Source of the DNA: Macrocybe gigantea
Taxonomy: Eukaryota; Basidiomycota; Agaricomycetes; Agaricales; Callistosporiaceae
Assembly: GCA_011319805.1 (NCBI GenBank)
Contig: SJRY01000229.1
Coordinates: forward strand, 620,001 to 684,000
Length of the DNA: 64,000 nucleotides
Reading direction: 5' to 3'
The translations under genes were made by a program, and so were the position numbers. Below the pieces are notes generated by a model. It searched no databases. It was not told where the DNA came from and saw only the letters and a list, made by a program, of their open reading frames with translations. Below, in pieces: positions 1 through 64,000 of this stretch (the stretch's first letter is position 1; every line of letters begins with the position of its first letter).

Positions 1-416
1 TACTTCCAGTAAATCCGTTGCTGAACCCGTTTCTCGTTGCTGTACGCGTCAACATCTTGCATGAATTTTCCATCAATGTACACTTTCGCGATTGCATGAC
101 GCCTATCAGAGTCGCCGAACCATTCGATTCCTGTCCCCGTGAACGTGAATTTGACGCTCGCCCCGCGCTGTCCCGTTCCGCGCAGCGTGTTGTGAACGTA
201 AGCAGGCGAGTAAGACTCAAACCAGTTCCCAGCATAATGTATCAGAGGAGAGGATGAATCGTAGCTTTTGGCTCCTGGCGGGACGTAATAAGGCGCGAAT
301 CTTGTCGGTACCGTTGATTCAGGAGTTGTATGACCATTCCACGCAGATTCCTTTGCACGAAGAGGTGACACCAAGAGCCATAGAAACACAAAAAAAGAGC
401 GTGTCAGACTAGCCAT
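1..416 (-). CDS. Secreted protein with galactose-binding-like domain, N-terminal part
   Basis: Open reading frame running off the left edge; only the first ~138 codons are visible. The start at 416 opens a clear signal peptide (MASLTRSFFVFLWLLVSPLR, cleavage probably near Ala-Lys-Glu). The next ~110 residues include GTGIEWFGDSDRRHAIAKV and a YIDG turn, a pattern I associate with the jelly-roll, galactose-binding-like beta-sandwich found in many Agaricomycete secreted or membrane proteins. The family assignment is from pattern memory. Without the C-terminus I cannot say whether it is soluble, has a transmembrane segment, or carries a catalytic domain. No intron is evident in the visible part. 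Confidence 0.6.
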   Translation of the reverse strand, partial: MASLTRSFFVFLWLLVSPLRAKESAWNGHTTPESTVPTRFAPYYVPPGAKSYDSSSPLIHYAGNWFESYSPAYVHNTLRGTGQRGASVKFTFTGTGIEWFGDSDRRHAIAKVYIDGKFMQDVDAYSNEKRVQQRIYWK

Positions 417-668
417 CAAGGCGATCTCTTCGAACCAGAAGGTATTCAGATGGAAGAGTCCAAGGTTGCTTGAACGAACCCAAACAACGACACATAACAC
501 GATCCATGCTGTGGTGTTTGGATTGTCATCAAAGTACTACAGAGCGACACTACAAGGACTGTACAGTATCATAGATAAGCATGGGCACAATAGATGATAA
601 TGAAATTATACATGGACCTCTGGCCAATGAATTCTATTTAAATGAAGTGTTCCGCAGGTCTTGATCTC

Positions 669-2681
669 TTAGGCAGCTTTCCAGGAGTTGTGCAGACCGA
701 TAGTATCATCAGGATTGGAATGAACCGGACTTGTGTTGGGTGCGCTATAGGCGCCGTCCACCGAATCAGAAGACGCGGTTGTGATCCTTAGTGCCTTCGA
801 CCGCGCATTATCAGCGCGGAGGCCCTCTAAATGTTGGAGGTACTCCTCGTTCACGCCGCCAGTAACGTACTGGCCAGTGAAAACGGAACAGTCGAAGGTG
901 GTGATGCTTGGGTTGAACTGCCTGACCGACGCCTGGAGGTCTTCCAGCGTTTGAAAGATGACCAGGTCAGCGCCAATAGCCGCAGCAATTGAATCCTCAT
1001 CACGACCGTGCGCAACGAGTTCGTTTCGCGAAGGCATATCAATGCCATACACATTAGGGTATCTTGATATCCCGTGAATACCGTTGACAATCGAATCTAG
1101 TCTTTGAACTTACCGAATCGGGGGAGCGCAGCTCGCAACAATAACTTTTTTGGCGCCAACGTCTTTCGCCATCTGTATGATCTCCTTGGAGGTGGTTCCT
1201 CGAACGATTGAATCTGTTCGCTCGTCGACATATAATTCACAATAGACCGGTGCGCAAAATGACATACCGTCAACAATAAGAACATTCTTGTCAGCGAATT
1301 CGAGAGCCATGGCATTCAGCTTCCTCCTGACATTCTTCTTTCTACAAGCAACATCGTTTGACACCGTAATTTCTCGAACGTAAGATAACGAACCTCATCT
1401 GTTGTCCGGGCATGATAAACGTCCTCCCGACGTAACGATTTTTGATGAAGCCTTCACGGTAAGGCAGACCAAGCTTCTGAGCAAGATTCAGTGCGGCGAC
1501 TCGAGACGTGTCAGGAACCTAAGGCGATGGAATATCAGACAAGGATCCGGAACGCAGAGGAGTTGATTATGCATACCGGAATGACGACATCGACGGCGAG
1601 GTCATGTTTTTTAAGGACGTCTTGCACCTTGACGGCAAGAGCGTCACCCATGGCCATCCGGCTGCGGTAGACGCTTATACCATCCAGGACGGAATCGGGG
1701 CGCGCAAAGTAAACGAATTCAAAGATGTCCGGTGCAAAGGTGGCAGCGGGCGCAACTTGGCGTCTTGATACGCCTAACCGAGTAATAATGACGGCCTCAC
1801 CTGATAGCGCATATGCAAGCAGATGCGTCATGATCGTTCAGCGGCAAGAAAGCAACGAAACGCTGAAGAAGGAACCGACCAGGCTTAACGTCCTCCCATT
1901 CCGAGAATCCGAGAGCATCCGCGACGACGCTCTCGCTGGCGAACAAATAGTCTTTCCCACCTTCCGATTTTCGGACACCCATTCCGACGGGTCGGATGCC
2001 GTTAGGGTCCCTGAACGCAATGATACCAAAGCCAGCCAGCATGGCGACGCAAGCATAGGCTCCCTTGACTTGGCCCATCATACCTCCGATGGCGGTGAAG
2101 ATATCGTCCTCGTTGATGCGGAACTTGCCCGTCTGCTGCAAGTTGTTCGCAAAGATGTTGAGGAGAAGCTCAGAGTCGGAGGCCGTGTTGATATGGCGAT
2201 GGGCGGTAGCGTCCATGAACTGAAGGAGTGCGTCCGTGTTAATGAGATTTCCATTCTGAAAATGACCCCATGAGTTTTATGGAACATTTTCAGGTAGCAT
2301 ATGCGCATACATGAGCGAAAACTATGCCATAGGGTGAATTGACGTAGAATGGCTGAGCCTCCGAGTGGTTGAAGCTTCCGGCTGTCGGATAACGGACTAC
2401 GTTCCAATACATTTAGATACCGAAAGGAAAATGAATGAGCACAACCGAAGCTCACCATGGCCGACGCCCATACCGCCCACCAACCGGGAGATGGATGCGG
2501 CATCAAAGACATCCCGGACCATACCGTTGGCCTTGCATTGATAGAACCTGCCTCGGGGACCGCAGGTGACGATTCCGCAAGCATCTTGGCCACGATGCTG
2601 GAGGAGAGACAAGCCTTCCGAGATCTCGAGTGCAGCATTCACATTCGGATCATGGAGCAACAGGCCGAGGATCCCACACAC
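669..2681 (-). CDS. ade4: Amidophosphoribosyltransferase (glutamine PRPP amidotransferase)
   Basis: First committed step of de novo purine synthesis: it transfers glutamine amide nitrogen to PRPP to give 5-phosphoribosylamine, in the cytosol. The protein starts MCGILGLL, so Cys2 is the Ntn-type glutaminase nucleophile after Met removal, followed by [14 protein letters not shown]. The phosphoribosyltransferase half carries the PRPP loop [17 protein letters not shown], reconstituted across an intron, and the conserved [16 protein letters not shown] near the C-terminus. I read eight exons with seven short introns and a continuous frame, giving about 535 residues, normal for the family. The last exon (stop at 669) ends in a non-conserved tail rich in Ser, Asn and Pro. 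No frame problem was found. The gene is transcribed toward the left edge; the SAM synthetase gene lies upstream in the same orientation. Confidence 0.93.
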
Positions 2682-3196
2682 TTGCGATTAGGATGATCCA
2701 ATGAGCTCAGTGACGGGACGATAATAGGAAGCGACGAACTTGCGGTGTGTTTTTGTGGCGAAGGTGCAAGGCTTGAGTCGGAGGAGACAATCCGGTTAAC
2801 ATTGGGAATTTTTTTTTCGAGGCTGATCGAAAGCGGGAAAATCGAATCTGCGTCATCAGTTTTATCTTATCACTATCAATTCACCCGTCAGAAACAAGAT
2901 TTTGCGACCAAAAGAACGCGGTTGAACGCGAGTATATTTCTGCCGACTAGTACTATAGTATATATGTCTAGGAAACGGGTTTTAACACTAATCCTGAAGA
3001 CCGTTAGATGGATGGGATAACTGTTGAGACCAATGGGAAGCAACGATGGATGTGCGTGAGTATGGTGGTGGTATCTATGGAAACAATGCAGTGCGATAAT
3101 AAATCAGTGGAAGGATGAACTTCCGATGCAATAGCAAGACATGTCGATCAACGAGAGCAAACCAGACGGTGAAAGGGAGGGGACGAGAAATGAGTC
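2682..3196. other. Intergenic, ade4 upstream region / SAM synthetase 3' flank
   Basis: No convincing coding sequence. It should hold the ade4 promoter and the SAM synthetase 3' UTR. A T-run (around 2811) and A/T-rich stretches are visible, but no recognisable regulatory element. Confidence 0.5.
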
Positions 3197-4740
3197 TCAT
3201 AGGACGAGCTTCTTCGGTTTCTCCCAGGCGTACTCGGGGTTGCCTACGAATCAATAAGTGCCGAATTCAAAGCGCGGGAGTCAGAATAAACATACCAAAG
3301 TGGCCGTAAGACGCCGTCCTCAGGTATTGGGGCTGTTGTAGGCCGAGTTCACGGACTAGAAATCAGAGGGTCAATATGATCAGCCAACAACGCATACGAT
3401 AATACTACTCACCAATGACGCCAGGTCGCAAATCCCAATTCTTCTTAATGATCGCGACAAGCTCTTCATCAGTCTTCTTGCCTGTTCCGTATGTGTCGAC
3501 GTAGATCGATAAAGGCTCGGCGACGCCAATAGCGTAAGAGAGCTGCACAAGCACTCGGCGCGCAAGGCCAGCAGCGACCAAAGACTTGGCTGAGAAATAG
3601 AAATTGATTTAGTGCAAACATCGCACATTTTGGAACGGTCAACACGCACCGATCCAGCGGGCAGTGTAGGCTGCCGAGCGATCGACTTTGGAGAAGTCCT
3701 TGCCGGAGAAGGCACCTCCGCCATGGGCGCCCCAGCCTCCATAGGTATCGACAATAATTTTGCGGCCGGTCAGCCCGGCGTCGCCCTGAGGTCCACCAAT
3801 GACGAAGCGGCCAGAAGGTTGGATCTAGACGCGCCAATGAGCAACGGCACAGATGTGATTAGAACACAATTAACACTGACGTGATAGACAGTGCGATCAT
3901 CCAGAAGGTGGGCAGGGATGACTTTTTTGACGATCTTTTCCAAGATCTCTTTGCGCAAATCCTCGGTCGAGATCTCTTCGGCGTGCTGCGTGGAGACGAC
4001 GACGGTGTCGACGCGGAGGGGAATGGTCGCACCGTTCTCTTTCTTATACTCGATCGTGACTTGCGTCTTCGAGTCTGGCCTCAACCACGGAAGGCTGCCA
4101 TTGCGACGAGCGGCGGCCATGGCGGCGTTTAGCTTGTGGGCAAGCATGATTGTCAAAGGCATGCACTCCTCCGTCTCGTCAGTCGCGTATCCAAACATGA
4201 TACCCTGATCACCGGCGCCATGCTCTTCCAGCGAACCCTTCTCCAAGCCTTGAGCGATATCAGGCGACTGCTGCTCAATGGCGACAAGGATGTTGCAGGT
4301 CTTGTAATCAAAGCCCTTGGACGAGTCATCGTAACCGATCTTCTTGATGGTGTCACGGATGACTTTTTGAAAGTCGATCCTGGCTTTGGTGGTGATCTCA
4401 CCAAAGACCATGATCATGCCTGTCTTGGACGCAGTCTCGCAGGCGACCTTGGACCACGGGTCCTCTGCAAGGCATGCATCGAGCTAACACGTGGAAGACA
4501 AGCACATCAGATTATCTGGCTCAGAAGATGACCGCAGACACAACGCACAATGGCATCGGAGACCTGGTCGCAGATCTTATCTGTCGCAGACCATCAGCGA
4601 CAACGCCCCTCTTCCTCGGACGTGCAAGATCCGCATATGAGGAGCTACGCACCTGGATGACCTTCACCAACGGATTCGGACGTGAACAAGAAATGGCCTG
4701 GTGCCAGAGCGGCGTGAATTGCGTTTCCGTTGGGAGCCAT
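3197..4740 (-). CDS. sam1: S-adenosylmethionine synthetase (methionine adenosyltransferase)
   Basis: Makes S-adenosylmethionine from methionine and ATP, the methyl donor for the cell; soluble and oligomeric in the family. The start at 4740 gives [20 protein letters not shown] followed by [18 protein letters not shown], the ATP/methionine-binding signature, split by an intron in GHP-D. Further hallmarks are [12 protein letters not shown] and, in the C-terminal domain, [15 protein letters not shown], the family phosphate-binding loop. The end is [12 protein letters not shown] read seven exons and about 395 residues, normal length. The frame is continuous through all exons. The final exon is very short (about 17 codons). 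It lies between ade4 and the myotubularin gene, all on the minus strand. Confidence 0.95.
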
Positions 4741-5037
4741 CGAGGTGGGAGGATTTCGTGGGTAGGAGGAAGAAAGAAAGGACGACGCCTGGGATGGTGC
4801 AACTTTTTTCAGGTCAGATCAACTTTTTTTACTTTTCGCGCTGATTTGTCAGCAAATGGGAATCACGCCATCCTCACACCCACACTTCAGATAAGATCGG
4901 CTTGATAGCCGACACGCACGTTTAGCTCGCAAAATCGCACACCATATCAGGAGAATTCAAGGCAATATCAGTATACACTAAAATGCACAATGCTTATGTA
5001 CGACTAGTCCATTCATGTGTGGAAAGATACAGTCCTC

Positions 5038-7924
5038 TCATAGGAAACCAACGCCAAGAGGATCGGAGCTACTCCCAGACGTGGACGGTTTCACTGGTTC
5101 CTTGTCAACATCTGCACCTGTCTTCGCGGAACTTGGACTGGCGCCGGCCCGAGGTAATGGATGTGCAACATTGGGATCAACAGGGAGCGGGGTACCCAGC
5201 TGACGCGGGGAATCCACTAAAGACGGCTTCGTAGACGGCGATCGCACTGACCCCCAGGGGTTTTGTTGGAGAGACGCCAACGAGGATTCTGCAGGTTCAG
5301 GCCGAGCCCAGGGATTCTCAGCCTCGAGGGAAAGCGGCTCAATACTTCTGGAAACGGACATCGTTTCCTCGCCCCAACTGCTGAGCATCTCGCGTCCTTT
5401 CAGCTCCGCAGTCTTGGATAATGGGTCGTTCTCTTCAGTTAGAGTACTCCGTAGATCCTTAGCAAAACCGACATAAGCATCTTGCACCACTGAGAACGCA
5501 GTCGAGGCATTTGAGGAAAACCGGCCCCAAACCGATTTAAGTCCCGCTCCTGACAAAAGCTCTGGTGGTTTCGTCCGTAGCTTACTGGGCGAATGGGAAG
5601 GCGAAGGTAAAACTTCCCTTGGCGGCCGAGGTGATGGCGCAGACGATGACGCAGAAGGTGACCATACCGATTGCTGTTTGGTAATAGTTTCCTCGCTCGG
5701 AGTCGTAATGCATTCCGACGAGGTCGATATGATTGGGGTCTTGGTTCCACCAACGAGCAAGGACTTGGATGAGGATGATGTTGGAAGTTGAATAGCTGTT
5801 GAGGATTCTGACCCGAGCGGTATGGAATCTTCTTCTGTACTGTCAACCGGGGCGACGAGCTCTGCACCTTGCGCGGGAATACTGACTACCCTCCCGTTCA
5901 TCTCCTCGTCTGTACGCCCATAAAGTTGATGCCAAAACCTCACGTCTCTCGGGTTTGGCAGTAGGACACCCATATCGGCATCCGAAGCGCGATTCTTTGG
6001 ATCGTCTAATGATGAATCGTACTCCGGATTACGATTCAATTCCATCTCCGCGGGAGTGTTGAAAAAATCCCAGATGCTGATTGTCCGTTCACAGGGTGGT
6101 GGCCCGCCGTCACCAACTTTGCGATCTTTTTCAGAATTGAAGAGGAAGGTGCCGAACTGACATGAATAGAGATGATAGTAGAGTTGACGGAGGAACCGCT
6201 CGTTGAACTCAAATCGCGTGGGGAACTGCCGTTGAACCTGCCGAACGGACTCTAGAAATTGATGGAAAATAGGACTCGTCTCCTTCAGATGGTGTTGCGA
6301 TGCAAAGCGATTTTGCACCGAAGCCAAAAAGGCCTGCGCAGCGTCTGCACCGCTTCCTGTTCCAGTCCCTTCTGTAGGTGATAAAAAGAACTTTTCGGAA
6401 GACAGGTGGCCGCAACGATCCAAGAACTTGTGACCGTACGAAAGCCAGTCTTTTTCCACCAGTATCTGAAAGCCGCGCATGGTTCGATAGAAAGGATCTA
6501 GACAAAGTTGCGACATGGCTGATAGTTGGGAGGTGCGATCCCAGCCATCCGAGCAATGTATCAACACATGCGACGAGTTGATGTGCACGTTCCGCGTTAT
6601 CAACAGCGTGCCTTCCAGGATCGCAGATATGTGTCGCAGCCAACCAGAGCGTCGGAGAGCTTGGCGGTCCAGGACCCGCAACGAACTGAGTTGTTCGGAA
6701 AGGTCGTTATTAATGCTGGCTAGTAGGCTGTCCGCGTCTCTGAGAGCCTCCACAACCTTCGCGAGAGACTCCCGCATTGTGTGGATGTGATCGATTCCCA
6801 AGTACGCTTTCTTACCCTCTCTGTAGTGATCCATGTTCTCTGTTCCCGCCCCTTTCGCCGTGTTGGCGACGGCGTTTGTAGTGGGTCTAGCGTCGATGAT
6901 CAGATTTGTGGCCGTAGCTCCGTATACCGGTATAGTGGACGCTCGGCTCTCTGGTGAGTAGTGTGACTGAAAAATAGCCTCAATCAGTTTTTCGTCTTGA
7001 ATTGATCTGTTCTGCGTCAGGCCAACCATGGGTTGGCTTGACCGCGTCAAGCTGCCCTAAAAATGACATGAGCCAAATTGACGCAGTCGACTCTATTGCA
7101 AAATTACGTACATAATTGGCCCAATGTAAGTATGTAAGCACGGGAATGCGGGACTTGCTCCTATACCTTGAAGCGTATTGTAGAGTAGTGTCGCTAATTT
7201 TGGTCGGTACAACCAGCCTCGCAGGATATGTGGGACAGAACTGGAGTCACTATGAATCATTGGCGAAATGGCAAGAATGAAATAGCACGAACGCACAGCA
7301 TAATCTTTGTTGATGTCAGTAAAACGCCAGGCTTTGGAACGGGTTCCGACACCCATCCGGCCAAACTCCTCTCTTGGAGAGTACAGCGACCATCCGTCAC
7401 TCGTTGGAAGCGCTGGGTTTGGTCGATAAAAGAATGCATATAGTTGTGTGATGGATGCTATAAAAACGAGGGTTCGACGGTCTTATCGACCGGGGACGCA
7501 AGTTTTGATCAGGCTTACTAGCAACCGTCAGTTCCTTGACGCTCTCAAACACATCCACAGTATCCGAGTCGGAATCCAACACCAGAGAAAACGTCTCGAA
7601 GGTGCGTGTGTGGAAAGTAAGAGGACATTGCCCTTGCAGCGTCTGCGGAAGACGCGTGACTAGCGAAATGAGCGGATACGGTACCTCGCTGGGGATGAGC
7701 CGCGAGTGCATAGAGAGCGAGAAGGATGTCTTACCCACATCTCCCCTTGATTCTCGCCGTCATAATGAAAGATGAGATGATGAGCCGTTAGATGGAGCGT
7801 GCCGAGCTGCGTCGTTCCAGCTTTTGTGCAGGCGACCCGTTCGACCTTTAGCATGTACTTAGTTACAAGACTTATATAAAATAGAGGTAGAATGACATGC
7901 CTTGGACACACGTATTGCGTCCAT
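5038..7924 (-). CDS. ymr1: Myotubularin-family phosphoinositide 3-phosphatase
   Basis: Dephosphorylates PI3P/PI(3,5)P2 on endosomal membranes. The start at 7924 (MDAIRVSK) leads into a PH-GRAM module (LGTLHLTAHHLIFHYDG, later VPYPLISLVTRLP). The catalytic domain has CPTYPARLVVPTKISD and the P-loop HVLIHCSDGWDRTSQLSAM with the intact CX5R motif (Cys and Arg in CSDGWDR). A long, Ser/Pro-rich, low-complexity C-terminus of about 250 residues follows, probably disordered. About 880 residues, longer than yeast Ymr1 mainly because of that tail. The first intron appears to use a GC...AG donor (around 7900); other introns are GT...AG. The region just upstream of the start also carries an open frame in another register (see findings). 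All catalytic residues I can judge are present. Confidence 0.9.
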
Positions 7925-8248
7925 TACTGCCGTCGATGAATTCAAAGGCAGGAGACTCTTGAGATTGCCGGGACGCAGTGGCAGTGGCACCTTTGGCGAT
8001 GTTTGCCACGACCGCTCCGAGTCCGATCTTGTTGACCGCGGAGAATATCTCTTTTGTTTCTTTCCAAATATCTCAGGTCGTTCATGATAATAAGACAGAG
8101 ATTAGAAAGAATGAAGCAGTCAGTCCATTATTGCATCGTTTGTGTACCCAGTACAACCTGCGTCTATAAATTACATCACACATTCGATACGTAGACCCTT
8201 GACATAGTTCCTACTGTCCGGTCGTCCTTGCTAACCACCACCAATGCC
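7925..8248. other. Intergenic, myotubularin upstream region
   Basis: No confident gene. It contains an unexplained open frame on the minus strand (7872-8072) that overlaps the myotubularin start in a different register and has coding-like composition but no visible start codon. Confidence 0.4.
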
Positions 8249-9268
8249 TCACAGGAAGAAACCCAGGGTAAAACCGGCTAGAGTCAGCACGACCGAACCT
8301 GTTCCGCTCATCTTCGTGGCGCCGCTGCTCTGAGTCTGGGTTGCCGCCCCTGAGGTCACCGAGCCAGTGGCGGCAGTGGTAGCAGAACCGATCACAGTCG
8401 AGAAGCCGGACTGCGTGGCGACAGGAGGAAGAGAGACACCAGTGGCCGGGGTAGTGTTGATACCGCCAACGGCTGTGGATACAGACGAGCCAGGGAGTGT
8501 CGAGACACCGCCGCTCGCAGAGGATGCCGCACCACCGTCGACGCTATTCTTGGCGTTGGCCTAGAGACGAAAGGCGATCAATGACGACGAGATTTCAAAA
8601 CGTGCTGAAATTCCTTACCTGGTAAGCGTCAAAGGACTTGTCGGCAGTCGGGTTCACCGCGAAGACCATTCCAGCACGACAGTGGCTATAACACGCAGTG
8701 TTAGAACTGCAAAAGTACCAAAACACTTTTGCTTACTTTGCAGGATTCGTCTGAGCGCAGAAGAACCAAAGGGGCGTGGTAGCATCATCGACAGTGATAC
8801 TCCAGACAGGAAAAGACGTAGCACCGGTGGCAACAGCTTGGAAACCGGAGTCGATGCCCTGCTTGGGCGTCGTCATGATTTGACAAGGATTGGCGAACGT
8901 GGATTGGGTGACGGACTAAGGGAATGCCCAAGTCAGCAATTGGCCACAGACAACATGATACGAAAGGACGTGGGTACATACGTGGTTCTTTGCACGGCTG
9001 AATAAAAGAAGGCAATTCAGTCGAATGTTACAGCCGAGTCGGGCGAGAAGAAACATACAACTCAAAGTTGATTTTGTCACCAGCAGCGGCTGTAACGCTC
9101 GGCGGGTTGAAGGCGAGCTGAAATTGGAACAATTGAGCATCGCCGTACGAGAATCCGGCTTTTCACAGAGCAACCCACCTGGCCTTGGTCGCCAACGAGG
9201 ACCTGAATATCAGCAGCCAACGAAAGAGCGGCAGAGGCGACGACGAAAGCAACAGAAGAGAAACGCAT
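8249..9268 (-). CDS. Secreted GPI-type cupredoxin (plastocyanin-like, Ser/Thr-rich)
   Basis: Small extracellular blue-copper-like protein. The start at 9268 gives the signal peptide MRFSSVAFVVASAALSLAA; an in-frame upstream ATG would place extra residues before it and is less likely. The cupredoxin core includes NPPSVTAAAGDKINFEF and then, across introns, the four type-1 copper ligands: His in RAKNH, Cys in PLWFFCAQTNPA, and His and Met in HCRAGMVFAV. The C-terminal ~100 residues are rich in Ser, Thr, Gly and Ala and end in a hydrophobic stretch (VVLTLAGFTLGFFL), as in GPI-anchored wall proteins. About 240 residues in six exons. Such proteins are common and multigenic in wood- and litter-decay fungi. 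The substrate or electron partner is unknown. Confidence 0.85.
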
Positions 9269-10094
9269 TTTGGAACAAAGATCGGGTATTAGCGCGAACA
9301 AAAGTCGAGAATTAGGCTGTCTCTGTGCGACGAATTAAAACGAAGAAAGATGAACCCCGAGCCTATGCGGAAGGGAGGCGTTAGCGATGTCTTCGTGAGG
9401 AGGAAAGAAGGCGCTTTTAAAGGCCAGCTCACGCTGCTCGTTGATACAACAAAGAGGACCGACTGGTGGAACAAAAGGGAAAGATGGCTCAGCATCACAA
9501 GGGGGAACATCGGCGCCATTTTATGTGTCTCCGCGGTTGTCACAAATAGATCAGGTGTGGGTGTTATCTCCATAACGACTTGAAACAGCAACTGTCGTCT
9601 GGTTTTTTTTTGGAGCCCTCGTCGGAAAGGAAAGAAAACGTATTGACATCAGAAGACCGGCTTTCTTTTTTTTTTCATTCGTGCCTCGGTTGGTACACCC
9701 TTGTGAAGCTGCAGCATCTTTGTTCAATTGCAAGAGGAACGGGAGTTGTTGCCTTTATCCTACCTCTTAGCACCTGAATTGCCGACGCTAAAAAAATCTA
9801 TTGCGCACAGCGCCGGGTGTCTATTCAATACAGGACATGTACGTACGATGAATGTCAATCCCACTCTTTTGGAACGTCATGATCCTCGCATGGCTTGATT
9901 GATAGATGCTCTCCGCAGGTGAAACGCGGGTGGCTGGGCAGAGACGCATTGTCGTTCACGTCTTGTTCGATATACATAAGATCGGTGGACTGCCACTACA
10001 GCACTCGGGGACCCCGGCCGGCTTACATCAGCTTTGACCGACCTGCCATTTCTGGTCCAATGGCGAGCATGTGTCATTGTAGACTTGAGCGACG
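9269..10094. other. Intergenic between divergent cupredoxin and thioredoxin genes
   Basis: About 0.8 kb between two divergently transcribed genes; presumably carries both promoters. Contains T/A-rich tracts (near 9600 and 9670). No gene that I can support. Confidence 0.45.
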
Positions 10095-10769
10095 ATGAAC
10101 GTGCCAAAAGCCTTGCGAGCCCTTCAGAGGGTTTCACGAATGAGTCTGTATCCCTCTAATCATTCGTGTCAAGGAATTAGAAACATCCACTCGACGCTGC
10201 ACCTCGCCGAGCAATACCCAAAGGCAGACATCAAGGTGCATACAGCCGTCCAGCGTCCACAATCTTTTTTCACAGCTTTCGAGCGTTCATGATAACAAAA
10301 GACCCCTTTCGAATCTGCAGACGTTTGACAAGGTAGTCAACACGGAAGGTAGACTTGTTCTGGTCGATTTCTATGCCGAGTGCGCGTCACTTCATCTTCT
10401 GGCACCGCACTTTCCAGCGCTCAGATTCTGCCTCGGATTTCTAGTTGGTGTGGACCATGCCATATGCTCTCGCCGATACTGGACAAATTGACGTCGGACC
10501 CCGCCGTCAAGCCAGACTCTGGCTTGCCTATCGACCTCGTCAAAGTGGACACCGACGACGAAGACGGCTTCCGGATTGGTCAGCGATTCAATGTGCGGAC
10601 AGCCTCTCACTCCCTTTTGCTGTCGGCGGCGGTTTGTCATCTGATGCTGGTTAATTGGCAGATCCGCAATCTACCTACAGTCATCGCGTTCAAGGACGGC
10701 AAGCCCATCAATCACTTCATCGGAGCTCTCAACGAAGCCGGCGTACGCAACTTCCTCCAAAAACTGTAG
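10095..10769 (+). CDS. Thioredoxin, probably mitochondrial
   Basis: Dithiol disulfide oxidoreductase. The first exon (MNVPKALRALQRVSRMSLYP...) is Arg-rich, poor in acidic residues and amphipathic, as expected for a mitochondrial presequence. The thioredoxin fold follows: LVLVDFYADWCGPCHMLSP with the WCGPC active site created by an exon junction (GA|T). Later come KVDTDDEDGF, the cis-Pro strand NLPTVIAFKDGKP and the end GVRNFLQKL. Four exons, about 150 residues, typical of a thioredoxin with a 45-residue leader. No frame disruption. Localisation is inferred from composition only. Confidence 0.9.
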
Positions 10770-11420
10770 TTGCACTGCGATGCGACCAAATGATTAATGA
10801 ATTCTGCCCGAATGAAATAATCTTTCTAACTTCAATCATTCGTGATTCAGTTTGACTGATGGATATGGAGCGACCTTGGGATATCAGCGGAGGAAGGCTT
10901 CTCTACATTGTATCGCACAATTGCAGTGCTCGGCACAGCCATAACGAAATACCGCGGTGCCCCTCGCGTTCCAATACGTGGTACAGACGTCAAACAATGA
11001 CAATATGTAATGCAAATGCCAGTGATATTTTACTATGCGAGAATCACCAGGTGTAAAAAAGGAAGTAAAAGTGAAAATGGACAGGCGAAAGGAAAACCGG
11101 TCAACGAGACGTGAGCGTTAATAAGGTACACAGAGACAAATGGACAAAGCAAGCCGAAAGAGCAATCCACAGTGTACAGACGACGAGGAGGATAGCCAAG
11201 GAAGGACATGTGCAGTTTACAGCGTGGGCGAGGGACGATGAACGCAAATGGCGAATGAAGAAAGTGCGAGTCGGGGAAGCATAATGACCAATATAAGCAG
11301 GATTCTCGCTTTTCCAACATCTACAAGTCCGATTTGAAACCCATGGGCGAGAGAGAATAAAGAAGAGGAGGGCATCGGGATATCATCATCCGAGTGTGAT
11401 AGAGGGATTCATAGCGAGGA
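10770..11420. other. Intergenic, 3' flanks of thioredoxin and G-gamma gene A
   Basis: Convergent 3' ends of thioredoxin (+) and G-gamma A (-). No coding potential I trust; presumably UTRs. Confidence 0.45.
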
Positions 11421-11818
11421 TCACTGGATGGAGCAGCACACAGGTCCTTTGTTTTGTGGACCGTACGGATCTTCCGCGCGCCCGACCGGACCCCAGACGG
11501 AGGGCACCTAAAAGAAACCACGACCGGCATGAATGACCAAAAGACGGGCAAAGAACGACTACCACACTCCGTCCCACGCACCAGGTGGTCTTTTGTCTGC
11601 TTGCAGTACCGTATAAGGCTGATTCAAAGCAAAGAGCAGAAGCACAGAGCGTCTAGTTTCCAGCACCAATGGGGAGCAAAGGCAACACACCTCGCGCTGG
11701 CTTCGCTGACTTTAACCCTCGGCCGCGCCAGGTCTTCCCTTAGCCGCTGGTTGTGCTCGATCAGCCTCCTGAGCTTCAGCTCTGACATCGTCTGACGACC
11801 ACCGGCGCGCGAACTCAT
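11421..11818 (-). CDS. Heterotrimeric G-protein gamma subunit, copy A
   Basis: Membrane-anchoring partner of G-beta, expected in pheromone/nutrient signalling. Protein of 83 residues in three exons: [10 protein letters not shown], then the coiled segment [19 protein letters not shown], then [12 protein letters not shown] and [17 protein letters not shown]. It ends PVCCSIQ, a CaaX box (Cys-Ser-Ile-Gln) suggesting farnesylation, with an adjacent Cys that could be palmitoylated. The stop is at 11421-11423. Introns interrupt after EASA(S) and after KDHL, exactly as in the second copy 0.9 kb upstream. Family assignment is from the [19 protein letters not shown] and CaaX pattern. Confidence 0.9.
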
Positions 11819-12676
11819 GGTTGCTGAATCGGAAGATGGGTGTGAGATGTGGTTCGAGATGGAACGAGGGTGGGCTGAGTGCGTGTGATTTCTGGGGACA
11901 TTGTCAGCGGACGGGCGCCTGATTCATGACGTGGAACGCGGAACACACCAGGCACGACAGAAACAAGCAGACTTGGAAAAGGAGGAGAAAGATGGATGAT
12001 GGATGTTCGGAGGAAAGAGCGGAAGAGAGAACTATGGATAGAGATGTGGGACAGAGTGAGAGGTAGATGGTTATATCAGACTGCCAAATTTCGGGCTTGT
12101 CACTTGTCAGGTCGCTGGCTACCCTGCGAACAGCCAATCCGCGCCCAGCAACCCATCAGGCATCATTCACAGAATTTCGAGAATCGCGTGCACATAGCAA
12201 TATATAATAACCATAGCTCGCCGTATAAAACAGCCTCCTCGAGACATACAAGTAATTCCGCCTGGTCGCCAACAAGATGCATTAAGATAGTGAAAATCGA
12301 CAAGCAAAAAAAAAGATAATAAGTAAACAAGAAAGACGAGTGAACGGATGGCGCCGTCCATTAAATTGACGAGGCCGATCACTGAGGAGGCTGAGACGCT
12401 GAGGGAGGAGAATGGTCGCGAAGGGCGAAGAACCAGATAGGAGTTGGCAGGCGAAGCAAGAAGACAAGGAGCGTGAGGGTGGGTAAAGGTATGAATCAGT
12501 ATGGTATAAACGCGCTGATTATTCAGGTGGCGTGGGCCCCCAATCAGCAATAAAAATACGGAGTGGAAGGTATTCGCGTCACTTTGGGCATGATTTGCAG
12601 CTACCCGACCGCCTATTGGCTACAAAAACAAAATGCGAAAAAGCACGAAATCCGTGAACTCGCAGACTCGATCACA
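11819..12676. other. Intergenic between the two G-gamma genes
   Basis: Promoter of copy A and 3' flank of copy B. A short A-run lies at about 12306. No coding region recognised. Confidence 0.4.
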
Positions 12677-13112
12677 TTATCGTGCAGTTGCAGCCTTGAG
12701 CGGGGGTGCGTATGGATCTTCGCTCTTGCTGACCGGACCCCATACAGATGGCACCTGCGTTGGGACAATGGGGAGAGGGATGAATGAGTGAGCATTCAGA
12801 TGAGCCATGCCCGCTTTCAGAGACATACCAGGTGATCCTTGGTTGCTTTGCAATAGCGAATCAAACTGGCGAAAGCGATTTCAAGACGTCAGCGCTGCAC
12901 TCATCTCAGAACGGTACACATGGGCGCACCTTTGACTGGCCTCGCTCACTTTGATTCTGGGCCTTGCAAGGTCCTCCCGCAGCCGCTGATTGTGTTCGTT
13001 CAGCCGGCGCAACTTAAGCTCGGACATGGATTGCTGGCAAGAGGGAATGGTTGTCAGCACGCACGCGCAAGAGAGACACGAACCGATCCACCTTGTGCGG
13101 ACGAGAATTCAT
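12677..13112 (-). CDS. G-protein gamma subunit, copy B (CaaX tail out of frame as read)
   Basis: Tandem paralogue of copy A. Exon 1 (13112-13092) encodes MNSRPHK. The next exon gives [18 protein letters not shown] and [11 protein letters not shown], then [12 protein letters not shown] and [18 protein letters not shown]. Four exons, with two intron positions shared with copy A. In the sequence as given, the last codons read PPLKAATAR and stop at 12677, with no CaaX box. One additional C in the C5 tract (minus strand; G5 at 12702-12706) would instead give a tail ending CNCTIM with a stop at 12672, a standard prenylation box. So either the copy has truly lost its lipid anchor or the homopolymer is one base short in this sequence; I favour the latter because similar breaks occur across the window. 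Confidence 0.8.
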
Positions 13113-13415
13113 GACGAATCGATTTGTACTTTTTTTTATAACCCGAATTGTAGAGCTGGCGCTGAGGGTGCCGACCAAAGGCGCGAAGAGATTAATGAAA
13201 TGATGACTTGTAAAGGAACAGGGCCTTTCATTAGGCCAGGTTCGACAACAGAACCAGCGAGGACGGACGGACTCACAGAGCAACGATGAGAGGAAAAGAA
13301 AGCGTGTGGAATGGTCAGGTTAGTCAAACGGTTATTCCGACCAGCCCAGACGGTGAACCGATGGCCAGATCAGCGGAGTTGGAAATCCTCCGTCCCTTTT
13401 GTTGATTCAACCCAA

Positions 13416-14523
13416 ATGGCCCGCACCCATCGCTCTCCGTCCGCCAGGTCCAAATACCACCTCAAGTCTCCTAGTTATCGTGCGTTTCGCAGCGCTTTTG
13501 CATTGGGCCCCGATATCTGACGCGCTTTGGCTTTTTTCGTGTGGAAAATGTTGTAGGTCTCAAGCACCTGGATCGCCGTTCAGGGACACCCACTGGTAGC
13601 ACGCGTCGCAAGAACCCACTGGTCGGAAGCGCGGACGAACGTCATCTCCGACGAGCCCATGACGCTACCGACGCTCGCGACTTCCTGAAGACTTTTCCGT
13701 CATTCAGCAATCAGGCGCACCACGCGATAGACCCTGATTCAGACGAGGACGAAGATGAGACACGCTTCGAGGACTCGTTCTTTCATTGGGAAGAGGAAAG
13801 CACGCTTTTCTCGGACCTACTCGACGACTCGTGCGCCTTTTAAACTTATTATCAGTGCGCATATAGTCACTTTCAGAAACGATTTACAGCCCAAGCGAGC
13901 TGACGGATCAGAAAGTGGAAGCATTGGTCAATTCTTTGCAGACCTCTCTCGATGCGGACGGCAAGGAATTGAAGAAGGAAATAGCTGACACCCTAGTTCC
14001 AACTGTCAATCGCGTCAAGACACTTTACAAAGTGCTGGATGAGAAGGTCGACCGGGATTATGCAAACGGTCTGTTAACCTTCAACAGTGCATGCAAGAAG
14101 ATGGAAGCAGCAGCGATCAAAGAGCAAGATGAACTCAATTACGCTTACAAGACCTCGCAGGTATATTGTTTCCTGCATTGACTAGCATGTTCTAAACTCT
14201 AGGCTCCAATACAAGGAAAAGATGGTTGACCTCGTCGAGCAATTACGCGAGACCTACGCACAGCGCGAGGCGCTGTGGACTGATCTGGAAACTGCTGTGG
14301 AAAATCTTGGTAAACCTTTGTTCCTCCCGGACGTCATCGTTGAGAAATTCAGCGCAACTGGACCAAAGTCTCTCCGACATTGCTTTTATTACAGGGCATG
14401 CCTGCAAAGGTGGAACGCACAATCAGCACTCTTGAGAAACAAGTCTTGTCACTGGAAAAGGACGGCGATGAACTAGCTAGCGCTGCGGAAAAGGTTAAGA
14501 GTCTTCTCACCAAATTTGCTTAG
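13416..14523 (+). CDS. Coiled-coil protein of unknown function
   Basis: Starts MARTHRSPSARSKYH, a short basic region, followed by an acidic linker (DPDSDEDEDETRFEDSFF, residues roughly 70-90). A long helical part follows with heptad-like spacing (KVEALVNSLQTSLDADGKEL; DEKVDRDYANGLLTFNSA; VERTISTLEKQVLSLEKDG) and ends LLTKFA. I infer four or five exons and about 250-260 residues. Two acceptor sites (near 14219 and 14397) do not join cleanly with the best donors, so local exon borders are uncertain or affected by indels. The architecture (basic N-terminus, acidic stretch, coiled coil) would suit a cytoskeletal or kinetochore scaffold, but I do not recognise the family and assign no function. 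Confidence 0.6.
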
Positions 14524-15597
14524 ACGTTCTTCCTGCTCCTGGCTCGTGACCCTGACTGTGCTTTTTATTTCTGTCTCTATCCTCCGAAACTGTCATCGTT
14601 TTATCTGGAGTTCCTTTTTGGTACGACACGTCGTATGATCTCCTGTCGTCAGCATGAAATTCGCTTTGATTCTCTATGCTTTGCAACTTCATACAAGTCA
14701 ACGTGGAGCACTAGAATCCGAGTTTCGAATGACGTCGGCTACGGGTCTGATCGACTGCAGGCTTGTGACGTCGAGAGCATATAAATACTGTTCTCTTTCA
14801 TTCGGTCACTCGTCTGGCTGGCCTGGTAATAACGCATTTGTCTATTCTACCGTCGCATACATGCAGCGTGACGCCAACGCACAGGATGCTCAACGCCCTA
14901 TCCGATTGCGACGCCGATTCCGCTGCTATATTCTGCCCGACCTCAGGCGGTCCTGCGTAGCATGATCTCATCCTCCACCAAGGGTATCCAGGCGTACCGT
15001 CCTGTCCAACCATGCATGACAGCACTTGCAGGGAACCTCACTGCAATGTCGGACAATTCTCTTCCATGTGCCGCTGAGACATCGACTCGACGTGTCGGCG
15101 AATCCGTCATGGCAAGCGAGCGATCTTCTGACACCGTTGTTGGCTTTCCATTCACGAGCTTTGTTCACTTTTTCAGGACGTGTGTGTACAAGCAGAAACA
15201 CCGTGTTCCAGTCAACTATATGCGGCCCCGAAGCTGACGATCAGGCCCATCTCCCCAGACACTCTGATAGCCCTCACGGAACCTTTTCTCATGGCGTGGT
15301 GTACCGACCCAAACTTTGTCATTGAGCCTTGGGCTTCTACCGCGCGAGATGACCGGCTAGATGTCATGACCCCGCCAAATTCATCGCCACATCGGCATGC
15401 GACACGAGTCAATCCGTGGGTTACTAGCTTTCCTTTCTTTTACAAATTGAGACTTTTAGACACGGTTATGGATTCCAATAAATGCTGTGTTTACCTTGAC
15501 CAACTCGGCTGACCTGTAATTCCGATGCAGCTGCGGCCAACCCTGATATATATGTACTTCTCATCCCCGGTACACTCAACGTCTGCATGAACTTTAC
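14524..15597. other. Intergenic upstream of lipase gene
   Basis: No supported gene. A TATA-like motif (ATATAAAT, near 14780) stands alone. TATATA at about 15546-15551 lies ~50 bp before the lipase start and could be its TATA box. Confidence 0.4.
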
Positions 15598-15601
15598 ATG
15601 A
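15587..15601 (+). promoter_or_regulatory. Four-codon upstream ORF overlapping the lipase start codon
   Basis: ATG AAC TTT ACA TGA at 15587-15601: its stop codon overlaps the ATG of the lipase gene (15598) in an ATGA arrangement. This is seen directly; a role in translational control (termination-coupled reinitiation or repression) is inference. Confidence 0.45.
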
Positions 15602-17185
15602 TATTTCCCTTGTCGTTGCTCTCCTTCGTCCTATACCTCTTTGGCATTCAGCCCGAGATACCTCTCCAGCCGGTGGACCCGCGTCCGACAATCTCTCCGC
15701 AGCCGTCTCTGTCCAGCAGATACCTCACTTTTCAGTCAAAGCAAGTCCTCCAGCAACCGGACGGCTCTACGCCTGCATCTCCATTCGTCGCATCGGAGGA
15801 GGATCCTGGAACCGCTCCGTCGCTGACGATCAAAGCCCGGCCGACGACCGTCTACAGGCCCCGCTCGCCGGAAGTCATCGAGCAAGCCCGCTACCACTCG
15901 CTGCATTTCGACGAGAGCATACCCGTGGAGTGGGACCGTCTGGAGGTGCTCGGTCCAGATGTGGAAGACAGGCAGACCCTGGCGCAGCTGGCGCGCATGA
16001 GCGGAAATGCGTATGCGGTCGGGCCTGGGGCGCATAATTGGTACGACGTCGATGAAGTATGGAATAGCGTGCGTATTCTTATCTCTTTTCCTCCTTGTCT
16101 CTGGTCCTTCTTGCTAATCAAGGTGCCCCGTGCATTGTTCAGAGCTTTCCATTTGGATGGCAGGAAGACGAGGGCTTTCGCGGGCACGTTTTCGATCTTC
16201 GGACAATTCTACTGTGGTTCTTTCGATCAAGGGGACGACGGTACGGGGACCTACGTCCAAGCTAGATAAATATAACGATAATCTGTAAGGAACTTATTCG
16301 ACCTTATCAGAACTCGCGCTGATCCATGTGCCTATAGATTATTTTCATGTTGTTGTGCACGAGTTAACGTCCGATGGGTATTTCGAACCGTCTGCAACTG
16401 CTATGCGGACCACTGGCGCTGCGACAACTCCTGTCTGAGCAGCGCTTTGATCCAAGATAGCTTGTTCTATTCGATCGGCGTCGTGAGTTCACCCCTCCCT
16501 CCATCTTTCTCTTCTGTGATTTGTTTATTTTTCGATACGAAAACAGAAACTGGTCAATGACCTTCTCCGCATGTACCCCTCTGCGGACGTCTGGCTGGTC
16601 GGGCACTCGCTCGGCGGCGCTCTTGCCAGTCTCCTGGGCTCCACCTATGGCCTCCCAGCCGTCGCGTTCGAGTCTCCAGGCGAGCGCCTCGCCGCGAGTC
16701 GCTTGCATCTCCCTCTGCCCTGGCAAGCAGACACGGCAACTGCACAACCGAACCCGGACCTGCCCATCCCATTGCCCCCTGCCCCGGTGGCCGTGACGCA
16801 CGTATACCACACCGCGGACCCGATCCCGCAGGGCGCGTGCACGGGCTGGCTCTCGCCGTGCGCGAACGCGGGCTACGCGCTCGAGACACGGTGCCACTTG
16901 GGCAAGACGATCGTGTATGACACCGTGGGCAGGCTCGGATGGAATGTTGACGTGCGGACGCACATCGTACGCCATGTGATCCACAGGATCCTCGAACTGG
17001 ATGACATGGAGTGGGAGAAAGGCAGGGAGGTGCCGCTTGCGCGTGAAGAGGACGAATGCGTGGTATGTCGCCTTCTAGCATTGTGCTGCTCCCCCGCCTT
17101 TCACGCTTGCTCATGTCTGGCTCATCAGGATTGTCACAAATGGGAATTTGGTGACTTCAAGGATATTGATATAGACGACATGTAA
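15598..17185 (+). CDS. atg15: Atg15-type lipase (vacuolar phospholipase of autophagy)
   Basis: Class 3 lipase. Atg15 proteins enter the vacuole as membrane proteins and lyse autophagic bodies. An N-terminal signal anchor (MIFPLSLLSFVLYLFGI) is followed by the Atg15-like SFPFGWQEDEGFRGHVF, then DNSTVVLSIKGTTVRGP, a Cys-rich part (SCCCARVN, TVCNCYADHWRCDNSC) and the nucleophile elbow VWLVGHSLGGALASLLG (GHSLG Ser). Asp/His of the triad are probably in the DPIPQGACTG and RTHIVRHVIH regions. Five exons, about 450 residues; ends DIDIDDM at 17185. The two conserved blocks around 16190 lie in different frames with no room for an intron: one extra T in the T4 at 16189-16192 would join them. The gene is therefore broken as read, or the sequence has a 1-base error. 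Confidence 0.85.
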
Positions 17186-17306
17186 TATATGCGACGTACC
17201 ATTGTACGGTGATAAGCGTGTACTAACGAGGAGATCGGGCCTAAGGAAATTGACAACGATGCTGACAGTTCATCAGAGCCATCTCTCCAGCAAGGTATGG
17301 GCGCTA

Positions 17307-19116
17307 TCATCCATGGGATCGGGTTCCTCCAATGAGCCGGCCCTGGACGTACACTTGCGCAATGTTCCTGTCATCTCCACAAAACATGAACTTCTCCAAC
17401 AATCGGTCAATGTCCTCAGCGTTCCGGATCCCCGCATCGTGAGCATCGCTCCACACGCCCGGGTTCGTGCTCCGGCGGCCTAGGCTGACGAACAACGCAT
17501 CGAAGCTCTTCCCGGGCGCGAACGACCCCACCTGCGAGTCGATGGCGCACACTTCGGCGCCCCCCAACGTCGCGAGGTACAGCAGAGTTGCCACAGACAG
17601 CTGGCGGCCCGCGAACTTGAACAACTTCACGTCATTGAGGGTGTCCTGCGGTTTCGGCTGCATGGATATGACCTTGGCCGCTATGCTCGCATTCTGGATG
17701 GTGTTGAGAATGGACATGGAAAAGCCGCCCGAGACGTCCGTTCCGAGTCCGACCTGTATTGATGACCGGTAGCCAGTGATGAGGATTCATCATGGAGGTA
17801 GCACCTCGGCAATAAAAACCACTCACCTTGATGCCTCTATCTAAATATTCGCCGATCGGGGCCACGCCGCTGCTGAGGTTGAAGTTGCTCGTCGGGCAGT
17901 GACTTATGCCAGCGCCGCGCCGTGCAATGAGCTCAACCTCGTCCTTCTCCAGATGCACCGCGTGAGCGAGGACTGTGTTGGAGCGAAGGAGCCCAAACGA
18001 ATCGTACACGGACGCGTAGTTGGGACAGCCGGGAAAGAGCTGCTTGGTGAAGGCGACTTCGGACTTGTTCTCGGAGATGTGCGTCTGGATGTGTAGTGAT
18101 GGCTCATCCGACGCTACTTTACCGAGGGAGGCCAGAAGCTCCGACGTGCATGATATTGCGAACCGAGGAGTCAAGATGGGCTGGACTAGAGGATGGGGTG
18201 CGTCTTCCCGGCAGATGTGCGTGGTAAGCTCCGTATATGGGCAATAAGGTCCTTTGTCTCTGCTATAGAGCTTTCCACGGACTCGTCTATATAATTCTCA
18301 GGACAGTTTCTGTCCATATTGCATTTCTGCAAGTCTTGAAAGGTCAAGTCTGATTGTTGCACTTTCAAAGAGGAACACTTACGCCAATAAAAGCTCGCTG
18401 GCCTGAGGTAGTAAACTGGGTCAGAGATAGCTCAACAGGGGAAAAACAGGAATGCTTACCGCTTCTATGTACGATGTCTGCTAGCACTTTGGTAGCCTCT
18501 AAATGACGAGTACCGTAATAGCAACATGTAGTAGTCTGGCAGGACAATATCTTCAGTGAACGGCTAAAGTGATTAACAGTGGGTACAAACTCCAAAACTG
18601 ATAACTCTTTCAATGACCGACTCGTATGACCGTCGCGCATAATCTATGTTTGAGAATTTGGCCTCTGTAGGGAATGTCACGTTGTTCAACCAGTCGAGCA
18701 ACTCGTACTGCTGTCCACTATCAGGCTGCTCCCTCAGCAAAACCAAATTCGGCAGCATATGTTTGACTGACCTTCCAGCGTTTGGAAATTGGGGCGCATG
18801 CTGCGCAAAACAATTGAACAAAGCTGCTTTGAGAATTAATCCAACCTCCGCTCACGGTATGTGTATCAATGAATCCAGGCATGATGAACTCATCGGACGG
18901 CACGACATGGATGTACGCGTCAACAAGGCCATGTTTGGCGAGCGTCTCCTGCAGCATATGCTCCGGAACATCGTCCTCGACCCAGTCCACGTTCCCCGAA
19001 GGTCCGACTGAGATGAGGCAGCGCGGAAGCGCCGCATACTTTGTGAGCGTCATCGGGTTGACGACGGCTCCATAGAAGATCCCAGAAGCGCTAGTGCTGG
19101 ATTGGGCGACGTCCAT
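17307..19116 (-). CDS. gud1: Guanine deaminase
   Basis: Zinc amidohydrolase converting guanine to xanthine in purine salvage/catabolism. The start at 19116 gives MDVAQSSTSASGIFYGAVV. The metal-binding HxH is in IMPGFIDTHTHAPQFPNAG (split by an intron), followed by YYGTRHLEATKVLADIV, ILTPRFAISCTSELLASLG, HIQTHISENKSEV, HAVHLEKDE and the C-terminal metal ligand region VGLGTDVSGGFSMSI. It ends GRLIGGTRSHG. About 470 residues in eight or so exons. Between IAHIRSLP and HPLVQPILTPRF the frame changes with no GT donor available in between. One more C in the C4 run (G4 at 18195-18198 on +) would restore continuity. An upstream in-frame ATG exists, but the chosen start fits the family. Confidence 0.88.
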
Positions 19117-22100
19117 GACTGCAGAGTATGAATGAGAGTCGTGCGCTAGGCTCGCGTGACGCTTGGCATGTCGGGTCTTGGGGCATGCTGATGCCGACTT
19201 GAACACCTGCTGGGGGAACATAAGCGGATTAGATAAGGAACTCGGAACAAAACGCACCTTGCACAGACTCCTCCATGCCAGCAGAGATGGCGAAGGGAAG
19301 TCACACTTGTCTGTATAATAACGGGTGGGCAGCTCCTCCTGCGAACGCGACCTATCTGCTATTTTGCATGGTGATTGATAGCTGACAAAACTGCCAACGG
19401 CCAAGCCATAGAAACCTTGTCCACCAAGAATAAGGATGCGATCCGAAGTGTCTTCTGACCGTTCTTGTTGTTCTCTTCTTGCTGCGAAACGTCGCACTGC
19501 CACGAATAAAGCCTAGCCGTCTTTGGGAAGAAAACACCGCAGACGCTCCGTCTGGACTGTATTCCAGCGGTTCCGCGGGGAAACGGCCTGCCTCTTGCAT
19601 CACACGAGAAAAAGAACCACAAGGAGTTGCAGGTTCTTTACGGCAGTATTGGACCCGGCCAACGCTTCTTTCATTCTAATAGCACTCGCGGATCGTTGCC
19701 TTGCTGATGACCTTCTAGGTTCTTGGATGCAGTCTTGCTTGCGGTAAACGTGTGGCTTCGCACGATCATGCCAACCATGGTGTAGGATGCGGCTTTAAAG
19801 GCTTAAGTGCCGGAGAAATCAGACATTTTCGTCACTCTTGGGCTCGTTTTTCTCATGTCGAGCTCTAATCGCAAGGGACAGTTTTTGCTTGGGAGTCACA
19901 AGCGTGGCGCATCAATGTTAAACAGACCTCGGTGTTGTGTTTTCTCTTCAGCCGTTGTCTGATGTGTGTACCATGTGGAACTTCTGACGAAATGTTTCCA
20001 AGTCTTCTGTTCACATTTCATCCGTTCGCGCCGGCCTGTTCGCTCACTGATGTCTTCTGTCATTTAATTTCAGAGTTCAAGACTAGGTGAGGTTTGGCAA
20101 GTGTCAAGGGGTTCGGCTTTTAAATGGCAAGCATCAGGTCACGATGGGAGAACATATCAAATTGCCGTAGACTGGAGGATCGATGCTTGAGTTCTACCGC
20201 CTGCCACGTCACGGCCTGGATGGTTTAACAGTGCGCCATGGGCACATGGGAAGCCAACTCAGCAGCCAATTGCCACGTACTGGTTTCGAAACCTCCAAGG
20301 CCGAAATGCATCACGAGCGCAAGGTAAATCAAATGCACATCTCGCTGGGACTCAAATTCCGAGCGATACGATGTCGACATCACATCATCAGATGGAACCG
20401 CGCTTCCATTGCGCAGCGACAGGAAAACTGATGCAAGTCTCCCTCTCACCGGACCGCCAACATATCCCTTTATTCTTGCAGGTGGTTTCATGACAAGTGG
20501 CATGCAGGTCATCACAGGTCTGTCCTCGGTTCTTGGGTCTGTGCCTATCCATATGGCATTTGTGGATACTGTCCTGTCTTCGTTCGCTTTTTGGGCGGTT
20601 CGCGCTCTTCTTCGCTAGACTTTTCGTTGCCAGGAACGCTCTTGTCTCGCATGGACTTGGAATGGAGCCGCCAATGAGCATGAGAGGAAAGAGCGCGAGC
20701 AGCCAGAATTCGGTTTTCTTATTGCGAGCGCCCCGAACTTATTCCTTTTGGGATATATTTCAAATCTCAGGTTCTTCTCTTTTGCAAGCGCAGAACGTTC
20801 ATTCGACGTTCACAAATTTAAGCTATCAGAATATTCAGGAGCGTGTCCGTCATTTCAAACTGGCCATCGCCACAGCACAGATCAAGTGTTAGAAATTATT
20901 CTAAGACCTGCGTTCCCCTGTGGTGTTTGCCCATTCCTATCAAGGCTGAGACCAGTGGGCGCTACCGAGGTCCCCATTTATCATCACGTCAAGAATTATC
21001 TGTCTGATCCATCTATCCAGGTTAATAGCTTGCTGAGGGGCAATCATGATACCCATTTGAACCAGACTAGCGATCATTGACCTGATTAATTGTCTTATCC
21101 TTTACATACACGCTATCGTCCAAGGGTTGAGCCTTCTCAGAGTTCTCCCGCAGGAAACGTCCTGATCGTGAGAGCGACGTGATGTAGTCTCAAGAACAGG
21201 TATTAGACGAGAACAGGCCAAGCCCGTTACAGCTTCGGCCCCAGTCTGGGTGCCAGGGCTTTATTTAGGCGGCGACTCTCTGTGGACCCGGGAGCGGCTA
21301 CCCGTGTGCATTCGGGACAAGAGAACTAATATAAGTAATAAGATGGGGATAGTCAATGTCAGTCAGCCTGGGTTCTCGTTCGTGGAGCCGAATTGTCCAA
21401 CGAGGGGACATATTGCTTCGCTTTTGATGAGTGGCATGACAGGCACGTAAATTTTTTTTGGCTTTCCATGAGGCGCGCTCGACGCGTCGATATCGTCACG
21501 CCTGACGCGTCTTTTCGCGTTTTTACGTCGAAAAGCTGTAAAGAAGTTACGAGGGTAGAGATAAACGCGGTCTGTGTGCTTTAATTAGGTGCAAAACAAG
21601 CTAGAGAGGCGCTGAAAGGTGACAGACTCTCAGTCTGTCGCAGGCCTCGGCTGTCGCCGTCAGCTGCATGATCCGTATTTTCACCTTGGGGTTCGGCCTG
21701 TGAGTAAGCAAGTCCTGAATTGTGTTTTCTGTCTTTTGTGTGCGATCGTTCGGCAGAACAACGCGGACACTCCATTCTTGCGCGTAACGCGATAAGGTCG
21801 TTAGAAGGTTGCGTCATGAGATCAGGCAGGGAAACGGTTCAATATTCAAGGCGATCAGGAATCGTCCAGTCGCTTTCGGGTCAGCATACACGCGAGGCGA
21901 GCAGTGCAAAGAGGGTGGGTAGTGACGGCAGGCTTAGCAGCGCGAGTGACGTCTGAATTTCGTCGTTGGACATTTTTGAATTGTGAGCGCAGAGAATCCA
22001 TATTTCACGGAGCCACAGGCAATCTAGGCCTTGTTAGGTATCCTGTTAATATGTTTCCTTACGGTTAGTTGGGCGAAGGCTTGAAATTAATTACATGCAC

Positions 22101-22753
22101 GACTGTAGCGGAGTAGGTACATAGACAGCCTTTGGAGATAGGATCGCAGCAATCCCTGACGAGACTGATTGAGTTGGTGGCTGAAGATTGATGTCGATGT
22201 GGGGTCGCATTCACGACAGACGTGGTCGCTGGACGGTGATAAGGCATCGCGTGGGAGTAGTGGTCAGAAAATGGAAAACCAGGACAAGAGCGCTGAAACA
22301 AGGACTGTTGTGCAGATGCTGCTCGCAGATCAACGTTGTCATCGAAGACAAATCGTTTCTTTTTCTGGAGACCATGACCCTGGATGGCGCCTAACGCGGG
22401 CCGTCTTGCTGGCAGTATTCTTCTGTACTCAAAGACTGACTGCAGGAAAACGCGACTGAAAAATAAAATTGATAATGAAGACCGCCGGCGACGTTATAGC
22501 AGAGACAGCTTCGTGGGCGGATTGCTTGGAACTGACAGCGAACGATTGGAGGAGCCGTCTTCAGAGTGCCTGAAGGCTGTCTGATGGGAGTGGCTTCACC
22601 TCTTCACGATAATCACACCAGACAGAATTATATAAGAAAAAAAAATACAGCTCACTTCCTCCTCCTCACCTCCTCCTCTCCCGCTCCCAGCTCCAGCACT
22701 GCGACAGGCAGCTGCTCACGGTCTCGTCCTCCGTCTCTCGTCCTCCGCGCCCC
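19117..22753. other. Large gene-poor interval
   Basis: About 3.6 kb without a gene I can support. Several 60-130-codon open frames exist on both strands, but none has family similarity, coherent splice structure or consistent composition. Notable items are paired ACGCGT motifs at 21482-21487 and 21505-21510 within a CpG-rich patch, and CT-rich sequence at 22655-22690 just before the next gene. It could hold a degraded element or a lncRNA; I see no terminal repeats. Confidence 0.4.
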
Positions 22754-23546
22754 ATGCCGTCTCTCCGCCGTACCATCTCTTCCCCGTCTGTCCGCGCAAC
22801 CCCCTACCCCTCTCTTTCCCTCTCCAGTGCGTCTAGCCCAACCACCGCCGCACCAGGTAGTACCCGCGGCGTTGCATCGGGCTACAGGCGCTCATCAGGC
22901 TCAGAGACGATCGGCCGACGAGTCCTCGCGGACATCGAGTGGTGGCGGGTCGCCGACGGACAGCGTGACCAAGACACCGACCCGGAGCAGGAGGACCAGA
23001 ACCTCAACCGTGACCAGGGCACAGCCGCGTCCGGAGGTCTCTCCATTCACGAAATTCTGGATCGCGCGGGCCTTTCCTCCTCTGTATGGGGCGCGGAGCA
23101 CCATTGGGCCGCACCGCCCATCGTAATGGGGAGCTCAGCACAGGTATTTTATCGCCCATTTGCTCGACCACGCAGATTGAGATGCAATTTCTTCGTTCGC
23201 CTCTTAGACATTGCCGGCGCTGCCCACCGATGAGTTCGCGGCCCTTTCCATATCACCTTACCCTCCCGAGCGTCGGCATCATGAGCGCGACGCCTCGTTC
23301 TCGTCTGTCGACTCCACTCCCGAAGCTACGCCCGAGACCTTCAATGGTCTCCGCTTGAGCATTTCGGACGTCGATTCGACGCTACCGGATATCATTCATT
23401 CTCACTCCATCAAGGAGCACGACTACACCGGCCGCTCGCGCTGTCCTGGTGATTTATTTTTTGACTTCGCCACAGACCTGGCGGGTCCCTACGCTGATTT
23501 TGCCATGTCCCCTCTGACGTCCCCTTCACTCCATTTTTTCAACTGA
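22754..23546 (+). CDS. Conserved-looking fungal protein of unknown function
   Basis: Two exons joined by a 64-nt intron (after SSAQ, resuming TLPALPTDEF). The N-terminal ~45 residues are Ser/Thr/Pro-rich and probably disordered. The most structured piece is GRRVLADIEWWRVADGQ, which I recall as a recurring motif in Agaricomycete hypothetical proteins, followed by an acidic/Asn/Gln-rich linker and SIHEILDRAGLSSSVWGAEH. The C-terminal half (SISPYPPERRHHERDASFSS, DVDSTLPDIIHSHSI) is low complexity and ends near LTSPSLHFFN. About 240 residues. No transmembrane segment, signal or enzymatic motif. Possibly a regulatory protein; function unknown. Confidence 0.6.
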
Positions 23547-24722
23547 GGTCCCCTTGCAGTGGCGAACGCTCAGTCGCATTGAAAACCATCATCACCACTA
23601 GCCCATCCGTTCAGGCGGTGCGCTTCACATCCACAAAAACACTGTCTCCACTCTCCGTCATCATCACAGTTACCTTTTTTTTTTTTTTTCTCCATTCACG
23701 ATCACCGCATCTTCTTCACTATATAGCATCTCATGTTTCCTTTCCACGACGTCAAGTCTTCTCCATTGTAACCCAATCATCTCGTTTCTACGATTCATAC
23801 CATCACTGACGACGCTGTTTGATACGCCTCTTCATGAGTTTTCCCATTCACCGTCTTGCTCATTCGCTGCGCGGGTTCGGCTCTTTCGAAAAACCATTTC
23901 CCAGTCCCGAACAACTCACACCTTATCTGCAGCATCTCTTCATCATCTAAAGTCCTCCATTTCAATTCCCACTTATCTTGTCCTTGCCATTTCTTTCCAT
24001 TTTTTCTTCCCATTCATCTTGCTGTGATCATTTATTTCTTCGCTCTCCATTGTAACGACTAGACATGCACTCTTCTTTTTCTTTCCTGTTGTTGTGTTTG
24101 ATGCTCTCGTCTTTCTACTCTTGTTACGACCACTTGATGATCTTCCGCTTCTCTGATTCTGTGTCGCCGATACGCCGTTTGTTGATCCAAGACAGGACAC
24201 GATCTCTATCAAGGGCTCCGTATGGCAGAATGCAGTTCGTACGGGGGTCTTTGTACGCTGACCGAAATACATTGATTTTCACGCTAAGGCTTGATCCAGA
24301 CTAATTATGCATTGGAGCATTCTATTGTATACAAATCAGTAGGGTATATCGCAAAGGCCAGCCATCAAGAGGCCGCATGGGCCTGGGAGAGCATAAGAGG
24401 AATGGAGACAGGGGGAGCGGTGTGAGAGAAGGCAGTTATTCCGGGCATGAGAAACGGAGCACGGGAAAACTATTCATGCGATGTCGATTCGCTCCGCCAC
24501 CCGCAGACTATTGAATGTAGATAAACCGCATGACGTCCAACACGGAAGAGCCACTGTCGTTATGTTTTCTCCTTGATTGCTTTTCCTTCTCGCTTCATTT
24601 CGTTTCCCCTCTTCTGGGCGCGCCATAGCGTTTTCGAAAATGAGCAAGAAGAGGGAAAAAGATACCGAACAAGGCGCGAGAAAAAGCACGAAAAGCAGCA
24701 GCGATGGCCTGAACTCTGCCCT
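23547..24722. other. Intergenic, T/C-rich
   Basis: Convergent flanks of the preceding gene and the capping enzyme. It contains a long T-run (about 23682-23696) and T/C-rich sequence. No supported gene. Confidence 0.4.
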
Positions 24723-26692
24723 TCACCGCTTCATCCCAGCGACGATCGGCGGGCCGCCGACCTTGCTCCATAGCGAGGGCGCGAGAGGACCATACCGGAT
24801 TTCCACGTCCAGCGGCAGCTGGTGCGTCCGCGTCGCTGGCGGCGGGGGTCCGAACGATCGAGGGGGCGGCTGCTGCGGATAGTGTGCTTGGGGATGGGAG
24901 GGTGGAGGCATGGGCGGGTGGCCGACACTTGAGTGCAGTTGTGGTTGTGGCTGTGGAGGCGGTGGCTGCCCGAGACGTGCCTTCCATGCGTTACGGATCG
25001 CGTTTGAGCGCGCGAGAAGCTGCAGCAGAGTGTCAGCGAAGTGAAAGGTCAAGGGAGGAAAGACGACGTTGGGCAGACTCACCGCGTCTTTTTCGACACC
25101 ATCGGCGATGCTCTGTATTATGTTCTGTACGACGCTCACATGGTTAGCGTTTGGCTTGTCATCTCTGAACCGCATCATGCGCCAGTGCTGGCCAACAGGA
25201 TCCCAGTGGACTTCCACTATTCGATCGTCCACTTGTTCTCTCGAGAGTTTCAACCTGTCGCAAAACGTATCTATCAACGACCACACCCGACAATGCACGA
25301 AGGAAGAGCGCAGCGTACCTTTCCCATTCCTCATCTTCGACGTATAGCTCGTCGTATTGTTCGTATTTCGGGACGCCTTTCTCGTCGCCGCACCACACGA
25401 AGAGGAGGAACACGGGTTTTGCACAAAAGTCGGGTTTGTCTAGATTGGAGGGTAAGGGTGGAAAGCGTAGGACGAGCTTGAAATCGATCGAGTTCTCTGA
25501 AGGCGGCTTCCACTTCAATCTAGAAGCAGTTCAATCATGAGCGGAGGCAGGCCCAGAAAGCGGAATGACGAAAAGTCCTACATGTTTGTGTCTGTCCCAG
25601 GAGTGTACGGCGTATGGACGCACGTGTAAATCAGCCCGTCGCTGCCATGCTTCAGAGACGGGATATCGACGTTGAACACCTTTTCCACATGATACGAGAA
25701 ACTGATGTCCTTCACTCTGATTCTGAGCTTGGGAAAGTCGATATGGGGGTGTTGGACCGGCAATCGTGAGTCACTCTCTTTTCTTTCGTCCGGACAGAAC
25801 GTCTGGACAGAACGTGAGACTTACTCGAACGGCTGGGAGCTGGCCATGCGAGGGTGGTCGATGAGCATTTGCGCGTAGGGTTTGTAGAACCATTGCTGGA
25901 GTCTCTAAAACAGGGCATGAACACCGACTATCTGCACCATCGAGACAAAGGGAAGCGCACTCCGTATCGCTTGTCGAGAGTCTTCGACATGACGTTCTGG
26001 TCGTCCACGACCAAGCAGTCGAACGCTAGATATCGCATTTTCTCCTACACAAGTACCCGCACAAAGCAAAGTGATTCAGAAAAGCAGAGTAAGGAGGAAA
26101 ACGCTGAACGGTCGCTCACCTGCTTCGTCTGCGGGTCGACGTCGATCACGAGCTCGCCGTCGATGAGCGAGCTGCGAAGCGACTTTGCGAGGTCCTCGTG
26201 GTGGGGAAGAAGAATCCTGTGAGCTCGCGGTACGTGTTGTGGCGGTCGATCTGGTCCGGTCCTTGAGAATCAGCAGCTTGTTTCCTTAAAAAAGAAAACA
26301 CAACGCAAGCGCACGATATAGGTGGACTGGTTCCCTCCGGGGTCGGTAAGGACGAGGAGCAAAACGCGCACACCGTCGGATTTCTCGCAGACCCAATAAC
26401 TAGACGTTCATCACAAATTTTAAGGACGCGTGAACGAGCATGTCAGTTATGACGCACTCTTGCTTTTCCAGTTTCGCGAGGTCCTTAGTTCCAAAACTGA
26501 CCGGCTGGCTTCCGGGAAACCTACAACAAAAGAAAAGCCATGTTCCGTTTCGCTTGGGATATCTTTGGCAGAACAAAAAATGCACTTTGGAGAGTCCAAC
26601 TGACAGAGCCTTGCGACAAAGTCTTTCAGCCATCTTTCTTGATCAGAGTTGCGGGGCACGGGCGTTCCGGGGAGGTCAGGTATCGACGGCAT
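24723..26692 (-). CDS. ceg1: mRNA guanylyltransferase (capping enzyme alpha subunit)
   Basis: Adds GMP to the diphosphate 5' end of pre-mRNA in the nucleus. The start at 26692 gives MPSIPDLPGTPVPRN, then FPGSQPVSFGTKDL. The active-site motif YWVCEKSDGVRVLLL contains the KxDG lysine. Further family motifs are IDRHNTYRELTGFFFP, SLIDGELVIDVDP, HGSDGLIYTCVHTPY (motif IV) and LKWKPPSENSIDFKL (motif V). The C-terminal OB-fold region (VEVHWDPVGQHWRMMRFRDD) is followed by a Pro/Gln-rich tail ending PPIVAGMKR. About 480 residues, eight or nine exons. FFFP and the following EDLAKSLRSSLIDGE lie in different frames: C4 (G4 at 26203-26206 on +) should be C5. As the enzyme is essential in yeasts and usually single-copy, this break is most simply a sequence error. 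Confidence 0.9.
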
Positions 26693-26941
26693 GAAGGTCT
26701 GATGGAACGCGAGAAGTCGTATGGTTAGAACACTCACTACGAGGTTCAGATAATATTCTGAGCCAATTCTAGGGCCGACAGACAAACGGATCATTACATA
26801 ATCGATGGGTCGGTAGCAACACCCCCATGTCTGAGTGGAGTTTCGATTATGCTGTATTGTCTTTCAAAATATTGCGTACAAAAGAAAATCCAGAGGAAAA
26901 CAATATCATAACACAAAGACTAGAAGTATGTATCAACGGAA

Positions 26942-27749
26942 TCACCGATCCTCCGCCCATTCCTAAGCGGCAATTAAGCACAATGACGTGAGATTCGTGG
27001 AGGGACCGTCAACTTACATTCTCCTTCTTGATTTGAGCCTGGTATTGAGAGAGTGAGGTTCAGGTGAATGACGTCTAATAGGACAATGAAAAGGCCATAC
27101 CTCTTCTTCCGGAGTGAAATCGTTGACAATGTTGAAGAGTTTACGAATTTCTTCGGGTGTCTTGCCCTTGATCATATTGGCGACAGTCTTGCAACCGACG
27201 TCACTTCAAGACAAAGAAGGATCAGGAGTGGCTGAAATGGTTTTATGGAAGAGCACGCACAGCAGTGACTTGATATCGAGGTAGTTGGCGGCGAGAATGA
27301 TTTCGAAAAGCATCTCCTGATCGACGGTGATGAACTTTTGGTCCCATTCGCTAATGTCTGTCGTGCGCTTGCGCGTTTCATCTTGACTCTGGTCACTGTC
27401 GTTTGTCGGAAGAGGTTCGCCGCGGTGGTGCTCGCAATACTCCAACACCTTGGCAAGCGCGCCACAAAGATCATCAGCTAACTCTGCACGAGTCACATTG
27501 ACTAAAAAAAGTTTGCTTGTACCTTCTTCAAAACGCTGGAGGACACGTTGGGGAGAGGAATGGGTTGATCTGACTCGCCGACATCTGATGAACCAAAGGT
27601 AAGACGGGGATCAGCGAGGCGAAGCGAGAGCGAGAGGGTTGGCCAAGATCCTGCGCACCCTCGAGCATGTTTTTGATGAGGACGGAGCGCTCGACGACCT
27701 CCTTCTCTGTGACGAACTGCTCGTTATCTGAAGTGACTAGGAGAACCAT
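26942..27749 (-). CDS. skp1: SKP1, SCF ubiquitin-ligase core subunit
   Basis: Adaptor linking cullin 1 to F-box proteins. The start at 27749 gives [20 protein letters not shown] and [11 protein letters not shown]. Then come the BTB/POZ-like core with [36 protein letters not shown] and [13 protein letters not shown], and the F-box-binding C-terminus [30 protein letters not shown] and finally NEWAEDR (stop at 26942). About 165 residues, as expected, in roughly six exons with the last carrying only a few codons. The frame is continuous. Divergent from the mitochondrial L27 gene with only ~140 bp between start codons. An F-box/WD40 partner type is encoded at 62893. Confidence 0.94.
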
Positions 27750-27889
27750 TGTGAGTCGTGTGGTTGGATGGTGTATGTGGACAAGACGAAGGCGAGGCAG
27801 CTTTGTTATATGTCCGCGTCACATTCGGCGATCGCCGACATTTTGTGTTCATGCCACTGTGTTGACTCGAATTCCTGTGTCAACCAAAA
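27750..27889. promoter_or_regulatory. Short shared upstream region, SKP1 / mitochondrial bL27
   Basis: Only 140 bp separate the divergent start codons, so both promoters must overlap or sit here. Inference from spacing; no specific element recognised. True transcription starts are unknown. Confidence 0.5.
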
Positions 27890-28514
27890 ATGCCATTACT
27901 CGCTCGTTGTTGCGATTTTGCAAAAGGCTCTTTCTCTTTCTTCAGTATGCTAATTGTTACTCGTCCAAGCTGCTATTGTCTGCTCACTCTTCTGCCCTTC
28001 ACAGGCCTTGGCTCTGTCCGCACAGCCACCAAACGCGCAGGTGGCACGGTCCACAATCATGGAGGCTCTCCTGGCCAGCGTCTAGGTGTCAAAAAGTTCT
28101 CTGGTACGGCTGTGCTGTTGCCTTCCCGGGAACCGTTTCGTCAATTATCTTGTCCTCCAGATCAATTCGTCATCCCCGGCAACATTATTGTCCGCCAACG
28201 CGGCACTGTCTTCCATCCCGGACCGCACGTACGCGAAAACCACATATCTTTGTATTACGCTCTTATTGTGTCTCTCATCTTTATTCTAGGTCAAAATGGG
28301 TCGCGACCACACAATATATGCGACAGCGCCCGGCTTTGTACGCTTTTACAAGGAAAAATGGATGAGATCGCAGCGGAAGTTCGTTGGTGTGGTACTAGAG
28401 CGTGGAGAGGTGCTTCCTCGCGACGAAGAGGTCTTGGGGCGGAGTCGTTATTGTGGTATTGTCAACCTGAAAAGCCCGGACCTACAGCCTCGGTCGATAC
28501 CAGCCAAGCACTGA
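27890..28514 (+). CDS. Mitochondrial large-subunit ribosomal protein bL27
   Basis: Component of the mitoribosome near the peptidyl-transferase centre. The core [50 protein letters not shown] and [19 protein letters not shown] is characteristic of bL27. I take the start at 27890 (MPLLARCC...), with a probable intron beginning at about 27949 (GTATGC, containing a CTAAT branch-like motif) that rejoins at LGSVRTATK; without it the frame also stays open, so this intron is uncertain. Two further introns are clear (after KKFS and after GPH). The fungal C-terminal extension ends RSIPAKH at 28514. About 150 residues. Confidence 0.9.
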
Positions 28515-28711
28515 GGTAACCCGCCCTCGTTACATATATGCGCCTAATTATTTGTTAATAAACGACCGATGTTAATTATGTCGGGAGTGAGACTAGGAAT
28601 AGTCCATTACTACGCCGAAAGTATCGACTACAAAAAATGGAATTAAAGTTACATCATTCAGATGCCTCATCAAAGTAGTAAGCAGTCGGTTCCATTCATC
28701 CAACTTCCATC

Positions 28712-30981
28712 ATGGCGGCGGCGACATCCAAAGCTCCGCATACATTCGAGCAGCTGAAAGAGCTCCTCGCCGCCGATAACAAAGTCAAAGTAGCCGGTAA
28801 TCTCTATCACTGTCCTTTTTGTCCTTGACATCTGACCGCGACCGCCGATCAGGGATTGACGGTGCGCTTGCATCGGTCCGCATATGCGCGTAATGGCGAG
28901 TGTTTCTGACGTCTGCTTGCAGTGGATGGAGTCCTCCGGGGCAAATTCATGGTCAGACTTCGATCCCCGTCCTCCGGTCGAATCTTGATGGAGTTTCCTG
29001 CAGTCGAAAGATAAATTTCTCAGTGCCGTCTCCGTTGACGGCTTCGGTTTCTGCAGCGTCATCTTGTGCGTCGGCCTCCCTCCTCAACCTTCACATCTGC
29101 CGCTAAACTGTAGTATGATACCCAACAGCGGCTGGGATATCCACGACGCCGTCTACTCCAAGGAGCTGCTTATCTCGAACAAGAAGAATGGCTACCGTGA
29201 TGTGATCGCCAAGATCGACCTTTCGACATACCGCCGCATACCCTGGGAGAAGAACGTCCCATTCTTTCTCGTGTCTTTCCTTGACCCGGACACGAAGCAG
29301 CCGCTCGTAGTGGACCCACGAGGGATTTTGAAGATAGCAACAGAGCGCGCACGGGAAGCCGGATATGAGTGCTACGCTGGGGTGGAATATGAGGTATGCG
29401 CAGGCGACTTGTTTCAAGCTTTTGTCTTAACGAGTCTTGGTATCTTTGAGTACTTCAATTTCAAAGGCGAGCATCTTGTTTTAATAGACGATGCGAACAT
29501 GCGACTGACTCCTTGGCGGACAGAAACACCTGTAACGCTGGCAGAGAAGAACTTTACAAACTTGCAGCCTCTCACTCCCGGAAGTGCGTTCTTCAGCCCA
29601 GACCATTCCCCTTGATTTCCTTGACACTGTCTTCAGACCACGGATACTCCCTCTTGCGCACGCAACTCAACAACGATTATTTCCACGAACTCTTTGACGC
29701 AAGCCAACTATTCGAGATACCCATTGAAGGACATCGTGTGTTGCCATTGGTTGTCCTCTTGCGTTATTATTCAAGCATCAGCGTGGCGAAATACAGACAC
29801 GGAAACTGGACCTGGAGTCTTGGAAACCGCCCTTGCATACACTTCGGCGCTAAGGATGGCCGACAATGCCATTTTATACAAGTATCTTGCGAAGAGCGTC
29901 GGTATGAAGTACGACGTCGTTCCAAGCTTCATGGCAAAGCCTTGGAACAACGTGCGTCATGCGTCAGCTGTGCTTTAAGCTGCAGTAATTACTTATGAGG
30001 GTTTCTTGTAGCTGCCAGGTTGCGGAGGGTCAGTCCCTCCCCGGCTTTCCGAACCATGTGCTGACACAACATCAAAGGCATATACATGTGTCATTACGCA
30101 AAGGCGGCAAGAACCTCTTCGCTGTGTCACCCCACGAAGAACAGAATGGAAGAGCAAACGCTGCCAACGACGATACGCGATTTCTCAGCCAGGAAGGCGA
30201 ATGGTTCCTTGCCGGTGTTCTGGACGGACTCACTGATAGTATGTTCTACTTTTACACTCGTCTCTCTCTGCTCACGTCCTTTGTTATTCTGTTAGTTATG
30301 CCGATGGTGCGCACTAGGCAGCAATTGTCCCCTACAGAGTAAAGTTGCTGAGACAGATATTCTCCAGCTCGTGCCCACCATCAATGGCTACAAGCGCCTC
30401 GTCGGCGGCGAGGCCTTTTGGGCCCCCAACTCCGTCACCTACGGTTACGATTCACGCGCTGCCTCGATCCGCATCATCTCGCCTCCAAGCGTCCCGCCCG
30501 CCGCAACGAGGTTCGAGATACGCGTCCCCGGCGCGGACCTCAACCCGTACTTTGCGCTGAGCGCGGTGTTCCTGCTCGGTTTGCGCGGCATAAGGAAAAA
30601 GCTGGACCTGCCTGTGCCCCCGATTAGCCAGCTGAAGCCAGAAGACCGAGCATCCGGAAAGGTACTACCACTTTTTCTTTTTGTTCCTGTAACAAACGAA
30701 AGGCTCGTACTGACTATGTGTCAAATGAGGTGAAGACGTTGGCGACATCCCTGGAGGCCGCGACGAGGGAGATGATGAAGCCAACTAGCATCGCAAGGGA
30801 GCCGGAGGTCTTTGGACACGACTTTGTGGACCATTTTGGAGGCACTCGGGAGCACGAAGTGAGGCTTTGGAACCAGGCGGTGACAAACTGGGAAGGCGAG
30901 TCTAGCTTCCTTCGCTCCGAGACTTCTAGGAGGCACGCTGACATGCTTGTGGATGCTCAGTGGAACGTTACATTGAGCTAG
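28712..30981 (+). CDS. Glutamine-synthetase-like (GS-I-type/FluG C-terminal-like) enzyme
   Basis: ATP-dependent carboxylate-amine ligase fold; the physiological substrate in fungi is not settled, so it may not be the main glutamine synthetase. The start at 28712 gives MAAATSKAPHTFEQLKELLA; VDGVLRGKFM and FGWDIHDAVY are typical of this subfamily. Catalytic-domain motifs: TETGPGVLETALAYTSALRM, KPWNNLPGCGGHIHVSLRKG across introns, YKRLVGGEAFWAPNSVTYGY, and RFEIRVPGADLNPYFALSAV with the RxExR pattern. It ends DAQWNVTLS. About 480 residues in a dozen exons. One intron (donor at 29467) appears to be GC...AG. No frame break found. Confidence 0.88.
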
Positions 30982-31263
30982 CATGACGGATTACCACCAG
31001 ATTCAGATGACATACAGGAGCTTGTACATATTTCACTCGCTTTCCCTCATTTGCCAGAATACCAAGGCAGATTAATAAGACGGAAGCGAGGACACCAAGG
31101 CTTCCACCGATGACGGTATACCCTTCATGACACTGTTAGATATGCACATTAACCAATGCCACTTCCTTCAAAAACTTCTTAAGCAGGGGTATCTTCATGG
31201 ATAGCTTTGTCCAATCAAGTCCCAATAACTAATTCTGATACTTCTCTGCAGTCATCTTTATTC

Positions 31264-31289
31264 GCCCGCGCATCATGCTATGCGCGGGC
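31264..31289. repeat. Perfect GC-rich inverted repeat (hairpin)
   Basis: Arms GCCCGCGCAT and ATGCGCGGGC are exactly complementary, separated by a 6-nt loop. It stands out in otherwise A/T-rich intergenic DNA downstream of the GS-like gene. Function unknown. Confidence 0.7.
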
Positions 31290-32574
31290 CTACACGGTAA
31301 AGGGTTTAATTCTTTGATACAGCTCCAAACAAGATTGGGCCAATGACGAGTCAATGCCATTGTGTCGCATATAAAACCACGAAACCTCGACGTCGACGCG
31401 TTCGTGGCCTTCAAACGATAGTGAGTTACTTACGGCCCCTCGCATTAGGGAGGTACCAGAAAAAGCCCCCCATTCCGGTCGAATATCCTAGCCTCGCTTC
31501 CGGGCCTAGTCACGATGAGTGACCTTCTTCCCATATTCTTGGTCCATCCCTTCGTGAAAAAAAAGGAATATTCTATCCTGGTCTGACTATGAATACCACT
31601 ATGCTGATCATTCCTATGTTTCTCAAAATGGATTGACAGCTGCCTCTGGCCACATATATGGAACATCTCGCACCGAAGACCACCACATAGGTCACATAGA
31701 TATTGCGTATTCTTGTGATCCATGGGCGCGGTTAGTCAGTCGCAAAAAAAAGAATGAACTCTTTGTCGCGCAAGAAAGGTCGGGCTTGTCCTGAAAAATG
31801 TCCAACGCTGACCTCGTGGAGAAACCGGTGGACAGCAGAGCGGATATGTAAGATAGATGAGCCGCAACGTGGTGCGGAATCTGTTGGTTCTGCGGTCTGT
31901 CTTGGTCGCCAGATCGCCGTACGTATCCTTTGTTTTGAGCATCAACGCCTCTGCTGACACAGCTCACTCCCTCCAACCTGGAACGGTTCTTTGCAGAATC
32001 CAAAGTTCATTAACCATCAACCAGAACGGATCTCGACCGTCGAAATACCTCTGTTCAACCTCCCGCTCCATGACAAAGCCGATTCCCCGACGGAGACAGC
32101 GTCGCCCAGACTGAAGCTCATAAGGATCGATGACCCCTCCCCCTCTCGCCCGCAAAGCGCGTCCGGCTTGACGTTCCTGCTGGTGAGATATCGCCATCAA
32201 GGAAAATTCGAGTCGAAGAGCCGGCCAAGACATTTGCGGAAACCGAGTCTCCTCCGAGAAAGAAAAGCGTAAGATTCGGATAGAAAACGTCACCTGGATC
32301 TTCTGCAAGACACCATAGTAGCATTTTGTGTAGGGCTAAGCCTAATGTCGGTTGCTGCACAATATATTTTGCTTGTCCAAAAAAAAAAAAAGAAAACGTC
32401 ACCCGCAGGTCGCTACCTGTCCATTCATTACGTATCCGTTCACTTTTTTTCCAGTAGCTTTCATCTTGCGCACGTATAACACAGGTGGTGTTCGTTGATA
32501 GGAGGAAGGCCGGCAATCCCGGGCATCACGTGGCTGGTCTCTTGAGATCGAGTTATTGAAAAATGTATTCACTG

Positions 32575-32599
32575 TATATAGCAGGTCACCTGCTATATA
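32575..32599. promoter_or_regulatory. 25-bp near-perfect palindrome in glutaredoxin promoter
   Basis: TATATAGCAGGT, one central C, then ACCTGCTATATA: 12-bp perfect arms about 95 bp upstream of the glutaredoxin start. Both ends are TATA-like. Structure is seen directly; use as a dimeric-factor site and/or TATA region is inference. Confidence 0.55.
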
Positions 32600-32694
32600 T
32601 AGAACTCTGGAGTAAATAGGACGTACCAGCCACAGCAGTGATCGGGATTCTCATCGCCGAGCACGACCTCACCGAAACAACATCGACGACGACC

Positions 32695-33605
32695 ATGGCC
32701 TCTTCCAACTTCCACATCATAACATCCTCGCCGCACTTTCAGGACCTCCTCTCTCAGGACCTGAATAGAGTTTCACTCATCAACTTCTGGGCACCATGGG
32801 CAGAACCATGCAAGCAGATGAACGAGGTCATCGCCGAGCTGGCCAAGAAATATCCCACTGCATTGTTTCTTCAGGTCCATTTTTTTTTTTTTCATCTTTC
32901 GCTTTCATTTCTGACCTCTTTGTCAGGTTGAAGCCGAACAGCAACAGGAGATATCCGAATCGTTTGACGTCGAAGCCGTTCCCGCCTTTATCATCCTCCG
33001 CGTATGCATCGATCCTCAATGACACACAAGTTTTTTTTCTGATTCTTTGCGAGTTTACAGGGACACACACTCCTTGCGCGGATATCAGGTGCAGATGCCG
33101 CTGGGCTAACACAGGCATTGGCCAAGCATGTCACCGGCGGACCATCTTACCAGCCGCTCTCCAAAACCGATCAAGCGCCGCCTCCGCCAAGCAATGTCTC
33201 GTATATCCCGGACCTACAGCATAAGCAGGAGACGCCTGAGGAGCTGGAGACGCGCATGCGTGCTTTGATGAGCCAGAGCAAGGTCGTCCTGTTCATGAAG
33301 GGCTCGCCCGAGGCGCCGAGGTGCGGGTTTTCAAGGAAGATTTCCGCGCTGCTCAGGGACCAGGGTGTCGAGTTTGCGCATTTCGATATACTGACAGATG
33401 AGGCCGTCAGACAGGGTGCGTGGTGAAGTTCGCCGTTTCTCTTTCCCTCCCGCTTACCATCACGATCTATCAAACAGGTCTCAAGAAACTCAATGACTGG
33501 CCGACTTTCCCACAGCTCATAGTCAAAGGTGAATTGGTAGGCGGTCTAGACATCGTCCAGGAAATGGTGGACAGTGGAGAATTTAAGCAGCTCCTTGCAG
33601 CATAG
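32695..33605 (+). CDS. grx4: Monothiol glutaredoxin, Grx3/Grx4 (PICOT) type
   Basis: Cytosolic/nuclear iron-sulfur cluster-binding protein of iron sensing and cluster delivery. The N-terminal thioredoxin-like domain (residues ~1-110) has [20 protein letters not shown], the atypical single-Cys site. After a Pro-rich linker comes the glutaredoxin domain: [19 protein letters not shown] with the CGFS active site, [34 protein letters not shown] and FKQLLAA at the end. About 250 residues, four exons. No frame disruption. Start at 32695 in good context (GACCATGG). A 25-bp palindrome lies ~95 bp upstream. Confidence 0.93.
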
Positions 33606-33953
33606 ACGTTTATGTGTATTGTATTCTCTCTTGGCCTTGGGATTCAAACCGTCGGAAGTTCGCGCAGATTTCAAGTACTTCAATCTTAAATTGATTCGAC
33701 TTATCGTGATTATGACTCTCCACGTTTTCAGAGGATCTCCCGCTTGTACAGGCAACGACACTTGAGTCAATCTATATTCAATTGGAACCTAACAAAGAGT
33801 GTTACTTAAATAGAACGCCAGGCAGAAAAGAATCGTTTGCATCCTACATTGTCCTTTCGACACGAATGTTGGAGACCTGAACATACCTATAGCGTAACTA
33901 TGGACTGAAGACTAAGAAAAAAATGTCATCAGGGTCATTTCTCATTCATTCAT
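33606..33953. other. Intergenic, convergent 3' flanks
   Basis: 3' flanks of glutaredoxin (+) and the kinase-like gene (-). It includes a short CATT tandem repeat (about 33941-33958). Nothing else seen. Confidence 0.4.
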
Positions 33954-34955
33954 TCATCCATCCTCAATCGGTCTATAGTATCGCAAACTCCTCTCGTAAT
34001 CCCATACATCGTTTCCTACGCAGTTTCTCACCACACTCAACAGGACAAAGCCGACCGCGCCTGTCTCATCCTGTGACCACTTTGCTTTCACCCATTCGTC
34101 CTCGCTTTCGTCCGTGCGTCGGAAACGGCACTGAGCGAGATCAATCAATACCACTGGATGTTTCACCAGCTCCAAGTGCTGGTGAGGATGAGAGGGTGAT
34201 GGAGGAGAGGGTAGGACGACAGGATCGCGGACAAGAAAGTTGTCTAGCCGGACGTCCGCATTGAGGACGTCAAGGTCGGACACGCGATCGACGACGGCGA
34301 CCGCTTCATTGCAGAGCGTGGCTAGCATCTTCTTCGGCAATGGTGGCTCGCGAGTCGTCCACGTCTGGACGAGCTGTCTGAGAGTCTGCGGCGATATGTA
34401 TTCCATCAACAATCCGGGTACAATCTCCTTCACACCTTCGTCGCCACTGCCACCAACACCAATGCGGATCTCGCGATCGACTACACCGTACAGCTTCGGG
34501 ATCTCCTTTCCTTGAAATGAGAGAAGACGCTCGTATGTATCACGTTCAGCGGTGAACATGTTGTGTGCGACATGGGCAAGATATGCTTCAAACTCGCCAT
34601 CTGAAACCTCGTTGTCCCACATGTACGTCGGACTGGCGAAATCACCCATTTTGACAGAACCTCGCCTAGCGGCGTCTAGATAGGCTCGGTACTTTCGCTC
34701 CTTTTCGAGATTCCATGGTTTGCCTTCGTCAAAGTAGACACGGGTGTTTGCGAGACAACGTCGATCGTATAGTTTGAGGATGGCTTCGGAGGGGAGTGAT
34801 GAGTGGACCGGAGGAGAGAGGGAGACGCGGAGGACGGGCGACATCGTGAAAGGGCGATAGGCCTGGAGTATCCGCACCGATATCGAGATGGACGACGACG
34901 CAAATGGATGGAGTGCTATGTGGATCGTGGCGCCGTCGACGAGCTCATCGGCCAT
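33954..34955 (-). CDS. Fungal protein-kinase-like (PKL-fold) protein
   Basis: Intronless, 333 residues. Starts MADELVDGATIHIALHPFAS and contains EAILKLYDRRCL (possible ATP-site lysine strand), a variable insert, IPKLYGVVDREIRIGVG and VPGLLMEYISPQTLRQL (hinge-like). The catalytic-loop equivalent is VLNADVRLDNFLVRD (Asp...Asn spacing as in HxD....N) and the metal-binding Asp is in PVVLIDLAQCRFRR. This is the degenerate kinase-like family expanded in Basidiomycota, often annotated as aminoglycoside-phosphotransferase or protein-kinase-like; the substrate is unknown. Activity is plausible since both metal/catalytic Asp positions are present, but the glycine loop is not obvious. Confidence 0.75.
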   Translation of the reverse strand: MADELVDGATIHIALHPFASSSISISVRILQAYRPFTMSPVLRVSLSPPVHSSLPSEAILKLYDRRCLANTRVYFDEGKPWNLEKERKYRAYLDAARRGSVKMGDFASPTYMWDNEVSDGEFEAYLAHVAHNMFTAERDTYERLLSFQGKEIPKLYGVVDREIRIGVGGSGDEGVKEIVPGLLMEYISPQTLRQLVQTWTTREPPLPKKMLATLCNEAVAVVDRVSDLDVLNADVRLDNFLVRDPVVLPSPPSPSHPHQHLELVKHPVVLIDLAQCRFRRTDESEDEWVKAKWSQDETGAVGFVLLSVVRNCVGNDVWDYERSLRYYRPIEDG

Positions 34956-35579
34956 CTTGCAAAGCAGTAGAGTCGACGGAGCGTGGGTGACACCAAGTGT
35001 TGATCATAGAAGTTGGAGTCAGAAGAGCCACAGGAAGCCGCTTTCTCCCTCCATCATCTCATCGTGGATATGCTTTTGTCCATTCCCGGTCAGTCTGGCT
35101 ACTTAACAGCTGTACGAGCGCTAGCTTGGATTATAAGAACAGATGTAGAGACGCTGGGATAGTCAGAGTCGACCTCCTTTCTCCTGACCTGTGCTCAATT
35201 AAAACACTGTCAAAATGCGTGCAAGGAGGTCGAAACTGCCGGACTGAAGTGTCTGCTGACGCATTCCCAAGCTTGCGAGGATGGCTGGGTGTTGGCCGAT
35301 GATCCGGGAGTGGAAATCAAAAGTCTTGCTGCACCAGCGCACGCCATTTCAAGGCATTTGCTCCGATCGCGCCTTCCGACTTGGTGCAGCCTCTGGCCGT
35401 AAATTGGCGGCTCCATTTCACCTGTTTTCTGCAAGCGTTCCCGGCAAGGGAACTTGCTGGGTTTCTGGATTTACTGACGATATCAGAGTGCAGATTTTGC
35501 AATGTTGGAAGAACTTGGTTTGTTTGCATCTATGTAAGTTTCTGTGCTCTGTCTAAGAATAAACTTGTCATCTTCCACC
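34956..35579. other. Intergenic upstream of DUF3074 copy 1
   Basis: Between divergent genes; should carry both promoters. No coding region I can support. Confidence 0.4.
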
Positions 35580-36547
35580 ATGACGTCCAGCAACAACGAT
35601 TTCAGTCTAAGTATCCAGCCCATTAAACCAGCAGGCAATGCTTTGTCCCCCCTAGCTTTGAGTGAATTGATGTGTTTGATTTATTCATCGAAAATGTATA
35701 GGCATCCCAGACGAGGATACGATCCTGTCAGCAGCAGAACGCTTGATCAAAGAGACCGATTCATGGAAACAAGGCAAGACGTATAAGAATGTCCGGACGT
35801 ACAGTAAGCCTAGCGGGCCCAAGGGAGTTGCAGGGTGGCATTGTCGCGTCAGCGAACATGCTCATGAGGAAGCGACCTTCGATATGATGTGGGATAAGCT
35901 GGGAAATAACAAAGCTATTAACGAGAAGGAGTGAGTGGTTGGAAACATTTCTGGAGGCCTACTTTGCCTGTCACTGATATTTATCACAGGTATATACCTG
36001 AAATAAAAAAGGTCACTAAAGTCAAGGAACTCTCGTCGACGGCTTCAATATGGACATTATACTATACTTTCAACCCCTTTGTATCTCCCCGAGTCTTCAC
36101 GGTCCTACAAGTCGTCCATGTACAGAATCAGACATCTCCAAAAAAAGGGTCTGTGAAGATTTACCATATCTTGAAGTTTTCGTCCTGACCCAACGTTCGT
36201 TGTATGATTTTTAGAACGATTGTATCCATCCCAATCGACTTGACTGGAGATGACTTGGCTAAACTGGAAGAGAAAGGCGTGAAGGGCCGATATGTCAGCG
36301 TTGAGCGCCTCATGGAGCTCGAAGATGGCAGGACTGAATGGAGGATGGCGACGTCCAGCACTCCGGCCGGATTCCTGCCTACGCTCATCGTGGAGAGCAC
36401 AATGCCAAGCACAATAGCCAAGGTAAAGTCAAGGACAATAAACTCCTTCACATCTGCGTCCCGATACAGGTCATTTCCTTTACTAATGCCCACTTCCTGC
36501 CTTCGCAGGACGTTCCGCATTTCATGAAGTGGCTGAGGGCTCTCTAA
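35580..36547 (+). CDS. DUF3074 / START-like lipid-binding-fold protein, copy 1
   Basis: Begins MTSSNNDFSLSIQPIKPAG, then ETDSWKQGKTYKNVRTYSK and the family hallmark GWHCRVSEHAHEEATFDMMW, KALxNEKEYIPEIKKV-like spacing, PFVSPRVFTVLQVVHV, GTIVSIPIDLTGDDLAKLEE and GRYVSVERLMELEDGRTEWR, MATSSTPAGFLPTLIVE and DVPHFMKWLRAL. About 235 residues, five exons, frame intact. The first intron has a GC donor (35635-35636), whereas the same intron in copy 2 has GT. DUF3074 proteins have a START/Bet v1-like fold in fungi; the ligand is unknown. A tandem paralogue follows 0.4 kb downstream. Confidence 0.85.
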
Positions 36548-36961
36548 GACGACAACAACTGCGATCATTTCATTTACTGTCCACAACGACAACCATCAGT
36601 TCCGGTATGCCCTGAATCTGCAGTTACATTACCGGTGGAACCCATTTTGCGGCCAAGGTCAAAAGAGGGTTTTATAACGGTCTCGCGTTTCCTAAATTTC
36701 AGTCGCTGCTAGATCACAAATGGAATGGTGCAGTCAATAAAATACGTCTTCCCCATGTCATTAATCTGTTCCTATCTTGTGCTAAGGCACACATAGGTGA
36801 GATGTGATTGTAGGAATGCGAACTTGGTGATTGTTGTTCATGCAGGACATGGTGCTCATTCGCAAGGGTTATTTACAGGTGTTTGCCTGCCGCCTCGATT
36901 CCATGTGTTCGACGGCAGTAATCCGCGTGCCGAGCAAGTTTTCTGGGAATAAGCCACTATA
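36548..36961. other. Intergenic between DUF3074 copies
   Basis: About 0.4 kb; contains the 3' flank of copy 1 and the promoter of copy 2. No gene. Confidence 0.4.
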
Positions 36962-37921
36962 ATGTCCAACGACGACGATTTCCATTTGAGCATCCAACCT
37001 CTCAAATCAGCAGGTAACTCATCGCATTCTTGTTTCATATGGTGAATCCTCTTCGTTAATGTGCTTGCTATTTTTAACGCTGTGTAGCCATTCCCCGTGA
37101 GGGAATAATTATGTTGGCAGCGGAACGCGTGATAGAGGACACGTACTCATGGAAGCAAGGAAAAACGTACCGCGATGTCCGGACGTATAGCAAGCCAAAG
37201 GGACCAAAAGATGCAGCCGGGTGGCACTGTCGTGTCAGTGAGCATACGCCAGAAGAGGCCACATTTGACCGCATGTGGGTAAACTTGCATACAACAAAGC
37301 CGCCAACGAGATGGAGTGAGGGACCTATTTCGGGCTTTCTGACCTGGCGCTCAATGGAAGCTCGAATGGTAGGTTCCTTCCTGAAATCACGAAGGTCCAA
37401 AAAATCAAGGTGCTCTCGCCGACTGCTTCTGTCTGGACACAGCAGTACGCGTTAGGCCCTTGCTCTCTCTCAGAGTCTTTACGGTGCTACAAATTTCCGA
37501 TTGGATAGCCACTCCTTCCACAAAAAGGGTTAGTACAAGTTTATCAGTCGCTCATCAACATTCTCTAATTCCTCACGGGAAATGCACAGGATGATCGTGT
37601 CTATTCCGATCGAATTGGAGAGGGATGGCGTCTCCAAACTTAAAGAGAAACGTGTTCAAGGTCATTACGTCGGTGTGGAACGCCTTATGGAGCTCGGCGA
37701 TGGCAGAACCGAGTGGAGAATGGCCACCGCAGGCACTCCAGGTGGTTTCCTGCCTACATTCATTGTCGAGAGTGCCATGCCGAGCACGATAGCCAAGGTA
37801 ACGTGCTTTCCGGATCATTGTATCGAGTAACGTTTTGAGTGATGGAAACACGCCGATGTTACCTCCGCAGGACGTTCCGCGTTTCATGAATTGGCTCAAT
37901 GGCTCGTCAGGGCAGCAATGA
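36962..37921 (+). pseudogene. DUF3074 / START-like protein, copy 2, frame-broken as read
   Basis: Tandem paralogue of copy 1 in the same orientation and with the same exon plan: MSNDDDFHLSIQPLKSA, YSWKQGKTYRDVRTYSKPKG, GWHCRVSEHTPEEATFDRMW, then RMIVSIPIELERDGVSKLKE, GHYVGVERLMELGDGRTEWR, TPGGFLPTFIVESAMP and DVPRFMNWLNGSSGQQ. Two single-base losses interrupt it: at G3 37277-37279 (one more G restores WGKLAYNKAANEME) and at C3 37457-37459 (one more C restores GPLLSLRVFTVLQIS). The rest of the protein, splice sites and stop are well kept, so a recent pseudogene or two homopolymer errors are both possible. Confidence 0.6.
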
Positions 37922-38925
37922 TTGCTCTTTACACCGTTGTGTTATGTTCGCATTTGAAGGTAAGCCACGAGGGCAGCCACCATCAATTACAGTCCTTCCT
38001 ATTTACTCGGTGAACGCGGAAAAGGGAGAAAGTGGACGAAACAGGAGCTTCAGATTATGTCACGTTCTTATGATGTGATCAGAGGAGACAGACGTTATCG
38101 TTGATTTGTTCTTGATATCATAACTTAATGATGCGCTGACAACATTGTTAACGATGCATAGACTACTGTATTGTTTTTGCAAACGGTGGCTGCATGGCTC
38201 GTCCAGATCCTTACGACAGCTTTATAACATCATATGCCCATCTCGTGAATTCCCGAGTCTCAATATCTTCCACTAAATCATCAGCATGTAGGAATCCGGT
38301 GGTTCATGCGTGGCAGATCGCGGGCCGGAAAACTGTTGTATTCCGCTGCAAATATATATGTTCGACTTGAAGCTAAATTTGAGGCTACATAAAACACACA
38401 CTTCTGATGCAAAGTCAAAGGCGGCTTCGCCTGACTTGGGATGTGGTAAATGCGAAAACAGACGTGTGCGCAACGACGGTGACTGTTGCGCCACCGATGT
38501 ATAACCGAAGCTATGTAGCACCACTCGGTTGCATTCGCACTTGGGATAAAGGTTCCATCTGGAAAGCACATGCAGGATCCATAGGAGTGATGGATTGAAC
38601 ACTGTGCATGTGCCCGCAGGTATTCATTCCACTGTCATGCGAAAAGACCTCCGCGCGGATCTTCCCTTAATCAACTGACACTGCTTAGGTATAAGAAGTT
38701 TGTGAGTGTTCTCTGGAAGTTGACGCTGTCTGCTGGCATTAGTTGGATCCCGTAACTCTTTCTTCGCATGGATAGAGGAATTAGCCAAGTTTTATTGCTC
38801 GAAGGAATGCGATATATACAGAGTGACTGTTAAATTTACAAATGAATGATAGACGGACAGAGTGCATTGCTTGGCCATGCAAGCTTGATATAAATACTCA
38901 GGAAACGAATGAATGCCGCAGGTGA
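37922..38925. other. Intergenic, convergent 3' flanks
   Basis: About 1.0 kb between DUF3074 copy 2 and the end of the adenylation/ferric-reductase gene. No supported gene; A/T-rich. Confidence 0.4.
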
Positions 38926-41900
38926 TCACGAATCCCAGATGGCACCGAAGGCGGGAATACCACGACTCATCATGCCATACACGACTTTTTCTGTGAGTGT
39001 CTGGTTGGAGATGATGACGACGGCTTCGGCATCGAAATCCTTGACTAGACGGTAAGTCAATTTAACCATGTCAGGCTTTCCATTTTGTCGGGTGTCTGGT
39101 GCAGTTCATTAAACAAATGTGAGGGTGCACAGAGCAAGATAAGAGCGCACTATATATAACCGCGTCTGGGGCTGCTTCAAGGATAGTATCGACGAGCTTG
39201 TCGCCAAAAGTCTCGCGCACATTCGGTGCAGTCCAGAGGACACGCATGGGAATCTTCTTTTGCAGGATAGCGGGGGTGCAGGGACCGATGCCTGATCCAG
39301 TGGCAACGACAACCAAACGGCGGAACATGGGTGCAATGCGCATGACGCCGTAGGTCGGGATACCTCGGACCCAGATCTTTGTCGGAGGATTCTGGATCTG
39401 CTTGATGGTCCAGTCTCCGGCTCTGCTGACAACGAGCGAGAATCCGGTCTTGCCAGGTTCAGGAATAGTGGCGAAACTGTGCCACTCAGTCAAAGGAGAC
39501 TCCGAAAGTCTGACGAAGCTCCCAGCTCCGGGAGTGACTGGATGAAATGAGGGAAAATATCAACGATAGAAAAAGAGGCTAAACTAACCATAGTCGAAGT
39601 ACATGCGGACCGCATGATTAGAAAGCTTCTCGACCGCACGTTGACTTTGCGGAGCCTGAGCCAGGGAAGGATGATCGAAGCTGATCATTCTCGTGAAATG
39701 GTGCATAACGAATGTGTAGAAATAAGGTTTACCAGTCAGAATAACCACGAGCCAGAATGGAATGGAATGTTTCAATGCGTCGGCAAGAGACACATCCTGA
39801 GGCTTATAATCATTGGTGAGGAGAACGACCTGACCAAGGCATAAGAATGAGACGTCAACAGATGTGTGACTATGATTGCATACCTGCGCCCAGACGAAAG
39901 CGGTTGTCAACCAGCCAAGGAAACGGTGAGTTGCCTCAAAGTTATCATGGAACTTCTTCCGCAGCTTCGGGTAGGCAAAGACAAGGATCATCAAGAGGAA
40001 AAAGAGAATACAGCATGTGACGGCCAAGGTTGGGACTGATGCCTGTGTGGAAACTTGTCAACAGTGGACGTGACGATGGAGGGAAGATAACTGACTCCGA
40101 CTCCATGCATGACCTCTCTGGCAGCCTGGGCAGTGAAGAGAATCAACCACAACACTCCAGAAACGCCACAACCAGAGTGCAGTCCGCCAATGTGGTACAC
40201 TCGGGCACACACCCTTCGGATAGAGATTGGCCAACTGGGGAAAGAAATATACTAGGGCTATTGATTCAAATACGGAAAGAGACTCACGATCTGGGAACGG
40301 AACAGAAAACGGTGAAGAATGCGTCAATGACGTAGTCCTGGCGCATCAAATGGCTACAAAAAGATTTGCGACCACAATCTGACCAATCTGGGCAGAGTTA
40401 GCGCCTTTGACACAGACGGAGATGAAAACCCCCAAGTTGGTGAGGAAGACAATGCCAAAGAGTCGGCGATAGAGATACATTATTTGGTGCCTCAGGTTCC
40501 GGACAAATCGTCCCTGGGTTTTGTCTGGTAGGATCTCCTGCTCGTAGCCCGCCCACACCGAAGTCTGTGCTTCAAGAGATGATAGCTCGATCTTCTTCTC
40601 AACCGGAACAGTGACTAGAGTGTCGTAGGATCGAAGGAACCACCGTATTAATCGTTGTGGTCGATTCAGTGGTAACGGACCTGTCCACCCATATTTTTTC
40701 ATTGTCTGGCTTCTCCTGTTCGAAAGGAACGGTTTTGGTTTGGTGGGGCTGTTGCATCGTCATCGCTGTTATCTCCATGCGAGCAGGGGCAGCGGCCATT
40801 TGATCTCGGGCAAGCTTTTCCAGTGCTCTCTTATCTACCTTGCCATTTCTGAGAGAATGTTAGAATCAGAATGGTGCTCGTAGAAACAATCATCAGCTTA
40901 CGCTGTTTCCGGGAACTTGTCTAATCTAACGAATTTCGTGGGGACAGCGTAATATGGTTGGACACGGGAAGCAGCCACCTTGACATTGTCGGTGGATATT
41001 GTGGCTGGTGCATAAAAACCCCAGAGCTCTCGGTCTATTAGGATTGCGGTTGCAACTTTGACACCGGGACACGACTACATCATGTGAGCATCTGCATACA
41101 TGTTCGATTAATAAATTCCCACCTCAAGTGCTGCGGCAACGCCATCGAGTTCAACTCGGAAACCCTTTATAGACAACAATTGAGCGGTCTTCATTGCATG
41201 AGCAGATGTGCTTACATTGACTTTGACTTGATGATCCACTCGTCCAAGATGTTCCAAGCTACCTTCAGGGAACCATCGCCTATCCGAGGATGTAAGATAT
41301 GATATCAGGCCAATTCTTATAAAAGCACGTGCCCAAGGTCTCCAGTGTTGAACATCATCGACCTTTATGTATTGTCAGGATGCTTTACCTCAGCTGCGAA
41401 AATGGATCGTCTCACCCGTCATCGAGGAAGGGGTCGCGCTTGTACTTCTCTGCGGATTTCTCAGGGAGATTCAAATAGCCTCGAGTGATGCCTGCACCAC
41501 CAGCCCACATAATACCCATCTCGCCGATCTTGACAGGTTTCATGTTCTCGTCGAGAACATAGGTGGTGTTATTGGGCGTAGGTCCTCCGATTCCCAGGGT
41601 TCCGCCGGGTTTGTAGAGGTGCATGGTGTTCACGATGGTAATCTTAATCAGTGAGATCAGTGAAAATGAGGGAATACAGCGGTGCGATACCTACTTCTGT
41701 AGGTCCACAGCAATTATAGAATTTGACGTGTCGGGACCAACTGTCCGCAAGCGCTTCAAGGCGATTAAGATGAACGACATGTGCTAATGCAATCCAAGAT
41801 CTCTCTCACCTTTAGGGCAAGGCTCCCCAGCTACAGCGACAACTTTGATTGTCGGATAATCGGTGGGGTTATGAGGTGCCAACATGGATGGCGTGGCGAC

Positions 41901-44900
41901 GACGACGTCCACAGTTTTCATGACTGCACGCCATTCTTTGGAGGTCTTTCCCCTGAGGCAGAGAGTGCTACCGTTGCACATACTTCCAAGGATTTCCTGG
42001 GCAGCCATTAAGTTAGCCTAGACGTCACTGTTTCTTTGTCTGATCCAAGGCATACCCAGGCAGCCATATCGAATGAGATATTCATGAGCTGGGAAATGCG
42101 GGAACCCGGACTGAGGCCCAAATTTCCAGGAGCAATGCAAACGACTGGCAAGCAAAGATGTGGGTGCCGATATTAAAAGTCAGCAAGAAAGCCTTACGAT
42201 TGGTAATATTCTTGTGCATTACATCGACACCCTTTGGCACTCCTGTCGTACCTGGTGTTACTCGTCAGACTCGCATTACTTTTTTTGAGGGTTGGTAACG
42301 CACCACTGGTATAGATGATATATGCACTGTCATTGGTCGTAGTCAAATTCTCCGGTTTGGTGCAGTGCCCGTTCGCGACTTCGCAAATCGAATCTTCAAG
42401 GCAGATAGTAGGAGTACCGATGACTCGGTTGATGAACTTGCGAAGGACCAAGACCACGGATGATCCAGAGTCCCTCAAAGCGTGGTTGAGCGTCTTGTCG
42501 GCGACAACGTTGCCATCGAGAGGAACGTATGCGCCGCCCGCTTTTAGAATACCCAGAATTCCGACAACCATGAAAATGGAGCGCTCGACGAGCAAACAAA
42601 CGCGAGAGCCTGGAGCGACGCCTTGAACACGCAAACGGGCCGCAAGACAGTTAGACTGGCGATCCAGCTCGGCATAGGTGATTTTGTTTCCGAAGTCCTC
42701 GACTGCGATGAGATTCGGATACGTTGTTGCGTGGAACTCGAATGCCTCGTGAACGGTCCCGAAAGCGGGTTTAATCACGGAACCCATGCCAAATTTGTTA
42801 AAGAGCGCCCGGTCCGTGGGCGAGAGATCCTGAAGAACGTCTTGTTCGAATATGCTAACCGACGGAGGTGGAGCAGCCAAAGAATCAAGAGCCATTTTTT
42901 CGAGCATCCTTTTGTCGACCTTGCCATTACTAAGTGCTGGTAAGTTGCTGTCTTTGAGCGTAGGAGAAGCTATACTCACGCGGTCTCCGGAAGTCTGTCT
43001 AGTTTCAAAAACTTCGTGGGGACTGCGTAGTAGGGCTGGACGCGGGACGCCGCTGCCTTGACATCTTCAAATGGGATCGTAGAGGGCGTATAGATTCCCC
43101 ACAGCTCTCTGTTGATGAGCATCGCCTGTGCCACCTTTACACCAGGACATGTCTTGAATAGGTCCATTAGTATTCGGCAAGATCTAGTTGCGGGTGTACT
43201 ACCTCTAGGGCGGCTGCCACACCATCAAGTTCGACCCGGAATCCCTAAAGAGCATTGAAAATGAGCCAGATCAAACCAAATAGTGGGTAGCCTACATTGA
43301 TTTTCACTTGATGGTCGACCCGACCCAGAGGTTCCAGGCTTCCTTTAGGAAACCATCGGCTATGGAAGGTGTGAATCACGAGATATCTTCGTGTTAATAA
43401 CTGGACATTTACCCTAAGTCACCAGTGTTGAACATCATAGATCTAGAGAAATGTCAGAATTGTGAGATTGTCACTGTTTCGCGATCGACTCACCCATCAT
43501 CGAGGAAAGGATCGCGCTTATATTTTTCGGCAGTTTTGTCCGGTAAGTTCAAGTAGCCACGAGTGATACCTGCACCGCCAGCCCACATGACACCCATTTC
43601 TCCAATTTTGACGGGCTTCAAATTCTCGTCGAGGACATAAACAGTGTTGTTCGGTGTTGGTCCGCCAATGCCAAGATCGGTGCCAGGGGTATGGAGGTGC
43701 ATGGTGTTGACGATGGTGATCTATATGAAACGCTCAGCAGTTGCTATAGTGCACGTATCAGAGACGACGTACCTCTGTGGGTCCGCAACAATTGTAGAAG
43801 GTGACCTGCTTGCCCCAGTTATCCGCGAGGGCTAATTTATATTATGAGGCCGGACATGTTTAACGGGCTTGACACTCACCTTTCGGGCACGGTTCACCAG
43901 CAACGGCGACGGTCTTGATGGTCGGGTAATCAGCAGGGTTATGGGGAGCCAACATCGAGGGTGTAGAAACCACGACGTCTACCGTCTTCATGACTGCCTT
44001 CCATTCCTTGGAAGTCTTGCCTCTAGACACAAGGTGCTTCCATTGCACAGACTCCCAAGAATTTCCTGTAGCAAACCATCTTAGCATATTGTCAGAGGTC
44101 AAAACACGACAGCCATTCACCCAAGCAGCCATGTCGAACGATATGTTCATTAACTGAGAAATACGAGAGCCAGGACGTAATCCGAGATTTCCAGGAGCAA
44201 TGCACACCACTAAAAAGATATTTATTTATTTACGACAAAGACGTAAAGCTCCGAACTCACAGTTCGTGACATTGCGGTGCATGACGTCGACGCCCTTGGG
44301 GACTCCAGTAGTTCCTATTCCATGATCAGTCGCCCGGATACCAGGATATGAGGGATAGAACGCACCACTTGTGTAAATTATGTAGGCGCTATCACTAGCG
44401 GTAGCCAAGTCCTGGGGTTTGATGCAGTGGGAAGAAGGAATGTGACAAATAGCGTCTTCAAGGCAGAGAACGGGGATGTTATTAACGCGGTCAGTGAACT
44501 TGCGAAGAGTCAGGGCCAGCGAAGACCCAGAATCCTTCAAGGCGTGGTTGAGTGTCTTGTCGGCAACGACGTTTCCGTCCAGGGGAACATAAGCGGCTCC
44601 TGCTTTGAGGATACCGACAATGCCGACCACCATCAAGATGGAACGCTCGACAAGGAGACAAACACGAGAGCCGGAGGCGACGCCCTGAGCGCGAAGGCGA
44701 GCAGCGAGACAGTTGGCCTGGCGGTCCAGCTCCGCATAACTGATCTTGTGCTGGAAGTCTTCCACGGCGATTAGGCCGGGAATGGTCTTCGCATGGTGTT
44801 CGAAGGCCTGGTGGACGGTTTTGAAGGGGAGATCTACTTTCTCGCCCCGTCCAAACTTGTTGAACAGGGCTCGATCGGCGTCGGAAAGAGAGTGAAGCAA

Positions 44901-44927
44901 GTTTTGGTTAAAGAGGGGGGATGCCAT
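38926..44927 (-). CDS. Double adenylation-domain / membrane ferric-reductase-like fusion (NRPS-like)
   Basis: About 1,600 residues, some 20 introns. Order: adenylation domain 1 (start 44927; RALFNKFGRGEKVDLPF, SYAELDRQANCLAARLRAQG, AYIIYTSG, DMAAW-EILGS, FYNCCGPTE), ending NGKVDKR in the exon at 42900-42979. It reads on in frame into adenylation domain 2 with the same motifs, ending NGKVDKRALEKLARDQM. Then a charged linker, GWTGPLPLNRPQR, RNLRHQIMYLYRRLFG, several membrane helices (ANLFVAI; TLAVTCCILFFLLMILVFAY; HRFLGWLTTAFVWAQ), an FAD-site-like LTEWHSFATI and an NAD(P) loop VVVATGSGIGPCTP; ends FGAIWDS. No carrier-protein (GxDS) or condensation domain seen. Likely activates a carboxylic acid and passes it to a membrane reductase module; substrate unknown. 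Frame breaks as read: near 44024 (domain 1), T6 at 40694-40699, A3 at 40348-40350. Confidence 0.8.
40820..44927 (-). repeat. Tandemly duplicated adenylation domains within one gene
   Basis: The two halves repeat the same exon order and intron positions (for example both break after KRDPFLDDG) and the same motifs. In the 64-residue block ending RDPFLDDG (43490-43681 versus 41412-41603) only about half a dozen residues differ by eye, so the duplication is recent relative to the family. Domain 1 spans roughly 42960-44927, domain 2 roughly 40820-42950. Confidence 0.8.
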
Positions 44928-46837
44928 CGCTGCTGCTCGCTCTGTGCTCGTCTGGCCGAAAGGGCTGAGGTGCTGATGAGATTTCCGAAAAATCTCGGCG
45001 GTTTTTATGCCGGGACATGAGTGGGTATTCGCACTTGACTACGAGCACGGACAAGGCGCAAACTTGTTTAGAAAGGCGTGCATAGTTTTGCAACTACAAG
45101 ACGGATGACGTGAGGCTACTCAGAGACGGAGCGGCGACACAGGTCCCTTGATGGACATGTGGAAAGTGGCATTGCCATCGCAAAGTAACAGTATAGAAGT
45201 TCTGGTGGGGCGGATCATGTCTATGCAGAGCAACATGGCTCAAAACGCCTGACTCACGTCAATGGTGCCTTGCAATCACGGAGACGGGTCAAATAAGTTT
45301 GGCCGCGCGACCAGGGAAATTCAAGTGGAACGCGATGGACAGCCACGGTCCATAGTTAAGCGGCTAAAAAGATGGTTTTTATGTCGACGACTGTCGTCGC
45401 TAGAGTTTACTTCTGCAAGACTAAGAAATCGAGCGCATAGTCAATTCTTTGTACCAGGGGATTATTACGATGCATGCCCGAGGACAAACCTATGAGCAGT
45501 CCTCGAATCTCGATATCCGAGTACACATCTGCTGTATTGTCGACTTGAGCCATGACACGTTGACGTTCCATCTCGGTGTGGCGGGTGGGGTGAGCGTCCT
45601 ATCTTAGAATGGGTTATTTACCTTTGTGGACAACAATAATACAGGCTTACTAATATTCTCATAGTTCTTGAACCAGTGTCGACCGTTAAGCTGAACTTGA
45701 TTAACTGATCACTCAATCCGTTCGTACCATTACTGGATAACGGACGTTTCGTTCAACGCAGAATACTCGACATAAAAAAATTCTTTATACATCGCATCAA
45801 TTCCGTGCATCCTATGTATCATACGTACCAGTACCGGAGCACTGCATCTGCCGAGATGGCTCAACGTGTAAGCCTTCTATTTCCCCGTTCAGGGTCAAAC
45901 GAGGATCTCCATCGTCGCTTGCCATTCCGGGCGCCGAGTCCAAGGTGCAAATAGAAGTACGAGCATGTGTTTCCCCGACTCCGAATTCCAAATTCAGTAT
46001 TCTCGCCAATCGTGATTGTCGGTCTACAGTGGGTGGGTTGCCCAGTTATCCTGATGAACCCACAGAACAGTTGCTCATGTGTCCACATTTGTCTTCATGA
46101 AATCGCGTTGCGGTTCTCGAACCTCAAAACCGAGATGTTGACCAGGGGCAACACGTCAAGCAATGCCCACATGTTCCAGCTTCACAGTGACGCATCTTGA
46201 CTTCGGATTTTGTCTGGCATTGTCTGGCAACGAAGACGATCAGCCAAAACTGTAGCAAGACCTCGTGTTTCACCCAATTCACGCCATTAAATCAAGTCCT
46301 TGCTCATCGCTGATGCATATGCAGGATTCCAAAACGAGGTGCATCGGCCGCTTGCCCGGAGATTCTCTTCTTGAGCTGACATATCCTGAAACGATCCATG
46401 CTGCATATCTGTAGTGATTGGAGGAAAAGCGGTGGGGGCCATGTACTTATGGCCCTTTAGGACAATTTCCTTGTGTAACGGTAAATGTCGAGAAGGAACC
46501 CCCAAGTGTCGGGCTGCCCGCGTCGTTATGAATGCAAGCAGCAAGGATAACAGCATCAACCGATCAAGGCGAGTTGGCATGCGGAAGATGCCGACAAGTT
46601 CGGCAGTCCAGTGTTCTTGTCAAACAAGATCAAATGCAATAGGACAACTGTAAGGCCTTCCACACACGCAGTGGACAGAGCGCCCAATCACAAGTATTAA
46701 TTCCAACAAATACGGGAGACATTCATACGACGCTAATAAAACGCTAAGAGTACAGGACGATTCCATTCATGGAATTCGATCGAAACATTCCTCCTTGGCC
46801 GAACCGCTTTTCCGCACAAAACGGGATCCGGCCCAAT
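44928..46837. other. Gene-poor interval upstream of the adenylation fusion gene
   Basis: About 1.9 kb. Apart from one weak small-secreted-protein candidate (46287-46580) I see no gene. Confidence 0.4.
46287..46580 (-). CDS. Possible small secreted protein (weak candidate)
   Basis: 97-codon single-exon frame starting MPTRLDRLMLLSLLLAFITT, which looks like a signal peptide, followed by ~70 residues without cysteine pairs or repeats and ending YASAMSKDLI. No family recognised. Could be a chance frame; the signal-peptide-like start is the only support. Confidence 0.25.
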   Translation of the reverse strand: MPTRLDRLMLLSLLLAFITTRAARHLGVPSRHLPLHKEIVLKGHKYMAPTAFPPITTDMQHGSFQDMSAQEENLRASGRCTSFWNPAYASAMSKDLI

Positions 46838-48221
46838 TCATTCCTCTTTGTTCTCCCCTTTCTCTTCAGAGCCTTTCTTGTGCACTCTGAACCAATAAGC
46901 CTCATCCTCTCGAGCAGGGACGGCCTCAATTGGACCGGGAATAGTGTTAGTTGCCTTGGTCAAGTATTTCTCCCTCTCTGCTCGGATCACGTCGAGGTCG
47001 TGCGAGACAAGGCCATGGCCGGCCACAGGACCATAGTACGAAATACCGGCGAGCGATGCAATGATGCTGGTTCGTCGTGGCACGCAAGATCCGATTCAGT
47101 AAGTTATATTCTGTCCAAATCTTGGGTTCAACGAAGCACTGACCATGACCCGACCAAAAGCGTCAAGTAAAATCGATACTGAGAAAACCACTTTGGTGCT
47201 GAACGACGAAAACAAAAAGATATGGATCAGTTAATCGCCATCGATAACATTTGGGCGTGAGACTTACCCCATCCAATGGACGTGACCCTGGAGTCAGCGT
47301 ACCACAACGCGTAAAGCCAACCCACTGAGCAATGAGTGCTCCAGTGGGCTGCAGAGCTAGGGTCGGCCAGGCGAACAATACAGGAGCAGCTCCGAGCGCC
47401 AGACGCTTGTAACCCTTTTCCCCACCGTAGCCGGCGAACTCCATTCCCCAGTGTAGGGCACCTGCATTTTTGATATCGGAGCCAGGAAGATATACGAAAG
47501 CGACCGAGAAAAATCCGCATGATCAGGACCAAGGAACCGACGAGACAAAAAGGAAGACCGAGTTCAAACTTACCAAGGAAGGAAAGCATGACGGCACCGT
47601 AGGTAACCTGAATGTTCAACGCCTGGTCGAGGAAGGTGAGCGCAATGCCCGGATCTATATCAGTAGCCTGCCCCATCGCGGCCATTCCTGCTGTATGTGC
47701 AAGATATATCGTCGTCCCAGATGTCAATAGATAGGGGAGTCCTCCTTTAACCAGCGGGCTTGGTCAATGACATTTTAATCGGCCAAATGAAAGGGACTAC
47801 AGACCGACAAGACCGAATGCAAACACGGGCTCAGGGACTTCAGATGCAATCGTTCCAGTGATGGAGAACTATGCAACGCGCATCAGAATTCTTCCTAGGC
47901 GGAAGACAATAAGATGAGTTGGAAGCCACTTACGAAGGAGGAACCGGCTTTAGCGGGCACGATGGTGTCATTGGTTGCGCTCGCGCCCGCGATGGCCTTG
48001 GCAAGATCCGCCGCGGAGCTTCCGACCTCTTCTTTGATGTTGGTCGCGGCTTGCTCGAGCGTTTGGCTCCCGGGCCTGTTCGAAACACTGCTTGCGACGG
48101 TTCTGGCATGAAGCAGCGTCGAGTTCAGGACCGCGGGGCGAGCTAAACGCGGAGGCCGGAAAGCGAATGGGGTCGCACGGAGGGCGACTGTGCGCAAGAG
48201 CGGGCGACAGAGGACATTCAT
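46838..48221 (-). CDS. TMEM69 / DUF3429 mitochondrial multi-pass membrane protein
   Basis: The start at 48221 gives an Arg/Ala/Ser-rich leader (MNVLCRPLLRTVALRATPF) typical of mitochondrial import. The membrane part has PVFAFGLVGGLPYLLTS, TYGAVMLSFLGALHWGMEFA, LALGAAPVLFAWPTLAL, ALWYADSRVTSIGW and APKWFSQYRFYLTLLVG, the DUF3429 pattern. The C-terminus is charged and ends KGSEEKGENKEE. Function unknown; TMEM69 relatives are inner-membrane proteins. About 340 residues. As read, ALIAQWVGFT and ALWYADSRVTS are in different frames (around 47310-47312; one base missing), with no intron between them. Confidence 0.82.
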
Positions 48222-48492
48222 CGTCGAGGAGAGCGGTTGTGAGCGTGGAGCTGTCGTCGGCGTGAGTTCTTAGACCTCTCCTGAAAATGACGTCATAGAT
48301 GAACTAAAAGGATGGACGGTATATTTAAAAAAACTACTTGTACAGCACTAACGAGCCCAACGAGAGGCCTATTATACCAGGCACCCCCATTTTAAGATAT
48401 AAGTAATTGAACAAATTCGAATAGCAGCAGGCATAGTGTAGTCGTCAACGCGTTCTCATTTTTTCTTGTTTTTTTCTATAGTCGTGTCTTCG

Positions 48493-49838
48493 TCACTCTT
48501 CAAGTGGCAGGAGGCGTATGATTCTATTCTTCTTCACTATCTGGCCCTCCGTTCCAAAGTATCTGGTCGTTTGGAAGCTCCAGTGAAGCGACCTGCATAA
48601 GAAATCATTAGCCCAAGAAGAGCCTCGTAGGCATGACTAGAGTCCACGTACCCGACAATCCAATCTCGCAATCCCTGGATGTATCGTGTCACCATATCGT
48701 CAACTTCAGGTCCCCAGGACGGGACCTCCTTGGTCTTTTGTACAAAGTCGTCAATCGTCTTCCTGCACAGCTCGCCGACAAAGTCACCGCGCTCTGCAAA
48801 TCGTGACCGTGATCTTTCATCAAGATCACGATCATGTTGTGGGTGTCGCCCCGTGCTTGCTCGACATTGTACGAGAAGATGTCCTACACACCCCTTGCTG
48901 TCAGAAAACAAGAACGTTGCATTCGAGACCGACACTCACGTTGGACCAGGTCACCAGGTCGTTGGTCAACTGGTTGAGAGCGGAGATTGTGGGATCCTCA
49001 ACAACGTAGTCCGGCAAGTCAATATCCGCTGCATATCTGGCACGCAATTTAGAACGCAAACGTATAAAATTAGACGAGACATCACACTGACTCTATTAAT
49101 GCCCAGCAAGGCTTGCAGCCTGAGAGCAACGTGTCAGGCCTCTTCAAAGCATTTTCGGCAAGATAGACGCAACATACCAGACGTATCCCTGCGGATATCG
49201 ATGTAAGTGTTGAGGTCGGGAATCTTCCCCTGGTCTCGGAGCTTGGACTGAATGGCGACGGCGTTGAAGAACATGTGCAGGGTCTCGCAGAAACGGGACT
49301 GGCAACCAGGCCCGGCTTCAGGGATGCACCGGCTCCAGAAGCTGTAATGACAGAACGATGAGTCCCGGCTATTTCGGAAGACGGGTCAGTGAAACGTACT
49401 CTCTAGCGAGCTTGCCCGGGTTCGGCTCTCCTGGGACGGGATACTTGGTATGCCAAAGTGCGTTCATAACGACGTTAGAGAGTGTGTGCGTCTCCCTGGT
49501 CATCATCTTGTCCGAGATGTTATCCCTAATCGAAATCTGGATCAGCAATTTTTGATACCGACAACGAAGCGGAAGACTCACAGGTGGAACAGATAGTTCA
49601 TAAAATCGGAAACGACGCGGAGTCGCTCCGGGGTGGTCCAGTTGTAGCAGAAGGCGGTGAGCTCACCGGCCTGCAGACCCCAAAGCGCCTTGCGCTGCTT
49701 TGGGTTCAGGTCCGGGCAGCTCGTGTCGAGCCATGAGACAGACTGGAATGCGACGTCGTCGCCTTCAGGATGGTACTTGAGCTCAAAGTTACAGTGCCCG
49801 ACTAGGTCAGGAAGGACAAAGTGGTCGGCGACGGGCAT
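48493..49838 (-). CDS. Sesquiterpene synthase (class I terpene cyclase)
   Basis: Cyclises farnesyl diphosphate to a sesquiterpene. The start at 49838 (MPVADHFVLPDLVGHC) has an ideal context (CCACCATG); an upstream in-frame ATG lies 12 nt before. The metal-binding acidic motif is LDNISDKMMTRETHTLSN (D-N-x-x-D form common in Agaricomycetes), the NSE triad is VTWSNDIFSYNVEQARGD, and the RY pair is HWSFQTTRYFGTEGQ. About 345 residues, seven exons or so; ends RLLPLEE at 48493. One base appears missing near 48785, between HGHDLQSAV and FVGELCRKTIDDF, so the enzyme is truncated as read. Product cannot be predicted from sequence. It sits 3.6 kb upstream of the adenylation fusion, with the DUF3429 gene between. 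Confidence 0.9.
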
Positions 49839-52654
49839 GGTGGGCTGCATCGGTACAGTACGGATGAACGAGAAAGAGAGACGGAAGAGAGAGAGGAATT
49901 CCGCGAGGAGGATGAGAAGGGAGCTCAAGTCCGAGATGCTGGGCGAAGAAACCAGTCACCCGCAAAAACCGCCCAGCTTTTATACGCAGATCTGGGCAAA
50001 GGAGGAGCGAGGACACAAGCATTTCTTGCCCGCCCTCTTTGCCATTTCCGTGCGGGATCGTACGTACCCCTCCCATGTAACATGCCCGTTTTACTCGATC
50101 ACCAGGGTCGCGCGGCGGATTAGGGAGTTCGAGATTCGCCCGATCTTTTGGACACAAGAAAAAAAAAGGAAACGCGAGGCTTGAACCGGAACGTACGGAA
50201 CGGATTGGCGCTAAACAGCCAGATCTCTTTTTCTTCTTCCTTCCTTTTTTTTTTTCGCTCTGGCTAATTCAGGCTCGTCAATATGTCAATGCATCGTGTA
50301 AACCCAAAACTTTGTCTCCTCGTCGGGGCGGAGAGGCGTAGGTAAAATCCTCGGGAGGGGTTCCCAAATCTGCGATCGCGTTTTCGTCACCCTGGGCACG
50401 CGTCGCTGTTGTTCTAGTCTCCTTGCAGGAAAAGAACGTCGAAAATCTCTTGTTTGCTTTTCGCACCCTCAAGTCGTGCCAGGACTAGGGTCTAATTGCG
50501 GCATTGTAAGGCGGCTCGTTGGCATACCTAGGTATAGCAGGAAGCGTTCGACAGAAGGACGTGGGCTATTGGCCAGTCAGGGAGGCACAGGAAGGGAGAA
50601 CAAAGCGCGTGGCACCTGCCAAATGCGGATTCAGACAACGGCCAGGAATAAATGAAATCAACTGTGTTCGTTGCCTTGTGAAGGAGAACAAAAAGAAGAC
50701 GGAAAAAAAAACCAAATCGCGGACTCTACTCTAGCCCCTCTCGTATCGGGTGCACCAAGCAGGATTCAGACCCAGTGTCAGATGCCTTTTTTTTCTTCGT
50801 GACCTTTTGCTAGGTTTCTCCAGCCTTGCGAAAGCCAGCTGTCCATTCCGCTGCATGCCACTGACTCGTCCGTGCATCCCTACTCACGAATAGCTCTGTT
50901 TCAATTAACGGTGATCTCGCGTGCACGCCTTCCCGTGTTTCAGCTGTCTCCCGGCTGCGGGACGTCGGCAGGCTGAAAATATGTGGGAAATCCAGGGCTG
51001 CGTAATAGACGTCCATATCCGGTCCGTGCTGTGACTCAAGTCTGCATTATAATAAATTGCTTCGAGACGGCGAATAACTGGTTGGCAGGACCGCCCGTGG
51101 AGGATGGCCGTCATGGCCATCGGCGAGTGGACATGTGTGGGTCCACTGACTCCACTTTCCCAGCTTTAGACCCGGAACATGTTGACGGACAGGCGGTATT
51201 AGTGCGTCATCGTCCGCCAATTTCCCTATTGGGCAAAACTGAGCCTGCACGGAAGACAACATCAAACCTCATTTATGGTCCAAGATCGGTGGGTGACACA
51301 AACAACGTAACACCAAAAACACCAAAGCCACCGATCCGGTCTCGGAGCAAGATCCGCTGGTAAGCTGGCACGCGAATGTGCGTGTTCATCTGGTTAAAGC
51401 GGCCGTGTTGAATAGAAGAAGTGAAAAGAGAAACTTCCAGGAGACTCGTGCATGCTATACTTGGATAAAGGCATGATTCATTGATCTATGCCGTCAGCAC
51501 TGCATAAAGGCAAGGAGGTGCAATATCCTATCGATAAGTATCACAAGGCATCTAATCAATTCATCGCTCGGCGTTGACGTGAACAAAATGCTCATGGGCA
51601 TGATGTCATCGCCTGCTCGTGACAAGATCAGTCTGAGTGCCCAGTGCCTTTTCTTTTTGTTTTCTAGCAAAAAAGAATCAGCGAGTCTTATCTGATGAAT
51701 GAGGATGCCATGTCCCGAAACCAGCGGCGCAAGGGTCCACGACCGCAAGCACGCTCTTACTGTACGTGAGTTGCTCTGATGCATCAAAGGATACAGCCAG
51801 AAGGACGTACTGCAAATGCTAGTCGAACGAGCAAAGTGTAGCCCTGTAGCGTACAGCTGTAGCAGTGCCATGCTTCCAAGTCAAACAGAGGGTCCCCACG
51901 AACGACATGCCGAAGAGGGATTTCATAAACAAGTCTTCTAGCCAGCAAAGGTTCGCCAGTAGCGCTGACTGGCATGTTGGTGATACAAAAGATAATCTGG
52001 CAGACGGGTGGCCCCGAAAAGAGATTTTGTACGATTTTTTTTTCCAGTCCTGATCGTGTTGACGGGCGCAACGTAATCGTACCTTGCCTGAGGTCCTCCT
52101 AGCTTGTATTCTATTGAGCGTGTTTGATGCAGCTCGGGCCCGTGATACTGAACAAGAAATTTGTATGTTCCTTTTGAACATGCCATCAGGAAATTCCACC
52201 TTTGCAGGAGACATCGTAGATCGCTTTCAATCCCGACCAACAAGACAGGAGGTCACAGATCAACCGGCGTTGGTAGAATGAGAACAAAAAAGACCTCTCG
52301 AAATCAGCGCCTTCCGGTGATGAGCTTTATTGTTATATTGTTCGAGCGGGTAAGGTCTGTGCACCTGGATCCCTGATGTATATATTCCTAGTCCGAGTCC
52401 ATGACTGAGTCCCATGGAACCATGCCGTTACAGGACGCGTTAGCAGAAGTTGAGGTTTTCACGTAGGTCGACTGAACGAATGGCTAAAACTGGAAAGGGA
52501 GAAAGAAAGACCTGGAAAACTGTGGAAACTCTTCCGAGGAAGGAGCACGTAAATAAACATGAAAGGCTCAACGGTGGACTTTTTTCTTCCAGGCCACGTC
52601 ACATTCTCGCGTTTTAACGTCTGATCTCATCCTCTAGATCGATTGGAACTAGAA
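49839..52654. other. Large gene-poor interval
   Basis: About 2.8 kb between divergent genes (terpene synthase - and Aha1 +). T/A runs near 50245 and 50705. Overlapping open frames at 51800-52240 on the minus strand are not supported by splicing or family similarity. No tRNA or repeat recognised. Confidence 0.4.
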
Positions 52655-54132
52655 ATGGCTCTCCCGCCCTCGACCGCCAACTGGCATTGGAAGAACAAGA
52701 ACGTGACGCGTTGGGGCAAGGAATGGTTCGAGCATGAGCTCGTCACTGTCGCCATCAAGGACGATGCCGCGGGTGAAGCCCAGGTCTCCTCCGTTGACGA
52801 CGTAGATGGCGATGTTGAGCTCGGACAGCGAAAATCGAGGTGCGGCCTCCATCTTTCCTCCCAGCCCACGCCGGCGTGCTTAAACGGGACCCACCTCATC
52901 CCGCTACTTCTTTACATCTTCCAGATTGATCACCATCTACGATTGTAGAATCAAGCTGGCGTGGTCCGGCACGGCGAGCGATGGGACGGAGGTGAAAGGC
53001 TCGCTCACGATTCCCGAGGTGTCGCACGAAATCACGCTGGACGGCCTGTCCGACTACGTCGTTTGTATCCTACCTCGTTTCTCCGAGAGCACCGCTTCAC
53101 GCTTTTCTATCAATCTCAATAGTACGAATGGCAGCTCGATACCGCGTCCTCGCCCGCAGTCGATCGCTTATTCCAGTTTGTCAAGGCAAAGCTCCCGCCC
53201 GCACTGGAGGAAAAGTTCAAGGCGTTCCCCGTGGCCATCATCGACACGCACGGAAGGGACCTCACAGTGAGCGCGGAGCCAAGCCGAACCGCGACTCCCG
53301 CGCCGTCCTCTCAGGCCGCTCAGGCTGTGGCGGCGACTGCACCTGCCACCGCCACGCAACCGAAGAAGGTCGATGTTAAGACGCTCAACACCAGGAATGT
53401 CACGGTCTCTGCGACCTTCCAGGCCTCGGCCGATGACCTCTTTGGCTTGCTTACTGACGAGAAGCGGATTCCGATGTGGACGCGCGCGCCCGCGAAGGTA
53501 CAGAATGCTTTAAACATACCGCGTCCTGTCATTGTATAACTTGCCTTTACTCGTTGTCAAACAGTCCGCAGCTCAGGCCGGAACGGAATACTCTCTTTTC
53601 GGTGGTGGAGTGACTGGAAAGTACATCTCGCTCAAGTCACCGACAGAGGTAGTGCAGACATGGACATTGCACAGCCCGTCTTGGCCAGCAGGTTTGTCTT
53701 CAAAAACGCCCTTGTCCTTTCTTTTTCTGACTTGCAATCAGACCACGCCGCGACGATGACGATCACGCTAGCTCAATCCGTCGACTCCACACAAGTGACG
53801 TTTTCGCTAGACGGCGTTCCCGTTGGCATCGAAGACGAGCTCAAACGCAACATCGAGGGTTACTAGTAAGTGCCCGGCATGACTCTACGGTGCGGATGCA
53901 AATACCTGACCTGTGTCTTCGCAGCATCCATGGATTCAAATCTATCGGGTACGTGCGCCTTATCCAGATCGAACAACCTATCTCTACGTCCAAACGACGT
54001 TCTTCGGCCCGTGTATCCCAAAGGGCTAACACAGCAAACTCTGCCTATATTCCCGCTCTTGTGATAGCGTCCATCGTCCTCGTGGCCGCGTTCTCTATAC
54101 CCTTTTTCTCCTCGTCTCCTTCTTTCAAGTGA
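52655..54132 (+). CDS. aha1: Aha1-type Hsp90 co-chaperone with C-terminal membrane anchor
   Basis: Activator of Hsp90 ATPase. The start at 52655 (MALPPSTANWHWKNKNVTRW) leads into the N-terminal Aha1 domain (GKEWFEHELV, ITIYDCRIKLAWSGT, LTIPEVSHEITLD, YEWQLDT). A Ser/Ala/Pro linker follows, then the C-terminal START-like AHSA1 domain (RNVTVSATFQASADDLFGLL, GTEYSLFGGGVTGKYISL, PTEVVQTWTLHSPSWP, DELKRNIEGYYIHGFKSIGY). Unusually, the protein then has a basic stretch (TSKRRSSARVSQRAN) and a hydrophobic segment (YIPALVIASIVLVAAFSIPF) ending eight residues later, i.e. a predicted tail anchor. About 360 residues, six exons, frame intact. The anchor is in the same open frame as the last AHSA1 exon. 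Confidence 0.9.
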
Positions 54133-54536
54133 TGTGCTCTATGGAATACATTGTTGATTAATGACCCGTTCCTTACCCGTCACCAGGTTGGGCTCAGAGC
54201 TTTGAACCGTCGTCTAACCAACGTCCACTCCCGAACCCCTCACTTGACGCTCAACGTCGCTTTTCTTTCATTCGAAGGACATGGGAAGGCTATCCTCATT
54301 AGATGTATAGTCATTTGGCAGAAGTTAAAAAGAAATGTATCAAGAAATAATACAAACATAAGCATCTGTAGCTGATCCTTTCGCTCGACGCAATCTGCTC
54401 AGGTTCGGCGGACAATGGGGAAAAAAATAAAAGAAATAAGCTGGTCGCGTGACCTGCCGAGCCACTTCGGGGCAGGTGCGCCGTGAAATTCACCAAAACA
54501 AATGCAGACTTGAAAACACCGTTGAGACTTGCTCGG
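54133..54536. other. Intergenic between Aha1 and WD40 genes
   Basis: About 0.4 kb, co-oriented flanks; no gene. Confidence 0.4.
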
Positions 54537-56040
54537 ATGGCTGATCGACTCTCGGTGCCCTTCAAGGGGTTGACAACAACACTGGACGACATACATGATG
54601 GACCACAAGAAGCCTATCAGCTGCTACATGCAGCCGAAATCCCCCATCAAGTCTCTTCTCTCGCGTTTGGACACGCGGGGCATCTTTTTGTGGGATCCAG
54701 TTGCGTAACCCGTCCTCTCAGAGATTCGATTTTTCCGACCAGAGATATTTCTTTACTCCGCTAGGCCAGGGAGAGCTGCGCGTGTACGACTTGTCGTCGT
54801 TCAAGGTCCTCAAGGCTGTCCGCGGACTCGGAGCAGAGGTGTCTTCGATCGCGTGCGTGAAGCGCCCGGGATCGGAATTGAGAGACGCGTGGTTAGCCTG
54901 TGGCACAAGCGTACGCTACATATCTCTTTATGCAGTTCGCAAAGAAAAAAATTGCTTCTGACGGGACGTGTAGATCTTAAAGTTCAAACTCGATTGTTCG
55001 AAAGACATACAGACGCGTGAAGATGCGCTGGACTCTGTTGAAATTGGCGAATCTGACGACGATGTGCTGAACGAAGTGCGTGACGGTTCAGTGCATGGAA
55101 TGCCGCCAGGATGCAGGGGTCCTTTTATTGATTTGCACCAGTCAGATCGCTTTGAATGTGTCGAAAAGCCATTTGGCGTTTAGCACCGATTCTGGCGATG
55201 TGGGCATCGTCGACCTTTCCGTGCAGGATCCAGCGACGCGAATAGCCAAAATGATGGTGAAACACGAAAGCGTGAGCGTCTTGCGTATATTCTCGCGTTT
55301 GAAAGGTCACTACACTGACGTCGCTTCCTCCTCCGCCGGCAGGTGTGCGGCTCGGTCAAATTCATTTCGGAATGGCCATGGGAGATAGTAAGCGCTGGAT
55401 ACGACAGGACTATCCGACATTTTGATTTTAAAGCCGGAAAGGAGCTTTCCCGCTATGAAATCCGTGAGCACGATGTCGCTCAACACCCATGCGTTGTTGA
55501 CGCTGATGATTTTACCTCCCAGCACCATATGTGGCAGTGGGCGGTATGGCATTATCGCCTCCGTTTGTGATGGCATTGGCTGTCTCGCCAAGGGGCAAGA
55601 TTGCTGCAGGCACTGCGGATGGCAGGCTATGGCTTGGTTTAGGTGGAGAGAAGCTACCGAGTGAGAGGAAGAAGGGAAAAAAGAAATGGGAAGGTTTGCA
55701 AGAACAGGCAAGTTTGACGATCAAGGTCGCCGAGGGACCGGTCGTTGCGATGTACGCGGTATATCTCATGGCCGCGACTAATTACTGACAAATCTGCCCT
55801 ATCGACAGGGCATTCGACGAGTCTGATGCGTTGACCGTTTCCTCGCACTTGGGGCAGGTAATGCGCTTCCGATGTAAGACGAGCCTCGACCGAGAGAGCG
55901 TCGAAGTCGACAAGATATGGTGGCAGAAAACCGAACGAGTTGAAAAAGTGAACGCCTTGGTTGTCGACGAGAAAAGGGTCGTCATCGGTGGCCTTACCGC
56001 ACGGGGAAGAGGAGTCTTTGAGATCTGGAGAAAAGCATGA
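54537..56040 (+). CDS. WD40-repeat protein, WDR53-like
   Basis: Beta-propeller scaffold. The start at 54537 gives MADRLSVPFKGLTTTLDDIH. Repeat-like blades: VSSLAFGHAGHLFVGSSQGE followed by LRVYDLSSFKVLKAVRG; EVSSIACVKRPG...WLACGT; LAFSTDSGDVGIVDLSVQD; VKFISEWPWEIVSAGYDRTI; VMALAVSPRGKIAAGTADGR with LWLGLGG. An acidic insert (VEIGESDDDVLNE) and a Lys-rich one are present. It ends GRGVFEIWRKA. About 360 residues in nine or so exons, frame continuous. The arrangement recalls WDR53, which binds DDB1, but that is a weak inference. Convergent with the next gene, 70 bp apart. Confidence 0.78.
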
Positions 56041-56109
56041 AACAGAGCACAGTCAAGGTATATTAACTGGTGTGTATCCTATGTATACATAGCATAAAAA
56101 GCAGATTCA

Positions 56110-56979
56110 TCACGACAGATTCTCCTTTGTTTGTTCCTCTTCCAACTGGCGCTCCAATTCCTCTATCCGCCTCAGATGACCATCTCTGGTTTTCTTCATT
56201 TTCAACAAATATTCCTCGTCCGACAACGTCCGTATGCCGAGGAAACCTAGTATCCTTTCCGTCATGGGTTTTGCTGGCTCCTGGTTTTGTGTGGGTATTT
56301 GTAGGGAAGAACTTTTCTGCATGCGCGAGAGGTATTTCAATCGTGCGATGACAAGCTCGTTGTACATCAGTTGCAGAACTAAGCAGACGGTGCCTGTCGT
56401 TAAAGCCCCGGGAATAATAGCTGGAGGACCGGCTGAGAAAGAAGTCAACACTTTGCACGGCAGAGTAGCTTGGAAAGAGGACACACCTTTCCAACCCCGA
56501 AGCACGCCTCCGGTGATAGTGCCGCTCATTGCAGTGTCCAGTGTTTTGTTCATGCGCATGTCCGACCATGTCAACGGAACAGAAAAACCTTCACCTGAAG
56601 CTCGATCAGCGAGCTCTCTTCTTCTACGCTCGAATTGAGGCCAAGGCAGTGTAGAAACAAGAAGGGGGCTGATCGCAAACTCTCTAATGCCTGAAAACGA
56701 ACGTTAAAATAATTAACCGCGGCTCATGAGGTGCTGCGATGGCGAACACACTGAAGAATGTCAAGGCCGTGATTCCGCTGTTCGCAGCAGCGGCACCAGC
56801 CAAGATGCCATATCCCTGCTTCCTCGTAGTAATGCCATACAATCCCGTGGCGAACGCACTGAAGGCAGCTGCAGTAGCAACGTCAGCCATATTCCAAGAC
56901 TCGTCCGCAAAAACTAAAGGACGGACTTGCATGTAACGAGTGTGCCCTGAACAACCGTGGCCACAGCAGACTTGTCCAT
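56110..56979 (-). CDS. Tim17/Tim22/Tim23-like multi-pass membrane protein
   Basis: The start at 56979 (MDKSAVATVVQGTLVTCKSV) is the likely one; an upstream in-frame ATG (57057) would add a basic leader. Membrane part: AFSAFATGLYGITTRKQGYG, ILAGAAAANSGITALTFFS, then a loop WPQFERRRRELADRASGEGF. The second half TLDTAMSGTITGGVLRGWKA, GPPAIIPGALTTGTVCLVLQ has the Gly-rich helix pattern of the Tim17 superfamily. The C-terminus (GHLRRIEELERQLEEEQTKE) is a coiled coil. About 245 residues, three exons. Function unknown; possibly mitochondrial. One base seems missing in A3 at 56916-56918 (minus strand T3), between CKSVL and FADESWNMADV. Confidence 0.6.
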
Positions 56980-57153
56980 ACGGCTTTTGGAGGTGAAGCG
57001 GATTACAAAATTCGGGGAGATTGTTTCGCTCGGAGGTCGTCGCCAAATAAGAAACATTGTTCCGAGAAGATGTTGGAAAGCAAAACCAAACATGCTCCCT
57101 TGATCGAGAACATGAGCCTCGTCGTCAAAGGCCTCAGTTACGCGTTCTAACGA
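56980..57153. promoter_or_regulatory. Short shared upstream region, Tim17-like / dynactin p27
   Basis: 174 bp between divergent start codons; probable bidirectional promoter, inferred from spacing only. No named element recognised. Confidence 0.45.
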
Positions 57154-57920
57154 ATGGCTCCGATGTACGCGTCCCTCCGCTTGGCGTATTCCGAAACCTT
57201 ATATCATTACGCAGTCGCGACAAGTTTACGATTCATTCCAAGGCTATCGTCTGTCAAGACGTCGAGCTCAAGGGAGATATCACGATTGGCTCAGGTTCTT
57301 CCTCGTTGTTGCTTTACAATTGATAATTTTTACGTGTATATGATTGCAGGTACCATAGTACATCCAAAAGCCACGATTTTTGCTATTGCGGGCCCAATAG
57401 TCATCGGATCCAATTGCATAATTGAAGAGGCTGCCATTGTCGTCAATAGGTGGGATAACCTCCTCTTCGTTGCACGTTCTTGCGCTCATAGAGGCCCATA
57501 GAAGGAAAGAAGTCATGCGGATCGGGGATGATAATCTGTTCGAAATTGGCTGTCGTTAGTATTCGTCGTCCGCTGCTTCTCGGGTCTACACTGGTGCAGA
57601 TTTCTGAAGATTAAGGTTCTTGACCTCTAGGCGTAGAATGTCCCTCCATTGGAAACTTCAACACCGTATCAACACGTGCGCGTGTACATCATACGGTCCG
57701 ACTGTCTTCATACTGTGTGATAGGAGCGGGCTGCCTCGTCGTCCCCACGGAGGATGAAGTCTTTGATGACTACACTGTCGTGTATGGACCCGGAGCCGAG
57801 CGTCGGACCTGGAGTGGGAGAGGGAAAGTACAAGAAGCGGATCTACGACGAAAGCACGTAGAGTATTTGCGGGAGATGCTTCCCAAGTTTAACAGGCTAA
57901 GGCGCGGCGATGGGACGTGA
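57154..57920 (+). CDS. Dynactin subunit p27 (DCTN6-like)
   Basis: Pointed-end complex subunit of dynactin, a left-handed beta-helix (hexapeptide) protein. The start at 57154 encodes MAPI, then the intron rejoins at RDKFTIHSKAIVCQDVELKG, DITIGSGTIVHPKATIFAIA, GPIVIGSNCIIEEAAIVVN, VMRIGDDNLFEIGCRVECPS, GNFNTVSTRARVHHTVRLSS, YCVIGAGCLVVP and VFDDYTVVYGPGAERRTW. It ends LPKFNRLRRGDGT. The hexad repeats with small hydrophobics every sixth position are visible throughout. About 185-190 residues, five exons, frame continuous. The tiny first exon (11 nt) is chosen because it gives a perfect splice and family-like N-terminus. Confidence 0.88.
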
Positions 57921-58445
57921 TGCGTTAATCGCCCAAGTCGATCAAAGAGCGGTATCGTTTGATTATTTCCTTCAGAAAGTCATGTCTTAATCAGAGGTTG
58001 TAATGACTTCACCGCAGAGTCACACCGCGAATACATGGAATAGCTCGGCGTATGGACGAAGACAGCGTTAATGACGCGTTGCAGGCGCCTTTCTATGATC
58101 CGTATAATAATTGCTGACCATGTCATTCAGAGTTAGACCGACGAGCAGAGCAGATTTCGTTTGGCATTAAGACAAAGTTCAATTACACGAATCACTTAGT
58201 CTCGTACCCAGCCGTTCTGGAGCCTTCCATTTTGGGCCAGAAATCAGCAGCGGAGTTGAAAAAACGTGAATGTTCCTGATACAGGTCCGGCTCCAGAACG
58301 TCTGGTGCAATTGAGCCGTGAAAAGCACCCTAGTGTCACAATCACGCATTATGATGTAATATTTTCCTTATGTAGCTACCAATGTCACGATTTTTTTCTG
58401 ACGCGTCTGACGCGTGCTACTCATCCTCGCGCCTGCGCTTTTCCT
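57921..58445. other. Intergenic upstream of helicase-like fragment
   Basis: About 0.5 kb with no gene. It contains three ACGCGT motifs (58074, 58401, 58410). Confidence 0.4.
58401..58415. promoter_or_regulatory. Paired ACGCGT (MluI cell-cycle box-like) motifs
   Basis: ACGCGT at 58401-58406 and 58410-58415, 9 bp apart in the same orientation, about 30-45 bp before the next ATG. ACGCGT is the MBF binding core in ascomycete yeasts; use here is inference. Confidence 0.35.
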
Positions 58446-58844
58446 ATGGCTCCGGAGCCTGACGAGAAGTGCAGGCTGCGCCATCAAATTCTCCGCGAAA
58501 GGTCACAGAACAACTTGCAACAGGCCCGGGAGGCCCGTGAAGGTTATGACAGCACCATTGTCAGAGACACTATGTCCCAGCAATTCGAAGCACTGTCTGG
58601 ACACCCACCCTTCGGATGGCAACTGGAGGTTGCAGAGCACGTTGGGCTCCTCGTATCCTGCTGGCTTGTGTGCACGCCTCATCCCCCCAGCTTAATGCAT
58701 CGAGAAAACCGGCAAGCGTTATTCCTGCTGAGTCAAGAGAGCTCAGGATGTAATGGACTTGATGGAGACAGTGATGATTGGTTGCTTTGTGTGGGGATTC
58801 TTCGAATACATCTGACTCAACCCTGGCAGCAGACGATTCAGTGA
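58446..58844 (+). pseudogene. Possible RecQ/DEAD-type helicase N-terminal fragment
   Basis: Open frame of ~132 codons beginning MAPEPDEKCRLRHQILRERS. The segment MSQQFEALSGHPPFGWQLEV followed by AEHVGLL resembles the Q-motif-like region (F..xxGHxPxxWQLxVAEAL) preceding the Walker A of RecQ-type helicases common in Agaricomycete repeats. No Walker A or DExH motif follows in this or neighbouring frames; the frame degenerates after VAEHV. I read it as a truncated relic. Similarity is by pattern memory only. Confidence 0.35.
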
Positions 58845-60773
58845 CGAACGACTCGTCGTCTTCGTTCGTGGACCATTCTTCTCTGTCTGATTCCATAGGG
58901 TGCGCGATAAGATAAGGCAGGATTGATTACATTAGCGTAACGAAGGGAGTGACGTGACATTAGGGTGCTTTTTACGGCTCAATTGCACCAGACGTTATAG
59001 GCGAGGTCGCGTCGCAAAAGTTGAACAACTTTTGAAACTCCGACGCTCAAAACTCGCCGAAAACGGAAGGGCACGAGACTAGAATCACTGTGAATATGCA
59101 TATTACGATCTATTTTTGAGCTCTTTATAGTAAGCTTCCCAGTTGGTCTTCCTGATCTGCACCTACACAAGTCCTCAGCAACATCAACACTTGCGATAGG
59201 TAGACTCGTATCGGTCACCAAATGGGCTGTTGGGCCTGGGTGATTCGTGGCTACGTGGGCAGCCTGAGGTTGTTGTGTAATGACCTGGGGGAACACGAAT
59301 TTCTGGACGACGTACTTCTATGAGCATGGCTTGGAGCTCCATTTTGCTTGATGACCGTTCTGTTGCCTCCGTTTACAGAAGGCAGATAAAAACAACTGGG
59401 AAGACGACGGGCGTCGGAAAGAGTGCGAAAATAGATCATGCCTTGTGTACATTTTTCGCGGGACCATACATTTGAATATTGGTGGGATAAACCACGATTG
59501 TTGAGCGGCAATGTGCTGAGAGAATGTCAGTCGAGAACACCGCTCCAGAGACAAGGCATCCCACATGAGTAGTGCCTTTTCAAACGCAGATTGTTCACCG
59601 TTGAACTGGACTAGGAAAGCATGGGCCCAATAAAGCTGCGATCTCATCTCAAAGGACCAGTGTATAAACACGGAGACGAAGGGGTCATTACGCTTGTCCT
59701 TGCCGATGTTCAATGTCGCCGAAACAAGCCCTATTGTTCTTCAAAGGACTGTCCGGATGCTGAATTGGCGTCTTCCGGAATACGGCCAGACAGCTAGGCC
59801 CGGAAAGTTGAAGTAAAATCGGAGTGAATTACGGACGCAAGGGATCGACGCAAGCCTGATCGTTTTGCCCTGTTGAGATTCGCGCAACTCCTCAGTCGCG
59901 TCAGGACATTGGTTCGGTGACCTCGGGATTATAAATGTATCAGAGGTGCGGTTCTGTTTTAGAGGCAACCTCGCAACCGATTGAGGTTATGTGATGCAAG
60001 ACTTGATCTGATGTTCTGTGGCCCTCATTCAACCCGAGAATCGTGTCATATACGACGTATCGCAGGCTTGAGGTCCCTATGCTGGATGACGGCCCGCTGT
60101 CCATCTGTAAGAACGCACGGAATCATGCGGACCATAGGTCACCCTGCGACATGACTTGCATCCGTGACAAGGTGCCAAAGATGGCCTACACTGACAGCTC
60201 GCTGATGTCGGGCACATTGCCTAGCTGAGGTGATCTTGCGAGTTTGAAGCGCGTCGCAGGCTGCTCTTTGAGCGGGTCTTGAACGAGCGAGGTTTAGACA
60301 TTGAGTGAACGCGTAGAAACTATCATTTGATAGCTGACTGAGAGTACAGACATGGGTGCTGTAACGCTGCTATGAACAGAGATGACTGATCGCATGTGTC
60401 AGGAACGTCGTCTCCCCGTTCCCACTGTTTGCAACTCTGTTCGAATTCCTTCGTTGCCACCTGCCAATGAATGATAGTAATATACTCGTAGCTCCCATCT
60501 GCTTGCCTCTTCCCCCGTCCTATGGTCCTTTAGCTTGTTCCTTTTGTCTCTTTTTCTTTTTCTTTCTTATTGTCTCCGACCGGTATCGAAGTTTTCGTTC
60601 CTGCTCGTCCCCGGTACGATCTTTGTTCCCTTTCCGAACAAAAAAATCCTCCTCTGGTTCAGCGGATTTTCGATTTCATTGTTCTCTTCACGGTCTTTTC
60701 GTCCACAGTCCAAATATTCCTTCCTTCAGTTTCGAACCATTTTTCAGGAATAACCCGCAACGGATAGTCGGTC
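58845..60773. other. Gene-poor interval with a coding-like relic
   Basis: About 1.9 kb. Only the minus-strand segment 59318-59740 looks coding-like. T/C-rich leader sequence at 60540-60600 probably belongs to the promoter/5' UTR of the SH3 gene. Confidence 0.4.
59318..59740 (-). pseudogene. Coding-like segment, unidentified
   Basis: Minus-strand open frame whose middle (FEMRSQLYWAHAFLVQFNGE, FEKALLMWDALSLERCSRLT) has balanced composition and helical periodicity unlike its surroundings. The same frame continues upstream across one stop codon (59741-59743). No start, splice pattern or family recognised; it may be a decayed gene or mobile-element remnant. Confidence 0.25.
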
Positions 60774-62204
60774 ATGCCAGCGCTGCAGATGAATACGTTC
60801 CGGCGCGGTCGTTCCCTTGCTGGGCAAGATAACCGCATGAAACGGGAACCGCAGATTCAGGTCACCTCGCCAGCCTCAGATCCGATTTCGAATTTCGTGG
60901 ATCCAAATGCGCCTCTACCACCTCTTGACTCTCCTGCGGCAACAGACCCTGTGCCACCCATTGCGACGTCTAATGCTGACCCCCCTGCATCGCCCACGAC
61001 GCTCGTTACGCCTACAGTGACGATCTTTGTGACGGCCTCGAATCCAGTACCGTCGTTGTCCACTAGCGTACTGCCGGTTGCATCAGAGTCGCCCATCAGC
61101 TTACCCCCAGTGAGCAACACCCCTACGCCGACGATCTTGATGGGTGCAGGGCCTTCAGCTTCCGTATCCGGCAAAGGCGTTAACAAGGACGGAAACGAGA
61201 GCGACAACGATAATGTTGTCCCATCTGCCTCAGGCAACACTTCCGTGCATCGAGGTGTGCCCGCGGGCACCATCGTCGGTGTTGTGGTCACAGCGGTCAT
61301 CCTTTTACTCGTCTTAGGGTTTTTCCTGATGAGGCGGCGCTTCAAGCACAAACGCATCAAGTTGAGAGGCAACTGGGTCGGCAAAGCGTCTAGAACGCCT
61401 TCTTTCTTGTGGATCGAGCCGAGAGAAAAGGCTATTGATACCAGTGATCCTTATGGCTTCTCCCCGTATCCTGCTCCGACTCCAAGGAATCGCGGTGATG
61501 TCTCTCCGGGTACCACGTTCGCCAGGGCCCAGGCTGAGAGCATGCGATCCTCCCCGTCGGCTGCAGTACGGTACGTACCACCACCACCCCCTCCGAGAGC
61601 CTACCAGACTTGGGGCGGCCCGTCTCCATATGATGTCGCTCCGGCCAGCAGGTCTCCATCACTGGCACCGACCACCCCAAAGAGCGTTTCTTCTCAGACG
61701 CAGCATTCGCCTAGGATGCCGCCGCTGCCGACTTCACAGCCGCAGATGGCACAGGGCCTCAGCGTTCCCTCAACCCCGGCCACAATGCAGCCTCGAACAG
61801 TTCAGAACCTCAGCGTACCGCCCACTCCCGCTCTGCCCCTGACGCCCGCGGCGTCAACTCCGGCTTTGCCTGCGACACCTTCTTTGCCATCCCCGTCTCC
61901 CAGCTCTGACACCGCTATCGTGTGGTCGACGTTCATTCCGACTTTGCCTGATGAGCTCTCCATCGTCACCGGGGAGACGATCAGGGTTATCTCCGAGTAT
62001 GACGATGGCTGGGCACTCTGTTCCAATGCGCGAGGAGAGATGGGGATGATCCCGCTTGAGTGCTTGGGCCGTGCCTACGGCGGCGCAGGTGTTCCCAACG
62101 GGTTGCTGCTCGCCCCACAAGACGCATCTTCTAGGAGATACAGAACTCTGAGCCGTGCTAGCAGTTTGGCTGCCTCGCCTAGAAGCCAGATCGGCCGGTA
62201 CTAA
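60774..62204 (+). CDS. Single-pass membrane protein with C-terminal SH3 domain
   Basis: Intronless, 476 residues. The N-terminal ~160 residues are Pro/Ser/Thr-rich and likely extracellular and O-glycosylated. A transmembrane helix lies at about residues 160-186 (PAGTIVGVVVTAVILLLVLG, FFLM) followed by a basic stop-transfer RRRFKHKRIKLRG. The long Pro/Ser-rich cytoplasmic part includes polyproline (PPPPPPRAY). The SH3 domain is at about 383-435: STFIPTLPDELSIVTGETIR, VISEYDDGWALCSNARGEMG, MIPLECLGR. This layout (Ser/Thr-rich ectodomain, one TM, proline-rich tail, SH3) resembles Fus1/Sho1-like fungal surface sensors and fusion proteins. No signal peptide is evident, so insertion would be via the TM helix. 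Partner unknown. Confidence 0.85.
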   Translation: MPALQMNTFRRGRSLAGQDNRMKREPQIQVTSPASDPISNFVDPNAPLPPLDSPAATDPVPPIATSNADPPASPTTLVTPTVTIFVTASNPVPSLSTSVLPVASESPISLPPVSNTPTPTILMGAGPSASVSGKGVNKDGNESDNDNVVPSASGNTSVHRGVPAGTIVGVVVTAVILLLVLGFFLMRRRFKHKRIKLRGNWVGKASRTPSFLWIEPREKAIDTSDPYGFSPYPAPTPRNRGDVSPGTTFARAQAESMRSSPSAAVRYVPPPPPPRAYQTWGGPSPYDVAPASRSPSLAPTTPKSVSSQTQHSPRMPPLPTSQPQMAQGLSVPSTPATMQPRTVQNLSVPPTPALPLTPAASTPALPATPSLPSPSPSSDTAIVWSTFIPTLPDELSIVTGETIRVISEYDDGWALCSNARGEMGMIPLECLGRAYGGAGVPNGLLLAPQDASSRRYRTLSRASSLAASPRSQIGRY

Positions 62205-62892
62205 GTTTCGGACTCTCTAGGTTCGTGTAAGCAAATCTTTTTCATCTTTTTCCCCTCTTCAGCTATGGGCTCGTTCTGATTTTTTGCTGGTTCAGGCATA
62301 TCGTAGAGCCGTCTGCGCTTGACGTTGAAGTGGACTTTGATTATCTATTGTTTTCCTTTATTCCGTACACATAGTTTCTTGCTCTAGCTGGTCTTCTTTG
62401 AGCGGAAAGATGGTTCGTGTTCCGACCATGATCAGAGTCCGAGTTCCTATCGGGACTTTTGTTCGGGTTTTATTTTCAATGTCAATTCAGCAGACGGATC
62501 CCAAGCCACCAAAGAGACCATCTGTAAATCACTTGTTGTTCTTGCAGTCATTCTGCTTTGTAGTTGGCATATCATGGACATTCTGTGTAAAATACGGACC
62601 TCTGAATTAGAGAAACGCGCAGTGATTGGTTTAGAGAGTGCTCCGGCCCGATCAGATCTCGTGCCTGATGCATCATCACGTGGTCTTGCGGAAGAAAGAT
62701 TGGCTGTTGGCCTGTCGACCAGAAGGACGACCGTCTCAAAACCTGTCTACCCTGCTTCCCTCCTTACCATCTGTCACCAGCGTCTCTCGTTGCTAACAGC
62801 ACTGAGCATCGCATTCACACCTGACACTTGCCTTTTCATGGCCGATGGTAGCTGACAGTCACAGCGAACATCGTTTCTCTGGGGCGCCGAAC
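62205..62892. other. Intergenic between SH3 and F-box genes
   Basis: About 0.7 kb of co-oriented flanks; no gene supported. Confidence 0.4.
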
Positions 62893-64000
62893 ATGGACAA
62901 CCTCGATGTCACCTCTGTTCAGGAATGTGAAGGTAGAAAAATCATCTTCAACCGCTTCCGCTCATCTCATACGATATGCCCTCTAGAACTTGCATACAAG
63001 CTGCTGTCGTCGTTGCCTAGGTCTCGTCTTGCCACTATTCAAAGAAAGATTGCCCCTCTTCTTCAGTTTGACGTTGTCGGTGTACGTTATCTCATAAATA
63101 CCGCGTATATTCGCACCGTCTCACCTTGCCCGCACAGACTCTGCCCACGGAAGTTTCGCTGCAGATATTCTCTCATTTGTCCTACCAGACACTCCTCACA
63201 TGTGCGCTCGTCAGCCGTCGTTGGAAAGCACTTGCAAACGACCAAAGCCTCTGGAAGAACCTTTGCCAAGCTCGCGGGTGGGTATGGCGTCACCCCTCGC
63301 GCATACATCCATTCACATCTCCCTTAATACATCACGGCGAAGCTGATGACTCGATGACGAAGGCATGGGCGATTCCGATGAAGAGGGAGATAATGTCGCA
63401 ATCATCAACGACGTAGAGGCGGCGAAGGCTGAGCTCACGCTTATGCACGCGGAACTCGATTCCGGATTTGCATCAATGTTAACGAATGCCCCTCCTATCA
63501 TCGATGCTTCTCATTCATCGTCTTCTTCCGACGAGACTTCAAGTTCAAACGCCAGACACACAATTTTCCCCTCTTCTACCGATGGCGCGAATAGCCGTTC
63601 GCGTACTAGAGCCAGACATTCGGCTCCTTCTGTTCTGAGGAGTCTCGGCCCTACATCTTTCCTCAAACCTGACTACAAACTGCTTTACCAGACACATACG
63701 CGACTCCACAATCGGTTTCTGTCTGGATCTTACAGGCTTTCAGCTCTGCAAACGCGTGGAGCTCCCCCAAATGCGCATACAAACACCATCTACTGTTTAC
63801 AGCTGTACACATACCCGTCTGGCCTACAAGTCCTCTTCACAGGTTCGAGAGATAAGACGGTCAGAGAATGGAATTTAACCACAGGCATGGTGGAGAGGGT
63901 TATCAGTGGTGTTCACGCTAGCTCGGTCTTGAGTATCTGCGTCCACGCTGGATATCTCGCCAGTGCGGGAAGTGACAGGCGCGTTGCTTTGTGGGACCTC
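62893..64000 (+). CDS. F-box / WD40 protein, N-terminal part (runs off right edge)
   Basis: Probable SCF substrate receptor. The start at 62893 gives MDNLDVTSVQECEGRKIIFN. The F-box is LPTEVSLQIFSHLSYQTLLT, CALVSRRWKALANDQSLWKN, with an intron just before LPTEV. An acidic/Ser-rich linker follows (EGMGDSDEEGDNVAIINDVE, SSSSSDETSSS), then DYKLLYQTHTRLHNRFLSGS and the first WD40 blades (NTIYCLQLYTYPSGLQVLFT, GSRDKTVREWNLTTG, ASSVLSICVHAGYLASAGSD, RRVALWDL). The layout matches Met30/Pof1/Cdc4-type receptors, but the remaining blades lie outside the window. As read, HHGEADDS and DEGMGDSDEEGD are in different frames: one G seems missing at 63353. Confidence 0.82.

What the first reader, a model, noticed from the sequence alone, without database searches (positions are those of the whole stretch)
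38926..44927. In-frame A-A-membrane-reductase fusion: two tandem adenylation domains on one ferric-reductase-like module
The exon at 42194-42979 reads without a stop from the C-terminal NGKVDKR of adenylation domain 1 straight into the N-terminal RALFNKFG of domain 2, so the duplicated domains are one polypeptide, not two genes. No carrier or condensation domain is visible. My recollection is that basidiomycete relatives (NPS12-like) have a single adenylation domain before the membrane/FAD/NAD module. A doubled activating domain without a carrier would be unusual: either two substrates are activated or one copy is redundant.
Basis: partly seen in the sequence, partly recalled or inferred. Interest (0 to 1): 0.75.

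Follow-up and report, generated by a model that had tools for sequence, protein, structure and literature searches.

The report
Mushroom enzyme with doubled activation domain
A mushroom gene joins two near-twin amino-acid-activating domains to one NADPH-oxidase-like membrane reductase; the doubled layout recurs in related mushrooms, and both copies look conserved and tuned to the same substrate.

Summary
One minus-strand gene (44927 to 38926) reads adenylation domain A1, a short linker, adenylation domain A2, then a membrane FAD/NAD(P)H reductase. A1 and A2 carry ten introns each at matching sites. The junction lies in one exon, 42929-42304. No carrier or condensation domain was found. It is not a local oddity: ten database proteins from seven related mushroom species have the same A-A-reductase layout, as hypothetical or misnamed proteins. 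Single-A relatives are the known NPS12/TmpB family. The likeliest meaning is two working sites for one amino acid beside one NOX-like reductase; the product is unknown. The window's A1 and A2 group with each other (100/99), whereas the relatives' A1s and A2s form separate clades: either a second duplication or old gene conversion. The window copy has four frame interruptions; three are absent from a second contig and look like assembly errors.

The parts
38926..44927 (-). A-A-reductase gene (NPS12/TmpB type), ATG at 44927 to stop ending at 38926
   Evidence: homologues over the A1-A2 part
42930..44927 (-). adenylation domain A1: 10 exons (44927-44366, 44314-44261, 44209-44121, 44065-43880, 43831-43773, 43720-43494, 43442-43413, 43359-43296, 43244-43203, 43152-42980) and 10 introns
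   Evidence: Pfam PF00501; core motifs present
42304..42929 (-). joining exon: end of A1 (NGKVDKR), linker, start of A2, no stop; 43 residues from DKR of A1 to FNKFG of A2
   Evidence: no length difference here in contig C152
40902..42929 (-). adenylation domain A2 (its last motif NGKVDKR is in the next exon), introns at the sites of A1; intron 7 (41332-41280) has a GC donor
38926..40848 (-). end of A2, Pro/Thr-rich linker, membrane part, FAD and NAD(P)H domains. Exons read by eye: 40848-40288, 40234-40096, 40042-39884, 39829-39733, 39680-39589, 39537-39151, 39095-38926
   Evidence: GT and AG ends of the six introns checked; paralogues; fold (model of a relative)
44024..44024 (-). frame interruption in A1 exon 4 (one base shorter than the A2 exon); absent from contig C152
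40633..40633 (-). frame interruption between A2 linker and membrane part; absent from contig C152
40345..40345 (-). frame interruption in the membrane part (approximate place), shared by window and C152
39631..39631 (-). frame interruption before the FAD domain; absent from contig C152
5041..7056 (-). myotubularin-type phosphatase gene; its homologues seem to share contigs with NPS12-type genes in relatives
   Evidence: against contig lengths and locus tags

Best explanation
This is an NPS12/TmpB-type membrane oxidoreductase whose single amino-acid adenylation domain was duplicated in tandem inside the gene. Shown here: one open junction, matching intron sites, complete A-domain motifs in both copies, identical predicted pockets, long purifying selection on both copies, and a reductase half that (in the model of a relative) has the NADPH-oxidase fold. 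Inferred: A1 and A2 both activate the same alpha-amino acid as an aminoacyl-adenylate on the cytosolic face; electrons run from NAD(P)H through FAD, perhaps to one haem, next to these sites; and the activated (or pairwise joined) amino acid is reduced or oxidised and released as a small molecule without a carrier domain. The doubling gives two equal activation sites per reductase, which would suit a product built from two identical units.
Against: No activity of an A-A member is known to me or came up in the searches. The code positions were mapped by hand from recalled GrsA numbering, and identical codes do not prove identical substrates. The window copy has four frame interruptions, one shared by both contigs, so its own function is not certain. 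The reductase model is of modest confidence (mean pLDDT 62.7), and the NOX pattern of histidines 13-14 apart (recalled) is not seen. Pairwise joining is a guess from the doubling alone.
Confidence: 0.62

Rival explanations
1. One copy is a redundant passenger, kept or decaying without its own activity.
For: A1 of the window is frame-interrupted in exon 4; A1 is incomplete in the gene models of P0005-P0009.
Against: Saturated synonymous sites beside 82.5% amino-acid identity; where the stretch is present in the gene model, A1 keeps its motifs and the A10 lysine in the relatives; gaps in gene models also hit A2 (P0004 motif A8, P0006 motif A7); the interruption in A1 is absent from C152, where length differences outnumber substitutions.
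Confidence: 0.12
2. The two domains activate different amino acids, giving a mixed product.
For: Residues outside the ten code positions differ between A1 and A2 (82.5% identity).
Against: Ten code positions identical in A1 and A2 wherever readable.
Confidence: 0.1
3. The doubling is structural: it replaces a homodimer contact, raises local activation capacity, or anchors a partner, with no special product chemistry.
For: Identical codes and a short join, 43 residues from DKR to FNKFG, 44-48 in the nine relatives measured; nothing in the data points to dimeric chemistry.
Against: Nothing tested here speaks against it.
Confidence: 0.3
4. A1 and A2-reductase are separate genes, or the locus is an assembly artefact.
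For: The frame is interrupted in places, and a methionine near the end of A1 could start A2.
Against: An open exon spans the junction; the same order on contig C152; A1 and A2 only 68-83% alike by exon; ten annotated A-A proteins elsewhere.
Confidence: 0.04

Closest known systems
NPS12 / TmpB / TmpL (single A domain, six membrane helices, FAD/NAD(P)H domain)
   Same: A domain type, linker, reductase, no carrier or condensation domain; single-A relatives P0010-P0015 are 70-77% identical to the window A2 domain.
   Different: Those have one A domain; this gene has two in tandem.
A-A-reductase proteins of Hypsizygus marmoreus (2), Lyophyllum atratum (2), Asterophora parasitica (2), Blastosporella zonata, Tricholoma furcatifolium, Sphagnurus paluster, Tephrocybe rancida
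   Same: Same domain order, same fusion point and identical A1/A2 codes where readable (Tephrocybe not in those two calls).
   Different: Their A1 domains form one clade and their A2 domains another; the window's A1 and A2 pair with each other.
NADPH oxidase (NOX) / ferric reductase / STEAP superfamily
   Same: Fold of membrane and FAD/NAD domains.
   Different: Conserved histidines lie 5 and 7 residues apart; the NOX spacing of 13-14 (recalled) is not present.
A-T-R adenylate-forming reductases (Lys2, CAR)
   Same: Activation of a carboxylic acid coupled to a redox domain (family knowledge).
   Different: No carrier domain was found, and the reductase half matches NOX-type membrane proteins.

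Membership tests
NPS12/TmpB-type NRPS-like oxidoreductase | NRPS-type amino-acid adenylation domain with catalytic A10 lysine | tested here: met
   TIGR01733 over cut-off in relatives P0001, P0002, P0013
NPS12/TmpB-type NRPS-like oxidoreductase | C-terminal membrane part and FAD/NAD(P)H domain | tested here: met
   reductase present in 118 of the 120 listed relatives and 65-82% identical to the window's pieces in nine A-A proteins; NOX fold in the model of P0009
NPS12/TmpB-type NRPS-like oxidoreductase | no thiolation or condensation domain | tested here: met
NPS12/TmpB-type NRPS-like oxidoreductase | exactly one A domain (as described in PMC2823734 and PMC4804170) | tested here: not met
   two A domains: hence a variant, not a plain member
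NPS12/TmpB-type NRPS-like oxidoreductase | flavin binding, amino-acid activation | not testable with these tools
   flavin shown for TmpL (PMC2766074, passages)
canonical NRPS module | carrier (T) and condensation (C) domains | tested here: not met
   0 of 9 carrier matches on contig C228
NOX/ferric reductase superfamily | overall fold | tested here: met
NOX/ferric reductase superfamily | two haems held by histidine pairs 13-14 residues apart in helices 3 and 5 (recalled) | tested here: not met
   conserved histidines 5 and 7 apart

The most novel reading that the evidence does not exclude
The A-A layout arose twice by separate tandem duplication, in the window's lineage and in the Lyophyllaceae, because two equal activation sites beside one NOX-like reductase allow a carrier-free synthesis in which two identical activated amino acids are joined and reduced to a dimeric product such as a pyrazine or cyclic dipeptide.
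Probability: 0.15. Interest if true: 0.8.

Novelty: new variant of a known kind. Interest (0 to 1): 0.47.

Why it matters
NPS12-type proteins are widespread in mushrooms (one search list), and in the passages read on TmpB and TmpL the product is not identified. A natural version with two A domains that share one predicted pocket is a handle on the chemistry: it separates activation stoichiometry from reduction and predicts either a dimeric product or a purely structural role. It also shows that some of these proteins are misnamed in public records ('Linear gramicidin synthase subunit C').

Tried and rejected
Assembly duplication: rejected by low DNA identity of A1 and A2 and by contig C152. 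Pseudogene: not favoured. Between window and C152, over 38785-49798 (a stretch chosen after seeing the list), one search lists 20 length-difference events (17 of one base) against 6 substitutions, whereas over all 38243 aligned bases there are 1078 substitutions against 167; almost no substitutions but many one-base length differences point to consensus errors. Against this, the interruption near 40345 is in both contigs.

One ancient duplication with plain descent of A1 and A2: rejected (A1s as one clade p 0.0024, A2s p 0.0026; 0.0005 and 0.001). Gene conversion against second duplication: not resolved. For a single event followed by conversion: the fusion point is alike (43 residues against 44-48); all A-A domains form one clade (97/87; 95/90); reductase halves of two paralogue pairs are 98.0 and 98.7% alike while their A domains are 82-88% alike, so homogenisation may occur in this family (in Asterophora it is the A1 parts that are alike, 97.5% over 237, with A2 at 84.0%). 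For a second duplication: 12 residues shared only by window A1 and A2, against 1 site for and 1 against orthology. In the reductase tree the A-A reductases are not one clade in the best tree, but one clade is not rejected (p 0.23; P0066 was missing from that tree).

Full report
What is there. On the minus strand, 44927 to 38926, lies one gene with the order A1, linker, A2, linker, membrane reductase. I built the exons from splice sites and from the match of the two halves. A1 and A2 each have ten introns of 48-59 bases at matching places; eight of ten exons are equal in length (54, 89, 59, 227, 30, 64, 42 and 173 bases), the first differs because in A2 it also carries the linker, and the fourth is 186 against 187 bases. 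The join of the two domains lies in exon 42929-42304, which is open from the A10 motif NGKVDKR of A1 into A2. The gene therefore arose by tandem duplication of a whole A domain with its introns.

Frame interruptions. Read as spliced, A1 shifts frame in exon 4 (with the preceding intron left in, the frame stays open). Three more interruptions lie near 40633, 40345 and 39631 (judged against relatives' proteins). The same genome holds contig C152 (45455 bases), largely alignable to the window. In the gene the two contigs differ by 3 substitutions and 6 length differences. The interruptions near 44024, 40633 and 39631 are not in C152; C152 has three other length differences inside the gene; the one near 40345 is in both. 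Over 38785-49798 there are 6 substitutions and 20 length-difference events, against 1078 and 167 over all 38243 aligned bases (counted from the lists). I take most interruptions as consensus errors. The gene as deposited is nonetheless not a clean reading frame, and the shared interruption stays unexplained.

Relatives. A search with the A1-A2 part listed 120 of 6127 proteins; 9 of these 120 have two A-domain segments and 111 have one, and 118 of 120 match the reductase. A second search (120 of 7583 listed) added one more: Tephrocybe rancida P0241, A-A-reductase, annotated as fused to a neighbour (1 of the 8 newly numbered proteins). The ten come from seven species. P0007, P0008 and P0009 have only part of A1 in their gene models. 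NCBI places Sphagnurus in Lyophyllaceae and T. furcatifolium in Tricholomataceae; in the myotubularin tree T. furcatifolium falls with the Lyophyllaceae. Two other proteins with three A domains (P0242, P0243) have carrier domains and only 33-37% identity and do not belong here.

Place of the window species. In a tree of the neighbouring myotubularin protein the window sits in a clade with Collybia nuda, the Lyophyllaceae and unnamed metagenome proteins (97/98), outside the Lyophyllaceae; a grouping with the Lyophyllaceae alone is not rejected (p 0.19). By equal contig length or near locus tags in the listings, the myotubularin gene and NPS12-type genes seem linked in Hypsizygus, Blastosporella, Tephrocybe, Tricholomella and T. 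furcatifolium (the last two with single-A genes there), and share a 4.7-Mb contig in L. atratum. I did not see those contigs.

Descent of the two domains. All A-A domains form one clade (97/87; 95/90 with P0241; the short A1 piece of P0009 was left out of both trees). The relatives' A1 domains form one clade (98/98) and A2 another (95/97) (97/98 and 91/97). The window's A1 and A2 are sisters (100/99), and holding all A1 or all A2 domains together is rejected (0.0024 and 0.0026; 0.0005 and 0.001). So either the window lineage duplicated its A domain on its own, or the two domains were homogenised early. The like fusion point speaks for one event; the lack of residual A1 or A2 signature (12 window-only shared residues, 1 site for and 1 against orthology) speaks for two. 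I put these about even.

Are both domains alive? The window's A1 and A2 agree in 82.5% of 462 positions. At four-fold sites 57 of 179 agree, with 50.3 expected by chance, so synonymous change is saturated; dN is 0.14. Both domains have therefore been held by purifying selection for a long time. Both keep 6 of 6 core motifs (with the shifted part of A1 masked). The ten specificity positions (mapped by hand; GrsA numbering recalled) read DMWVAACIVK in both; in 5 of 5 A-A proteins readable at every position A1 equals A2, and there is no disagreement at readable positions in P0005-P0009. DMWIAACIVK and DMWIAASIVK are the commonest codes in the whole set (50 and 32 of 131 domains). The leading Asp and the A10 Lys fit an alpha-amino acid (family knowledge).

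Known family. Single-A NPS12, TmpB and TmpL have been described: A domain plus ferric-reductase-like domain (PMC2823734, passages and section 21), TmpB needed for normal conidiation and proposed to activate a hydrophobic amino acid and oxidise it (PMC4804170, passages), TmpL with six membrane helices and flavin bound by its FAD/NAD(P) part (PMC2766074, passages). I saw no paper on the doubled A domain in the listings of seven searches. I file the gene as a variant of NPS12/TmpB: it meets the A, membrane, FAD/NAD and no-carrier features and fails 'exactly one A domain'.

Verdict. Real, one polypeptide by design, and a trait shared by a group of related mushrooms rather than a local oddity. The doubling with equal pockets, kept by selection, is unusual and testable; its purpose (dimeric product or structural) is open.

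Noticed in passing
window 38785-49798 against C152: The two contigs differ by only 6 substitutions here but by about 5-6% over 9.9-32 kb; an identical tract, a haplotype switch or a chimeric contig would explain it.
   Followed up: partly
P0001/P0003 (Hypsizygus), P0002/P0009 (Lyophyllum atratum): Reductase halves of paralogues in one species are 98.7 and 98.0% identical while their A domains are only 82-88% identical: homogenised reductases or swapped A domains.
   Followed up: partly
G000 C16:2990-4128 and C245:224480-225617 (L040, L041): Reductase-only relatives with no A-domain match in the fetched flanks, like TmpA of Aspergillus; no single-A NPS12 gene was among the 28 matches reported for this genome.
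   Followed up: partly
window 41332-41280: A2 intron 7 has a GC donor where the A1 counterpart has GT; no difference here in contig C152.
   Followed up: partly
window 5041-7056: Myotubularin gene seems linked to NPS12-type genes in several relatives, judged from contig lengths and locus tags.
   Followed up: partly
P0011, P0012, P0241: Annotated fusions of NPS12-type proteins to SET-domain or GPI-ethanolamine transferase-like sequence, probably gene-model errors.
   Followed up: no
database names of P0001, P0003, P0015: A-A-reductase and NPS12-type proteins are named 'Linear gramicidin synthase subunit C' or 'D' in public records.
   Followed up: no
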